A stretch of 64,000 nt of DNA from Arbacia lixula (lineage: Eukaryota > Echinodermata > Echinoidea > Arbacioida > Arbaciidae), in the NCBI GenBank assembly GCA_963669155.1, contig OZ022588.1:3127728-3191727 (forward strand), in the 5' to 3' direction. A model generated the notes under the pieces. That model worked only from the letters and a program-made list of their open reading frames with translations, did no database searches and had not been told where the DNA came from. The translations under genes and the position numbers were made by a program. Below are positions 1-64,000 of this stretch, piece after piece; within the stretch, counting starts at the first letter, position 1, and each line of letters opens with the position of its first letter.

Positions 1-1021
1 CCACTTTCCCTTAGGCGATTTCGTAGTTCAGGAAGAGAGTCAATTTAGTGAAATTTGACTTTCATTTAACACAAAACTGAACACTTTCATGGAAGGTTAG
101 CTGCATGAATTGCTTTAATAAATCAAAATAAACTCTATTTATTTGATTTTATTTCCTATGAATATCACCTTTAAGGAATAACGGTGTAGTTGTATGTGAA
201 GGATAGGCAGCCGTTTAAACAGGCGATACTTTGTTGAGACAGATCATGACGAATACCACATTTCATCGTCCTCGATATTGGATCAGCGACAATAATCGTG
301 ATAAAACTCAAATGCCATCATATCACTGCAAAGGGACATTGTATCGTCAGCAAACACAATATCGTTGGATGTTTGTATCACGAGAGATATATGCGAACAC
401 GCAGCGTATACCCGAGTGAATGTGATCGTGTATACCTGTCGAGGAACATTCTAGACATGCTGAGGATCATACTACATGTATAGTCACGCTAGGCCAATGT
501 GAACAAAGCTTGAACTTTGTCAAGGGATTTCAGGCCAACCGTCGGGTTTCATGAAATACGAGACGTCTCCCCGACATTCGACCTTTTTCATGCAAGCTGT
601 GTTTTTTTTTGTGTGTGTGTTTTTTCTCGAATGATTGGGGTGTAGTTCTACAACTGGATACAAAGTCATGCACTGTACTGTATTTATGTAACTATGTTCG
701 TATTTCGCATGCCAATTTCCATAAGGAATATTAGGACCTAGCCATGTATAACTTTTCTTGAATAAAGAGACGGTTGATCAACAAACAATGTACCGAGTAT
801 GACACCCCCCCTAGCACTCTATGGCTGTAGTTGTACAATTTCGAACAGAGGTTACAGTCCAAAGATAAGTTCATCTTGAGAGAGATGGACAAATCTAAGA
901 AGCAGAAACTTTAACGTGGTTTTGGAAAGTGAATGGCCCGATAGAAGGGTCATTATGCGAAGCAGTAGCTGAAAATCGCTCTTGACTGAACAAGAAGTAT
1001 GGTACATGTAGTGCATTTTAC
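1..1021. other. Left edge: probable AGPAT intron, no exon recognised
   Basis: No coding exon could be supported here on either strand. The AGPAT gene on the minus strand must continue leftward, because its fourth exon ends in a good donor at 1016-1021 and motif IV of the family has not yet appeared. This stretch is therefore probably intron. A short T/GT-rich tract lies near 601-625. Confidence 0.4.
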
Positions 1022-2798
1022 CTGAGCGAGTACGGCCAAATTAAAAGCACCCTTCTTGAATTGAAGCAAGGGTTCCTCGGATCTTTTCTTCAGCATGAGT
1101 CGTCGGGTGCCCTCGGGGAAAAACCACACCCGATACTATAGTAACCATGAAAACAAAACAAACGAATTATTTTGATAGGCACGATTATAATTAATCAATA
1201 AAACAATTTACAGCTATGATATGTTGGAAAATTGGAATATTCAATCACTATAATTATATTCGTGAAGCAGTAGAAACAAGGCCTTGTGGGTTAATATGAT
1301 TACAGTTTAAGGTTTATTGCAATCACAAAATTAGTTGCCCTCAATAGAAAGCAGAAGAAAACAGAATAATACAGTCTTAAAATATTAGACTCTAGTTTTA
1401 AAGTTTGGATCAGAAATATCAAACAGCCTGGTAGCCAGGCTACTAGAGTAGTCTCCGCATCAGCCTTTGATGTATTTTTTAAAACGTATTCTCATGTAAT
1501 TTGTGTACTTTGGTTCATGTCAATGCCTGTCATTTAGATAATAGACTATATACATGATATATTTAATATATATTGAACCGCATGTTAAGGGTCATCGCAC
1601 CTCACAAGCCATCGGCTTTCTGGTGATACCTATTTGTTCAGGAAAATTGCTTATTTTGTTTTGGTAAATGAATAATAGAATTGAAATCCATATTTTCCTG
1701 ACCTGATGCCGATGGATCGCATCCACGGTGCTGCGGAGCATGTCCTTGGCGCTGTTCGTGTTCTTCCGGTCGACGAAGATGGTCCCCGAGAGGATGAGAC
1801 AGAGGCCGAATGGTCCCGTGTACTTCATCACCCTCTTCATGATGACCACGCAGTTTCCTGGCCAGATCTCCTCGTGCATCATAACTGATGGTATAAACAT
1901 GATAAACAGCTGGTAGACTGTAAGAAAAATTAAGCGCAATTCTCCACACCGCATAGAGATAGAGGGTACTGTGTAAGTCCCCCATGAATACGCCGCGCAG
2001 CGACCTTCGAATATTTGTCATGTCCGCTTCCGGTGTCAGACACTAGTGCACTTGATCGGAAGCGGACATGACTGCAAACAATATCCGAATCTGACTGGTG
2101 ACGTAAACGGAAAACACAGATTATAACTACGAACAATTTACAGCGCAATTATAAACAAATCGAGAACGATGCTCATGAGAGAGACAAAGAGGAAGGGACG
2201 GAGAGAGAGAGAGAGAGGGAGAGAAGACATACAGTATATACATACACACGTACACATTCACAGTCACCCACAGACAAACTGATATGGTAGCAAAATTACG
2301 CTACTCTAAGCATTCAAACAGTCTTAAAGAAAATAGAGTAGTAGAAAATAGAATAGTAGAAAACCTAGAAACTTACTTCTGGCTACTGTCCAGAAACTCC
2401 AGCGGTCTTTTGTAAGAAGAGTCTGGACAGTAGCCAGAAGAAGCCTGGAGTTCGCCGACGAAACGTCGCTTACAATAATACTTTTTTCCGACTTATAAGT
2501 GATAATTTGCATCGAAGTAGTCTTAAAGCAACAGTGTGTTTTTTCCCGTCTTGTTCCTTGAAATTGCTCCTTAAAATTTGCTCATCCGTAGAAACAGGCA
2601 ATTATCTCAGTTTATGTAAAACTTATTTCGACACGATATTTCGATAGTCACGTGGTTCTGCGTTCAAGCATGGACACTACTTCAAATGGTTCAAGAGGCA
2701 TTAACCTAGTAGTCTTAGCGGTGTGATCAGATAGTGCATGTAGTGTGTCAACACTAATTGATTAAGGGTACTGGAGTAATCTTTTATGTGTGTGTGTG

Positions 2799-2836
<38 letters not shown>

Positions 2837-4376
2837 TCCTTTTAAATTGACCGATCCCCGGTAGAAGTATTACAATTTTCACATAGTGTAAACAAAGATA
2901 ATGCGCCATAAATAATCAGGTTGCGTGAAAGCACGAGTTCATGCGCGATCACTGGATAAGAGTCATAAGATTGTTTCAAGGAATGCATTAAGCCCATCAC
3001 AGAGGACACGAATTTGTCACGATTCTGAAGTCGTATGGGCCTATTTGCATTTTTCTTCTATTTGCCTTTTGCATAGATCCAATGACTTGATCTGACTGAT
3101 CGGGAATAATCGTGCGCGCTGAACTACGTTTAAATGTGAGCGGTTTAATTAAAAACCTAACACCGTGTGAACGCAGCTTAAGGGTGTGTTCACACTGGAG
3201 AATTTTACCTCTGCCGCTTGCCGTGGCCATGATAATGACCCTTATAACTGACCCTATAAACACGTAGATCCAGCCCGCCAACGAAACATTGGTGTCAAAA
3301 ATGTGACGATTCTGGGCCCTATAACTTACCGTTGATGATAGCTTTGCTATCAATGGCTACTTCTATGGAAACCTTGAATTTGATGCGATGTTACCATGGT
3401 AGTTACCATTGATGACAGAGTTACCATTAATAGTAAGTTTTATGCACCGGGGCCTGGTATTAAACATACTGGGGCTGTCCAGCGAGCTTTGGTGGTTACA
3501 GACAATCACGCAGGGTCCCTCGGGATAGGGGCAGCCCTTCCGCGTTATCCTCACTCTGCATAGAGGAAGCTGCAGGAACTTGCCGTACTTTATCAACCAC
3601 CTGCAGAAACAAAATAGTCACGGGAGAGTTAGGATATTAGAGGATTCCATAGGTTATAGTGCGAACCCCAGGTGCTGTGGTGATATGATGCATCCTATAT
3701 TCTTTTTTCCCCTCTTTTTGATTACCCTTTATTTTTTTGTTTTCTTTGAAAACAAGACTTTCTTGTCTTGAATTATTATCCCATTTCCTGCTCGCTATAG
3801 GCACATTACTGTAACAATGATCACCCTGCTTCTCAGATATCCATAATATTCATTGATTGACCCAGTGGAGTCGAAAGGGAATAAAGGTGATGCTATGCCA
3901 GCCGTACCTCGGCAGTGCTTGTTTCAAACACGTCGCTCTGCTACATGTGCATTGATCACCCAGCCGTTATTCACCTGTAAATCCCTGCACTTATTTATTA
4001 ATTATAAAGAGAAGCTTTATATCTGAATGTCAGAACTCAAGAGTGTTTCCCCTCATTCCTAACACACACTAGACTGTGAAAACCAAGTTGGCTCACTGCA
4101 CATCTTCATGCCAATGGTGACGAGAGAGTAGAAACTCGTGTGAATGCAACGAGCCTATGATTTGTTATGACGGAAGAGGTGGGGGGGGGGGGGGGAGTGA
4201 GGGAGGGGGCGGAATGTGAATCATAAACATGGGGGACACCCTCTGAAGGATCTCCTGTGAGTAAGATCAAGGATGGATGGAACGCAAGTTACGTACGATG
4301 AGCCATTCTATTCCTAAGCTGACTCATTATTTTTATTTGCCCGTTCGCTATACTCATCCACTACTACTTCTATTGT

Positions 4377-4435
<59 letters not shown>

Positions 4436-4554
4436 ATAATAATAATAATAATATGACTACAACTACTAATACTACTGCATGGACTAATAATACAAGGACA
4501 ACTAAATATTATTATTGCTTCGTAGTAGTTTACCATTACTGCTGCTGCTGCATG

Positions 4555-4586
<32 letters not shown>

Positions 4587-5292
4587 GCTACTTCTATATA
4601 CTACTTCAATCAACCTTACTTCTACTTAAGCTACAACTTATGTTTCTATTAATGCTAAATATGTTACTCATTGCGAATAAATGGCTACTGACAATCGTTT
4701 GTCTCGCAATGTAAGGTAAACGGAATCGAAAAGATCACGACGTCTCGTGCGCCGCTGCAACACTTCGTCAGGTGTGATACAAAATTTACTTACTACAATT
4801 TTGTATTACGGCAAACTATTTATACCCCTACTGCTACTGCTATTTAATCTAAACAGTGCAACTAAATCACATGACTACGACTGCTGCTGCTTCTACCACT
4901 ACTAACATTACTTATTCTACTGACTAGCACGTTATAATACATTATACTGCGATGACGACGATTTCCCCATTCTGTTATTACTGTGACGAGAACTACCTAT
5001 TATGGTCGTTCCTTATTTCCATTCTTGGAAACGAACAATAATGTTGTGTTCCCGGGTGCCACACATATAACAAAGCTTACCACGCATTCTTGGGGCTTCC
5101 CGGGTTGAATAGCATGAACGGAATACACAATACTCCGAAGACGACGTAGGAGAAAAATAGGAGGTAATATCTGGCGTAAAATGAGCAGGCTTTGCGTCTT
5201 GAGGCTACAAACATACAGGCTGAAATCACCAGTGCATAGATGAGAAGAGTTCGCATCCAGGATTGCCATGACGTCGTGGATTCCGTTTCCAT
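1022..5292 (-). CDS. 1-acyl-sn-glycerol-3-phosphate acyltransferase, AGPAT1/2 type (3' end outside window)
   Basis: Lysophosphatidic acid acyltransferases make phosphatidic acid from LPA and acyl-CoA in the ER membrane. Four minus-strand exons join in frame: 5081-5292, 3470-3600, 1703-1884 and 1022-1135 (213 codons so far). Each junction is GT-AG and the phases match (2, 1, 0). Exon 1 starts at ATG 5290-5292 and encodes hydrophobic N-terminal segments (about residues 17-65). Motif I NHQSSLD (NHX4D) is at residues 106-112, GTIFVDR (block II) at 148-154, and FPEGTR (block III) at 181-186. The last visible exon ends KKGAFNLAVLAQ, which in relatives immediately precedes the VPIVP block, so the C-terminal third lies beyond the left edge. 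Exon b sits only 14 bp from an inverted-repeat element in the next intron. Identity as an AGPAT is strong; AGPAT1 versus AGPAT2 is not resolved. Confidence 0.9.
2019..2070. repeat. Short perfect-arm palindrome
   Basis: CATGTCCGCTTCC and GGAAGCGGACATG flank a loop of about 26 bp. The right arm plus the following ACTGCAAACA recurs at 14265-14283. This is a small dispersed inverted repeat inside an AGPAT intron or its flank. Confidence 0.5.
2373..2444. repeat. Inverted repeat, 18-bp arms
   Basis: CTTCTGGCTACTGTCCAG and its reverse complement CTGGACAGTAGCCAGAAG face each other across about 30 bp within an AGPAT intron. Confidence 0.55.
2788..2834. repeat. (TG)n-(TTG)n microsatellite
   Basis: TG repeats run directly into a perfect TTG run inside an AGPAT intron. 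Confidence 0.9.
3006..3130. repeat. Degraded copy of the GACACGATTCTG element family
   Basis: It shares GTCACGATTCTG-AGTCGTA and CCAATGAC-TTGATCTGACTGATCGG with the better copies at 5630-5745 and 55514-55828. The termini are eroded. Confidence 0.4.
3313..3456. mobile_element. MITE-like inverted repeat, GTTGCATAAAACTTACC family
   Basis: The left end GGGCCCTATAACTTACC and the right end GTAAGTTTTATGCACC-GGGGCC are imperfect inverted repeats. Related copies lie at 12672-12826, 13941-14099, 19671-19829 and 59643-59803. It lies in an AGPAT intron immediately beside a 5' splice site. Confidence 0.65.
4378..4586. repeat. (CTA)n microsatellite, interrupted
   Basis: Long runs of ACT/CTA with (AAT)n interruptions (4378-4452 and 4555-4586) lie in the first AGPAT intron. 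Apparent Ser-rich open frames here are repeat artefacts. Confidence 0.9.
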
Positions 5293-5629
5293 ATTTGCAA
5301 AAAATTAGAGTGCGTTTCTTGAGAGAGTCGATTGCCGCTCTGTAGTTACGTACATGAAGCAAGAGCAGGCTGCTTGCAATTGGTGAGAATCATGTAACAG
5401 GTCGTTAAGAGTTACTACATGTACTTCCCCCTGCTCGCTTTGTGAGTGGACTTGACCCCGTCCGATCGGACTGCGCACGATCACCTTCCCGTGGAGCGAT
5501 CATTGACCTGGGGAAGTAAGAACCAAATTATAGTGATTAGTATGCGGGGTCCCCCTATTACAGTATAAAGGTGGCCGCAGAGGGAATGATGTCGCCACTA
5601 TATTCAGCAGTTGTACGGATGTACGACTG

Positions 5630-5745
5630 GAAGTGTGACGTCACCTTGCACAAATCCAATGACCAGGTCTTGCGAATCAGCCAGTCGCAGAATCATGGCA
5701 GAATCATACGACTGATCGGATCGTGTCGTCTTCCGTTGGCCCAAG
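5630..5745. mobile_element. GACACGATTCTG-family element, uninterrupted copy
   Basis: It contains AATGACCAGGTCTTGCG and CAGCCAGTCGCAGAATC and ends at ACTGATCGGATCGTGTCGTC. It matches 55514-55828 except that the latter has a second palindrome inserted after AATGACC, so this copy serves as an empty-site reference. Confidence 0.55.
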
Positions 5746-6639
5746 TGCTTTTCGAGTATTATTGAAACGAAGAAGGCGATGTCATAAGTCTTCACTGATT
5801 TAGGCAATGTTTACCCACTGATCTCTGTTAGTGGGGAGATCAGTGTACCCTTTGACATGTTTGAGAAGCAGACAGGCTACTGCCATTCTGTAGACTTAAT
5901 CACTTGTGCAAACACGCATTGATGACAGAGAGTTGTATTATCTTGGACTTCCGTGCATATCGCCTTTTCATCGAAGAAAGATGTAGAAAGCGTTTTCCAA
6001 TAAGCCATTTTGCCATGAATTCACAACTTTTCCTTTACGTACATGTACTTACGCGTTATTACATTCACCTGTATTTTGTGGAACGCACTCTGAATATATA
6101 AGTTGTTGCTACTGAGCTTACATCGAACAAGCTTTGGGGTTACCATTATTAACGTGTTGTTTGAATAACATACATGCGATATGAATACATAACGAAAATG
6201 GTATATTGGTAGAAATCAGACATGAACCACAATGTTGCCAATGCATCCAAGCATTGCCTTCCCGTTGCCTAGAAACATGCAATGCCATGTTTACGATGTA
6301 CACAAACCTAATGCGTGAGTACCATGATGAACGAACGTAGTTGACTGCAACTAGGTCAAATAACATGAATAATGCGCAGTATTAGGGATCCAAATTATTA
6401 TAGGATTGAGTCGTCGAAATAGCAGAATATGCCACCCGCCTGGTGATAGTCGCGTTAATGATGAAAATTTAGGCAAATCGAGGGGGTGGTGAAAATCGCG
6501 TTGCCTCAATGAATACATGTTAAACAGTGTATCAAATAGGAAGGCATGAGTACAGCAGCTATTGGTTCGTTCTCCGTGTGTGCACCTGTGTTGTCATTTT
6601 GCGCCAATAACACACCCAAATCCCGTAGAGCAGGAGTCA
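5746..6639. other. Intergenic, no supported gene
   Basis: The short open frames on both strands show neither family resemblance nor splice context. I see nothing further that I can support. Confidence 0.4.
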
Positions 6640-6890
6640 ATTTTACACACAGAGGGTCAACATAATTATATATGCACCTGTCGAGATGAATAGACCATTT
6701 CCGATGTGTATGCAGTTTGTATTGACGTCGTTCAAACAATACGTTAATCAATGGTAACCCAAAAGCTTGTCACAAGGTTTGTGCGAGGAGTAACAACTGA
6801 TGGATTCAGAGTGCGGTCCATCCATTCAAACTGAATCACGAAATACAGGTGCATGTAATAACGCGTCACCAGGCAGATAAGGGGGTAAGA
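6640..6890. repeat. Dispersed repeat (AAGCTTGTC...CAACTGATGGATTCAG family)
   Basis: Shared blocks CCAAAAGCTTGTC, ACAACTGATGGATTCAG, CTGAATCACG, ACAGGTG-ATGTAATAACG and AGGCAGATAAGGGG recur in variant form at 12850-13040, 31210-31400 and 32585-32815. It contains no recognisable coding sequence. Confidence 0.5.
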
Positions 6891-6950
6891 TGAGAATACA
6901 TTACGAAATTGGATTCTAAGTGTTTAATGTGCCACGGTAATATTTTTTTT

Positions 6951-7298
6951 AAGGGAATATACTGTACTGGGAAGACAAAAAGGTTGATCATGAGTAATAT
7001 TCTTACCAATGGTTTTAAATTCGTGTATTGTCCATTTCAGAAACTTCCTGGATGTGATTTGCCATCAAATGATCCACATTTGGAGTAATTAGTGATTACT
7101 CCGTATATTCGGGCCGAACATTTTGAGGATTTGTGATGTAATCACCAATTACTCCAAACGTGGATCATTTTAGGGCAAATCACGTTCATCGAGGTTCTAA
7201 AATGGACAATACATGAAGTTAAAACCATTGGTTAGAAGATTGCTCATGATCACCCTTTTGAAGGCTTTTTGTCTTCCCAGTACAGTATATTCCCTTTA
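6951..7298. mobile_element. 348-bp near-perfect palindromic element
   Basis: The left end AAGGGAATATACTGTACTGG is mirrored by CCAGTACAGTATATTCCCTT at the right end. The arms stay alignable for about 150 bp each (for example ACCAATGGTTTTAA, TGTATTGTCCATTT, TGATCCAC-TTTGGAGTAATT) around a short centre. There is no coding capacity. It fits a long-TIR non-autonomous DNA element. Confidence 0.75.
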
Positions 7299-7380
7299 AC
7301 ACACGTACACGCAAATGTGCGGGATCCTCACTGAATCACGTTAATGATCTATTTACAAATGAACCAGATGATCGCGAACA

Positions 7381-7627
7381 CTGCCCTACTCTGACAAAAG
7401 GAAGCAAGTGACAAATCACTCAAACTGGGTTATTGGTATTCTTAGATTGTACCCAGGCCTCCATACGGCCAAAATCTGGACAAGATATATTCATCTTGCT
7501 GATGTGAGATATTCAATCTAACATTATATGGTTTTGCACTGATGTCAATGTAAGTGAAAGACACATTTTGCTAATTTACAAGAAAAAATCTCTCTTGTTG
7601 GTTGCTTCCTTTTGTCAGAGTAGGGTA
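7381..7627. mobile_element. MITE-like element, CTGCCCTACTCTGACAAAAGG family, copy 1
   Basis: The terminal inverted repeats CTGACAAAAGGAAGCAA and TTGCTTCCTTTTGTCAG are perfect, and the outer CTGCCCTACT matches AGTAGGGTAG with little change. The internal sequence aligns along its whole length with 48299-48547. A solo end lies at 16703-16721. Confidence 0.8.
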
Positions 7628-7636
7628 GAACAGGTA

Positions 7637-7795
7637 AAGACTACCGCAAGCGACGCGATACGATACGATACGATACGACTCTGCGACTGGCTGAATCGCA
7701 GGACCCGGTAATAGGATTTGTACGAGCAGGTGAACTTACATTTACAGTCGTAGATACTTACGAATCGCGGCAAAATCGTGTCGCCTTCGTGGGCT
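7637..7795. mobile_element. GACACGATTCTG-family element, divergent copy
   Basis: It carries CTCTGCGACTGGCTGAATCGCAGGACC and AAAATCGTGTCGCC-TTCGTGG, i.e. the reverse-oriented core of the family, with a local GATAC pentamer run at 7657-7677. Confidence 0.5.
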
Positions 7796-7799
7796 ATAA

Positions 7800-8890
7800 C
7801 CCCCTCCGTGCCATGTGCCTTTTTCACAAGTAATACACGTAAATCCCATAGAGCAGCAGTTTATCTGGCACACGAAGAGTTAACCGTGCACGTTGCAGAA
7901 TGAAATGTACATGAACGTACATGCGAGAGGTCGTAATAATTTGACTGTCGGTAGAACAATTGCATGCAGGTTCGATCGATATTCATAATTATGGTGCGAT
8001 GTTGCTCGATCGTTATCGCGTTTACCATGACCTGTCGATGATTAGGAATGTCAACGTGTGTTCTTGAGATCATGTGGCAGATCAGTGGCTTATATTCATT
8101 CATTCAGTCCCACCTCGCACTTTTGGGGCTTGTGAAACAATGTGCCGCACAAAAAAGAGAGTTGTAGGTTGTGAATGGCGGCTGCTATTAACACTGCGAT
8201 GCATACGCGTCACGTCCAGCTAGATGTTAACAAATATGATACGTAGATTCCATGTCACAGTCGTAGCATGACGGTAGAGGATTCTAAAACTTTCTGTTAA
8301 TGTACGAAGTGTTCTTCGACACATCTGATTAGTTCCATTGTACGCCTATCTTATTTGGCTGTGTATTGCCAAACGTTGTACACGGAACTCTGGTTTGATG
8401 CGTTCAATCATACCGCCTGCATATTGCAGATTATGTCGAGTGGGATAGATATAACACCAGAAGTCCTTGACATTTATCAGTTTGCGATTTCCGTTAGCAA
8501 TTGAGCTGATAACTGTCCTAGTTATACGGGACCGTGTGCACTCAAGTCATTGCTGTTAATCCTACTACGAAATTTGTTGGCAATATATGGCTAATATTTA
8601 TCAAGTATGATAATGTAATTCGTAATGTGTGCGAAATACGTGCATGTACTTCGCATTCTGAGTTTGAATAGCAAATAACATATCCACCTGCAGTGGGGTA
8701 CAGATGTTGTTTGCTCAGTAAATACGGTGTGGTGTTATCCAATAAAGCCACAGCTGTTGTTTCTTACTACAAATGGCACATCCTAAATATGACCATGATA
8801 ACATTAGCTTTGAATGCGGTATGTACACGGAGACTTTGTAATCTTCCCTTTGCGTTCTTGTGATGGCATGTCGAAATGATTGAAATGTCA
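7800..8890. other. Intergenic, nothing supported
   Basis: No exon, RNA gene or clear repeat was recognised here. Confidence 0.4.
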
Positions 8891-8895
8891 CTTAA

Positions 8896-8985
8896 ATCTA
8901 CTACTAATATTATTGATACTTCATGTACTTCTACGTCTACTGCTACTACCACTACTACTTCTACTACTTGTACTACTTATGCTAT

Positions 8986-9020
<35 letters not shown>

Positions 9021-9130
9021 GTAGTAGTAGTAGTAGTATAGTAGTAACTACTGTTCCTATTACTACTACATGTACTACTACTACTACTACTACTACTCTA
9101 CATATACTAACTATACTGTTATTACTACTT

Positions 9131-9180
<50 letters not shown>

Positions 9181-9236
9181 TCCACTACTACTACTATTAC
9201 TACTACTACTACTATTTCTACTCCATGTTGCTACTA
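8896..9236. repeat. (CTA)n / (ACT)n microsatellite tract, interrupted
   Basis: About 340 bp of CTA-unit repeats with a local strand switch (GTAGTAGTAG at 9020-9036), followed by further CTA runs. The Thr-rich and Leu-rich open frames here are artefacts of the repeat. Confidence 0.9.
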
Positions 9237-9833
9237 ATTTCTACGTCTATATTTACTGCTATATCCAACAATATTTTCTCCTGTTCTTTATTATACTACT
9301 GTTACTTTTTAAGTCTTTACTGTATAATTTCTCTGCACTATTTTTTAAATGAGTATAATGTACTATAATACACTACGCATTTCTTTCTTTAATTTATCTA
9401 TCTACCCATCTACCTATCTACAGTATTTATCAATCAATTCATCTCGGGCCTCTTCAGCCAGTCTCACAATTGTCCATGTTATTATGACCTTTGCTGTTCC
9501 AGCCCACCATGTATGGTCCTTATTGTGCCACTGGTTTATTATTTCACCATCAATACAAACAAGTCCTGCAAATCAGTAGCTTGTTTGGCATTGACAATGT
9601 GAATGTCATTAATCTGCCTCTTGCCTTGTCTGTATGTCCATATTGAGCAAGTGGTCATTCTTGTCGGTTGCTGACGGTAATATACCACATAATAACATCT
9701 TATAGTTGCAAGTTCTGTTCACTCTTGTACAAAAAGAGCGTAAATTTGTAATGTATCCCAATCGCGCTGTTTCCATTTACTATTCACATCCCTTATAATG
9801 TTTCTTGCAGCTTCAGTGGATAATTCCTTCACA

Positions 9834-10880
9834 TGAACCAGCTTACAAACATGTCAAGTCGAGTAGACTTTTCACTCTTTTTGTATACTCGGTGATCATG
9901 ATAGCATCGTGATAATATTCCACTGTCACTGTTTCCATGTCGTATTCACATTTTCTTCCTTTCATGGAATATTTCTTCACATGAACCAGCTTACAAACAT
10001 GTCAAGTCGAAGAGTCGTGATAATATATTCCATTCTCACTGTTTCCATGTCTTATTCACATTTTCTTCTTTTTATGGAATATTTCTTCACATGAACCAGC
10101 TTACAAACATGTCAAGTCGAGAGTCGTGATAATATATTCCATTGTCACTGTTTCCATGTCGTATTCAAATTTTCTTCCTTTCATGGAATATTTCTTCACA
10201 TGAACCAGCTTACAAGCATGTCAAGTCGAAGAGTCGTGATAATATATTCAACTCTCACTGTTTCAATGTCGTATTCACATTTTCATCCTTTCATGGAATA
10301 TTTCTTCACATGAACCAGCTTACAAACATGTCAAGTCGAAGAGTGGTGATAATATGTTCCACTCTCACTGTTTCCATGTCGTATTCACATTTTCATCCTT
10401 TCATGGAATATTTCTTCACATGAACCAGCTTACAAACATGTCAAGTCGAAGAGTCGTGATAATATATTACACTCTCACTGTTTCCATGTCGTATTCACAT
10501 TTTCTTCTTTTTATGGAATATTTCTTCACATGAACCAGCTTACAAACATGTCAAGTTGAAAAGAGTCGTGATAATATATTCAACTCTCACTGTTTCCATG
10601 TCGTATTCACATTTTCATCCTTTCATGGAATATTTCTTTACATGAACCAGCTTACAAACATGTCAAGTTGAAGAGTCGTGATAATATATTCAACTCTCAC
10701 TGTTTCCATGTCGTATTCAAATTTTCTTCCTTTCATGTAATATTTCTTCACATGAACCAGCTTACAAACATGTCAAGTCGAAGAGACACCGATTCATTAA
10801 GTGCTCAGATCTCTGCTTATGTTTCTTGCTTTCATGGTAAATTCCGTCACAAAATCCTGCTTACAAATATGTCAAGTCAA
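9834..10880 (+). repeat. 110-bp tandem array copied from a splice-acceptor/exon junction
   Basis: The anchor TGAACCAGCTTACAAACATG recurs at 9834, 9982, 10092, 10201, 10311, 10421, 10531, 10643 and 10753, so the period is about 110 bp after the first interval. A divergent further copy follows near 10848. The unit ends in TTCACATGAACCAGCTTACAAACATGTCAAGTCGAAG. This matches the genuine C11orf98-like exon start at 11295 (CTTTCACAG, then AAACCAGCTTACAAACACGTCAAGTCGAAG). In the array the acceptor AG is replaced by ATG, so the copies are probably not spliced. Because 110 is not a multiple of three, the frames in the array are not a protein repeat. Confidence 0.9.
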
Positions 10881-11294
10881 AGAGACGGTTCACTGTTCTT
10901 GTATAATTGTGATATTATTCCGCTCGCATCGAAGTCTTTCGGAGGAGACTTTAAGCCGTCGGTCCAAGTGTAAAGAAGAGTCATACCATTTGCACGTTAA
11001 AAGAACCTGCTTCTCTTTTCGTAAAGAGCAGGGAAGTTATCCCGGTTAAGAAGTTAACACATCAATTTGTTACTGAAAATTCATAATCCAGCTTATATAA
11101 TTTGTAAATGGCATTAGGTAATTATTACTGTGTAATGTGAGTCTTTCCAGATTAACTGTTCGACACTTTTATGACACTTAAGTGTTGGTGATGTAGTTAA
11201 TCTCTTATCAATCTGTCTATCCACTCGCACCGATTCCATTTAGAACTCAGATCCCTCATTGTGTTTCTTGCTTTCATGGTTAACTCTTTCACAG

Positions 11295-13262
11295 AAACCA
11301 GCTTACAAACACGTCAAGTCGAAGGGAAAATTGAAGCGTCTGCGCGAACGGTCAAGGCCGCCCCTTCGCAGAAAACTTGATGCCAGGAAGGATGAGCAGG
11401 AGTCGGGGCGAACGGGGGAGATCGTCACCAAGCATATGAACAAGATCTTACGGTCAGTTATCTGTTATGTAAAATGCAAATTAGATAATGTTTATTTCTC
11501 ACTGAAGTGTGAATGTTATTTGTTTGTATTTTTGTATATTTCTCACTGAACTGTACATGTTATTTGTTTGTATTTGTGGTTTTTTTTTCTCACTGAACTG
11601 TACATGTTATTTGTTTGTATTTGTGCTTATTTCTCACTGAACTGTACATGTTATTTGTTTGTATTTTTGTATATTTCTCACTGAACTGTATGTGTTATTT
11701 GTTTGTATTCATGCTTATTTTTCACTGAACTGTACATGTTATTTGTTTGTATTTTTGTATATTTCTCACTGAACCGTACATGTTATTTGTTTGCATTTAT
11801 GTAAATCATATGTTGTGTCAAGGCAGGGCCCCCTGGTAGAACAGTGTTCAACCATTGATGGGGCTACCCTGGGTAAAAATACTAATAAATAAGTGAGAAC
11901 CATCAAGTTTTAGGGAGTGTAGATCACTATGGGGCACACATTTTGGGACAGTGATGGGGGTAAAAGACACACGTGTTTTTATTCAGAATAATGATGACCT
12001 TTAAAAAAGAAGAAATGAATAAAACGAACACAACAAAAGAAAAAAATGAAAGAAAATGATGACTAAAACATGAAAAAGGGAAATAGAGCTCTTACGCTCT
12101 TAAAAACAAATTGCTTTTTTTTTTTACTCTACCTAAAATCACTGCATTTATCTGGTCCACATAACGCTTATTTTCTCAGAAAGCCTTGCAGTTATTACTT
12201 TACCCCAAATCACTGCTTTGGAAAATTGATGTTATTTTCCACAGCACTCCCAATGAAACCTGGCCACACATTGCACAGAAATGAGTAGAAGTAGTATTAG
12301 CCAGTATGTTCAGACTTCATTGTATTTTTTTGTTGTTGTATTTTGGGGGGTATTTTTTTGGGGGGCGGGGGGAGAGTATATATTGACTTGGATCGGATTT
12401 TATTGATTACTCCTCAAACACACATATCCACGAAAGAGCACCATCATGTATGAACAACAAAGGGACATGTAGTAGGTTTGTAACCTCTTATTTCTCTAAC
12501 CCTGTAGGAAAAACCCAAAGGCTAATGTTGCGCTGTCCTCGAAGAAGAAGCGGAAGCTGATGAAAGGGAGGATGATCGCAGAGAGAGAAGCAAATGAGAT
12601 GGCAGGTATGCACGCACCCTTGGATGATTGAACGATCAAACAAGTGTGCTATGGCAGGAATATACAAGCCAAGGCCATGTTGCATATAGGTTTTCTATTA
12701 TTGTAACTTACCATCAATGGTAACTACCAGAGCAACAGCCAATAAGCTATCAGCATTGCACCTGTTGCCATAGTTACCATTGATAGCAAGTTGCAATAAT
12801 TTAAAACCTATATGCAACATGGCCCAAGTCGTAGATGCAATGTGCGCATGGGCAGATGTACGCCAGTTCAAATTACCCAAGTCGATGAGCCGCTTTCAGA
12901 ATGAATTCACAACCCCAAAGCTTGTCAGAGGCTTGTTGGATTACCAGGAACTGATGGATTCAGATTGCATTCCATCCACTGACAATGAATCACTGGATAC
13001 AAGTGAATGTAATACAGTACTGTCATACTCTGCTGTTGGGGGGGGGGGATATCATGTTTCCAATTTCTCATCACTGTTCATTATACTACTTCAAATGAAT
13101 TTATGTTAACTTCTTACCAATTCTACTTGACATACATTATTGTCCCTCTTACTACTTTAATTTACAGTTGAAGTCGAACCACCCAAACCACCCCAGAAAG
13201 AGGCGAGGAGGAAATCAAAGAAGTCTTCAACGGATCAAGATGTAGAGATGATGGACACATAG
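11295..13262 (+). CDS. C11orf98-like small basic protein (first exon not found)
   Basis: Three plus-strand exons join in frame: 11295-11452, 12508-12605 and 13168-13262, giving 116 residues before the TAG at 13260-13262. All junctions are GT-AG with matching phases (2, then 1). The middle exon encodes KANVALSSKKKRKL and the last ends in VEVEPPKPP...QDVEMMD. As I recall the vertebrate C11orf98 protein, it has a closely similar ANxxLSGKKRRKL block and QDVEM tail in the same order. The protein is strongly basic and Lys/Arg-rich, consistent with a nuclear or nucleolar location, but the family has no role I can state. Exon 1 must lie upstream, because the first visible exon begins in phase 0 without a start codon. 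Downstream of the first donor is a roughly 45-50-bp minisatellite, and the second intron holds an inverted-repeat element. Confidence 0.75.
11480..11805. repeat. Minisatellite, unit about 45-50 bp
   Basis: Seven or so tandem copies of TTTCTCACTGAACTGTACATG followed by TTATTTGTTTGTATTT-TG. It begins about 30 bp after the donor of the first C11orf98-like exon. Confidence 0.9.
12672..12826. mobile_element. MITE-like inverted repeat, GTTGCATAAAACTTACC family
   Basis: GGCCATGTTGCATATAGG at the left is mirrored by CCTATATGCAACATGGCC at the right, with inner TAACTTACCATCAATGGTAA pairing. It lies in the second intron of the C11orf98-like gene. Confidence 0.8.
12850..13040. repeat. Dispersed repeat (AAGCTTGTC...GATGGATTCAG family)
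   Basis: It shares CCCCAAAGCTTGTC, GGCTTGTTGGATTACCAG, ACTGATGGATTCAGA, CCATCCACTGAC and GAATGTAATAC with other copies in the window. The open frame across it is therefore repeat-derived rather than an exon. It ends near a G run at 13038. Confidence 0.55.
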
Positions 13263-13439
13263 TACATGTAGTATCAAAACCTGAAGGGACATTACTGATT
13301 TGAGGGTGACATCTGTACCATGTTCAACTTCACCGCTGACATTTTGGATTACCGAGTTCCATTTCCAAGAAGGCCTTCTGAAGAGGGATAAATTGCGCGT
13401 CTCTCATGGACTACAAATAATAACTTTGCAATATCCAGA

Positions 13440-13670
13440 TAGTTACTAAGCTGAGGAGTGCATGGTCACAACCGAGTCTGTTAACAACCATGTCTGGTAA
13501 TACAGACTAGGCCCTAGTCCCTCTGACTGCCATGGATCCTGTGGAGCAGGCGAAAAAGAGGATCCAGGGCAGTCAGAGGGATTAGGGGGTGGGCCTAGTC
13601 TGTATTACCAGACATAGTTGTTAACAGACTCAGTAGTGACCATGCTCTCCTCAGCCTGGTAACTAGGCTA
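13440..13670. mobile_element. MITE-like palindrome, GGAGTGCATGGTCAC family, copy 1
   Basis: The left arm (AGTTACTAAGCTGAGGAG, TGGTCAC, GTCTGTTAACAACCATGTCTGGTAATACAGACTAGGCCC) is inverted in the right arm. The loop carries GGATCC...CGAAAAAGAGGATCC. Other copies are at 54772-54998 and, half only, at 61411-61510. Confidence 0.8.
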
Positions 13671-13940
13671 TACTGTATGTTGATGTACAGATAAAAGTAA
13701 TTTCTACTACAAAATACACTCAAACCTGTGTATAAAGAACACCTCAGGGCAACAGAAAGAGCAGCCTTCATTGTCTGGTGGTCTTTATAGACAGACGCTA
13801 TTACAGTCAAGGGTGTGTATGAATCCTCCATACTGCAATGAAGGGGAAAATCGTTCCATGATGCACTGTGCAACCTTATGCAAGTTTTTTGGGGGGTCAC
13901 GTCATATCTGCTTGTGGACTCATACACTAGTAACTAGAAC

Positions 13941-14099
13941 AGGGCCATGTTGCATATAGATTTTCAATTAATGTAACTTACCATCAATGCTAACTACCAT
14001 GACAGCAGTTGCAATGAAAGGAGCTCATTGGCTGTTGCAATGGTAGTTACCATTGATGGTACGTTTCAATAGTAGAAAATCTTTATGCAACATAGCCCA
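13941..14099. mobile_element. MITE-like inverted repeat, GTTGCATAAAACTTACC family
   Basis: AGGGCCATGTTGCATATAGATTTTC at the left pairs with GAAAATCTTTATGCAACATAGCCC at the right. It lies directly against the next element, which begins at 14100. Confidence 0.8.
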
Positions 14100-14258
14100 G
14101 GGCCCCGTAACATAAAGGTTTGCGATCAATCGCAAAGTGGCAATGGCCAATCAACATCATTGTTGCATGCGCATTTTGTTCAAAAGACTGACCAGTAACC
14201 AATCAGAATTTGTCTTTCAAATTTGCAATTTATCGCAAACCTTTATATTATGGGCCCC
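14100..14258. mobile_element. MITE-like inverted repeat, GGTTTGCGATAAATCGC family
   Basis: GGGGCCCCGTAACATAAAGGTTTGCGAT at the left mirrors ATCGCAAACCTTTATATTATGGGCCCC at the right. The outer GGGCCC end resembles the preceding family, but the inner arms differ. A related end occurs near 34840-34875. Confidence 0.75.
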
Positions 14259-16307
14259 AAAAGCGGACATGACTGCAAACATAACCTTGATGTGGCTGCA
14301 CGTAGCATCACGTTTATAATGTCATGTAAATTTAGTGTTAATTGAAGGACACTTCCAGTGAAGAGCATTTGATCTGTGGTCTACATGTAGTGATTAAACA
14401 CATCTTTTTTCATCAAAGTATTCACCAATGCAGTATTCCATTCTGTGTTATATAGTCCCGCATGGTTATATTGTAGTTTGTTGAAGTCAGCTGTATTTGG
14501 TAGTGTGTTGTATGTAGAGGAGTGATTGATTAACGAATTGAACTCACATCTAGAGTATAACATTTGTCTTTGTTCAACTCATGCACAACCAATTATTGAA
14601 GTTATATCCAAGATATTTTGTAGGGACTATATACTGTATACATCTGTACACTCATACATACATACATGGGCCTGTCTACAGTAATGGGTACATTTCTGTA
14701 ACATTTACTATAACATTTGCATAAATCTCTTAAATGCCAATTATTTTTTTTGTCTCTTAACCCTATCTAGCCCCACATTATATTTCTTGAATAATTACAA
14801 AAAAAAAAATCAGACTTTCAAATACATGAATAAAATGTTCAGATTTATTTGTAAAAGTACATATATACAAAGAATTACAAATTGCACAGATTAGATTCAT
14901 GTATGAATGACATTGTGTGATTTATAAGAAACAAACTCAATGGTCTTTATGCAAATGAATTTACATGTACAGCATATCATTAAAATAATATATCATTTAT
15001 CTCATTTGCAGGGAAGTGATCCTTCAGGTATTGTCTGTAATATGCAGTGTACATCAGAACAATGACAACTCTATACAGTGTGTCATTTAAAACAAATGTA
15101 GTTGCCCAAGAAGGTGCATGGTTTGTTTTTATTGTATTCAATTCAATTCCTTTTCATGGTATCATTACCCTCCCATTCATTCAACTCCAAATCTAATTCA
15201 CATTTGAAAGAGAAGCTTTGCCTGAGAGGGAGAGAGAGAGTTACAAATTTCAGTATGCTTTCATGCATTATTTGCATTCAATGTCACTGTTAAGTTTTAT
15301 ATTTCACCAAATTGATCATGAAATCAGTTTTATGGTTCATGCAATATTTTACATCAATTGTGTGCAACAGAGATAGCCTTTTCAGAAAAATAATTCTACA
15401 GTTTACACAACAAACATCATTGAACATTGAACTACACAGCATTGTTTCCTTTGCCCGCTTCAAAAAATATGTCAAGTAAATCTTAGCAAAGGCTGCATTA
15501 AACCCAATGACTGCAATTTTTTTCTGCATCTGCGCACATGTGTAGCCAGTGCCCCCCCTTCCCCCACAGATCTGGACAATGGAACACAGAAAACACTTGG
15601 GGGGGGGGGGGGAGTGCCCCCTCAGTACCAATATGTGGAGAGACCATTGATTCATGACACATTGAATGAGCCCATGGTAATAAGAGGGTTATGGCACGTT
15701 TAGGGAACACTCTCAGGTAGAAACCACAAATAACTTAGGCTTGCCTAAAGACGATTGTTGGGTTTAAGATCAGTTTAAGTTTATGAAACTGATTGATTAT
15801 ATGGGCATTTGTGTCCAGATGTATACCTCATGTGATCTTTTTCCTTATAATAAATCATTGGAAACATTATAAGCAATCACAAGATACATCTTATCTCAAT
15901 TATGAATGCAAATGTATGCAACTGCATATCTTTATAGCAATGTGTTGGTCATAATAACTCCAAACCTGTTTGAAGTTAGCAGCTAAGCGGCAAATTACTC
16001 GTTACAGTGCAATCAAAGGATTTGTACCCGTACAGCTAATTGATGAGAGCAACGTACATGTACCAAAAGAATTTCGCATTAAGAAATATCATTGTGTGAT
16101 TGGACATTACCCTTGCAACACACCTTGAAAGGCAAATATGATTTTTTTTTTAATAATAAGCTTGGCTCTTACAAGAAAACACTTACATTAACGACAAACA
16201 GCTAATATTCCTTTTAACATCATGAACATGATTTACCATTCAAAGTGGAATTCAAGAGGCATATGGCATACTTAAATGTTTAGAAAAAGAACAGAAATTG
16301 GTCAGCG
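14259..16307. other. Convergent intergenic region, probable 3' UTRs
   Basis: It lies between the ends of the C11orf98-like gene (plus) and PIGK (minus). Possible poly(A) signals face each other: AATAAA at 14829-14834 (plus) and TTTATT at 14844-14849 (minus AATAAA). Homopolymer runs occur near 14806 and 15600. No further exon is supported. Confidence 0.35.
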
Positions 16308-19300
16308 TCATGAGAAGGTCTTGGTAAATAATGTAATCACCACGAGGCCGCTGAAAAGGCTGCTTGTGATGATGAACTGTGTAGAGAACTTGACACCACG
16401 TTTATCCTGAATGAAAAAGAAAACATCGTGAAGTGTGATTCCATGGGGTTGAGGCAATATTTGTGACATACCACAACTCCCAAGTCCAGATATTTTTCAA
16501 ACCAGGCAAATAAAGTCCAATAATGGCTTGAGCAAAAAAAAATGGGGTCCCATCCAGTATTATTTCTAAGAGGCATATTGCAATTTGACTTATGAACATT
16601 TCTTGTCCATGTAAAAACAATATGTCCATGTAACAGTGGTAGATTTTGGTATGCCTGTTGCTTCAAATCCATAAAAGATTTCCAAATTTAATGTCGCTTA
16701 CTGACAAAAGGAAGCAATTTCTTATTGACAGCTCAAAACTTAACCACATGTGAATTGATCTTCATGGAGAACTGCAAAGTTTGATACCTCCATTACATGG
16801 ACATTGCATGAAAACTTTGCCCCAACCCCATGGAATGACCCTGAAACAAACCTCAGTGTCAATGCAATAAGTAAAGAAAGAGGAGGTGTAAGGTAATACA
16901 GGAGGAGAGGAAGAGGAGAAAGGAGGAGAGGAAAGGGAGAAAAGGAGGAGAATGATGTAAAGAAAGAAGAGGAAGAAGAGGAACAGTTGTTGAATGACAA
17001 GGAGAAGAGCAGAAGGAAAAAGGAAAGTCTGAAGATAAGACGGAAGGAGTGAATGAGAAAAAGGAAGAGGAGAGTGTGAATATGTGAAAAGGCAGGAGAA
17101 GGGATTCAATTACTATTATTCAACATTCATTTCACTTTTCCATTATCCATTTGGTCATTCTTAACATGGTGGAATTAAAAGTAACAATTTTTGAAGAAAA
17201 AAGAACAATACTGCAAAAAGACAATTAATAAATCATTAACATTGCACCTCATTTTCAGGTTTAGAAACATAGTATGAAACTCTTGCCCATATACCGGTAA
17301 ACAAAATTGAAACACCTTCCCTTACCATTTCTGATGGGCTTAAGACACTCTGGTCAGGAAACTGTGGAACGGCTTTGAGCATCTCGGGGGCAGGGGCAGG
17401 GTCTGCCGGTCCCTTCTCCTCCCCCTGCCCCGCTGGGCAGGGGTCTTGGCTCGAACTGCCACCGTCGCTAGTAGCTACAGCAGGTCGAGACAGGTTCAAG
17501 GAGTGTGTGGAGACCTCCACGTTCCGCACGCTGCCAAAGAAGTCTGTGACCAAAGTCTTTTTGGGGTCTCTCTGGAAGAGGTCCACCCTGACGCCGGGAG
17601 TGGATCTACACACTCGTGGTGGACACACCTTGAACTATGGGGCAAGGAGAGGTATAATAGGACAGTAAGTCCACAGTACCTCAATGAATCATATTGTAAT
17701 CATATTTCACGCAGCACTATTCTCAATTCTATGTAACTCAATTTCTCTCTGAAGATAGCTATCTTTAAATACAATTGAATAAATAGGAAAATATTTTTTG
17801 TGCATTTAGACATTAATATAATATTAATATAAATTGTTATTGAAATATGGATGTGTGATAGATTGGTAATACTGAATATCACTGTGATTGAAATTCAATA
17901 CACCACTCTATAAAACCCAGGTCTTGTAATCGTACTCGTGGATAAACGGGGCAACCAGATGCCTTTTTAACAAATTTTGTGTGTAGGGAGTTCAAACTCG
18001 GGCGCCTATTAGTGTTGAGTCCTGCTTTATCCCCATGAGTGCCAAATGAATTACAGCACTATGCATATATGTGTGTATCACTTGTGCAAATATGCATCAA
18101 CGGTGTATTAAGTACAGTACTCACAAATTCATCCATTGTTTTCTGACTGGATGGGGTGATCCTCTCTAGAAACTCCAGGACATGGTATGTGTATCTGTCT
18201 ATGATGTACACCCCTATCGCAGAATCGTGGTGATGCTGAAAGGAACAAAACAAACACAAACCAGAGAAATTCAAGCGTGAACATTCGACTGGTATATCTC
18301 CGCCCTCCGGCACAGATAGCGAGTATTGCAAAAATAGTAAAAGTTCATTGTCCAATACAATGTACCTGGAAAACTTACTACCGGTAAACGGCTATGACAT
18401 ATGACTGAATGTCAATCATGTGAATACAATATCATTGGAAACCCATGAAGGAAAAGCTCACACGATTTGCACATTTCAACAAGTCATGTACATATTTCAT
18501 GCAGAAGATTTATTCCCCCACTGATCACATTTAACTCTTATGTGCTACACTGTATGTGCATCTGCTCACCAGTATCGCACATAAATCACATAGAAGCTCA
18601 CTTCTGGCCAAGGAAGGGCTAATTGATTAATCCATCAACATCAAAAGACTGAGCATGTGTACTCACAGACAATGAGTCCTCGCCTACTTGGCTGCTTCCG
18701 ATGCCAATGATGTTGGGTGAGTAGAAGTGCTTATACAGCGAGACAGCTTGGCATGTGTCGACGATGAATAAGAGCTCGTGGTACCTGGGAAACAACACCC
18801 CAAAATTATGATGACTTCAGAGACAAAGAGCTTACACCTTGCAGTATTAACTCATAAAGCAATAAACCGTTTTCATAATGTTTTCACATCTTTCTCCATA
18901 ACTTTATAGTAATGAGAGATGTCATTCACCTGTACATGTATCTAGTTTTCATGTATTGAGGTGAGGTGCCTAAGGATAATACATAAGACATGAACAAGAG
19001 CGACTTGTCTGCTTGATGTATAAACTACAAGTATCTTTATTCTGGACTACTTTTGATTTTATATACATGGGTATAATAGTTCCATCATTAGTCATCATTG
19101 GTACTGGCTGGTACAAGGGGATTTGGGGGTGAGAGAAGTGAGGGAGTGACCAGTGGCAGGATGCTGTGGTCAAGTGAATAGATAGATTGGAATGCAGGAA
19201 TAAGTGGAGAACTGAGAGTTTGGGACAGAGAGAAGTGAAAGTGTAAGTGTTACATGTAAAGCATGGTTGAAACTTAAAGGAGCATAACATAAAGATATAT

Positions 19301-22300
19301 GAAATATGTATGTGCAATATATTTAATAGCAATCATGTAATCCAATACACTACACTAGTGATTCAGTTTCTCCATTCAGTCACTGGATGCGAAATAGGGA
19401 CAGACCTGCAAAAAGTTTGTGACTTAAATCAATGAAGAGACAGCTAGAGGCATGAATACCACTACTTCATGTGAGTGCTAGAGAGCAAGATTTTTTTCCC
19501 GTATAGAATAAAGAAGTCTGGGCAACAGTGTAACAGTGGTTCTTACATGACACTCAATGATGGTTAAGGAATGGTGACTATGGGAGGTCGCATGGCATAT
19601 TAGTGAGAGAGATCAAAGATGGCCATGGGAAAGAGACAATCCACATTTTAAACACCTCTAAATCACATCTGGGCCCCGTGGCATGAAACGTACCATTACT
19701 AGTAACTCTGTCATCAATGGTAGCTACCATGGTAACACTGCTCGACAGCCAATCAAATTCAAGGTATCTATAGAAGTTGCCATTGATATCAAAGTTACTA
19801 TCAATGGGCAGCTTTGTGCAACAGGGCCCTGATCTCAGACTCACCTTCTCTTCTTCCACATCTGTTGGAAGGCGTCGGCCAGCTCCACGTTGCTGATCTC
19901 CTCCGCGTCTTGGAACTTGAGGAAGCCGTCCCCTCCGTGGCCCGTCATGTAGACCAGCACGTTGCTGTGGTCGTCCGTCAGCAGCCGCTTGGAGCGGGGC
20001 GTGCTCGGGGGCAGCCGCCCCGTTAGAACACGGATAAAGTTCTCCACCGTCACCTATTCATTTGAGCAAGAAGGAGAGTCACATCATATCACTGGCCACC
20101 AGTGTATAAAAATCTATTGGCTCCAGATGTGAATTGGAAGGCATAGGGTATCCCAAATGAAACTGCTCAATATTTGCTAATTTTGCTGTATATCCTTCAT
20201 GAAGACCTAATGATAGTGCATGAGGACTTGCCAAGGATCCTTCTATGGACCCATATAGCTTATAACCAGTTGTCTTGATCACATGCTCATGATGTCACAT
20301 TTTGATATCGTAGTAGAGTGTAGTTTATTGTTTATTATCCTTCAAAGAAAATTCCTCTTCCACACAATGTACATAAAGTGATGTAATATATATTCAACAC
20401 CTTCTGCCTACTATACCTCATATCCTCTGTAGTCCACCTCAATGTCATCACCATACACATTGATATGCTGATTGGCATTGTTGAACACAGCAGCTGTAAA
20501 AAACAAACAACAAAAACAATGACTTAAAGGGACCCTGTTCACCCTGAAATTATTTTGATTTCAAATTAAGGAGACACATGAAAGAAACATATAAAATAGT
20601 GAAGGTTTTACGAAAATCGGTCGAAGAAAAAGAAAGTTAAATCAGGGATGTGTTAGGAAAGGATATGAAACAACATTCTTTCTTTGAGCCCATGCGTGGC
20701 ACCGCCGAAAAATTGCGTTTTCTCAGCATGTGCTTTTCACGTGTTTTAACAATAACGAACACGATTGCCTAGCAACGGTTTCTCAGAGAGAACAAAAGAA
20801 ATGTAGAGTCTTATTTCGCTTGTCCACTTCTGTTGGATTGCATCAATACTTTTGTGAGGAAAAGAGAAAGCAGCGAACAAAAATTAACAGTTTTTTAAAG
20901 TAAAATATCTCATTTGCACGCAAATTCACGCAAACTCTGTTAATGAAAGTAAGCAGCTTAATATATGATTTTGATAATGATTGAATCCGACATTTCCGGA
21001 AATCTCCGGAAAGTGAAGAAATTTGTTAATTATGTAAGTAAGAATATTATCTTATATCTCCGTTTGTGCATCATTCAACAATTATTTAGAAGAAAAACGA
21101 ATACAGGATCTTTAGAGGTGTTGCCCCTTAACTTTCTTGAAAATTGCAAAAAAATGTGATAAGAAACACAGCTTCGAGAAACAAAACAGGCAATGAAAGA
21201 TACTGCTTTCCAAGTTGACGATAGCAAAATGACGGTGCCGCGCATGGGACTTCAAAGCATTGCAGTGATTGTGGAATGCTTTTGACATTCATTAGCACGC
21301 TTTAGTATCCATACAGATGTTTGAATATATTATGGTTGAGTTGTCCCTCCTTCCTAACACATCCCTGGTTAAATAAAAGAATCCATGAAATACATGCATC
21401 TTTCTTTTCTTTAAGGATTTTTTTTTTTCCTTTAATGAGAGGAGATAAATTTCAAAGAATCCATGAAACACCTTTCTTTTCTTAAAGGATTATACTTTGG
21501 TTCTTTTCCTTTACTAAGAGCAGATGATTTAAAACAGTTGAAGGCTCACCAGGACGGGGATTGCGTGCATTGCATGCCATGTCATCAGCAATCATGAGGA
21601 TGATCTGGCTATCAGGAATACCCAGTCTCTTCACACTGTGGTATACAGACAGGGCATTGGCAATGTGCCGGTAGTTGAACCAGAAACGCGATGTACATAC
21701 CTGTAGGGGTATTGGGCGACAATCAGATCTCAAATATCATTCATAAGACCATAGCTAGCTGCATGCTAGCTACCATGCTAGCTGCAATCGACCCACTACA
21801 ATGCCGGCGTGTACATAATCGGGTGTGATTGAACACGCGCCTAAAATCAACCAGCAACAACAACAGTTCTTCCCTTCCTCCATTCCTATCTCCCAAAGAC
21901 TAATAATTCAATTATGACATCAGCAATATTGTTTGCAAGAAGATCCTATATTCAAATCTATACTCAGTCAGATATATACCCTATACTATAATCAGATCTA
22001 TAACCTATACTATAATTAGTTTTCGTTACCAGTAGAAATATCCAGACCCAATAGCCACTGATGCTATCGGCCTTCGTTTTCTTGTGAAGAGTACACCAAG
22101 GGGCCACTTAATGGCCCATAGCCTGACTTTAAGACTTTTGGAATATTTCTAATTCAAACTGGAAAAAAAAATGAATCCAGGACCCACAAGACTAGTAACT
22201 TTTTCATTCTTCGCTTTTCACCCTTTGTAAATGTTTGGGCAAGCCACAGAAGGAATCGAGAATTATTAGACTATGTCATCCAAAATCCATTTATTGAATA

Positions 22301-24033
22301 TTGAAGTTTACATTGAAAATGCACAACAGCCTGGAAATGAAAACCAGGCAAGTCACTCACCAGTACAGCCCAGTTGTTGGTGTGGCCCTTGCTGAAGAAT
22401 TGCTGAGCCTTCTTCTGTTGTGGGAAGAAATTGGGATATTAAATCAAATTAACAGTTAACCCTTTGTGGGCCAGATAAACCACTTCTCTATGGGATTTGT
22501 GTGTATCATATGTGAAAACAAGACACATAAGGCACGCACAGGGTTAAAGGAAACAATTAATCAATATATTAATCATACTAAAGCAGAATTGCAAGCCAAA
22601 CAGTTAAGGAAAGGTAAATCCGAGGGGATCTACATGTATTGTCTTGAGAAATCAGAGAAATCATGTTCATTAAATTTTAACTAGAAAAGTGCCCATAAGT
22701 GTCTCATATTCTGTGTCTGACTCTATTTTGGGAAAGAGTTCCATATGCACCCCCCCCCCCCCCATAATTTTTGTTTTGAATAGCCTACTGTCTAAAAGAG
22801 GGTGATTCTTTTGATGGGGGATGAGTAAAAAATGGGGTGAGGTATTTTGGGGGGGTTAAAAGTGAAAAAAAATAAATAAATAAATGAGCGTTAAAAAGTC
22901 AATTACAGATGTGTTAACCTCCCTCTTTATCTCTCTCTCTCTATCTCTCTCTCTAGATTTTTCCATAACATGGTACTTCATATTAGATTCCAAGTCACAT
23001 TTCACATATACATTCACTTAGAAAGTTACATTTTATATCTTGCAAAAATCCGCTATTGGATTTGATCCCCAATCATAGCGTCGTTAGTCCATAGCATTCT
23101 CCACTAGACCACGTAGACGAGTTGAGAGCCTAGGGTGTTGTAAGCTATTAGGCATTTATTGTATGTGTTAATTCTTTAGTGTCGTAGAGGGCGTTATCAC
23201 GATTACCCATACGGTCGGTAAGTAAAATGCCTTGGCTCATATTTTACGAATTTGAACTGTAAACCTAACCCTGACCCTAACCCTAAACCTAACCCTGACC
23301 CTAACCCTAAACCTAAACCTGACCCTAACCCTAACCCTAGACAATTCCTTAGCCGTTGAATTCGTCCAAAAAAGTGATTTCTAGGTCTGCATTAACACCC
23401 GTCATTAGCTAGGCCCTAGCCCCGAGCCGAGCCGGCCTAGCCCCGGGAGTCTATGCGGCTAGCTACCCGTGACGTTTAACCCTAAACCTAACCCTAAAAC
23501 TAATCCTAAACCTAATTTTTGTCACTTCCCCCTCCTAATTATGCTATATTATGATATATATAAAATTATGTAGGCCTATATGTTTATTTTTTTTTTTTAA
23601 TTTTTATGGGGGGGGGGGTGCATATGGAACTCTTGCCCTATTTTGACATGCTGAATCTGTTTCAGATGCCTCAATCAGGACAAATGATGCCTTGGCCTTT
23701 TGGCGAATTTATTTACTTATTTATATGGGACACGCGCCTATTGCGAGTGTTACCCCGACCCGCGCCTATCCCTGGGCGGCTAGCACCGGCGTCTGATCGC
23801 ACCGACATGACCGAGCTAACAGACCGACCGCGGTCTTAATTTTATTACCAACATAACAGTTCGTTCAATCCCTTGCAACCAACACAAATATCAAAATTGC
23901 ACTTCTTCCGTGGCTGCTTTTCAAAGCAACACTATGCACTTCTCACCTCTACGCTGTTTCCATCTACTTGATAGCAATTCTGCAGGAAAACTGCGCCAGT
24001 GACCACCAGAAAAAGTACCATGGAAGTCGCCAT
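16308..24033 (-). CDS. PIGK: GPI-anchor transamidase catalytic subunit (GPI8/PIG-K), complete
   Basis: PIG-K is the caspase-like cysteine protease of the ER-membrane GPI transamidase; it cleaves the C-terminal signal of precursors and attaches the GPI anchor. Nine minus-strand exons join in frame: 23947-24033, 22361-22414, 21550-21700, 20417-20493, 19845-20053, 18667-18784, 18125-18235, 17326-17634 and 16308-16406, giving 404 residues (about 395 in mammals). A signal peptide spans about residues 1-24. [20 protein letters not shown] opens the peptidase domain. The catalytic His is H162 in YMTGHGG and the catalytic Cys is C204 in DTCQ. The end of the domain reads LFQRDPK-TDFFGSV. A Pro/Gly/Ser-rich linker encoded by exon 8 precedes a C-terminal transmembrane helix (about residues 383-400) in exon 9. 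Exon 9 is assigned by phase, acceptor and hydrophobicity, so it is the least certain. Start ATG is at 24031-24033. Several introns contain inverted-repeat elements. Confidence 0.95.
19671..19829. mobile_element. MITE-like inverted repeat, GTTGCATAAAACTTACC family
   Basis: GGGCCCCGTGGCATGAAACGTACC at the left and GCTTTGTGCAACAGGGCCC at the right, with the shared interior AGTAACTCTGTCATCAATGGTA. It lies in PIGK intron 5, ending 16 bp from the exon 5 donor side. Confidence 0.8.
20524..20645. mobile_element. Solo arm of the AAAGGG-TAGTTCACCCTGAAAT palindrome family
   Basis: TTAAAGGGACCCTGTTCACC, then ATGAAAGAAACATATAAAATAGTGAAGGTTTTACGAAAATCGGTC. Only the left arm is present. It runs straight into a different inverted-repeat element beginning at 20644. 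Located in PIGK intron 3. Confidence 0.65.
20644..21372. mobile_element. TIR-bounded element (CAGGGATGTGTTAGGAA)
   Basis: TCAGGGATGTGTTAGGAAAGG near 20643 is mirrored by TTCCTAACACATCCCTGGTT near 21350-21372. Inner pairing includes GCCCATGCG-GGCACCG and CGGTGCCGCGCATGGG. The roughly 730-bp unit has no coding capacity and sits inside PIGK intron 3, where it interrupts a solo arm of another family. Confidence 0.65.
23041..23120 (-). other. tRNA-like sequence (tRNA pseudogene or SINE head)
   Basis: Read on the minus strand it shows an A-box-like TGGTCTAGTGGAG and a B-box-like GGGATCAAATCC with a pairable T-arm (ATTGG/CCAAT) at normal spacing. The acceptor stem does not pair, so this is not a functional tRNA. 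A tRNA-derived SINE head is an alternative. Confidence 0.45.
23268..23515. repeat. Interstitial telomere-like (CCCTAA)n arrays, degenerate
   Basis: Runs of CCTAACCCTGACCCTAACCC at 23268-23340 and a second short run at 23479-23515 are separated by a GC-rich segment containing CCTAGCCCCGAGCC. Both lie inside the TIR-bounded element. Confidence 0.85.
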
Positions 24034-24339
24034 ATTGGATAATGGGCGGCAGCACTGATTGGTCGGGTCCATTCTACGTCACAAGGTGTAGAAATCGGGT
24101 AGAACTGAAACAGCTCGCGAGATAGCTATTTTGTATTCAGTAAATCAATCGATGTCGCCAACGCTAGACGTTCTACAAAACACTGGTTTTACACGCCTTA
24201 CAAATGCCCGTAGATTATAGTATACATGTAGTTAGAGAAAACTGGTAGGACCTACTACGGTGTTAATTATAGCAAACGAGAGAGCAGACAACTGTAAATA
24301 TCAATTTTAGAAGCCAAACCCAGTGGATTGAAGTTCAGT
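24034..24339. promoter_or_regulatory. Divergent promoter between PIGK and the Dpy-30-like gene
   Basis: The two start codons face away from each other across 306 bp. The PIGK-proximal part holds a GC box GGGCGG (24044-24049) and an inverted CCAAT box GATTGG (24057-24062). No TATA box is evident. This is the usual make-up of a shared bidirectional promoter, inferred from layout. Confidence 0.6.
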
Positions 24340-26935
24340 ATGGGGGAAAAGGAAGATCCGGAGGTGTATTTGAAGAGACGAAGGATACGAGAGTTATTTC
24401 AGGTAAGAATGCAGTGATTCGATCGATTCGTGTATTCATAGGTCTACATTATGATACGTGATGATCTTCTCGCTGTCGAAATTGTTCTTCTGAACTGTTG
24501 ACATATTGATATTGGAACAAATAATTAACTTCTTGTGTGTCGTTACGTAATATTATATGTCACTATGATTAAGTGTTCTGAATAAAATTTTAGAAAAGCT
24601 TTATGAAATACATACATTATATTCATACTCCTGTCCTATTCATACTCCTCATACTCCGTGGGGCCTCTGCAATTATATGATAACAGTGGAAAGTCTCTTT
24701 TTTATATTCATGGGGAGTCAGTTTCCTAAATAACAGAAGAAACACTGGAAGAAAATGAGAAGGAGAGAAGGAGAAGAAGAAGAAGAAGAAGAAGAAGAAG
24801 AAGAAGAAGAAGAAGAAGAAGAAGAAGAAGAAGAAGAAGAAGAAGAAGAAGGAGGAGGAGGAGGAGGAGGAGGAGGAGGAGGAGGAGGAGGAGGAGAAGA
24901 AGAAGAAGAAGAAGAAGAAGAAGAAGAAGGAGGAGGAGGAGGAGGAGGAGGAGGAGAAGAAGAAGAAGAAGAAGAAGAAGAAGAAGAAGAAGAAGAATTA
25001 AGAAGAAGGAAAACAACGAAGAAGAGAAAACACTGGAAGAAAAGAAGAAGAATGGAGACAAAGATGAAAAAGACGAAACAGAAGAACAACGTTTTAAAGA
25101 AGAAGCACGAAGAATATCAAGAAGTGAAATTGAGAAAGTGAGACGTGATGTAAAAAATATAGGAAAAGATGTATTATCTTTACACATGGACTTATAGGTC
25201 AAAGGTTTCCTTTGGCAGGTTAATGAAACGAAATAAAAAAAAAACGTTGTCTAAACACATTTGAGACTGCCTTCGGTATAAAGAATATGAAAATAAACTT
25301 TTAATTAGTTTTTATTTACTTTTACCGTTCAAATTGCTTGTTGGGCAGGTTGTATATCTACAGATCCTTGTTTTTCACTTGAACACCAATCAATTAATGT
25401 TGTCCCTCAAGGCATGGATGCTACCTGTGTATGTTATATGGTGACAGAACAAAATAACTGAAATATAGTTGTCTGTATGCAGATTGTTTGAGCTGATGTT
25501 GATGTTTATTGGATTTGCAAACGTAATGAATATAGCTGGTCACTTAGCAACATGCGACGCACGTAGGGTATACACAAACTTGTCAGGTGAACTTTGCACC
25601 TGTTCATATACTCACGCCGGTTCGGAGAGTCTAAATCACCTGCAGTAAATGTGGACATTGATTGTTTACATATAATATTAGGGAGTATTTCGTGATAAGA
25701 CAGTATGTAATAAGGATGGATATGAAGACGAAGAAGGGGAGGAGGAGGGGAGGCGGAAGAGAAGAGTTGAAAGAAGGAGGAGAGGAAAAGGGGTGCATGG
25801 AACCATGCATGATTAAAAATTGTGCAAAAGGAAGAAGAAGAAAAAGAACACAAGGAGGTCAAGAAGAAGAAGAAGAAGAAGAAGAAGAAGAAGAAGAAGA
25901 AGAAGAAGAAGCTAGAAGAAGAAGAAGATGAAGAAGAAGAAGAAGAAGAAGAAGAAGAAGAAGAAGAAGAAGAAGAAGAAGATGAAGAAGAAGAAGAAGA
26001 AGAAGAAGAAGAAGAAGAAGAAGAAGAAGAAGAAGAAAAAGAAGAAGAAGAGAAAGAAGAAGAAGAAGACGGAGAAGACGGAGAAGAAGAATAAGAAGAA
26101 GAAAGAAAAGAAGTAGTAGAAGAAGAAGAAGAAGAAGAAGAAGAAGAAGACGAAAAGACAGGAGGAAAAGAAGAAAAAAAGAAGCAGAAGAAAAAGGAGG
26201 AATTAAGGAAGAATTACAAAGAATATGGACATGAAATAATGGGGTCATTGAGGGGAAGGAGAATTTAAAGTTTAATTAAAAGGGACGGGATGAAGCCAGA
26301 GATGTGATTAAAATGTCAATTTATTTATTCATTCCTTCAATGGCAGTTTTACTCAGGCTGGTAGTCCCTTCTGTTGAAAATACTGTTCGCTGTATTGATT
26401 ATTTTGTCAAGATCTCTTTACGAGTCGTTCAGAAACAATAACAGAATCTAAACGTATCGAACAGGTCATAACTCATACGACACATTAACCATTTGTGTAC
26501 CAGATACACTGCAGCTCTATGGGAATTGTGTGTATTACTTGTGACAAAAGTCATGTGACACGCAAACAGTTAAGCTCCATGTGCGCTGTGGAGTTCTCCC
26601 TAAATCTTGCGTATACGCAGAATTGGCTTAGGTTATCACTAAAGAAAAAGTATGGCTTCGCATTATAGGCTGCAGCTCGTTGGGCTAAAATAGAATGGAA
26701 AGGACCAAATGATTGTGTACATAACAATTACGTACATGTCCAGCCCGATACAGCCATGAGCATTGAAAGCATGACAGGTAATATGCCCTGTCCATTGGGT
26801 AAACGCTGAATAAATACTGCGACACCGGCCAGCGACAACTACATGGAACAAAAGACTTACGTAAAACTAGATTGCGCTGGAAAGTAGGGAAGAAATGAGA
26901 GAGAGAGGGGGGGGGGGAGGAGGAGAGAAAGGGAC

Positions 26936-26989
<54 letters not shown>

Positions 26990-27819
26990 AGGGGGAACGG
27001 GGAAGAGTGAAAGATAGAGAGAAGTGATGCTTGACAAATACTGTAAATGTGTTGGACGCCCACGTCAAAACAGGATCGAGAGAGAGAGGAGGGGGGGGGG
27101 GGGGGAGAAAACAGATAGAAACTATCAGGGAAAGACAGAGGCAGAGATCGAGGGGGAAGGAAAAGAAAAATGGAGAGAGACAGATAATAAAATGAGATTA
27201 AGGGGGAGATTATGTTATGCATGCACATGCTAAACAAGAGAGATATGATCATCGTGTTGTGCGATCGATTGAGAAGATGGCTCGACGCGATCTAGTTATC
27301 ATGGTTATGAATACACCCGCGCTGTGCTAACATGGAAACCAAGTGCATGGCCTATTATTGTACTCGTTTTGAAAGGAAGACGGGTGGGGGTGGGGTGGAG
27401 GTGGGGGATTTCTGTAGATGTTTCTTATTATCAATCCACTTCATATATGTCATATTGTTGTTAGCTTCACTTAAATCGATTGGTATTTTGCTCTCCCCGT
27501 GGGGACCATTGTCTGTAGAGCGAATAGTACGGTATGGCAGGTGTACATGATATCACGTTTCATTAGAGTCCACGTGACACTCAATACTTGACTTTGATTG
27601 TGATGTTCGATCAGTACGTGTACAGCGGGAACAAAGACAAGAATCATTGATAATATCAGTGTGAGTAGTAGATCCTTCAAATGTGATACACGACACGTAT
27701 GCAATGTAAAATTGCAGTTTGAGTTTAATGCCAACCAACATATGCATAAAAATGTTATGTGTGTGTGAGTGTGTGTGTGTGTGTGTATGTGTGTGTGTTT
27801 GCGTATCGAGGGAGAGAGC

Positions 27820-27870
<51 letters not shown>

Positions 27871-29457
27871 TGGGGGAGTGACAGAGAGAGAGGGGGAGAG
27901 AAGGCTGGATACATGTATACTTGACTTTCCTTTGAATCCCCACACACTGATTCTATCATGATTTAACTGTTGTATTTCTTAGTATCAGTCCGCCATTTTG
28001 TTCACGTTGTTACGACGCGTCCCTGTGGTATGGGTTTGGTATCCATGATCAGCGTGTTGGGCTTAGTTAGCCCTTGTTTGGTCACACACCTATTGTTGTT
28101 CGTTGGAGCTTCACCGGTCGGTACGCCTCGGGGTATAACCCAACGCAAATAATATCATAATAGATTGACTCCCACTTGAGGTCACTTGTCTTTACATGAA
28201 TAGACCCCTCACGAAAACTAATCTTCATGAAGAAAAGCGAAAATCAATGGTAGAAAGTGACAACATGATAGCACACAGCGCAGTCTGTCAGGCAACGAAA
28301 CTATTGGTTCATTTATATCGTATCGTTAAATCATGGATGGATTTATTCGCCGCCTCATGCAGATTAAGAACATTCAGGTGTAAAGAACGATACACTGCAT
28401 TGTTAATAAGGCAATGTCCTAGCTCATGTCGACGACAACAGAAAAGTTGTGCTCTGAAATCACCTTTTGATAGGAGTTCTGAGCTCATTTTAGTACAGAA
28501 CATTATTGTAAAATGAATGTTTTAGAGGTGGTGAGCGCAAAGGGAAACATTCACAAAATTATAGAAATAATTGGTAACTAAGGCTAATATCCTGCACACT
28601 ATCTGACACGAAATTTACAGAATGTTATCATGTTAGGACGGTGAACTACTGCAAATGTTTTGAAATCTTGTAGTATTTTGTACATTCGTTAAAATGCAAC
28701 TAAAACAGTGTCTCGACTGTTTGGATAGAACTTCTGTCGATAGAAGCTCTGCTGGTCACACTTCATCCCCATTAAAACAAATTCTTGAATGTAGTTTCTC
28801 GAAAATATCATTTTATGAAGGCCGATAACGAAACGCTACTTTCACAAGAGAGAGAGATAGACAGACAAAAAGAAAGAAACAGGGAGACATACACAGAATG
28901 GAAGAAAATTTAAAAGGTAGACATTCAAAAAGAATGAACGAAACAGAAAGGGAGAGAGACAGAAAACAGATCGAGAGCGACTGTATACATACAAAGAAAG
29001 AGGCATAGAGACAGAGAGGGAGACACGGATGCAAACAGAGAAAGATAATGGGAGAGATGGGGAGGGAGAGAGACAGAGAAAAGACAGAAGACGAAAGAAT
29101 GGATAAACCTGATAACGATCTCAGGTAGATCGATTGTTCACCTCTAACCTCTTGGTTTACCCATTTGTTTATTTATTTCAGAGCCTGATGGCGGCGATTT
29201 TATTTCACAAGCCCGAGGACCACGTCGGGTTCCTGATCGAGTGCCTGACCAAGCTCCACGAAGACCCGCTCGCCGTCTTCCACGTTCGCTGGAACTCCTT
29301 CATCGCACCGGAAGCAATACCTCGTGGCGCCAAGCAGCCCGCAAGCAGCAGCAGCGCCGACCGTGACCCGATGGCTGCAGCACGTGACCACGACATGCCC
29401 GACAATCTCAACGCGCAACTCAAGACTTTCATGACGGGAACCGGCTATCTGTATTAA
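24340..29457 (+). CDS. Dpy-30/RIIa-like dimerisation-motif protein, two exons
   Basis: Exon 1 (24340-24402) encodes a 21-residue start, MGEKEDPEVYLKRRRIRELF followed by Q. Exon 2 (29182-29457) continues SLMAAILFHKPEDHVGFLIE and ends at TAA 29455-29457, for 112 residues in all. The donor CAG|GTAAGA and acceptor TTTCAG|AGC join in phase 0. The pattern (x)YLxxxxIxELFxxLxxxIxxxKPEDHxxFLIExL, at residues 9-45, is that of the Dpy-30/RIIa-type helical dimerisation motif. It is seen in small ciliary or sperm proteins such as EFCAB10, TEX55 and the adenylate kinase 7 tail. The rest (about residues 46-112) is an Ala/Ser/Asp-rich tail I do not recognise. A cilium or flagellum link is inference from the motif only. 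The 4.8-kb intron contains the longest purine tracts in the window. Confidence 0.75.
24768..24998. repeat. (GAA)n-(GGA)n purine microsatellite
   Basis: About 230 bp of uninterrupted GAA and GGA blocks, all purine on the sense strand, in the intron of the Dpy-30-like gene. Long Glu, Ser and Leu frames here are artefacts. Confidence 0.95.
25855..26160. repeat. (GAA)n purine microsatellite, interrupted
   Basis: About 300 bp of GAA units with GAT, GAC and AAA interruptions on the sense strand of the same intron. Confidence 0.95.
26897..27110. repeat. (GA)n microsatellites with G runs
   Basis: GA dinucleotide runs at 26897-26985 and purine/G-run sequence at 27078-27110. They lie in the intron of the Dpy-30-like gene. 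Confidence 0.9.
27755..27900. repeat. (GT)n then (GA)n microsatellite
   Basis: GTGTGT from 27758 to 27798 is followed by GAGAGA from 27813 to 27867 and imperfect purines to 27900. Confidence 0.9.
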
Positions 29458-30471
29458 AGGATGATACCGTCATAACTTTATTGCGAACTCGTATCGCTTG
29501 GACTAATTTGGTATTCAATTAATAACTCGATGGCAAGCACAATCACGTCAAGCGTCGATGGAATCATCATCGAAAGACACTTGGAAACGCACCTGGAGGC
29601 GCCCCAAGCTGGTTGCGGTGCCCCAGTCTGGCTGGTTACACAAAACCCGGGTTCTTGTACGAAGTTCAGATACAGACGCCCCCGCCCCCACCCATTCACC
29701 CCAAATCCTCATCTACGGAGACTATGAATGTTCTCAAGTTGGATCAATATTTTTGCACCGAGGGCTATTTTTTTTTATTGATAGAGATTGAGGGCGCCGT
29801 CATTGTAACTATGGACACGCGCAGCTTAACCCCCTCTTGCACCAGACCACCATGCGCTGAGCTTTGTGACTTGCGGACGATACTGGTGTAAACATGCGAC
29901 GTTGGCACTGAGAGATTTCAGCTGCAACAGCAGATAGCACTGTCATTATGACCCATCTCCTTATGTGGTCTCTCTCCCCAGTGATTGGCTGCTATTCGCC
30001 CAAGCCCATGTGGAGTTTTGTGGTTTCGAGCATGAAAACAGATTGATTCATTTCCCCACATCTCTAATCTGATTGTCGAAGATGAGAGATTCTTGTATTA
30101 GCATGTATAGTGTGCAATATTCTATCAAATTGAGTTAGTTTCTGAGGTCTACGCTACTTAATTGGCTTTGACTGTTTGAAGTGTTACATTTATTGCCATA
30201 AAATATTGTATGTCAGGTATACGAGATATGCATTGATATTACCAGAATGCTTTTCAGACGACCAAGTATCCCCATCTGCGGACGAAAAAATGTACCTTCA
30301 GTATATGGCATTTCTAAGTGAACATGAAAATGACTCAAGCTCTCTTGAAGGGATTAAGCATAGTTTTAATGTTAGTTTATAGTATTATGTAAAAGTTTTG
30401 ATTATATTTTCTAGTTCGTGATGTTACTTTGTTATATGTTATGTCTTCTGTTGCTATATTTTGATGTCGAT

Positions 30472-30477
30472 AATAAA
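30472..30477 (+). terminator. Possible poly(A) signal of the Dpy-30-like gene
   Basis: AATAAA lies about 1 kb after the stop codon in AT-rich sequence with no competing gene before it. This would give a 3' UTR of about 1 kb. Confidence 0.4.
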
Positions 30478-30499
30478 GGAAAAATTTGGTCAATAATTA

Positions 30500-31205
30500 T
30501 GTTAGACGTGAAATCATTTCGATTATAGGCCTCGATGATTGGCCGCCTTAATTCATACCAATTAAAGCAAATTACGTAGCTGTTGAAGATAGTACAAAAG
30601 GATAAAAACATAAAGTTACAATTGGTAGAAAAGGAGGATGAGAGATAAGGAGCTAGCATAGATCATCAATGAATGTCAGGAGAATGTCAGGGAGCAAGGA
30701 CAAGAGGGGAAAAGTGAAAAGAAGACGGAAGACGACAAGAGAATATATATAAAAACGGAAGGAACGAAAAAAAAGGAGAAAATGGAACAGGAGGAGAATA
30801 CGAAGCTCGAACACGGACATCAGCACATAAAATATTAACAAAAAAAACGAAACAGAACAAGAAAAAACAACCAGAGGCATAATAATGTTAAATGATTGAT
30901 TAAATATTTTTGTAACAGATTTCCACGTACATATTACATTTCATACCATCAATCCCCCCCCCCCCCCCCAACGTAGTTCTATGCGTACATGGCGTATACG
31001 ATATTTCAGTGCGACATAATATTTATTATGGCGCCTCGTTGTTGTGGCGTGCGCCAATCATGGTAATCCAACCAACTGTGCAAGTTACTAGAAATCGGAT
31101 TTAGGTTCGAGGTTCGAGCCTTGGCCGCGTCTATTGGGTGGAGAGGGAAAAGGACGGTCCCACACGTAAATAATCATAACATATTTGATTGATACCCGAT
31201 TGTAA
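30500..31205. other. Intergenic, low-complexity purine-rich, no gene
   Basis: GA/GAA-rich sequence at 30600-30870 and a C run at 30954-30969. I support no coding sequence here. Confidence 0.4.
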
Positions 31206-31209
31206 AATC

Positions 31210-31400
31210 CTCATACCATTTTCGTTATGGATGCAAACTACATGAATGCATTTCGAACAATACGTTACTTATGGTAAACCCCGGTTTGTCCGAGTAGCAA
31301 TGAATTCCATCAGCTGGAACTGAATATCAAGATACAGGTGAATGCCTTAACGTGTTACTACGCAGTTACAGAGACAGTTGTGAAACATTACGCCATTTAA
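31210..31400. repeat. Dispersed repeat (CAATGAATTCCATCAG... family)
   Basis: Shares GTTACTTATGGTAAACCCC, GTCCGAGTAGCAA, AACTGAATATCA, ACAGGTGAATGCC and AGTTACAGAG with copies at 6640-6890 and 32585-32815. Confidence 0.45.
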
Positions 31401-31424
31401 GAAGTGTGTTATTCACACACACAC

Positions 31425-31457
31425 CCTCACACATATACACACGTACACCTACAGACA

Positions 31458-31490
<33 letters not shown>

Positions 31491-31505
31491 GTGTGTGTGT
31501 TTTTC
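31425..31505. repeat. (CA)n microsatellite with GT snapback
   Basis: CACACA runs end in an ACACGTGTGTGT switch at 31482-31500, which can form a short hairpin. Confidence 0.85.
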
Positions 31506-31693
31506 AGTAAGTTTTATTGTGATTCCATTCAATACATATTTACATAAATCATACTTGGTTGAACCATTAAGCATCCTTTAACAAAACATAAATTAATACA
31601 CAAATCATGATACACAAACAATTTCCAAGGAAAATAAAGAATGAAACCAGAAATAAATATTTAGATCCCTCTAACACTCCATTAACAACCTTT

Positions 31694-32060
31694 ATACATT
31701 AGATTAAACTAAAGGGGGAATTTCATTGTATTCGTCGTCTCTAACAATGATTAAATTACAGTAACATATTTATTATTGTAATGATAAGATTTTTAAATAT
31801 TTCTTGGTCTACCCCCTCACGATCATTCCTAGCTATACTTATTTTTACCCCCTCTAAACTTTTTACACACACAAACCTTGATACATCAGATTACACTAAA
31901 GGGGGGATTTCATTGTATTTGTTGTCTCTAACAATAATTAAATTACAGTAACATATTTATTATTGTAATGATAAGATTTTTAAATATTTCTTGGTCTACC
32001 CCCTCACGATCATTCCTAGCTATACTTATTTTTACCCCTCTAAACGTTTTACACACACAC
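31694..32060. repeat. Two-copy direct tandem duplication, period about 189 bp
   Basis: ATTTCATTGTATTCGTCG through CCCCTCTAAACTTTTTACAC (31694-31870) is repeated almost unchanged at 31883-32060. The preceding minus-strand AATAAAACTTACTG near 31505-31518 next to the CA/TG tract resembles a retroelement 3' end, but no coding part is present. Confidence 0.75.
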
Positions 32061-32426
32061 ATACGCACACGCATCTACACGCACAACACCAATACATGTG
32101 GCAGCTATCTCGGAGCATAATCCCTTGGTAAGGAGACGTTGATCGATCCCAGCAAGAAGCTGTTAAACAGGCGGTACCTTCTCTATTATCATCATTATGC
32201 CACTATTGATTTCCCTTTTCAGAAGCCTAACAGGACTACTGAGCGCTACCTTACGAGAACAATGGATTACCCAGTCTCCGACATCCAGACATGTTTGCAT
32301 TTTTTATCTCTTTGTGATAGGCCGTGACCAACTTTCTCTCCTCCAGGCCAGGGGGATGACGTCATCTAAACGCTCTCTTATCTAGTTCGAATAGAGTACA
32401 GAAGTGTAAAGTCATATGAACATGCT

Positions 32427-32558
32427 GTCAAGACAACTGGTTCTATAGAAAACCACTCCAGTGAGAGATTTCCCGGTAGCTGGCTAGCGTCGGGCACTCC
32501 CGTTGCGATCACCGCTGCTTGCTCTACCCGCATAGATTAGAACCAGTTGTCTTGACAA
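32427..32558. mobile_element. Short TIR element (TGTCAAGACAACTGGTTCTA)
   Basis: TGTCAAGACAACTGGTTCTA and its reverse complement TAGAACCAGTTGTCTTGACA bound about 132 bp. A related solo end occurs near 20262-20280. Confidence 0.7.
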
Positions 32559-32584
32559 TATGCTCAAATTACGTCACACTTCGG

Positions 32585-32815
32585 GACTCTATAGACCATT
32601 TTCGTCATTAATGCAAATTTTATTCACATAGTTCAAACAAAACATTACTGCGGTAACCCCTAAGCTTGTCTGAGGCTTGTCTGACTAGCAACAACTCATA
32701 TATTCAATGTTAATTTTACCCACTGTAACTGAATCACTAACAACAGGCGAAAGTAATAACCCGTTGCTAGGCAGTTGGGGGGGGGGGGGTGGGGTGAATA
32801 CATTACTAAAATTGT
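32585..32815. repeat. Dispersed repeat (GTAACCCCTAAGCTTGTC... family)
   Basis: Shares GTTCAAACAAAACATTAC, AAGCTTGTCTGAGG, ACTGAATCACTAACAACAGG, TAATAACCCGTTGCTAGGCAG and GTGAATACATTAC with the other three copies, and ends after a G run. Confidence 0.5.
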
Positions 32816-34426
32816 CTATTCACTTTACATTAACGCCGGGAGGTACGTTTGACGGAATGATTGAAATAGAGAAGGAACGAAAAAAGCACATTCCAAATAA
32901 TGTAAGCGACTACTCATTATAAAGAGCCGGATGTGGAAGTTGCCAAAATATTAGGTATCAAATACAATGTCATGTAGTTCATATTACTGTTCCACACCCA
33001 GGAAAAATGGAGTAGGGCGTTCATTGATGTGTATGACTCTTTCAAATCATCATACCGACGTACTGTAGTATGAGCATAAATTATAATCTTCTATCAGCAC
33101 AAATAATGCAAACATTCGAGCACCATGCAATACCATTTCAATCGAGTGATTGAAGTGACGTAACGTGGCCTCCAGACTGTTTGACATTTTTTTTTTATTC
33201 AACATGAAATTAGAGATAAATGTTCTAAAGCTAGTCACTTTGCCATTCTTTTTTCAGTCCGTTCAAAATGTTGTGGGATCAGGAGAAATTTAGAATTGTT
33301 AGTCTAATGCAGCGACCCCCCCCCCCTTTATTTTTAATACTTTGGTGTAAAAATGCCCAACAGCCTGGAAACCAGGCTAGAATTCATGTGACAGTGTGAA
33401 CCTATCTAGCACGGAAGCACGTATAATATACGTGCTCTATTATAGTATTCATGATCATTCATTCATGTTTGATGTTAAGAGCGGGAATGAAGTATGGACG
33501 AAAAAATACTAATTTTGCTAATGAAATATACATATATATATGCAAATAATGGATGATCCATAGTCGATTAACTGAGTAATCGATCATTGTCAATGGCAAA
33601 CAAGAGAGGATGGGGGTGTATATAGGTAAAAGAGAGATAGAGACAGGGACAGAGACACGGAGACAGAGACAGAGAGAAACAGGAAAGGGGAGAGAGAATG
33701 TTTATGTAATGTATAAGCGTGTATACGTGCGTGTGTTTATGTATATGCACGTGCGGGCGAAGAAGGGATTGGAACTGGAGGAGAAGAGAGAGAAAGTTGA
33801 AGGGAGGGGTACAGACAGAAAGATGCAGATCAAGAAGATATAACGAGTAACAAAAGAGAGATCGACATGGAGAGTAAAAGCGAGAGATATAAAGAAATAC
33901 GAGAGAAAGAGAGATAAACAAATAGAAAGAAATATAGAGAGATGATTTGGAGAGAGCCAAGAACCCATATTCCGGGAAAGGGGAAGATTTATTTTAAAAA
34001 CACAACGTGCAATGTGTAAACCAATCTATTCAAAGCCTAAATAAGTACTCGTAGACTTTGTCGACTTTTGGGAGCATTGATCCCCAAACATGCCAACTTT
34101 TCCAAGTTCACATGTTGGCAGGATTAAATATTTAGCTAAATAAGATCGATCACGACAAATACGGTGGCCTATCGGAGGGTGGGGGGTTGGGGGGGGGGGG
34201 TACGCATCATCTAGCGTAGTGTGATATCCGGTCCATTAAGCTTCGTCATAATGGTGAAATCATTGACCTTACTCATTATTTCATTTCGAAATTAAATTTC
34301 CTATCTATTCTTATGATTTAACAAGTATGGAAATGCTTAAAACTATTCAATCTTTGCGTGCAACATACGGATTCATTCACAAGTAATAGAGCCATTTTGT
34401 CTAGCATGACGAAGGACTAATTTTTT
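32816..34426. other. Intergenic, purine-rich, no gene
   Basis: GA-rich low complexity at 33605-33945, C run at 33317-33327 and G runs at 34180-34200. No exon is supported. Confidence 0.4.
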
Positions 34427-35591
34427 TTAATCTGTGTCCATTAAATCCGATAGGTATTTGTCCGCAATTTCGAGGAGCTCAGCTTCGATCAAGGCCCTCC
34501 TGAGCTCCGAGCGCTGTTCCTCAACCCGAATTGTTTCCTTCCATCGCTGTATCATGTTGTTCGTGCCTTTACTGGTCACTTCTCCGTCCACTCTGTTGGT
34601 CTTCAGATATCTGTTTACATCGGACGATGAGATGCCGAGCTGAAGTCCGAGTTCTGTGATCTTGTCGTCACTAGCTATAGACCGGGCAATGCCGAGAATT
34701 TCTTTGTCGCTGAGACCACGCGAGCTTTGGACAGAAAATGACATTGAACATAGAGCAGGGTGAATAAAGTTTTTGAAAAAAATCGATATGCTGCAAGAAC
34801 AGGTTTTGGATCCATCATTTTCATCTCAGCTGCTCAGTGGGCCCTGTCTTAAAAAGATTTGCTATTGATCGCAACCGGACTTGCTATTCATATCAATCAC
34901 GGCTCCTGATAAGATGGGACCATTTTGTTTGGCCCGACCAGATGGGCCATTAGCTCTTGATTCATTGACGTGGGCCGCAACTTCCATTATTCCTATATCA
35001 CTTTGCATACACTGCGTAAAATGCGCTATACCAACAGCGACATTTTTTTTCGACACGTTTTTTCATCAGTGTTCATATTACTTGTCTGAAAGGAAGATAT
35101 CTTAATATAACGTTTCCAGTGATTTTTATGGAATATGATGCGGAAGCGTGTGAGATCGCAATTTTTGTACTGCAACTTAAAATCACGGTTAGAGCCTTTT
35201 TGCCATATTGTAACAATATTCCTCGATTGAATCTTTATAGATACATCGTAGGTATTACATGTCACAACTGCGCAAGCATATGTGGTGAGGGTATTTCCCC
35301 AAATTATTCTGCGCATGCGATTTTGTTTATACGTCAAATCCAGGCAAAAATCATACAGAGAATCGGCGGCATTGAACATATAAGATCAAAAAGAAAATTT
35401 TTGTAAAAGCAGGCATTCTTGTGAGACTAGGAGGAGACTGCAATGAATCTGCATCAATTGAACGGCTGATGGTACTCCATGTATAATAGCTCCATGCAGG
35501 ATCGTAAGGCGTAACGGGAAAATAACTCCACCACACACAATTTCTCGTCGCCATGCTAAGTACATGAACTGCCGACTCACCATTCCGCCAT
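34427..35591 (-). CDS. DEATH-domain-only protein, divergent partner of the adjacent NLR
   Basis: Two minus-strand exons: 35581-35591 (ATG GCG GAA TG) and 34427-34724, joined in phase 2 across GTGAGT and TTTTCTGTCCAAAG; 102 residues. Exon 1 (MAE) and its phase mirror exon 1 of the NLR (MAEGGSTSNT, phase 2). Exon 2 is a DEATH fold of about 89 residues beginning GLSDKEILGIARSIASDDK. It is about 79% identical by eye (70 of 89) to the NLR DEATH exon, including NMIQRWKETIRVE. Where the NLR exon has a donor after ADLYIP, this copy reads on through DLMDTD to TAA 34427-34429, so the protein is DEATH only. DEATH domains act by homotypic assembly. An adaptor, inhibitor or decoy for the neighbouring receptor is inference. 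A single-exon start at 34742-34744 is the alternative. Confidence 0.75.
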
Positions 35592-36519
35592 GTTGATACA
35601 ATGCAGCAGTCGTACTTGTCGCACCAAATAAACAGTAGAATACACGTTACTATCCTCCTTTCAGATCAGATATTGTATCTATACATCGATGATAAGACTT
35701 TCGGCATAATCCGTCACCAGTTACTTGCAGATATTACTTGCTTTCGCGATACGATTCAAGAATCGATGTGTGCCAACATGTAATATTGTTCACTGTCTGG
35801 TAGGCTATGTCTTGGTCACGTAATTGACGGTATAGTCCTTAAAGAACAATGCAACCCTTATATCAATTTTGACAGAATAGTAATATGAAAATCAGAAAAA
35901 AAATATAGGCAAAAGCTTGAGGACGGAAAAGTCACGATGACATGCCCAGGGGTCCGATTCATTTCTATCGAACTTCATGCGACTGTTTGCATAGTTTCTT
36001 GATAGTTCCTTAATAAATGTACATGCCTCGATCGATTAATAACATTATGATCACCTTCATCACGACGATCATATACCTTTAAGTAATGGATTCCGGACTT
36101 TTGACATTTGAACTTTGATGATATCTAATCCAGTGGAATGTACGGCTACATATTTCAATAATACGCATAATATATCGAGATTTTTTATAACTGCCCTGTT
36201 CGGACTTTGATTGGGAGTCATTTATTATATTTGAGCAACGTGAACATTGTTCGAACGATAGATGTTAAAAGATAATTCATAACTCAAGGCTGAGTGATGC
36301 AACTCAACACCCTAAATCAATGTTTAACAGCTTTGACCTTTGACATTTAGAACACCATATGCTGAGTTGCACAATGCCGTGAAAACCTGCTATTGTATGC
36401 TGTGAACACTAGAAACCATATCTTGTCTTCTGTGGCATCATTCATTTTCAACAGCCAGAGGATTAAACAGAGTATTCTTTTTCGGGACGTTGGTTACAAA
36501 TAGAAAAACGATTCCCAAG
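35592..36519. promoter_or_regulatory. Divergent intergenic region of the DEATH-only/NLR pair
   Basis: 928 bp separate the two start codons, which point outward. No TATA box or known response element could be assigned with confidence. A shared control region is inferred from the arrangement only. Confidence 0.4.
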
Positions 36520-39500
36520 ATGGCGGAAGGGGGAAGCACAAGCAACACACGGTGAGTGCAATTAACTGGCTTTGTTTTACTCTATTAAAGTGAACGTTGT
36601 AAAGATCAAAATGGGTCTGCAGAATGGTTTTAAAGTGGGGGTTGGGGACGACAACACAACATGCATGAAATAAGGGCACTTTCGCGAGGAATAGGGGCAC
36701 CTTTCAATGGTTAATATGCACACATATAATTGCTGAAACGTTGGCCAATGTAATACAATTGCATTAGACGTAAGCTTTGATTATATATGTTACAACAATT
36801 TCACACTCACACATGATTTGCTACGTCATTCCAAGCGTTCCTCTAAATTCTCAAATCAGCACATAATGATATTGAGTACTGATTATTCATTATGACGTCT
36901 TCCTAAGTTGAAACGGTTCGATGCACGTCACTCATTCACAAAGGCAACACTTTTAAAGAGGTCTTTTAAAGACTTTATAGCATAGTCAAATGCTGGTCAA
37001 TGAATTGCATGTTCTGCTTGTGCCCACATGCATTAATGACACATCAAGACTTAATAGGGTTTAGTTACTTCTCACTGTCAGACGCTGTTGGTTTGTCTTT
37101 AATAGCTTGTATACTTGGGAAGCACTCGCTATTCCGAAGGTTCGTTATTCCGGAAGTCACGCGACAAATGCTCGGATTAACGAACCCTATTTCGTTTTCG
37201 GACTAACGAACATCGAGGTATAGGCAATTTACGTGTTTCGGAATTACGAGCCTTCGGAATAACGAACCTTCGGAATAAACGAACCTTTGGAATATCGAAT
37301 TGTAACCGTATACTTTGCATGAAACCGTACATTTCAATCGAAACCTGAAGTATATTATGGAGAGACGTGGTCGTGCCGCTATGATTATGATTGTACTCAT
37401 CACCAAACTAGACGTTGTAATCATCCTTGCGGCCATGAAAGTTAGAAATCAGCAATTAGTTCGAGGTATGAATCATTCGATTGGTGGCGCAAAGGTTCGA
37501 TGAAGGGTTTCAGATAAAAGGTATGTGAGATACCTTGAATACGGAGGTTACAAATTCATTTGGAATCAAAGGTAAATAGGTACTAGTTTCACATCTAATT
37601 ACTGTCTTTGTCCTGGGCAAAGACACATTAATTGCGACTTGAGCATGTTGAGTGACAAGAAAACGTAGTTGCGTGCATGCGTTTGTTAGCATCCGTGTAT
37701 ATGGCAGTGTATGGGCAGGTGATGAGTGTGTCATTAACACGTCATCTTTTCTTTATGAAATTATTTTTTATTCCGACCTGAATATAATATTTGTAGCGGA
37801 AATGAATGATCAAGAATATCTCTTATTTTTTCACAAAATTATGTAGATAATATTACACCACATACATTATGTACATGATGACTTGAGAACGCCAAATCTT
37901 GTTTAGTCAACCGAACCAATTTCTTTAACCTCTTCTGCTAACAGTCAACATGGTCTAAGCGACAAAGATATCCTCGGCATTGCCCGGTCCATAGCTAGTG
38001 ACGACAAGATCACAGAACTCGGACTTGAGCTCGACATGTCATCGTCGGATGTGAAGAGATTTCTGAAGACCAATAGGATGGACGGAGAAGTGACCAGTCA
38101 GGGCACGTACAACATGATACAGCGGTGGAAGGAAACGATTCGGGTAGAAGATCAGCGTTCAGCACTCAGGAAGGCATTGATGGAAGTTAAGCTCATCGCA
38201 ATTGCGGACCTATACATACCAGGTAATGCCTTGGTCACAATGGTGATTTGCCATTTGGTCCAATCCCAGTTGGTCCACTCACTATTTCGTCTACCATCAC
38301 ATGCTGATATGTATGGGTTAGGGTAGGGGGTCTGGATTAGGTTTAACAGCTGAGGTTATGGTGTAGATTAGACTTAGAGTTGATAAGTTGATAAGTTAAC
38401 CCAGTATTTTAATCTAAAAAGGTATTTTTAAGGGGCTCCTTGTAGACGAAATGGTGAGTGCACCAACTGTGATTGGACCAAATGGCAATAAACCGTCACA
38501 ACCGGTCGTCCACGTTTCTGTGTCTGGTCTGCGTTGGATTTCGGAAAAAAAAACACTGCGTCAAACGCAGAGAGGTGCACGTTTTGGTTCATGCAACGTA
38601 GGAAGACGCAGTAGGTTATTCAATAAATTTTTATCAAGTAAATTGCGTTTGGTTTGGGGGCTGGCCATTTTTTTTTCAGGCATTATAGGAACACGCAGGA
38701 GTTGGCACGTAGCTCAACACAAGCTGCGGACACGCACGTGCAAAAGTACGCACGACTGGTCGTGACCAAGATTAAGGGAAGGGGGAGAAACCAAACCGAT
38801 TTTCATCATCGGGTACGTGTTCTACAGTCTAGACTATGCACTTTCTAAAGGTTTAAAAAGTCGGTTTATTTGACAGTTTAACACGACAATAAACATGCTT
38901 ATCACCTTTTCACACTTCCAGATGTTCTGATCCCCATGACGGCAAGGCAGGTCCGGCAGACCAGGGAAGATCTTATCAACCATTACAAGGAACATGACTT
39001 CAAGATCAAGACCTCTCCTCTGGATCCTGATGCCTACATCGACCTTGATAAGATGTACACCTGCACCAGTTTTAAGCTCGTTCTTGACAACAACAACCGG
39101 AGAAAGATGAAGACGGAGATGAAGAAGGAACAGAACCAGATTCCCATTGAATACGAAGGTATCATAAATTACAAGGTCAAAGGCAAGAAGGTTCTGAGGA
39201 TGGTGTGTGTAGGCGAAGCTGGAGTCGGCAAGTCCACCCTACTGGCGAAGATGGCTCACGACTGGGCCACGGCGAAGAGCTTCACGGATATCACCCTCCT
39301 GTTCCTGGTGCATCTTCGGAAGACGGAGGGAGTGCGATCGCTGGGCGAGATCGTGAAGGCGTATCTGTCGGCGGCTAATGAGGTCACCCCCATGCAGCTG
39401 GACGATTATGCAAACAACAACCCGGGAAAGGTACTCTTGCTCCTGGATGGGCTGGATGAATTCCGAGGTGATCCGAAGGCTGGGGACGACGAGGGCATCG

Positions 39501-41814
39501 TTATGGATATCTTGCGGCTCAGCAAGATGGCGTCCGTCCAGGTCATTGTCACAACACGGCCATCGAAACTCGATCTGATCAGCAAGGATAGCCAGCTCTC
39601 CAAAGTCTACTCCGTCGTTAAAGTTGAAGGTTTCAGGCCTGAGCACGTAAAGGAGTACATTAAGAAGTTCTTCAAGTCCGATCGGATGGCCGGACGAGAT
39701 CTTGTGAGATTCGTTGAGGACGAGTCTACCCTTGTTGCTGAGAATCTAGCACCATCTCCCTTCTTCTGCGCATTGCTGTGTCACTTATGGAAACACGAAG
39801 AGAAAAGAGAAACAGTAGCCAAACTTCACACCTTCTCCCAGCTCTTCTATGCACTGGTGGTCCACCTAAAGAAACACTTCCTCTCTAAGTCGAGTGCAGA
39901 CCAAGATGGACTAGACCTTTCGCTTTCTAAGATTGACGAATGTTTCGAAATCATCGGCAAAATGGCTTTAGAAGGGCTCTTGAAAAGGCGTCTCGTCTTT
40001 CCCAAGGACGATTTCTGGGAGTGTGAGGAGGCCCTGAACGTCGCGCTTGAAGTTGGAGTCCTGACTGTAACCAGAAGGGTTGTGCCTTGGGAGGTGGAGG
40101 TGAGAACAGGCAAACGGTATATCGAAGAGGTCTGTTATCCACACAAGCTCCTTCAAGAATTTCTGGGGAGCATCTTCCTCGCGTCGGTTCATCGGAAGGA
40201 CCCTGACAAGTTCATAAGGCTTCTCAAACAAAAGGTGCTGAAAGATTACCTGGAGTTCCGGTATGTCCTGTACTTCCTGGCCGCATACGATCTGGAGCTG
40301 GGAAAGCGAACGATGAGGGCACTACAATCAAGAACATTTCCCAGAGACTTTGTCGTAGACGTCGCCTTTGAGTGTCATCAAAAGGAAGCTATTTCACCTG
40401 TGATGAGTGGTCTCTTGACCCGTGACCCAGGAGTGGTTCTCACCCCAAACATGCACAACCACACCCTATCTGCATACTTCTTCATTCTGGACACATTTCC
40501 CAAGGTGGTGAGTGAATGAACCAATATCTTTTGGAGGCATGTCATCACTAGAAACATTCAATCAACCCACAAAGGAATTACCAAAAACATGAACCATCAA
40601 CTATACTCTTTCTCTCAAATGTATTGAGAACTTTGGAAACCTAGCATGCCATGCGTTCACAAGACGTCGGTAAGGCTTTCAAAGATGGCGAGTCTTTTTG
40701 TCATTGTCTTAGTCGAAGTAAGGAAACGTTTCAACATTCTTTTTGTCAATCTCTAAACGCTCATCGGTTGACCTCTTGGTCTTTAAATTTACAGGAAAGG
40801 TTCAGCTTCTGGAGGACAAACCTCGGCAGGACACTCTCAAAGGCTGCAGCAAAATGTGTATTCTCGGCAGAGAATATCAGGGTCTTGTCGATAGCTGAGG
40901 CAACCTTTCACGAGGACTTTTACTTCTCTATGGTCAAGAAATCTGCGTCTTCCAAGGTTTGTTGACTTACTTTTTTAAATTGACGGAAAGAGACACTGAA
41001 TGACCGATAAGACCCCAACGTATCCAGTGTAGATATCATCTCATGTTGTAGCTATTCAAAATAGTAATGTCCCGTTTTGATTCGATTAGATCGAGCACGT
41101 GACCCAGCGCGACTGCGTGATCAGTGAGACGGGGTTGGCCCAGGAGAACTATGCCAAAGCGCTCTGTGCGATGCCAGAGCTGAGAGAACTCGAGATGGAG
41201 AACGTATCGTTCAACAAAACGGACTTCTTCTATTGGCAGTTTGTGAAGAGCTCGGCCAACTCACATGTAGGTGTTTATCTCACTTTGATTAAGCCTTAAT
41301 ATGCCACATGTGAATTAATTTACCATCAATACATACCAATCTTATAGAGTAGGATTTTGTCTCGTACACACATGGTGAATTACCATTATCATGCCATTGT
41401 AGACATGTGTACAATATTTTCAAAATTACGTGCATTTTTTTTTATAAAGAAAACGTTATTTCATAAAGTATTTACAGGGAGTTTTCCTTACAACAAAATT
41501 GTATACGACATCGAGGCATTTTTGCACTGGTAATAAACATTATTGCTAAAGGGTAGCATGGTCTTTGGCAAAAAAATGAGTTTAAGCACAATGTCCGGAG
41601 GGATTGTCACAACATACGGATGTTAGCCTTCTTGAAATGATAACGACCCTGGTTTAACATAAACCTAATGCTAACCACCCTTGTACATCATGCACTATTT
41701 GCGTTTTATCCCTCCTCCCAAGCCAAAGAAGGAATAAGACAGACATGGGGTCAACGTGAACCTTTGCAATATACATTGTACCTGGTATGCCTACTTGTTA
41801 TGTATCATGTGTGC

Positions 41815-41852
<38 letters not shown>

Positions 41853-42391
41853 CACAATCGAGCTCAGATAGCGAATAGCTCAATAAAAAAGATGATTTTG
41901 ATCAAGTAGAAAGATCAAAGAATAAAACACGAATCAAAGCAAAGGGCAAGCATAGGGCTTAATTTCAGATTTCCCCCTTTTTGTTGATGTACAGCTGAAG
42001 ACAATTTCCATCCGTCGAATGTATGTGAACAGTCGGGCACTTGATGCATTTGTCACAGCGCCCTCTATCCGCGAGCTCTCTTTACACAAGATCAGGGTTG
42101 ATGGCTCGGATCAAGTTGACGTACTCATGAAACAGGTGGGCTATATTATTCATTTCTTCCGCGTTTTTGTTACTCAACAGCTTTTTTTTCATCACCTAGG
42201 ATAAAATTTGATTTAAGGAACGATTTTAGTAATAAAATCGATCTGGAAATTCATTGACTTCTATTTCAATCAATAATATCGAAAACAATATGAATCTTGT
42301 GGACGAAATGTTGAGTATAATATTCTTCTCCTGCGAGTTTATCATTTTATTTTTTGCATATGCATATATATATGTAGATATAGTCTATGTG

Positions 42392-42439
<48 letters not shown>

Positions 42440-45400
42440 TGTGTGTGCTCCAATTGCATTCATGTTTAAACTATGCTGGTAGAAAACATATTTTTTATCC
42501 ATATCATGGGCAATGAAAACTCGTATCACATGACCATCTTTTTCTCTAATCATGATCATTACAACTGCATTATTGGCAATAAAAAATAGGTAGCATTTTA
42601 CGTGGAAACTTCAGTCTCAATGAAGTTAAAGGGGTGGTCTATCCTAACGTCAAGTTGGTTTTAATAAAAGCAGAAACATAATAGAAACATAATAGTAAAG
42701 GTGTGACGAAAATCCGTCAAAGGATACAAAAAAGTTATGATCTTTTGAAATTTCAATTTTGTAACGCCACGTGCGAGGTGCTCTCCCATTATGTTGTGTG
42801 GTAATTGATTACATGTATTGCACTGTTTCTGTTTTTGATGAAGGATTTTTTTTTTTACTGCGAAGAGGTATTTATGTCAAAACGTGTACAAATAAAAATT
42901 ATGCATATCCTTTGAAGAAAATTGACATTTTCAAATAAAATGTACACATTTGGAAGAGAACCTCGCACGTGACGTCACAATTTTTTTTTTTGAAAAATCA
43001 TAATTTTCTTTTCCTTTGACGAATTTTCATAGAATCTACACCAATATTTTTTTCGTTCATATTTCTGCTTTTCATGAAACCAACTTGATTTGAAGATAGA
43101 TCCAGTTATTTTCAGGATGACTGTGTCTGGTAAAGTGGGTCTCTGATTGCGAACTAATCACAGACCCGGACAAAGTCTATCCGTGATCAAAATGTATCCT
43201 GACTTGCTAATAACTCTGATGGAATTAATGATTAGCCTATGCCTGTTTTCTGGTTGTACTCTATAGCCTACTGCGCAAGTGTGTCACGTGACAAAGCTCA
43301 CCATAGATGACGAGTCCCTACTCGCACTGAACCGACTCAACTTTGCCGCTAAGACTCCAATGATCAATGACGTCACTTTGGAGTGCTACAGGTAAAGGTA
43401 TACATCAGGCTGCATCGTGTGCAGAACCGTTGCTGCATAATTGCCCATATATGCACGTTTTGTCAGACTCGGGGGGAATCAGTTATTCATGTTTTTGCAG
43501 GCAAAGGTCGTTTGAGATATATATGATAGGTAGGAAACATTATGTATACAGTGCAATGAATATAAGGCCAGTGCAAGTCGGGGTACGGCGAGAATGTGTC
43601 TTCATCGATGACATGTGTAAAGTAAATATTCAATTCCATTCGAAATTATCACTCTATAGAGATTATACTATACTTTTTATTGTATGTGTTTACATTCAGG
43701 AAAAAAACTAAAAGTTGTTACTCTTGATTTCAGCGGGAGTTACAAAATAATGGTTCAACAGTGAAACGTTTAGATTTACAGATATAATATATTGATATGA
43801 AGTACTTAGAGTCATTCTGAATTTACAGTTTTCATCGTCAAATCACATTACATTGTTGATAAATGTGATAAAATGTTGCTACATTCGCTACGTTTGCTAC
43901 ATTTGCTATGTTGCTACTGGGTGATATTGGAAGGCAAACGAGAGAAAAATAATGTAAGAGACGAATTCATCTAGGACTGCGCCAAATTTGATTGACACTC
44001 AGGGATGAGCTTACCGGTGACGTCATCGACTCTTTGAAGTTCCCTCTCCTTCAGAAGCTGGCCTTGATGACGTCATCTCCCAATGGAACGGACCTGTCTG
44101 AGTCGGACCCCCTCGCGCGCGCTTTGGCCACGTCGTGGCCCGTGCTCGCCCGCCTCGAGATTGCGCGCATCTTCATGGACGATGCGCAGATAGAGACTAT
44201 TCTGGGGAAGGTGCGCAGGCATCGGTATCTGAAGTCGATCAGGTAAAGGACCGTACCTGTATGCTGCCATGATGTCGATTGCTTCTAATGTCTTCGAGAA
44301 CAAGAAAATGACAAAGATGGGGAAGAAAATATTAATGTTTTCATTTCCAGTTTTCTGTCTGGAGGGTGGTTTCTTCAACTATGAACAACTGATGAACATG
44401 GTCTTTTATTACGCCGACAAAATTATTAAGGGTATCTTCACATTTTGTCCTGGTTCATTCAGACCATGTCCGTAGATTCTGTAACTGCTATCACTGAGGG
44501 CCATGGATGATACATATTACCAAAACAATGGTAAAATGGACTAGAGTGGAAAGAAGGGCATGGAGAAGTACTATAACAAGGGGATTTTAAGAATGAAAGA
44601 GCAAGAAAGGGAAATTATAAAGGATAATGAAGAGAACGTAAAAAGGGAATAAAAGAAGTAAACAAAAATAAATGAAGATGATGAAAAAGGTGAATAAGAA
44701 GACGATGTGGATAAAAACATCCATACAAATAACACCACCACCAAAATCACCTTCACTACTATATATATCACAACTACCAAAGTTATCATCATCATCAACG
44801 TAATTGTTCTTCCTGAATTATGTGACTCATTGGTTACTATGATTACCAGGCTCGACAGATGCTACGAAGGGTGTGATGATGGCGACGTCATAGACACCCT
44901 CCTGGATGAGATAAAGGAAGAAGGCCAAATCGACATCGAAATCATCAAGGCTAGCGATGAGGACTTGGTAAGAGTTACATCTGTAGTACTCTGTTCAGGC
45001 AACCGCAGACGATACGATCCGAAGTCATATCACATTATTTCCTGTAGATTTTTTTTCTCCTTTTTTTGACCCCCTTCACAACACTTTTAAAAATAAACTT
45101 TTGGCACTAATTGCGGTCATAGTCAGTCCTGGGGCCTGTTTCTCCAAGATCGAGTTGCTATCTATAGCAACTTTCAAATCAATTGTCAAGTTGCTATCCA
45201 TTGCAACTCATCGTATCACAAATCACCACTGTTATCTATTTGCAATCAATTGTATAGTTACGATCAATCCACACAAGCTACGATCAATATCAACAACAAG
45301 TTACAATCAATATCGATCGTAGGTTCTTTATGATACAGCTTTATGATCGATATCAATCATACGATCAATAGATCAGACGTACGATTGATCTATCGATCAT

Positions 45401-46072
45401 ACGATCAATCGTAGCTCTTTGTGATACGGGCCCCCTGGAGTAATAGTTGAGACGTGCTAAAAAGTAGAGAAGAGCACTATGATGAGATTGATTTTTTGAA
45501 AGTCTCGGGGTGCATTAGTAGCATGCTGTCACCATGGCAACCCTGTACACAACCGTGTCAGACCTATCGGGAATCATTGAAAAGCACAATCGAACATTGG
45601 GTAACCTATATTCCTAGAGCAACAATCATGTTGAGAGACAGACTGTTAGCAGTGCTGGATTATGTCAACGCGTGTGTTTATTTTCATTCCTTTCCCAAAT
45701 GCATGTTCCTTTTCAAATGAAATCGCCAACATTACGTTGTGTTTTTGTATTCAGTTGAGAGTTTGATTGCATGGCATGGTATTCCTAAGGAATTCGCTCG
45801 AACTCTGACGTCTAATATACCATCAGTGCCTGGGAGAATCGAGAAACCGAAGTGAGATATTTCAAATTTATTATCCTCTTACGTTTCAGATGGTCAGTGA
45901 CAGCGACGATGAATACGAACGCGGTCATGTAGAGTCGTTTGACAGCGTGCTTTACGGAGAATTCGATAGCGGTGACGAGTTTCATGACAACGATGATGAA
46001 GGAGATAATTACGATGACCTTGGTGATGAGAGCGTCGATTCTGATGATGACGATTCAAGTGACGACGAATGA
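36520..46072 (+). CDS. NLR-type receptor: DEATH-NACHT-LRR with acidic tail
   Basis: Intracellular pattern-recognition NTPase of the NLR class. Ten exons join in frame: 36520-36551, 37945-38222, 38922-40507, 40795-40956, 41090-41266, 41995-42135, 43267-43391, 44003-44242, 44850-44967 and 45890-46072, giving 1013 residues. The DEATH domain spans residues about 12-103. The large exon 3 holds NACHT: Walker A GEAGVGKST (201-209), Walker B LLLLDGLDEF (275-284), sensor VIVTTRPSK (311-319) and a winged-helix-like PHKLLQEFLGSIFLA. Exons 4-9 (residues about 633-953) encode degenerate leucine-rich segments, such as MPELRELEMENVSF and APSIRELSLHKIRV. Exon 10 is a Ser/Asp/Glu tail of 60 residues. Phases agree at every junction when the open segment 38680-38812 is skipped. 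No signal peptide or transmembrane segment is seen, so it is cytosolic. Confidence 0.85.
37119..37300. repeat. AACGAACCTTCGGAATA short-unit repeat
   Basis: Several imperfect direct copies of TTCGGAATAACGAACC and one inverted start (ATTCCGAAGGTTCGTTATTCCG) lie in NLR intron 1. Confidence 0.7.
38680..38812 (+). other. Exon-like open segment out of phase with the NLR
   Basis: Bounded by TTTTTTTCAG and CGG|GTACGT, it encodes 44 residues without a stop (HYRNTQELARSSTQAADTHV and onward to TDFHHR). It looks like an amphipathic linker. It needs phase 2 in and gives phase 0 out, while the DEATH exon ends in phase 1 and the NACHT exon starts in phase 1. Inclusion would break the frame; skipping preserves it. 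It may be a dead exon, an alternative exon or a site of sequence error. Confidence 0.5.
41811..41850. repeat. (GT)n microsatellite
   Basis: Perfect GTGTGT run in NLR intron 5. Confidence 0.9.
42390..42449. repeat. (GT)n microsatellite
   Basis: GTGTGT run with two T-rich interruptions in NLR intron 6. Confidence 0.9.
42627..43115. mobile_element. AAAGGG-TAGTTCACCCTGAAAT family palindrome, divergent copy
   Basis: Left-arm marks: GACGAAAATCCGTCAAAGGAT, GCCACGTGCGAGGTGCTCTCCC. Right-arm marks: AACCTCGCACGTGACGTCAC, TTTCCTTTGACGAATTTTCAT. Found in NLR intron 6, with eroded ends. Confidence 0.75.
45131..45434. mobile_element. MITE-like element, GAGTTGCTATCTATAGCAACTT family
   Basis: GGGGCCTGTTTCTCCAAGATCG at the left; CTTTGTGATACGGGCCCC at the right; AT-rich interior of GATCAAT/CGATC words that fold back. 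Related copies: 56880-56992 (partial) and 63744 to the window end. It lies in NLR intron 9. Confidence 0.7.
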
Positions 46073-46282
46073 GCGTGTCGTCGTTTCTTCCATTTTACGA
46101 TCTCAACGAGTTATGAGTTCAGCTCGCTAATGAAAATAGTGTCACAGCTAGTAGCTATTAAACACCGAAATAGAGAAATTATCAGGAAATGCTATTATCG
46201 ATCATAACCATGTGACACAGTCAATGATGACAAAATGAAGTTTCTATTTTGCTTATAGCCTCTAGTATAAAGTTGTGTACAT

Positions 46283-46288
46283 ATTAAA
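46283..46288 (+). terminator. Possible poly(A) signal of the NLR gene
   Basis: ATTAAA about 210 bp after the stop codon. Weak, based on position only. Confidence 0.3.
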
Positions 46289-46828
46289 ATGGTCACACAA
46301 GAGATGCGAGTTTTGACACATCTCCCAGCTCACACTTTTTATAGAAGAGCAGACGATTTAAGAATCATTATACATGGTACATAAGAAGGGAAAAACAACT
46401 TTCAGTGGAATCTTATTGAGTATTACAATTGAAATATACTCTCTGCCTGTTTGTCTGTAAGCATTGTTTAGTAACTACTGACCCTTGCCGACCCAACTCT
46501 ACTGCCAACATCCCGACTCAAAGAAATTACTACTGTACACATTTGTTAAAGCGAAAAGACTTTTGCACTAGTCAAGACAACCGGACGCAAAACAACAAAG
46601 AAAATCAACTCTCTCTCCGATCTTAGTTCATTGGAGTAAATTATTTCGCACACTCTTGCCACTTTGGCAGTACGACTGAATACGGCTTAGTTAAATGTTA
46701 ATTATAAGTATACTATATATATCGGATTCTGGTCAATCTCATACATAACTGTGATAACATTTAGTTTGTTGTTTTAAGTGTAATTTGTGTATTTCAGTCC
46801 CATCTGATGCTTTTCTGTATGTGTATGT

Positions 46829-48034
46829 GTGCATGAATGTGTGAAAATCCCTGAACATGATTTGAATTCCCGAATAATCGATTCCGTAAACTTGTCATTT
46901 ATATCTAATATACTTCACCCTGATTATGGTGAGGATGAGATATATGGAGCTAATCAATACTTTTATACCGCAGATGAATTCAATGATCTTGCCAAAATAA
47001 TATTTAATCATTAAATAATTCCAAATTCTTAAGAATTGACTTTAATTCTAGAAGCATGAATAAAATGCTGACAGTATTATTTCACTACTTAACACTCTGG
47101 ACATTGAATTTTCTACAATAGACTTAACTGAATTTTGGCTAAGATAAAGTAATGCACTATTTAATATAGTGAACAATGACTTTTTGAATCACGGTCGACA
47201 AGATAAAAGAGGAAGAGGTGTTTTTGTTAGAAATGATTTAAGATGAGGCATGATCTTTCAGTAAATACAGCGTTCATGGAGTCAATCTTTTTAGAAATTT
47301 GTAACTCTAAGAAACAAATTATTTATGCAGTTATATAGACCGCCGAACCAGTCTATGCACAGATTTTTAGAATCCTTATCAGCTATCATGAACTCTGTAA
47401 ATAAAGAGAACAAATAAATATATTTTGCTGGTGAATTTAACATTGATATTTTCCAAGCCCCCTCTTGCCAAAGGTAAATGTATTCCTTGACATGTCTCCT
47501 TTAATCCACTTCCCAACTAGTGTTACAAAGAACTCTGCCTTACTCCTAGACAATACATTTGCGAATGACAATCAGAGCACAATTTCAGGCGTTTTGCTAG
47601 CCGATATTAGTGATCACCTTCCTATATTTTCCATATTTAAAACAAATAATGATTCTAAGGATAACTCATATGCCAAATATGAATTTACAGATGACAACAT
47701 CAAACAGTTTTTCACCCAAATCTCTAACACGTGTTGGGAGGTGGAAAGTAGTAATGTAGATACAGCCTTTAGTTCGTTTTTAACCAAAGTTTTGTCGATA
47801 TATAATCGTTGTCTTCCATGTGTATCAAAAAATGTTAAGATTAAAAAAAAACCTTGTTTTAGCAAACGACTGTCAAAACGTTGCCGAAAAAATATCACTT
47901 ATATAAAAAGTATGTGTAAACATCAGTATGGCTTTCGTACGGGACACTCCACATCTACTGCTTTGTTTGTACCGTGTGTTGAATGTGTTTGTTTGATGTG
48001 TTTTGTTTTTGTTTTTGACAAAAGTTCTCCATAA
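46829..48034 (+). mobile_element. Decayed LINE (non-LTR retrotransposon) fragment
   Basis: Endonuclease-like pieces are scattered over several frames with stops: YRPPNQSMHRF near 47335-47375, FAGEFNIDIF near 47428-47455, and SGVLLADISDHLPIF near 47590-47635 in the 189-codon frame 47465-48034. A reverse-transcriptase-like QYGFRTGHSTST follows at about 47926-47960. The distance between endonuclease and RT marks is far too short for an intact ORF2, so an internal deletion has joined them. The element is dead. The clade (CR1 or jockey-like) is not fixed. Confidence 0.75.
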
Positions 48035-48298
48035 TTCATGACTGTGATAAGCCTGGAGCAGGATTTTACTTAAGTTTGTTTTTAGAATACCAACCATGCC
48101 AACTATCACAGCTGAGACCGTTCTGGAAATCAAGTTCCTTGCAGAACACCACCCCATATTTTTTCATGTTGCACAATCTGCATCATATCAAAATGAAATA
48201 GGATGTAAACTTTGTTTTGATTATCATGGCATCAGTGGTTAGTCAATGACAAAGTAAATCGGCAATTTCGAAATGGTTGGTATTCCCAAAGAGCTATA

Positions 48299-48547
48299 CT
48301 GCCCTTCTCTGACAAAAGGAAGCAATTGACAAATCACTCAAATCTGAGTTATTGCTACTCTTAGATTGTACCCAGCATTCAATACATACGGGCAAAATCT
48401 GGACAAGAAATATTAATCTTGCTGCGAGATATTCAATCTAACATGTTGTGGTGTTGCACTGATGCCAATGCAAGTGACAGACACATCTTGCTCATTTACA
48501 AGAAAAGTCTCTTTTGTTAGTTGCTTCCTTTTGCCAGAGTAGGGCAG
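48299..48547. mobile_element. MITE-like element, CTGCCCTACTCTGACAAAAGG family, copy 2
   Basis: Aligns end to end with 7381-7627, including CTGACAAAAGGAAGCAA, CTTAGATTGTACCCAG, GCAAAATCTGGACAAGA, GAGATATTCAATCTAACAT and TTGCTTCCTTTTG. The ends are ACTGCCCTT and AGGGCAGT. Confidence 0.85.
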
Positions 48548-49620
48548 TATATCCCCATGATATTCCAATAGAGTGCCTTTATATGGACAATACGTTCCAA
48601 CGGTGATCTTTCTGCCCTTTTATATCCTTTCATAGAAGTGTCAATTGGATTGGCCGTGACATGACGTGGCATTCATGAGGAAGTGCGTTTCCTGTAAAAA
48701 AAAAAAAAATACTGTATATATATATATATATATAATCAGACAAAGTTGAAACGAAACAACTTTCTGCTTTCCCCTAAGGCACATCCTTGTTCACGTGAAC
48801 ACGTTAGTCACGTAAGCATGGTATACGTGTTAAGTGTCTAAAATGGGTGTGGAATTATAAGGGAGAAGTGTAGAAGGAGGAGCTCAGGCGTAAAAAGGGG
48901 CAGGATTATAAAGAAGGAATTCTAATCTTCAAATCGGGAATTTTGAATGGTTTCTACACTCTGTCGAAGCAACATTCTGCCTTGGTATTGCAAGCTAGAT
49001 AGCCACCTGGAGCAATCGTCAATCTTTGCCGCGACGGCAACACACTATCAAAAAAGTGCCAGCGGCGAACCGCTTCTAGTAATAGTAGCATTTCACACAT
49101 TTTGGTGTGTATGGTAAATTTCACAATTTACATCCTGCCAATGTTTGAGTAGGGGATTCCCCTGGTATTGTCTTGTGTGTTTCAAGTTTCAATACGCTTA
49201 TCCCCAGCTCACTAGAAACCAAACAATTATTGTTATTTCCTCTTATGATTATATATTACCACTAATTTCATAATGACTATCCCTACGTAGAACATTAACC
49301 TGACTAAGTCGATCAGATTGTGGTGATTAAAGGTGCATTGTCAGTGTGAGATCTGCGAATGTACTACAGCCTGTTTTTAGACGGCCCGCCCAAAAATCCA
49401 TTTCAGATGTGAAAGTTTATATAAAGCCATTAAAAACAGAGAAAGAGCAATTTATCCCTTTAAGTGTGTCGTGGCAGGCCACCGGCCTGACCGGGTTTTC
49501 AACTTTCTCTTGTTCACAGAGGGTGTCACAAGTGACTATCTCATTATATGGGGCATATTCACTTCCTGTGATTTGGCCGTATTAGACAAAAAAAAAGCAA
49601 TTTCTATTAGAGGGAGGACA
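48548..49620. other. Intergenic, no gene
   Basis: Poly(A) run at 48697-48709 and a (TA)n tract at 48715-48735. No exon is supported. Confidence 0.4.
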
Positions 49621-50105
<485 letters not shown>

Positions 50106-51208
50106 ATAAAGGGGTATAACATGTGCCCATCATTATCATGATGACACGGTAGGCAACAAGCGTGACAAGGTGTTTCGCGTACCTGTCTGTGGGATGACAA
50201 GTTTATTGCTTGTATTTCCGATCAGGAAAAGGGGGATTATGATGAATAAAAAAAAAATAGAGGCAAAAGTACATTACAAAGAAGAAATTTTTTATTCAAT
50301 TTCAACTTACATTATTTAATTTATTTTTTACATCGTTAAATGTTCCAATTCATGTACTGTATGGAACAGATTTGTTGTGGAGGTTTTACCTAAACTAAGG
50401 GAACTTGTATAAACACAACACTATCAGGACTATACGAACTTACCACTAACTAAACACAAACACGAGTGGACACCATCTAAAAAAAAAACACTGAAGATAC
50501 GAATTCAACTTCTCTTCGTGACAACATAGCCATGATAGCGATATGCTTCATTCGTCATTATACAATCACATCCAGACTCTAATTCCAGCCCCTTCCCTGA
50601 TCTCTATCACATAGTCATGACATTTTTTATCCTTTTTTACACACGGTTTGCAACATCCTGTAAAGGCGAGGTGTCCGATCACCATATGTTGTAGACGCTG
50701 AAGCCACATGGGAGAGCATTAAATGCGTCAGAACGGATCCGACTAAAATGAGATATCCCTTAATTTACACGCGGTGTTATGCGCAAGTGATTTAAGCAGA
50801 CGGATCGGAGCCAATGAATCATGTTTTACTCTAAGAAGCATCATCACTTTTCATGTACATTTTCGAATAGGTATGCCGCTCAAAATGTAATTATTATGAA
50901 AGTTTACACCTACGCTTTTCGTGAAAACAATTCACTCGCTCGTCAGTATCTTTAATTCTGAAGAAAATGTGTCAATATGATTAAATATCTCAAGGAATAT
51001 GGAACGACGCAAAACCATTCAATCATAAAAGTTCATTTTTTGTGCCGTTATATTTTTTGTTTAACAGATTCAATGTTTGTATAGCTTTGGATAGGACAGC
51101 ATGGATATAGAATGTCACTGACCCCCCACCCCCACCACCACCACCCTCTTTCCCCTGACGCCTCCCCCTCCCGCTACCTCAATCCTCTCTACATAAACAA
51201 CAAAAAAA
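50106..51208. other. Intergenic, no gene
   Basis: AT-rich, with a C-rich polypyrimidine stretch at 51120-51175. Nothing coding was recognised. Confidence 0.4.
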
Positions 51209-51924
51209 GTAAGCCCCCCCCCCCCTCCCTAAGCAAAATAACATAACTTTTTATCGAAGAGATTTTGGGCAAAATAATTTGGAAGGATTATTTCTTAACT
51301 TATTGACTAACTTATGTTTGAAAATCACATTAATCCAATTAGTCATGCATGAGGGGGCAAAGTTTAAAGGAAAAATGTCACATTTTAAAAGTCACAAGGG
51401 TAATTTGGGGATTCTGTCATATCAATTTTTGATGAATTCCATTTCTGGTGCATAATTTATGTCCTTTCAATGTTTATCATCCATCTCTCGATGCACCAAC
51501 ATCTATATCGACACTTAACCCATTGTTCTGGTTGAGTGAGCACTGTTTACCAAATACTCATCCCCCTTGAGTTTGACACTTTTAAAAACCCTTTATTTTG
51601 GTGAAAAATTAGATTAAGGATATTTTGACAAAGATGTAATATGACCTGTTATGTAAATATAAGAAGTAATTTTCGTGTCATGGTTGAGTGAAAACACTTC
51701 AAAAATCGGACAAGAAATGCCAAAATGTTTTGTTAAAACGGCATAAACAATTACCCTTGTGACTTTTGAAAAGTAATATTTGAACACTCATGCATGACTA
51801 ATTAGATTAATTTGATTTTTACACAGAAGTTAATCAATAAGTTAAGGAACAATCCTACCAAATTATGTTGCCCAAATCCTCTTCGATAAAAAGTTAAGCT
51901 ATTTTGCTTAGGGGGGGGGCTTAC
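51209..51924. mobile_element. 716-bp long-arm inverted-repeat element
   Basis: GTAAGCCCCC at the left and GGGGGCTTAC at the right. The arms pair for about 200 bp (CTAAGCAAAATA, AACTTTTTATCGAAGAG, AACTTATTGA-TAACTT, TTAGTCATGCATGAG, AAAAGTCACAAGGGTAATT). The unpaired centre of about 300 bp has no coding capacity. Confidence 0.8.
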
Positions 51925-52429
51925 TTTTTTTTGTGTGTGTTTAGTATGTTTAATTGTGGAGTCTTTCAGTCTACCCTAAACCCTAAACCGCGTAAACCAT
52001 GCACTGTAACCATGGTAACGTCCATTATTCATTTCTTGTAACGAGCAACAAAAAAGAGTGTAACCACTCATTTCCTCCTCGCACGATCAGGCAGGAGAGC
52101 GAAAGTAAAAGCAAGAAAAGAGAGACGGTGGGGTTTTTTTTCTTGCACTTTGCTCTGCCGTCTGTCGCTGTCCATTACTTTGATGGGGGAAGTCCCGCGC
52201 AATTCCACCATATCCACATAGATATTCTGCCTCGTTGTCAGCGTTATGACACAGCCCAAGCTGTCATCACCTGTTTTCGATTATTTTATCGACGATCAGC
52301 CTCCGAAAATACTTTTACGGAACATTTGTTTGAGTTGAGAAGGAGTCATCTTACGCAGCTCACTGCTGTCGTTAATATCAATACCACGACTTTTATCATT
52401 TCCACTGGTCCTGCTACTGTCGCGGCTGC

Positions 52430-52527
52430 TGCTACTACTATTTCATGTACTAGTACTACTAGTACTACTACTACTACCATTTATATTGCTGCTATTCCTA
52501 CTACTTCTACAACAACAACTACTACTC

Positions 52528-52586
<59 letters not shown>

Positions 52587-52870
52587 GCTACTAGGACTAT
52601 TACATGTACTACTACTATTTCAACAACTGTTACTTCTACTACTTCTACTACTACTAGTAATCTTTCTTCTTCCTCCTCCTCCTCCTCTTCTTCTTCCTCT
52701 TCCTCTTCTTCTTCTTCTTCTTCTTCTTCTTCTTCTTCTTCTTCTTCTTCTTCTTCTTCTTCTTCTTCTTCTTCTTCTTCTTGTTCTTCTTCTTCTTCTT
52801 CTTCTTCTTCTTCTTCTACTAATATCACTACTGTTACTACTACTACATGAACTACTTCTAGTACTTGTAC
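52430..52870. repeat. (CTA)n-(CTT)n microsatellite upstream of FMO
   Basis: CTA units (52430-52665) pass into CTC/CTT units (52665-52818) and back to CTA. It ends about 145 bp before the FMO start codon. All long Thr, Leu, Ser or Glu frames over it are artefacts. Confidence 0.95.
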
Positions 52871-53014
52871 GACCACTACTAGTGCTACAGCGTGTGCAGC
52901 TACTGCTACGCCAGTTTCCGCTCCATTTCATGTTGCTGTCATTGAACTATACTAGAGGTCCGGTACTCAGGCTGTGTTTCGCGTTCTCACGGGAACGAGA
53001 TTCCCTCATTCATC

Positions 53015-56000
53015 ATGAAGCGAGTGGCGGTGATTGGGGCTGGTTTCAGCGGCCTGGCTTCGGCTAAGACATGTCTCGAGGAGGGACTTGAACCCGTGTG
53101 CTTTGAGAGGAGCGACCAATGCGGTAAGCCACTGCATTCACTCGAGTACTATCATCCTCTATTTTGCTATGAAGAGAGTTTTAGGTCGACCTGACATGGA
53201 CGTGGGCGCGTTCTTATCAATCCCCATTACGTGCCAGGCTATAATGTCTTCTCTAAGGGATTTGCATGAAATCTTGGTGAAAAGCTACACATGTGGCACA
53301 CAAACCGTGGCAGGAACACCCAATCATTGTTCACGCCAAAACTCACACCTTTTCACGTCGTGTCGATCTAAAACTCTCGAATGTGAATGTTACCTGGTTT
53401 GTATGCGAGCATTGACCTGAGAGAGAGGGACTGCCAAATGAGCTAGGCATGTAGGTTACCATAGTAACCGCCGTATAGAAATGCAAATGTAATACCTCGC
53501 TGTAAGGAACAAAATGCAATGTCGCTCCCAGAGTTTGACCTTGTTTTTATTCAATGACATTTTCAAGTTTGAACAAATTTAGACCTAGGCTGCTCAACCT
53601 TTGGGGCCATATAGCACTACATTAGCGGGCGAGAGCATTTCGTTGATGCACTCTAATTCCACTCAATCGCATCATGTTTTCCATGAAACCGCCGGTGAAG
53701 TGTTTTAGCAGAATTGCGCTCTCTAGCTCAGAATAACTCCAAAGAACAAATTCTCAGCGTGATGTTAACAGGAAAGAGTTGTTCTCATTTGTAATTACAT
53801 TTTTAGGGGTTGGATATCATAAAACATTATGGAAATAAGGATGAAACATAGCACTAAAAAGTAAAAAGCTTTTAAGAAATGCGTTTAATTTCATATTTTC
53901 TGTCCTTGGAATCACTGTGGTTTATTGAACTTGTCTACTTAATGATTTCAGCGAATAATTGAAATCACCCACTATTGTGATTATGTGATGAAAAATAATG
54001 ATTTTGTCTCAGCATGATATGATTTATTTTGCGCCCCTTAAGGTTAGTATATGCGGTTTAAGTTAAAGGGATAGTTCACCCTGAAATTAAGTTGCTTTAA
54101 ATAAAAGCATGAACATGAATGAAACATATAAGTGAAGGTTTAATGAAAATCCGTCAAAGGATAAGAAAGTTATGAATCTTTTAAAGTTTTGATTTTGTGA
54201 CGTCACGTGGAAGGTGCCCTCCCATATGTTGTGTACAATTTTTTTTCGAAAATGTAGGATCTTTGATTCACATTGCACTTTGCTACAGGAGGTGTATGGG
54301 TCACGCGAGATGAGAAGCTGCCCGGGCAGGACGCTACAAACTTGATGTACGACTGCCTGATCACCAACTCCAGCAAGGAGATGATGTGCTTCAGCGATTT
54401 CCCTTTCGACGCCGCTCTCCCCCCGTACCTCCGGTGGAAGGACATCGTCGACTACTGCCGCAAATACGCCCAACACTTCGCGGTAGACAAGTGCATCAGA
54501 TATAACACGACCGTCCTACAGGCTGAGAAGACGGAGGATTTTGATGAAACGGGTATGTTACCATGGTTACTAAATGTGTTCTTTTTGGCATTGTTAAGTA
54601 ATAGAGTTTCGTAAAGCACAGTTGAATAAGTTCAGTAGCGATTCAGAGTCCTGTGGTAGAATCTAGCAGTTGTCCAACAGGGATCAAGCATGAGAAAGTC
54701 GTATCTGTCCCAAGGTTACGCAACTGTATAAGCAACACTACGTTACGCTACGCAACTATACGTAAAGCTTAACCTAGTTACGAGGCTGAGGAGTGCATGG
54801 TCACAGCCGAGTCTGTTAACAAAGTTGTCTGGTAATACAGTCTAGGCCCTAATCCCTGACTATCCTGGATGTTCTTGCCCGCTCGAAAAAGAGGATCCAG
54901 GGCAGTCAGAGGGATTAGGGGGCTAGTCTATATTACCAGACATACTTGTTAACAGACTAAGCTGTGACCATGCTCTTCTCAGCCTAGTAACTAGGCTATG
55001 TAAAGCCGGGTTAGCTGATTCCTATGATTCCGTGTACCATGGATCTCTCCTAACTAAGGAAAATGGCGGATCACCAGCCAGACTAAAGGCAGCGACCCCG
55101 TGACAGAGGTGTACGACGCCCTTATGGTCTGCTCGGGACTACACACCGAGAGATTCATCCCTGATGTTCCAGGCATGTCAGAATTCAAAGGTCAAATCCT
55201 TCACAGTTGCAACTTCAGAAATGGCACCCCGTTCGCCGGCAAGACAGTGATCGCCGTGGGTAAGTTCTGGCTGAATGCAAATTTAGAGGTCCAAATTTTT
55301 CCAAAAGTGAAAATGTCATGAAATATTCCAAGGATTACTACAAGAAAAGTAATTGATGAAATTGCACAAAACTTGCCTAAAACAAAAATGACATCCCTTG
55401 ATTTTATGATGTGTCAATTTTAGCTTGATGTAAGTTGAAACTGATTTGTAATTATTTTTTCAAACGTGTCAAAAGTTTGCTTTAACACCTAGTGCAAAGA
55501 AAGACGCTTAGGCCCGCCACAGACGACACATTTTGTCACGATTCTGCAGTCGTAAAGGGCCTACGAGTAGAAATATGACGTCATCTTGTTGCACAATAAA
55601 ATGACCGGGGGGTGTTTCACCAAGCTGTTAAACGAATTTACGAACGACTGGTGATCCCTTCTTGTGCTAAATGCGATACCACGCTTTGTTCATTGAGAAT
55701 CTTATTTAGCACAAGAAGCTGGGATCACCAGTTGAGATCAACAGCCCTGGTGAAACACCCCGCGGGTCTTGCGATTGAGCCAGTCGCAGAATCCTACGAC
55801 TATTCGAATCGTGTCGTCTGTGGTGGACGTTAATCTTTAAATTGTTTTAATTGATTAACTGATTTAGGACATATAAGATGAACGGATATTGAAAATTAAC
55901 GATGAAGAAAGCTGTTAGCCCTTTCAATACCAAAGGGTGACGTCATTGAGTACTTTACAACATAAGTTTGCTGACCCTAGACTGAGATGGTCAAATGAAA

Positions 56001-59000
56001 TAATTCATACGAGCATGGAAGGATAGGAAACCTGAATAAATTAATAATTTGGAATTGTGATTTAGATGATTTGCATGATCTTGCCGTATCGAAAAACAGT
56101 TGCTCTCTCTCTCTCTCTCTCCTTTTTTACTTAAAAATCTTTCAAGCAAACATTAATCTTTTCTTGCAATGCCTACGACCTTATAACGTGAGCAAAAACA
56201 CAATATTTCTCAGCTCCTTCTTTGGGTTTTCGTTAATATTTGATTCATTGTAATATTTTAATTTCCTACGTTTAGTTTTGGTTAGAAAACACTAATCACA
56301 TATTTGCATATATAGCAGAAATACAGCACATGAAAATCAATCGTTCTACATGTAGTCTGGGAAAACGGTGTTCACATAGCGGGTATTCAATCATTGCTAT
56401 CATGCAATTTACATCCACAACACTGTAATCATGTACTTCAATTCATTCATTTCTAATAAATTGCCTCAAATGTAGGACACCCTGTAGAACTTCAGAAGGC
56501 AATGCTTATTTTACATAACCATTTCTTAAACCGAAAGAAAATGATTTAATTGAATGGAATGGAATTGACGGTTATCACGTGACATGATCCACCTTACATA
56601 ATCTCATATGACATGATCTCACTTTCTACGTCACATCCTGTCCTAGGTGCCTCTCATTCTGCGGGAGATGTAGCAGTCGACTGCAGCAGACACACAAAGA
56701 TGGTGAGCCGCCTAATCAAAGGGCTCGTAAATAGTTACGATTGCACTCACAATTGTTTTAATCGTTAGTCTTTGTCATCAAGAAATAGGCATCGACCGTA
56801 AATTGGATAGTGATTGTATAGCGTGTATGGATCAATCTTGACTATGATCATGATAATACGACGGATTGCAAAATTATACATTGGCTTGAGCTTACGATAG
56901 ATAGCAGTGATGGTTTTGTGACGTATGCAGTTGCAATATATGTCAACTTTGCAATTGATTGCAGATTAATAGATTTTTGTGATACGAGTCCCAGACCATT
57001 TCGACAAATCATCCAGTCCGTACGGTTCACAATGGGACATGGGACTATCATATACCAAAACGACCATAATAGCTGTTAATCATGTAAATGGTATATTACC
57101 GGCATGACATACCGTAACTCATTTGTGTGCATGAGTTGTCTGCTGCGGACAAAGGTATTTCGCGACAACATCGAAGGCCCCGCCAAGAGAACAATTAACG
57201 GGATAGTTCACCCTGAAAACAAGTTGGTTTCAATAAAAGCAGAAACATGAAAGAAACATATTAGTGAAGGCTTTACGAAAATCCATCAAAGGATAAGAAA
57301 GTCTTTAAAAAAAATGACTTCCCTTGACTTTATGTTGTGTCAATGTCAGCTTGATTCGAGATATAACTTATTTTTTTATTATTTTTCAAAAGTGTCATCA
57401 ACATTTTTTAACACCTAGTGTGAGCCCATTATACTATCTAGATCGTCGGGAAAAAAACAGTCTACACGCTCAATTACGTGCCTCTGCGGCCAAATATATA
57501 TCGCGGGATGGTCTGCGGAACCAGTCCAGAGACAGAGTTCCGAGAACGTTTAGACCACGAATCTTCGTTTGTTTGGTCGTGTACACGATATCAGCCAGGA
57601 CTGGTCTGGAGCGCTCTGACGCGGTTTAGGAGCGTAAATGATGGCATCACCCTGGTAACATCACGACTCGCCATGCATGCACAGTAATTCACATTACCAG
57701 GCCTGGAAATACCCAATGGTTTGCAACACATGTCTTGATGATAGCATTAAGATGGGTGATATATTTCTGACCCCTCACAGACCTACCTCTCCACTCGGAG
57801 TGGCGTCGTCGTGATACCCCGCCAGGCCCCGGGCGGCATCCCTCTCGACTCCTACCTCAACCAGCGGTGGCGCGGTCGGACCCTCATGCCGCTGCCTCTG
57901 TGGCGGAAGGTGATGCAGCGCTTCCTGCGTGACCGCATGGACATGCAGAGCTTGGGACTCCAGTCTGAACGGCCCCTGTTTACCACCACAAGCGTGATGG
58001 TGAACGACGAGATTGGGGTAAGGGTAATCAAGGGCCTAGACGTATTTTATCACCCCGAATTCGTGCACCCAGCGCGCGACGGAACTCAGCGCAACGATTC
58101 GAGTAACCGCGCGATCACCTAGAATTGCCAATAATTTGTCCGGGCTGGCAATTCGTGGCGATCGCGCCATCACTCGAATCGTTCCATCGCGCGCTGTGTG
58201 CACGAATTCGGGCTGATATAATACGTCTAGAACCTAGACTAGGATAATGGCGGCCTTGGTTTGGGTTACATACATCACTATACTAATAACCTCCTTGCTT
58301 ATATACTATTAACCCTTTCAATATGGCCAAGACATGACAAGTCCTTTAACATATTACTCACTCATGCACTTGTGGCACTGATGGGGTTAAAAGCTGGGAT
58401 TATAACACTGACATAAACGCGGTGACACTATGTCTCTTCATAGATACAGATGACATGGTATGTATAATTATTTGAGACGTGTCTATTATTTCAGCTGTCA
58501 CATTTTCACCTAACCATGCAGGTCCGTATTTGGTGCGGTGCAATGCAGGCCAAGCCCAACATCCAGCGCTTCACGGAGACTGGAGTCGTGTTCGTCGACG
58601 GAACGGTGATCGAGCACGTAGACGCCGTTATCTTTGCCACTGGCTACTACTTCCGATTTCCATTCATCGACAGGTCCATTCTGAAAGGTTTGTGATGTTA
58701 ATCTCAAGAAAGTGCTGTACGTGCAGTGGATAGGTGGTGGTCACACTATGGTCCGGGGATCGGAGGGTCCGATATACCGAATATCGATAGAGTGTTGATA
58801 TATCGGCACCGCTCTGGTGGACGTGATTCTGCCACTGGGGAGACCTCAGTGGTGCCAATGATCACTTTCATAGTGAAAAGGTCAAACCATGGACCCTCCA
58901 TGGTCAAACAGAACGAGGGTCCTATACACGGAAGGTCCGATAGACCGAGTAAACCTTATACATCGGAATAAAACACTTATCTTGTGCGAGTTGCCACAAC

Positions 59001-61175
59001 GACGCACACCTATACACACGTACGCACACACTTTAAAATCGTAAAATGAAAATGCCTTTGTTTTCTTATGACAAGTTTATTAATTATGACATTAAATAGA
59101 CTGAAAGGGATAGTTCACCCTAAAAATTATTTTGGTTTCAATAAGAGGAGATGCATGAAAGAAACATATAAGTGAAGGTTTGACGAAAATTGGTCAAAGT
59201 AAAAGAATGTTATTTGATTTAAAAAAATATATTTTGTGACGTCACGTGTGAGCTGTTCTCCCATTATGTTGTGTACATTTTTTTTGTAAACGATATTTAC
59301 GCCTACCATTTCACCTGTGCGTTTGACATATCATTAGACACATGGTTTTACACACATTTCGCTTTGAAAAGAGTGTATTCCTTCATCAAAGAACATAAGA
59401 AAGGGCAATTTATGGAAAAAGTAGTACACGACTTTATGGGAGAGCACCTCGCATGTGACGTCACAAAATCAAAAATTTTAAACCAAATAACTTTCTTTTC
59501 CTTTTACCGATTTTCGTCAAACCTTCGCTGATATGTTCCCTTCATGTGTCTCCCTTTATTGAAACCAAAATCATTCCAGGGTGAACTCTCCCTTTAAGAT
59601 GCATTCCTGTGTGGTAGTAGCCTTGTGGTATCATGAACATCCTGGGTCCCGTTGCATAAAACTTACCACTAACGGTAACTCTGTCATCAGTGGTAACTAC
59701 CACGGTAACATTGCTCAATATCCAATCAAATTCAAGGATTCCTCAGAAGCTGCCATTGGTGGCAAAGTTACCATCAATGGTAAGTTTTATGCAACAGGGC
59801 CCTGATGGATGGTGGTGGTCACATTTACATGCCGCCCCCTCCACCTCTGGCCCAATCGGTGAGGTTTGCCTCGATTCCACGCCCCCCCCCCCCCCCCACA
59901 CTTTTTTTTTATCGTGGAATTCTGGCAAATTTCGATCGAAGAGTCCTTGTTCTTTTGATATACTAGAGTCGTATGCGGATCTGGAGCTGTATCTTCACAT
60001 CTTCTCGCCTCACCTAGCCCGCCAGACATTCGCGGCTATCGGGCTGATCAACGCTGTGGGGGCAAATGGACCCGTGTTCGAGCTGCAGGCCCGCATGGCT
60101 GTACGGGTCTTCAAGGGTCTCATCTCCCTTCCTGGTCCGAGGGACATGCTAGAGGATGTGGCAAGGAGGAGGAACTTCGCCTTCAGGCTCTTCGGCAAGC
60201 ACAAGATTGTAGTAAGCATCGTTCAGTATTTGTACGTGGTGTCCCTAAGGCCACCGCATGCGACATGATTTTGACTTGATTCTGTAATGGTGGGGCTGCT
60301 ACTGGAAATAATACAATCATGACGTCATCTTCTCGCGGTCCCGCGATGCAACTAGTACCAGAGTCGTACGACTGATCGGATTGTGCCGCCTTCGGTGGCG
60401 TAGCTGTAGCTGTACCCTGCCCGTCTATAGTCACATTCAGACAAGCATCAATCAGAAGTATGGTCACTTAAAATTCCATGATCACACTCATGTATGTTCA
60501 TTGAACTGGTAAGGGCGTCAAGAATCACGTTTAGAGGTCTATTTAGTGAGATTCCGCTGGTACAGTGCATACACGGATTATTAACATTCAAACATTTACA
60601 TCGTAACATTCAGACAGGTACAGATCAAAAACATCCACAGTCACATTCAGACGTCAGCATTGCACCATGTTTGATGGTCCCTTTCAGACATGTGTTTATG
60701 GACACATCCAGAAAATCGAATTGTCAACAGCAACATCCATACTTGACACAATGTATCGCTAAAATGATGTTCCCAAAATTCATAAGTTTCCGCTCACGGA
60801 ATGGAATATCATTAATTTATCCAACCTCTTTGTGCATATTTTCGTCCCCAGTTTCCACCTACGCCGTACTCCGACCAGATAGCGGGAAAGATCGGTTGTC
60901 TACCGGATACATGGGAGCTAGTGAAAACGGACCCCGCCCTCGCCTTACGCTTCTACTTTGGGCCCAACTACCCGTACTTCTATCGTCTGGTGGGGCCCCA
61001 CGCCTGGGCCCGGGCCCGCGATGCCATCTTTAGTGCGCCACACAACACCACCGCCCCGACCCAAACCCGGCTGGCCAAAACAGCCGTAGCTGCAGGTGCC
61101 ATGAAACACCAGCCTGACTTTCTGAAATTCGCAATAGCCGTCATGTTTGTGTTCATGCTACTCTGCGTGTTGTAA
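53015..61175 (+). CDS. Flavin-containing monooxygenase (FMO), complete
   Basis: FMOs use FAD and NADPH to oxygenate soft nucleophiles (N, S) of xenobiotics and metabolites, normally at the ER. Eight exons join in frame: 53015-53123, 54289-54552, 55059-55259, 56647-56702, 57781-58017, 58522-58687, 59967-60211 and 60852-61175, giving 533 residues, a normal FMO length. FAD motif GAGFSG is at residues 8-13 just after the start, followed by the E/R-rich strand end and CGGVW. The FMO signature FxGxxxHxxxF ([11 protein letters not shown]) is at 167-177. The NADPH-site loop GASHSAGD is at 192-199; its third position is Ser where mammalian FMOs have Gly. FATGY is at 327-331. A hydrophobic C-terminal anchor lies at about 516-533. 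Introns hold at least five inverted-repeat elements. FMO5-like versus another subclass cannot be decided. Confidence 0.95.
54063..54247. mobile_element. Solo left arm of the AAAGGG-TAGTTCACCCTGAAAT family
   Basis: AAAGGGATAGTTCACCCTG through GTGACGTCACGTGG and CCCATATGTTGTGTAC; the right arm is missing. It ends about 40 bp before the acceptor of FMO exon 2. Confidence 0.8.
54772..54998. mobile_element. MITE-like palindrome, GGAGTGCATGGTCAC family, copy 2
   Basis: CCTAGTTACGAGGCTGAGGAG at the left, CTCAGCCTAGTAACTAGG at the right; the interior and loop (CGAAAAAGAGGATCCAGGGC) match 13440-13670. It ends about 60 bp before FMO exon 3. Confidence 0.85.
55514..55828. mobile_element. GACACGATTCTG-family element with a nested second element
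   Basis: Outer ends CGCCACAGACGACAC and GTGTCGTCTGTGGTGG are inverted. Between AATGACC and GGTCTTGCG, contiguous at 5655-5675, lies an extra palindrome at 55608-55762, GGGGTGTTTCACCAAGCTGTT facing CAGCCCTGGTGAAACACCCC. It is in FMO intron 3. Confidence 0.75.
56880..56992. repeat. Partial copy, GAGTTGCTATCTATAGCAACTT family
   Basis: GATAGATAGCAGTGATGGTTTGTG, TTGCAATTGATTGCA and TTTTGTGATACGAGTCCC in inverse order relative to 45131-45434. It is in FMO intron 4. Confidence 0.5.
57197..57308. mobile_element. Solo left arm of the AAAGGG-TAGTTCACCCTGAAAT family
   Basis: GGGATAGTTCACCCTGAAAAC through GAAGGCTTTACGAAAATCC and GGATAAGAAAGT, then unrelated sequence. It is in FMO intron 4. Confidence 0.7.
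58032..58233. repeat. GC-rich palindrome directly after an FMO donor site
   Basis: CTAGACGTATTTTATCACCC, CGAATTCGTGCAC and GCGCGCGA at the left are inverted at the right as GCGCGC, GTGCACGAATTCG and ATAATACGTCTAG. It starts about 14 bp after the exon 5 donor. It is long enough to fold the pre-mRNA into a hairpin. Confidence 0.8.
58753..58970. repeat. Direct/inverted GGTCCGATA-ACCGA repeat segment
   Basis: GGAGGGTCCGATATACCGA and GGAAGGTCCGATAGACCGA plus TATATCGGCACC-like words lie in FMO intron 6. The type of element is unclear. Confidence 0.4.
59104..59597. mobile_element. AAAGGG-TAGTTCACCCTGAAAT family palindrome, full copy
   Basis: AAAGGGATAGTTCACCC at the left and GGGTGAACTCTCCCTTT at the right. 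Both arms carry the CRE-like TGACGTCAC next to CACGTG/CATGTG and AAAATYGGTCAAAG. About 490 bp, in FMO intron 6. Confidence 0.85.
59643..59803. mobile_element. MITE-like inverted repeat, GTTGCATAAAACTTACC family, best copy
   Basis: GGGTCCCGTTGCATAAAACTTACC at the left and GGTAAGTTTTATGCAACAGGGCCC at the right, 160 bp. It lies in FMO intron 6 beside the previous element. Confidence 0.85.
60275..60402. mobile_element. GACACGATTCTG-family element, partial
   Basis: TTGATTCTGTAATGG, CATGACGTCATCTTCTCGCG and GTCGTACGACTGATCGGATTGTG followed by CCGCCTTCGGTGGCG. In FMO intron 7. Confidence 0.45.
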
Positions 61176-61269
61176 ATAGTGATTTTGAGTCTTTAGAAAA
61201 GGAAAGCCAATTTGAACTCATAAGACATAATGAGAGTTAGCCTAGTAACATGGATCCTCTTCCTCGGAA

Positions 61270-61408
61270 AAGACCCTCTTCCTCTTCCTCTTCCTCTTCC
61301 TCTTCCTCTTCCTCTTCCTCTTCCTCTTCCTCTTTCTCTTTCTCTTCCTCTTCCTCTTCCTCTTCCTCTTCCTCTTCCTCTTCCTATTCCTCTTCCTCTT
61401 CCTCTTCC
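61270..61408. repeat. (CTTCCT)n hexanucleotide microsatellite
   Basis: About 23 near-perfect CTTCCT units just downstream of the FMO stop. It is fused to the right half of a GGAGTGCATGGTCAC-family element. Confidence 0.95.
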
Positions 61409-61410
61409 AT

Positions 61411-61510
61411 GCAGGGCAGTCAGAGGGATTAGGGCCTAGTCTGTATTACCAGACAGAGTTGTTAACAAACTCGGGTGTGACCATGCACTCCCCAGCCTAG
61501 TAACTAGGCT
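61411..61510. mobile_element. Half copy of the GGAGTGCATGGTCAC palindrome family
   Basis: GCAGGGCAGTCAGAGGGATTAGG through TATTACCAGACAGAGTTGTTAACA and CAGCCTAGTAACTAGGCT. The left arm is absent; its place is taken by the CTTCCT array, at whose start GGATCCTCTTCCTCGG still resembles the loop. Confidence 0.8.
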
Positions 61511-61514
61511 GAAT

Positions 61515-62050
61515 GAAAGTGAACAGTGAGGAAATCACAGATTATCATAAGAATATTATATAAAACACACTGTTGATAAGAGAGATGTTATGTCATTGAA
61601 GGTAATTGCATGGGTATGCTATTTTATTCTGAAATACATCATCGCTGCACTAATTCAATGCCAATGAATATGAAGGTTGTAAAACGATGTAAACCATGGT
61701 GTTAACTAATGATATTAATTACAGAAATCATGAAATTGCATTATCTATGTAAATAGGCTAAAAATATATTGTAAATCAGTATTATGTGAGCTCATGATGA
61801 TGTTAATACCATGGATACATTCAATTAGACAACTTAACAATCAACGTGGCAGGAAGGTAGTAGAAATGTGGTATTTATTTTGCCTGCCTGAAATAGAATG
61901 ACGTAGTTTACATTTAAGAACATAATCTATCACCTTTAGACCTTCGTACTTACACATTAAGTTTGAATAATCTCAGCGGGTTCATTAATTGTGCTGTAAA
62001 CAGGAGATTTCTTGCAAATATTCTGCCAAGATATTGTTATGAAGAAAAAT
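61515..62050. other. Intergenic, AT-rich, no gene
   Basis: Presumed 3' flank of FMO. No strong poly(A) signal stands out. A phrase AATAATCTCAGCGGGTT at 61967 recurs at 62560, so the 62.05-62.52 kb element is flanked by a short duplicated segment. Confidence 0.4.
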
Positions 62051-62516
62051 TAAAGGGATACTTCACCCTGAAATTATTTTTGTTTCAATGAAAGGAGACA
62101 CATGAAAGAAACACATAAGCGAAGGTTTGATGAAAATCGGTCAAAGGAAAAGAAAGCTATTTGATTTTAAAGTTTTTATTTTGTGACGTTACGTGTACAT
62201 AATTATACAAATTGCTCTTTTTCTCTTGTTGATAACGGAATGATTTTTTTTTTCGTACAGGTATGTGGGTAAGAATGTATTTCTAATGATTATCAAATGC
62301 ACAAGTAAAAGGATGCATATCTTTTTGAGCAAATGCACATTTTCGAGGAAAAAACATATGGGAGAGCACCTCGCACGTGACGTCACAAAATCAAAACTTA
62401 AAAATTAAATAACTTTCTTTTCCTTAGACCGATTTTCGTCAAACCTTCACTATGTCTCTTTCATGTGCCTCCTTGTATTGAAACCAAACTGATTTCAGGA
62501 TAAACTACCCCTTTAA
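62051..62516. mobile_element. AAAGGG-TAGTTCACCCTGAAAT family palindrome, full copy
   Basis: TTAAAGGGATACTTCACCC at the left and GGATAAACTACCCCTTTAA at the right. GTGACGTTACGTG and GCACGTGACGTCAC lie in the two arms, with ATGAAAGAAACACATAAG and its inverse. About 466 bp. Confidence 0.85.
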
Positions 62517-62959
62517 AAACGTAATCTTAGTAGACCTCTGTACTTACACAATTACTTTGAATAATCTCAGCGGGTTAATTGATTGTGCTGCGAACAGGAG
62601 ATTCCTTGCAAATATTGTGCCAGAAAGTTGTAGAAAATGTAGAAACACTAAAAATTACATGAATATACTTGGCGTTTTTCATTCTGTAACTTGAATCATG
62701 TGTCACTATTATGACTTTCATATTTTACACACTTGATCTATATAGTGCATTTGCGGTTCATACAATGGTCTCGCATTTGATTTTATCTACAACAGGGATA
62801 CACTATTAAACTACATTTAACCAAACTTCCTAAAATGTATACATTGAGTGGGTTCCCCTTCCGTGTGCGTCTAATTATGATGTTCGGTCGCTGCTGCTAC
62901 TTTTTATTTGTGTGGTATAAAAAGAACCTAATCTCTCCAATCTTTTCTGGGGAAACATA

Positions 62960-63030
62960 TTATTTTGTTACAGTAAGACGAGCCTCGGTACATTTATCAG
63001 ACCATAATCCGATACATTTGACGATTTGAT
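62960..63030 (+). mobile_element. Possible LINE endonuclease relic
   Basis: A short frame ends VHLSDHNPIHLTI, which resembles the SDHxPI motif of LINE endonucleases. Nothing else of the element is visible. Confidence 0.25.
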
Positions 63031-63319
63031 ATCGATTCTTAAAATAATCATTACTACTACAACTTTCCTTTTATGCCTTTGGGTGATATTCTGGAAACGA
63101 AATTTAGTTTTGATACAGTGTTGATAAAAATAACTGCACCTACGACCCATAACCACGATTGGCCTAGGCCCCTTTGGTCATGATTTGACTTTTGCGCCAG
63201 TTTTCAGACTACCAACTGACTTAAGCGTTTTCGCCATGACCTTATGTTCACAACTTCTTCCTAAACGGCTTATGACATCCACCTGTACCTCGTGATTTCG
63301 TTTGAATTGGTGGAATACA

Positions 63320-63710
63320 CTCTGGATCTTTTGATATTTCACTTTTGTGACGTCACGTGCGAGGTACTCTCCCATATTGTGTTCTGTATGATTCCACAAA
63401 TTGCGCTTTTTCTATTTTAGATGATAGATTTTTTGTTTCATAGAAGTTTGTGTATAAAAATGTGTTTCTAACGATAAGTCAAATGCACAGGTAAAATTAT
63501 GTATATCCTTTTGAACAATTTTTGTACATTTTCAACAAAAAAATGTACACAACACACGGAAGAGCATCTCGCACGTGACATCACAAAATTGAAATTTCGA
63601 GATATCATAACTTTCTTATGCTTTGACGCATTTTCGTCAAAGCTTCATTTACGTTTCTTTCATGTTTCGTATTGAAACCAACTTATATTCAAGGTGAATT
63701 ACCCCTTTAA
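63320..63710. mobile_element. AAAGGG-TAGTTCACCCTGAAAT family palindrome, 5'-truncated copy
   Basis: Starts inside the left arm (GTGACGTCACGTGCGAGG at 63349) and ends with a complete right arm: GCACGTGACATCAC, TTTGACGCATTTTCGTCAAAG, AAGGTGAATTACCCCTTTAA. Confidence 0.8.
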
Positions 63711-63743
63711 GGGCGGCACCCTTCTGAGGAGCTCATGACCGGG

Positions 63744-64000
63744 AAGTTTCTCAGAACCTCCCCAAGGCTCCATATCACAACGAGTCGGCAGCTATCTATA
63801 GCAACTTTGCGATTGATTGTCAAGTTGCTATCTATTGCAACTCACCGTATCACAAACCGTCACTGCTATCTACTGCAAGTCCAAGCGTATGCATGTTTTG
63901 CAATCAATCGTATAGTTAAACGGTAGATCCACACAAGCTTTTCGATCAATATGAATTGCAAGTTACGACCGATATCGAGCGTATTGTCTAAGTGATTTAC
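63744..64000. mobile_element. GAGTTGCTATCTATAGCAACTT family element, cut by window end
   Basis: CAGCTATCTATAGCAACTTTG, GTCAAGTTGCTATCTATTGCAACTCACCGTATCACAAA and ACACAAGCTTTTCGATCAATAT align with 45150-45300. The right end lies outside. Confidence 0.7.

Follow-up and report, generated by a model that had tools for sequence, protein, structure and literature searches.

The window, the whole 64,000-bp stretch of DNA that was analysed, contains two genes in head-to-head arrangement, both of which begin with a short exon followed by an exon for a DEATH domain. The plus-strand gene encodes a putative receptor. Its exon 1 (36520..36551; 32 nt, MAEGGSTSNTR) ends in phase 2 and is followed by the DEATH exon (37945..38222, donor gtaatg) and by an exon for NACHT and the region behind it (38922..40507). 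Exons 4–9 (40795-40956, 41090-41266, 41995-42135, 43267-43391, 44003-44242 and 44850-44967) look like degenerate LRRs, and the last exon (45890..46072) encodes an acidic tail, where D or E accounts for 28 of the last 58 residues. In this model, read from the DNA alone, the frame stays open across 10 exons (36520-46072, 1013 aa) and the phases are consistent; both haplotypes have AG/GT borders at all internal exon edges. Pfam recognised the NACHT domain (PF05729, E=1.9e-22) on the open frame after the DEATH domain, which is the order found in the DEATH-NACHT-LRR (NLRD) receptors; its best solved relative in the PDB was NLRP3. The preliminary description had called this gene a DEATH-NACHT-LRR receptor. 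The DEATH domain, by profile, and the NACHT domain, by Pfam, bear this out, but the LRR label for exons 4–9 rests on inspection by eye, because Pfam finds no LRR there at E<=1.

The minus-strand gene is predicted to encode a DEATH-only protein of 102 aa, consisting of one DEATH domain and a short end, with no other domain. Its exon 1 (35581..35591, 11 nt, ATGGCGGAATG) starts with MAE, ends in phase 2 and is followed by the donor gtgagt. Its exon 2 (34427..34724) encodes the DEATH domain and ends with YLSDLMDTD and the stop TAA. A candidate poly(A) signal, AATAAA, lies on the same strand at 33988..33993, approximately 433 nt past the stop. A second possible start (MSFSV...) is provided by an open frame just before the exon 2 acceptor and is present on both haplotypes. 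At the place where the plus gene has its donor (CCAG/GTAATG), the minus strand reads TCGGATTTAATGG and is without GT. The preliminary description took this as the loss of a donor leading to a NACHT exon; the missing GT is evident, but loss as such does not follow, and the NACHT-ward donor may never have been present. A tblastn search of the window with the receptor NACHT exon as query matched only that exon itself and revealed no NACHT on the minus strand. Likewise, the window span holds a single row of the genome-wide NACHT family list, on the plus strand, which is the receptor's own.

The start codons of the two genes lie at 35591 (minus) and 36520 (plus), confirming the observation of a head-to-head pair with 928 bp between them. 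Bidirectional promoter pairs have starts within about 1 kb, and the ATGs lie within this spacing. The intergenic stretch (35592..36519) is a candidate bidirectional promoter, from which joint transcription of both genes is plausible. Mismatches between haplotypes in this stretch rise from 1.9% in the 259 bp at the minus gene through 4.7% in the middle to 7.7% in the 259 bp at the plus gene. A motif scan of the 928 bp detected no kappaB-like GGGRNNYYCC site, and the 259 bp preceding the minus start codon folded no better than shuffled sequences. No Rfam family matched the window at its gathering threshold.

Identity and relationship of the two DEATH domains

Searched as single sequences, the DEATH domains matched neither the Pfam Death family nor, in any meaningful way, a PDB entry. 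A profile built from the genome's own DEATH copies matched FAS at E=1.6e-5. This profile comprised 22 rows, after removal of near-duplicates, the alleles on contig C39 (see below), one row interrupted by a stop and three matches that had no locus. With it, the PDB list at E<=1 comprised 37 sequences, of which 36 were Death-domain proteins and one an eIF4E; the former include FAS, FADD, RIPK1, CRADD, THOC1, PIDD, TNFR1, TRADD and the ankyrins, which carry a Death domain. The predicted model of the DEATH domain has six helices at low confidence (mean pLDDT 61.5). A Foldseek search with this low-confidence model placed FADD, RIPK1 and Fas/FADD first, none of them at E<=0.001. By profile, the DEATH domains of both genes are related to known Death domains.

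The DEATH cores of the two genes are identical at 70 of 89 residues (78.7%), in agreement with the identity of about 79% first estimated by eye, and at 231 of 267 bases. Over the 89 codons, the base differences are distributed 8/7/21 among the three codon positions, giving dN 0.10 and dS 0.33 by NG86, and 0.12 and 0.25 by YN00. A neutral simulation matched for the number of changes predicted 24.8 residue changes, whereas 19 were observed (P=0.015). Eleven of the 22 residue differences between the two DEATHs fall between predicted helix 5 and the end, a segment that makes up roughly a quarter of the sequence, and predicted helices 1 and 2 together contain a single difference, with helix borders taken from the model with the low mean pLDDT given above. 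Half of the base differences (18/36) lie in the last third of the exon.

Outside the DEATH exon, the two genes have little in common. Their similarity stops near the edges of exon 2, and apart from the 9-bp start ATGGCGGAA there is no significant likeness between their introns or upstream regions. The first exons had been described as matching in content and phase; both indeed open with MAE and both first introns are in phase 2, but the likeness of these exons is limited to the 9 bp. Nor is MAE special to the pair. Since MAE also opens 8 of 26 further DEATH loci that were read, it is a trait of the family, which in turn supports the assignment of exon 1 on the minus strand. In the tree, the two DEATH exons of the window form their own clade (99/99); support elsewhere is weak, with 6 of 28 inner branches well supported. 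The best reading of the sequences is that the DEATH-only gene has a common origin with the receptor's DEATH exon.

A probable second haplotype and signs of constraint on the minus-strand frame

Over the 40 kb compared, contig C39 (137 kb) is colinear with 16.5-48.8 kb of the window at about 84-96% per block, and we take it to be the second haplotype. The divergent pair is present there too, with intact frames and splice sites. The start, donor, acceptor and stop of the DEATH-only frame are all the same as in the window, and the two copies of the frame differ by 7 synonymous and 2 non-synonymous changes (dN 0.008, dS 0.109). By chance, about three quarters of the changes would be non-synonymous, and the probability of 2 or fewer among 9 is 0.0007-0.002, depending on the transition rate, in a test that has a small sample of 9 changes and assumes that C39 is an allele. 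Because synonymous changes outnumber non-synonymous ones in this way, the DEATH-only gene is probably not a dead copy, and its frame is probably constrained between the haplotypes. Relaxed selection on the minus frame, a doubt raised in the preliminary description, is accordingly disfavoured by the allele differences.

Haplotype mismatches at the DEATH-only gene amount to 3.0% in exon 2, 7.5% in its intron and 11.3% in the 3' flank. Exon 1 of this gene sits in a 135-bp run identical between haplotypes (35546-35680), and the candidate AATAAA lies within an identical run of 291 bp (33855-34145). Such runs are suggestive at most, because receptor intron 2 holds one of 274 bp as well. The receptor allele on C39 is open over 1013 codons with the same splice sites; the two alleles differ synonymously at 16 codons and non-synonymously at 18 (dN 0.008, dS 0.023), and intron 2 of the C39 allele contains about 7.9 kb of extra DNA. 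We drew no conclusion about selection from the low haplotype divergence of the receptor DEATH exon, since the intron that follows is equally alike.

A likeness limited to exon 2 has a possible explanation in gene conversion between the paired DEATH exons. In simulations, the common ancestry of an 856-bp intron was still detectable in 20/20 cases at d=0.32 at either indel rate. Together with the absence of intron likeness, this suggests either that the duplication took place earlier than the point estimate implies or that exon 2 was copied or homogenised alone. In addition, a 51-nt identical run between the DEATH-only gene of C39 and the receptor of the window is longer than expected (P=0.015, uncorrected, in one of six comparisons). 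However, detection depended on divergence and indels: at d=0.45 it was 20/20 with few indels but 6/20 with many, and at d=0.6 it was 13/20 and 1/20, respectively, while the estimate of divergence from fourfold sites (10 of 34 differing between the DEATH exons) is a loose one. Moreover, DEATH identity within haplotypes (86.5 and 86.9%) was not above that across haplotypes (85.8 and 87.6%), and therefore lends no support to very recent conversion.

Related loci and known systems

The genome (607 Mb, 590 contigs) contains a family of DEATH sequences, with at least 29 places matched by the receptor DEATH at E<=0.001 and at least 33 by the DEATH-only protein at E<=0.01. A same-strand NACHT lies within 30 kb downstream of 11 of the 33 DEATH matches listed, whether 27 or all 78 NACHT rows are used; leaving out the C39 allele and counting two domains on C3 once gives nine DEATH-NACHT loci. 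Among these nine loci found among the matches listed, a divergent DEATH neighbour within 10 kb was detected only at that of the window, and the layout is thus not a general one. One further divergent DEATH arrangement was detected at 8.014-8.021 Mb on C12. On its minus side, a gene can be modelled as DEATH-linker-DEATH in three exons, for which an upstream exon was looked for and not found. On its plus side lies a single-exon DEATH-only frame with an MAE start (C12:8020827) and a stop just past the domain. When the C12 pair was examined as a possible relative of the window pair, the tree, in which 6/28 inner branches are well supported, joined the C12 DEATHs neither to those of the window nor to each other.

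The domain order of the plus gene is that of NLRD receptors, which occur in sea urchin, amphioxus and sponge (PMC11508797); the available text of that paper describes no DEATH-only neighbour for them. A search of the open-access literature found, among the matches listed, no paper on an animal pair of a DEATH-only gene and a DEATH-NACHT receptor. The comparison originally offered was with the head-to-head NLR pairs of plants, in which a sensor and an executor are encoded. Such pairs have a divergent layout and possibly a shared promoter, and 13 head-to-head pairs have been counted among 225 two-NLR clusters of Sordariales (PMC12258605). The divergent layout is shared by the window pair, but both partners in plants are NLRs, whereas the minus partner here has no NACHT in either the window tblastn or the genome-wide NACHT list. 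The pair is therefore not of the plant type, and the analogy fails as a statement of membership. What survives of the overall reading is the pairing of a DEATH-only gene with a DEATH-NACHT receptor, both of them intact on the two haplotype contigs. In the fungal HET-S/NWD2 system, a STAND gene lies immediately beside a partner whose motif matches the receptor N-terminus (PMC3321046). The window likewise has a receptor gene beside a partner matching its N-terminal domain. In contrast to HET-S, which has an amyloid motif and is a toxic effector, the DEATH-only partner has no effector domain.

The DEATH-only gene is best read, by analogy, as nearest in kind to the death-fold-only regulators CARD16/17/18, POP1 and POP2. 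It encodes a single death-fold domain close to the domain of a signalling gene, at 102 aa and 70/89 identical residues. As PMC3775265 describes them, COP (97 aa) and INCA (110 aa) consist of about one death-fold domain, encoded mostly in exon 2, and are 97% and 81% identical to the caspase-1 CARD; CARD16/COP, CARD17/INCA and CARD18/ICEBERG adjoin caspase-1 in primates, and a decoy function has been reported. POP1 has two exons separated by a 580-bp intron, with its domain in one exon, is 64% identical to the ASC PYD and lies about 14 kb from ASC. POP2 arose from the N-terminal domain of an NLRP2/7-like gene and is a single-exon retrogene on another chromosome. The DEATH-only gene resembles the CARD-only genes in having one death-fold domain, in exon 2, beside a related signalling gene, and resembles POP1 in having two exons with the domain in one. 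It differs from the former in that its domain is a DEATH rather than a CARD and its neighbour is an NLR, whereas caspase-1 is a protease, and from POP1 and POP2 in that its domain is not a PYD, POP1 comes from the adaptor ASC and POP2 is a distant retrogene. The regulators covered in the consulted text of PMC3775265 are primate genes, along with viral ones, and a head-to-head layout with an NLR is not described there for CARD-only or PYD-only genes. The earlier view that the pair has no established animal equivalent was nevertheless too strong, given the primate CARD-only genes beside caspase-1 and POP1 near ASC.

Possible role of the DEATH-only protein

We favor the interpretation that the DEATH-only protein is a dedicated regulator, a decoy or capping subunit, of the adjoining DEATH-NACHT receptor, and assign it a probability of about 0.45. 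The gene structures, the similar DEATH cores, the constraint between haplotypes and the lack of any other domain point to this role, and from them we infer a mechanism. The receptor would oligomerise via NACHT and its DEATH domains would assemble; the DEATH-only protein would join this assembly by homotypic contact and, bringing no effector, would cap or dilute it and thereby limit signalling. The clustering of residue differences between helix 5 and the end would fit a protein in which some contacts are kept and others changed. With 928 bp between the divergent genes, joint transcription is possible, and a cell arming the receptor would also make the brake. Weighing against this interpretation are the occurrence of the arrangement at one of the nine DEATH-NACHT loci found and the lack of a kappaB-like site in the 928 bp. 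A wider claim, that the locus is an animal equivalent of paired NLR loci, in which the receptor and a dedicated DEATH-only subunit form a functional unit under one divergent promoter, and that such divergent DEATH pairs arose repeatedly in echinoderms, with C12 as the second case, appears to us quite doubtful.

The main rival to a brake is a positive role, in which the DEATH-only protein is an adaptor or seed that extends the receptor assembly toward a downstream DEATH protein, such as one of the C12 DEATH-linker-DEATH type. The high DEATH identity favors co-assembly, and the C12 gene, itself divergent to another DEATH-only gene, could act as the bridge. Yet the DEATH-only protein has no second domain with which to reach an effector, and a pure DEATH might just lengthen, cap or dilute the assembly; we regard this role as unlikely. 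The adjacency of the genes and the presence of the arrangement at just one of the nine DEATH-NACHT loci found among the matches listed would also be accounted for by an ordinary local inverted partial duplication, with a minus copy that is weakly expressed or recently dead and unlinked to the receptor. Such a copy is difficult to reconcile with a frame, splice sites and stop that are intact on both haplotype contigs and with changes that are mostly synonymous, given that a stop arose in 69% of 20,000 neutral simulations run to the distance between the paralogues, and this account is unlikely.

The relationship between the genes may also have run in the opposite direction. In that case the minus gene would be a stand-alone DEATH gene serving a separate function, perhaps in a different death-receptor pathway, and the receptor would have taken its DEATH from it. 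Other DEATH exons in the genome stop right after the domain, as at C12:8020827, the tree does not resolve the direction of copying, and the two genes are alike just in exon 2 and the 9-bp start. The pair nevertheless forms a tight clade and is still adjacent, which favors a link to the receptor and makes this alternative distinctly improbable. If the DEATH-only gene is constrained beside an echinoderm receptor, as under the favored regulator interpretation, this would suggest that a brake or partner cut from a receptor's signalling domain also arises in NLR-rich invertebrates, and the locus would offer a small, testable two-gene unit for the question of how large NLR sets are kept in check.

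A further observation concerns the mitochondrial COX1 of this genome, which contains 12 in-frame TGA codons. When it is aligned with a mitochondrial COX1 of solved structure, Asn lies opposite both AAA codons (residues 122 and 203) and Lys opposite 3/3 AAG codons, and the three AGA codons lie opposite Ser, Ala and Lys, one each. The solved COX1 proteins that score highest are of mammalian type, and in view of this and of the AAA codons an echinoderm is the likely source of the genome. Reading AAA as Asn is a feature of the mitochondrial code of echinoderms and flatworms.

Haplotype differences at the gene pair

The two alleles of the plus-strand DEATH-NACHT receptor, compared between the window and C39 (the colinear contig of the same genome that we read as the other haplotype), differ in intron 2, where the C39 allele carries approximately 7.9 kb of additional DNA that is absent from the window haplotype. 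This extra DNA contains an open frame of 1428 codons, antisense to the receptor (2298-6581 within the 10-kb piece C39:48001-58000, L010), which by eye appears retrotransposon-like. The acidic tail of the receptor is encoded by a separate terminal exon (window 45890-46072), which accounts for 5 of the receptor's 18 non-synonymous differences between the two alleles.

Just downstream of the divergent, minus-strand DEATH-only gene, a 291-bp run containing AATAAA (window 33855-34145) shows no haplotype differences. This identity may reflect either conservation of the gene's 3′ end or a tract that the two haplotypes have in common.

Inverted repeats in the receptor introns

Short inverted repeats, TATTCCGAAGGTTCGTTATTCCG and its kin, lie in intron 1 (window 37126-37298) and resemble a small hairpin element. 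Intron 2 contains a 47-nt inverted repeat, with arms 94% complementary and spaced by 147 nt (window 38248-38488).

DEATH and NACHT loci elsewhere in the genome

Another divergent DEATH arrangement was observed on contig C12 (8014001-8024000, L014; positions within this piece): a minus-strand gene for which a DEATH-linker-DEATH model can be built (844-3133) and a plus-strand, single-exon DEATH-only frame with an MAE start (6815-7111). The genome-wide list of NACHT matches has none within 30 kb of this pair. On contig C17, an array of 29 NACHT matches (18.0-21.0 Mb), 23 of them on the plus strand, has no DEATH nearby among the DEATH matches listed. On contig C3, two consecutive DEATH exons are followed by NACHT on the same strand (13590001-13600000, L016; about 4472-7843 within the piece), possibly forming a DEATH-DEATH-NACHT gene.
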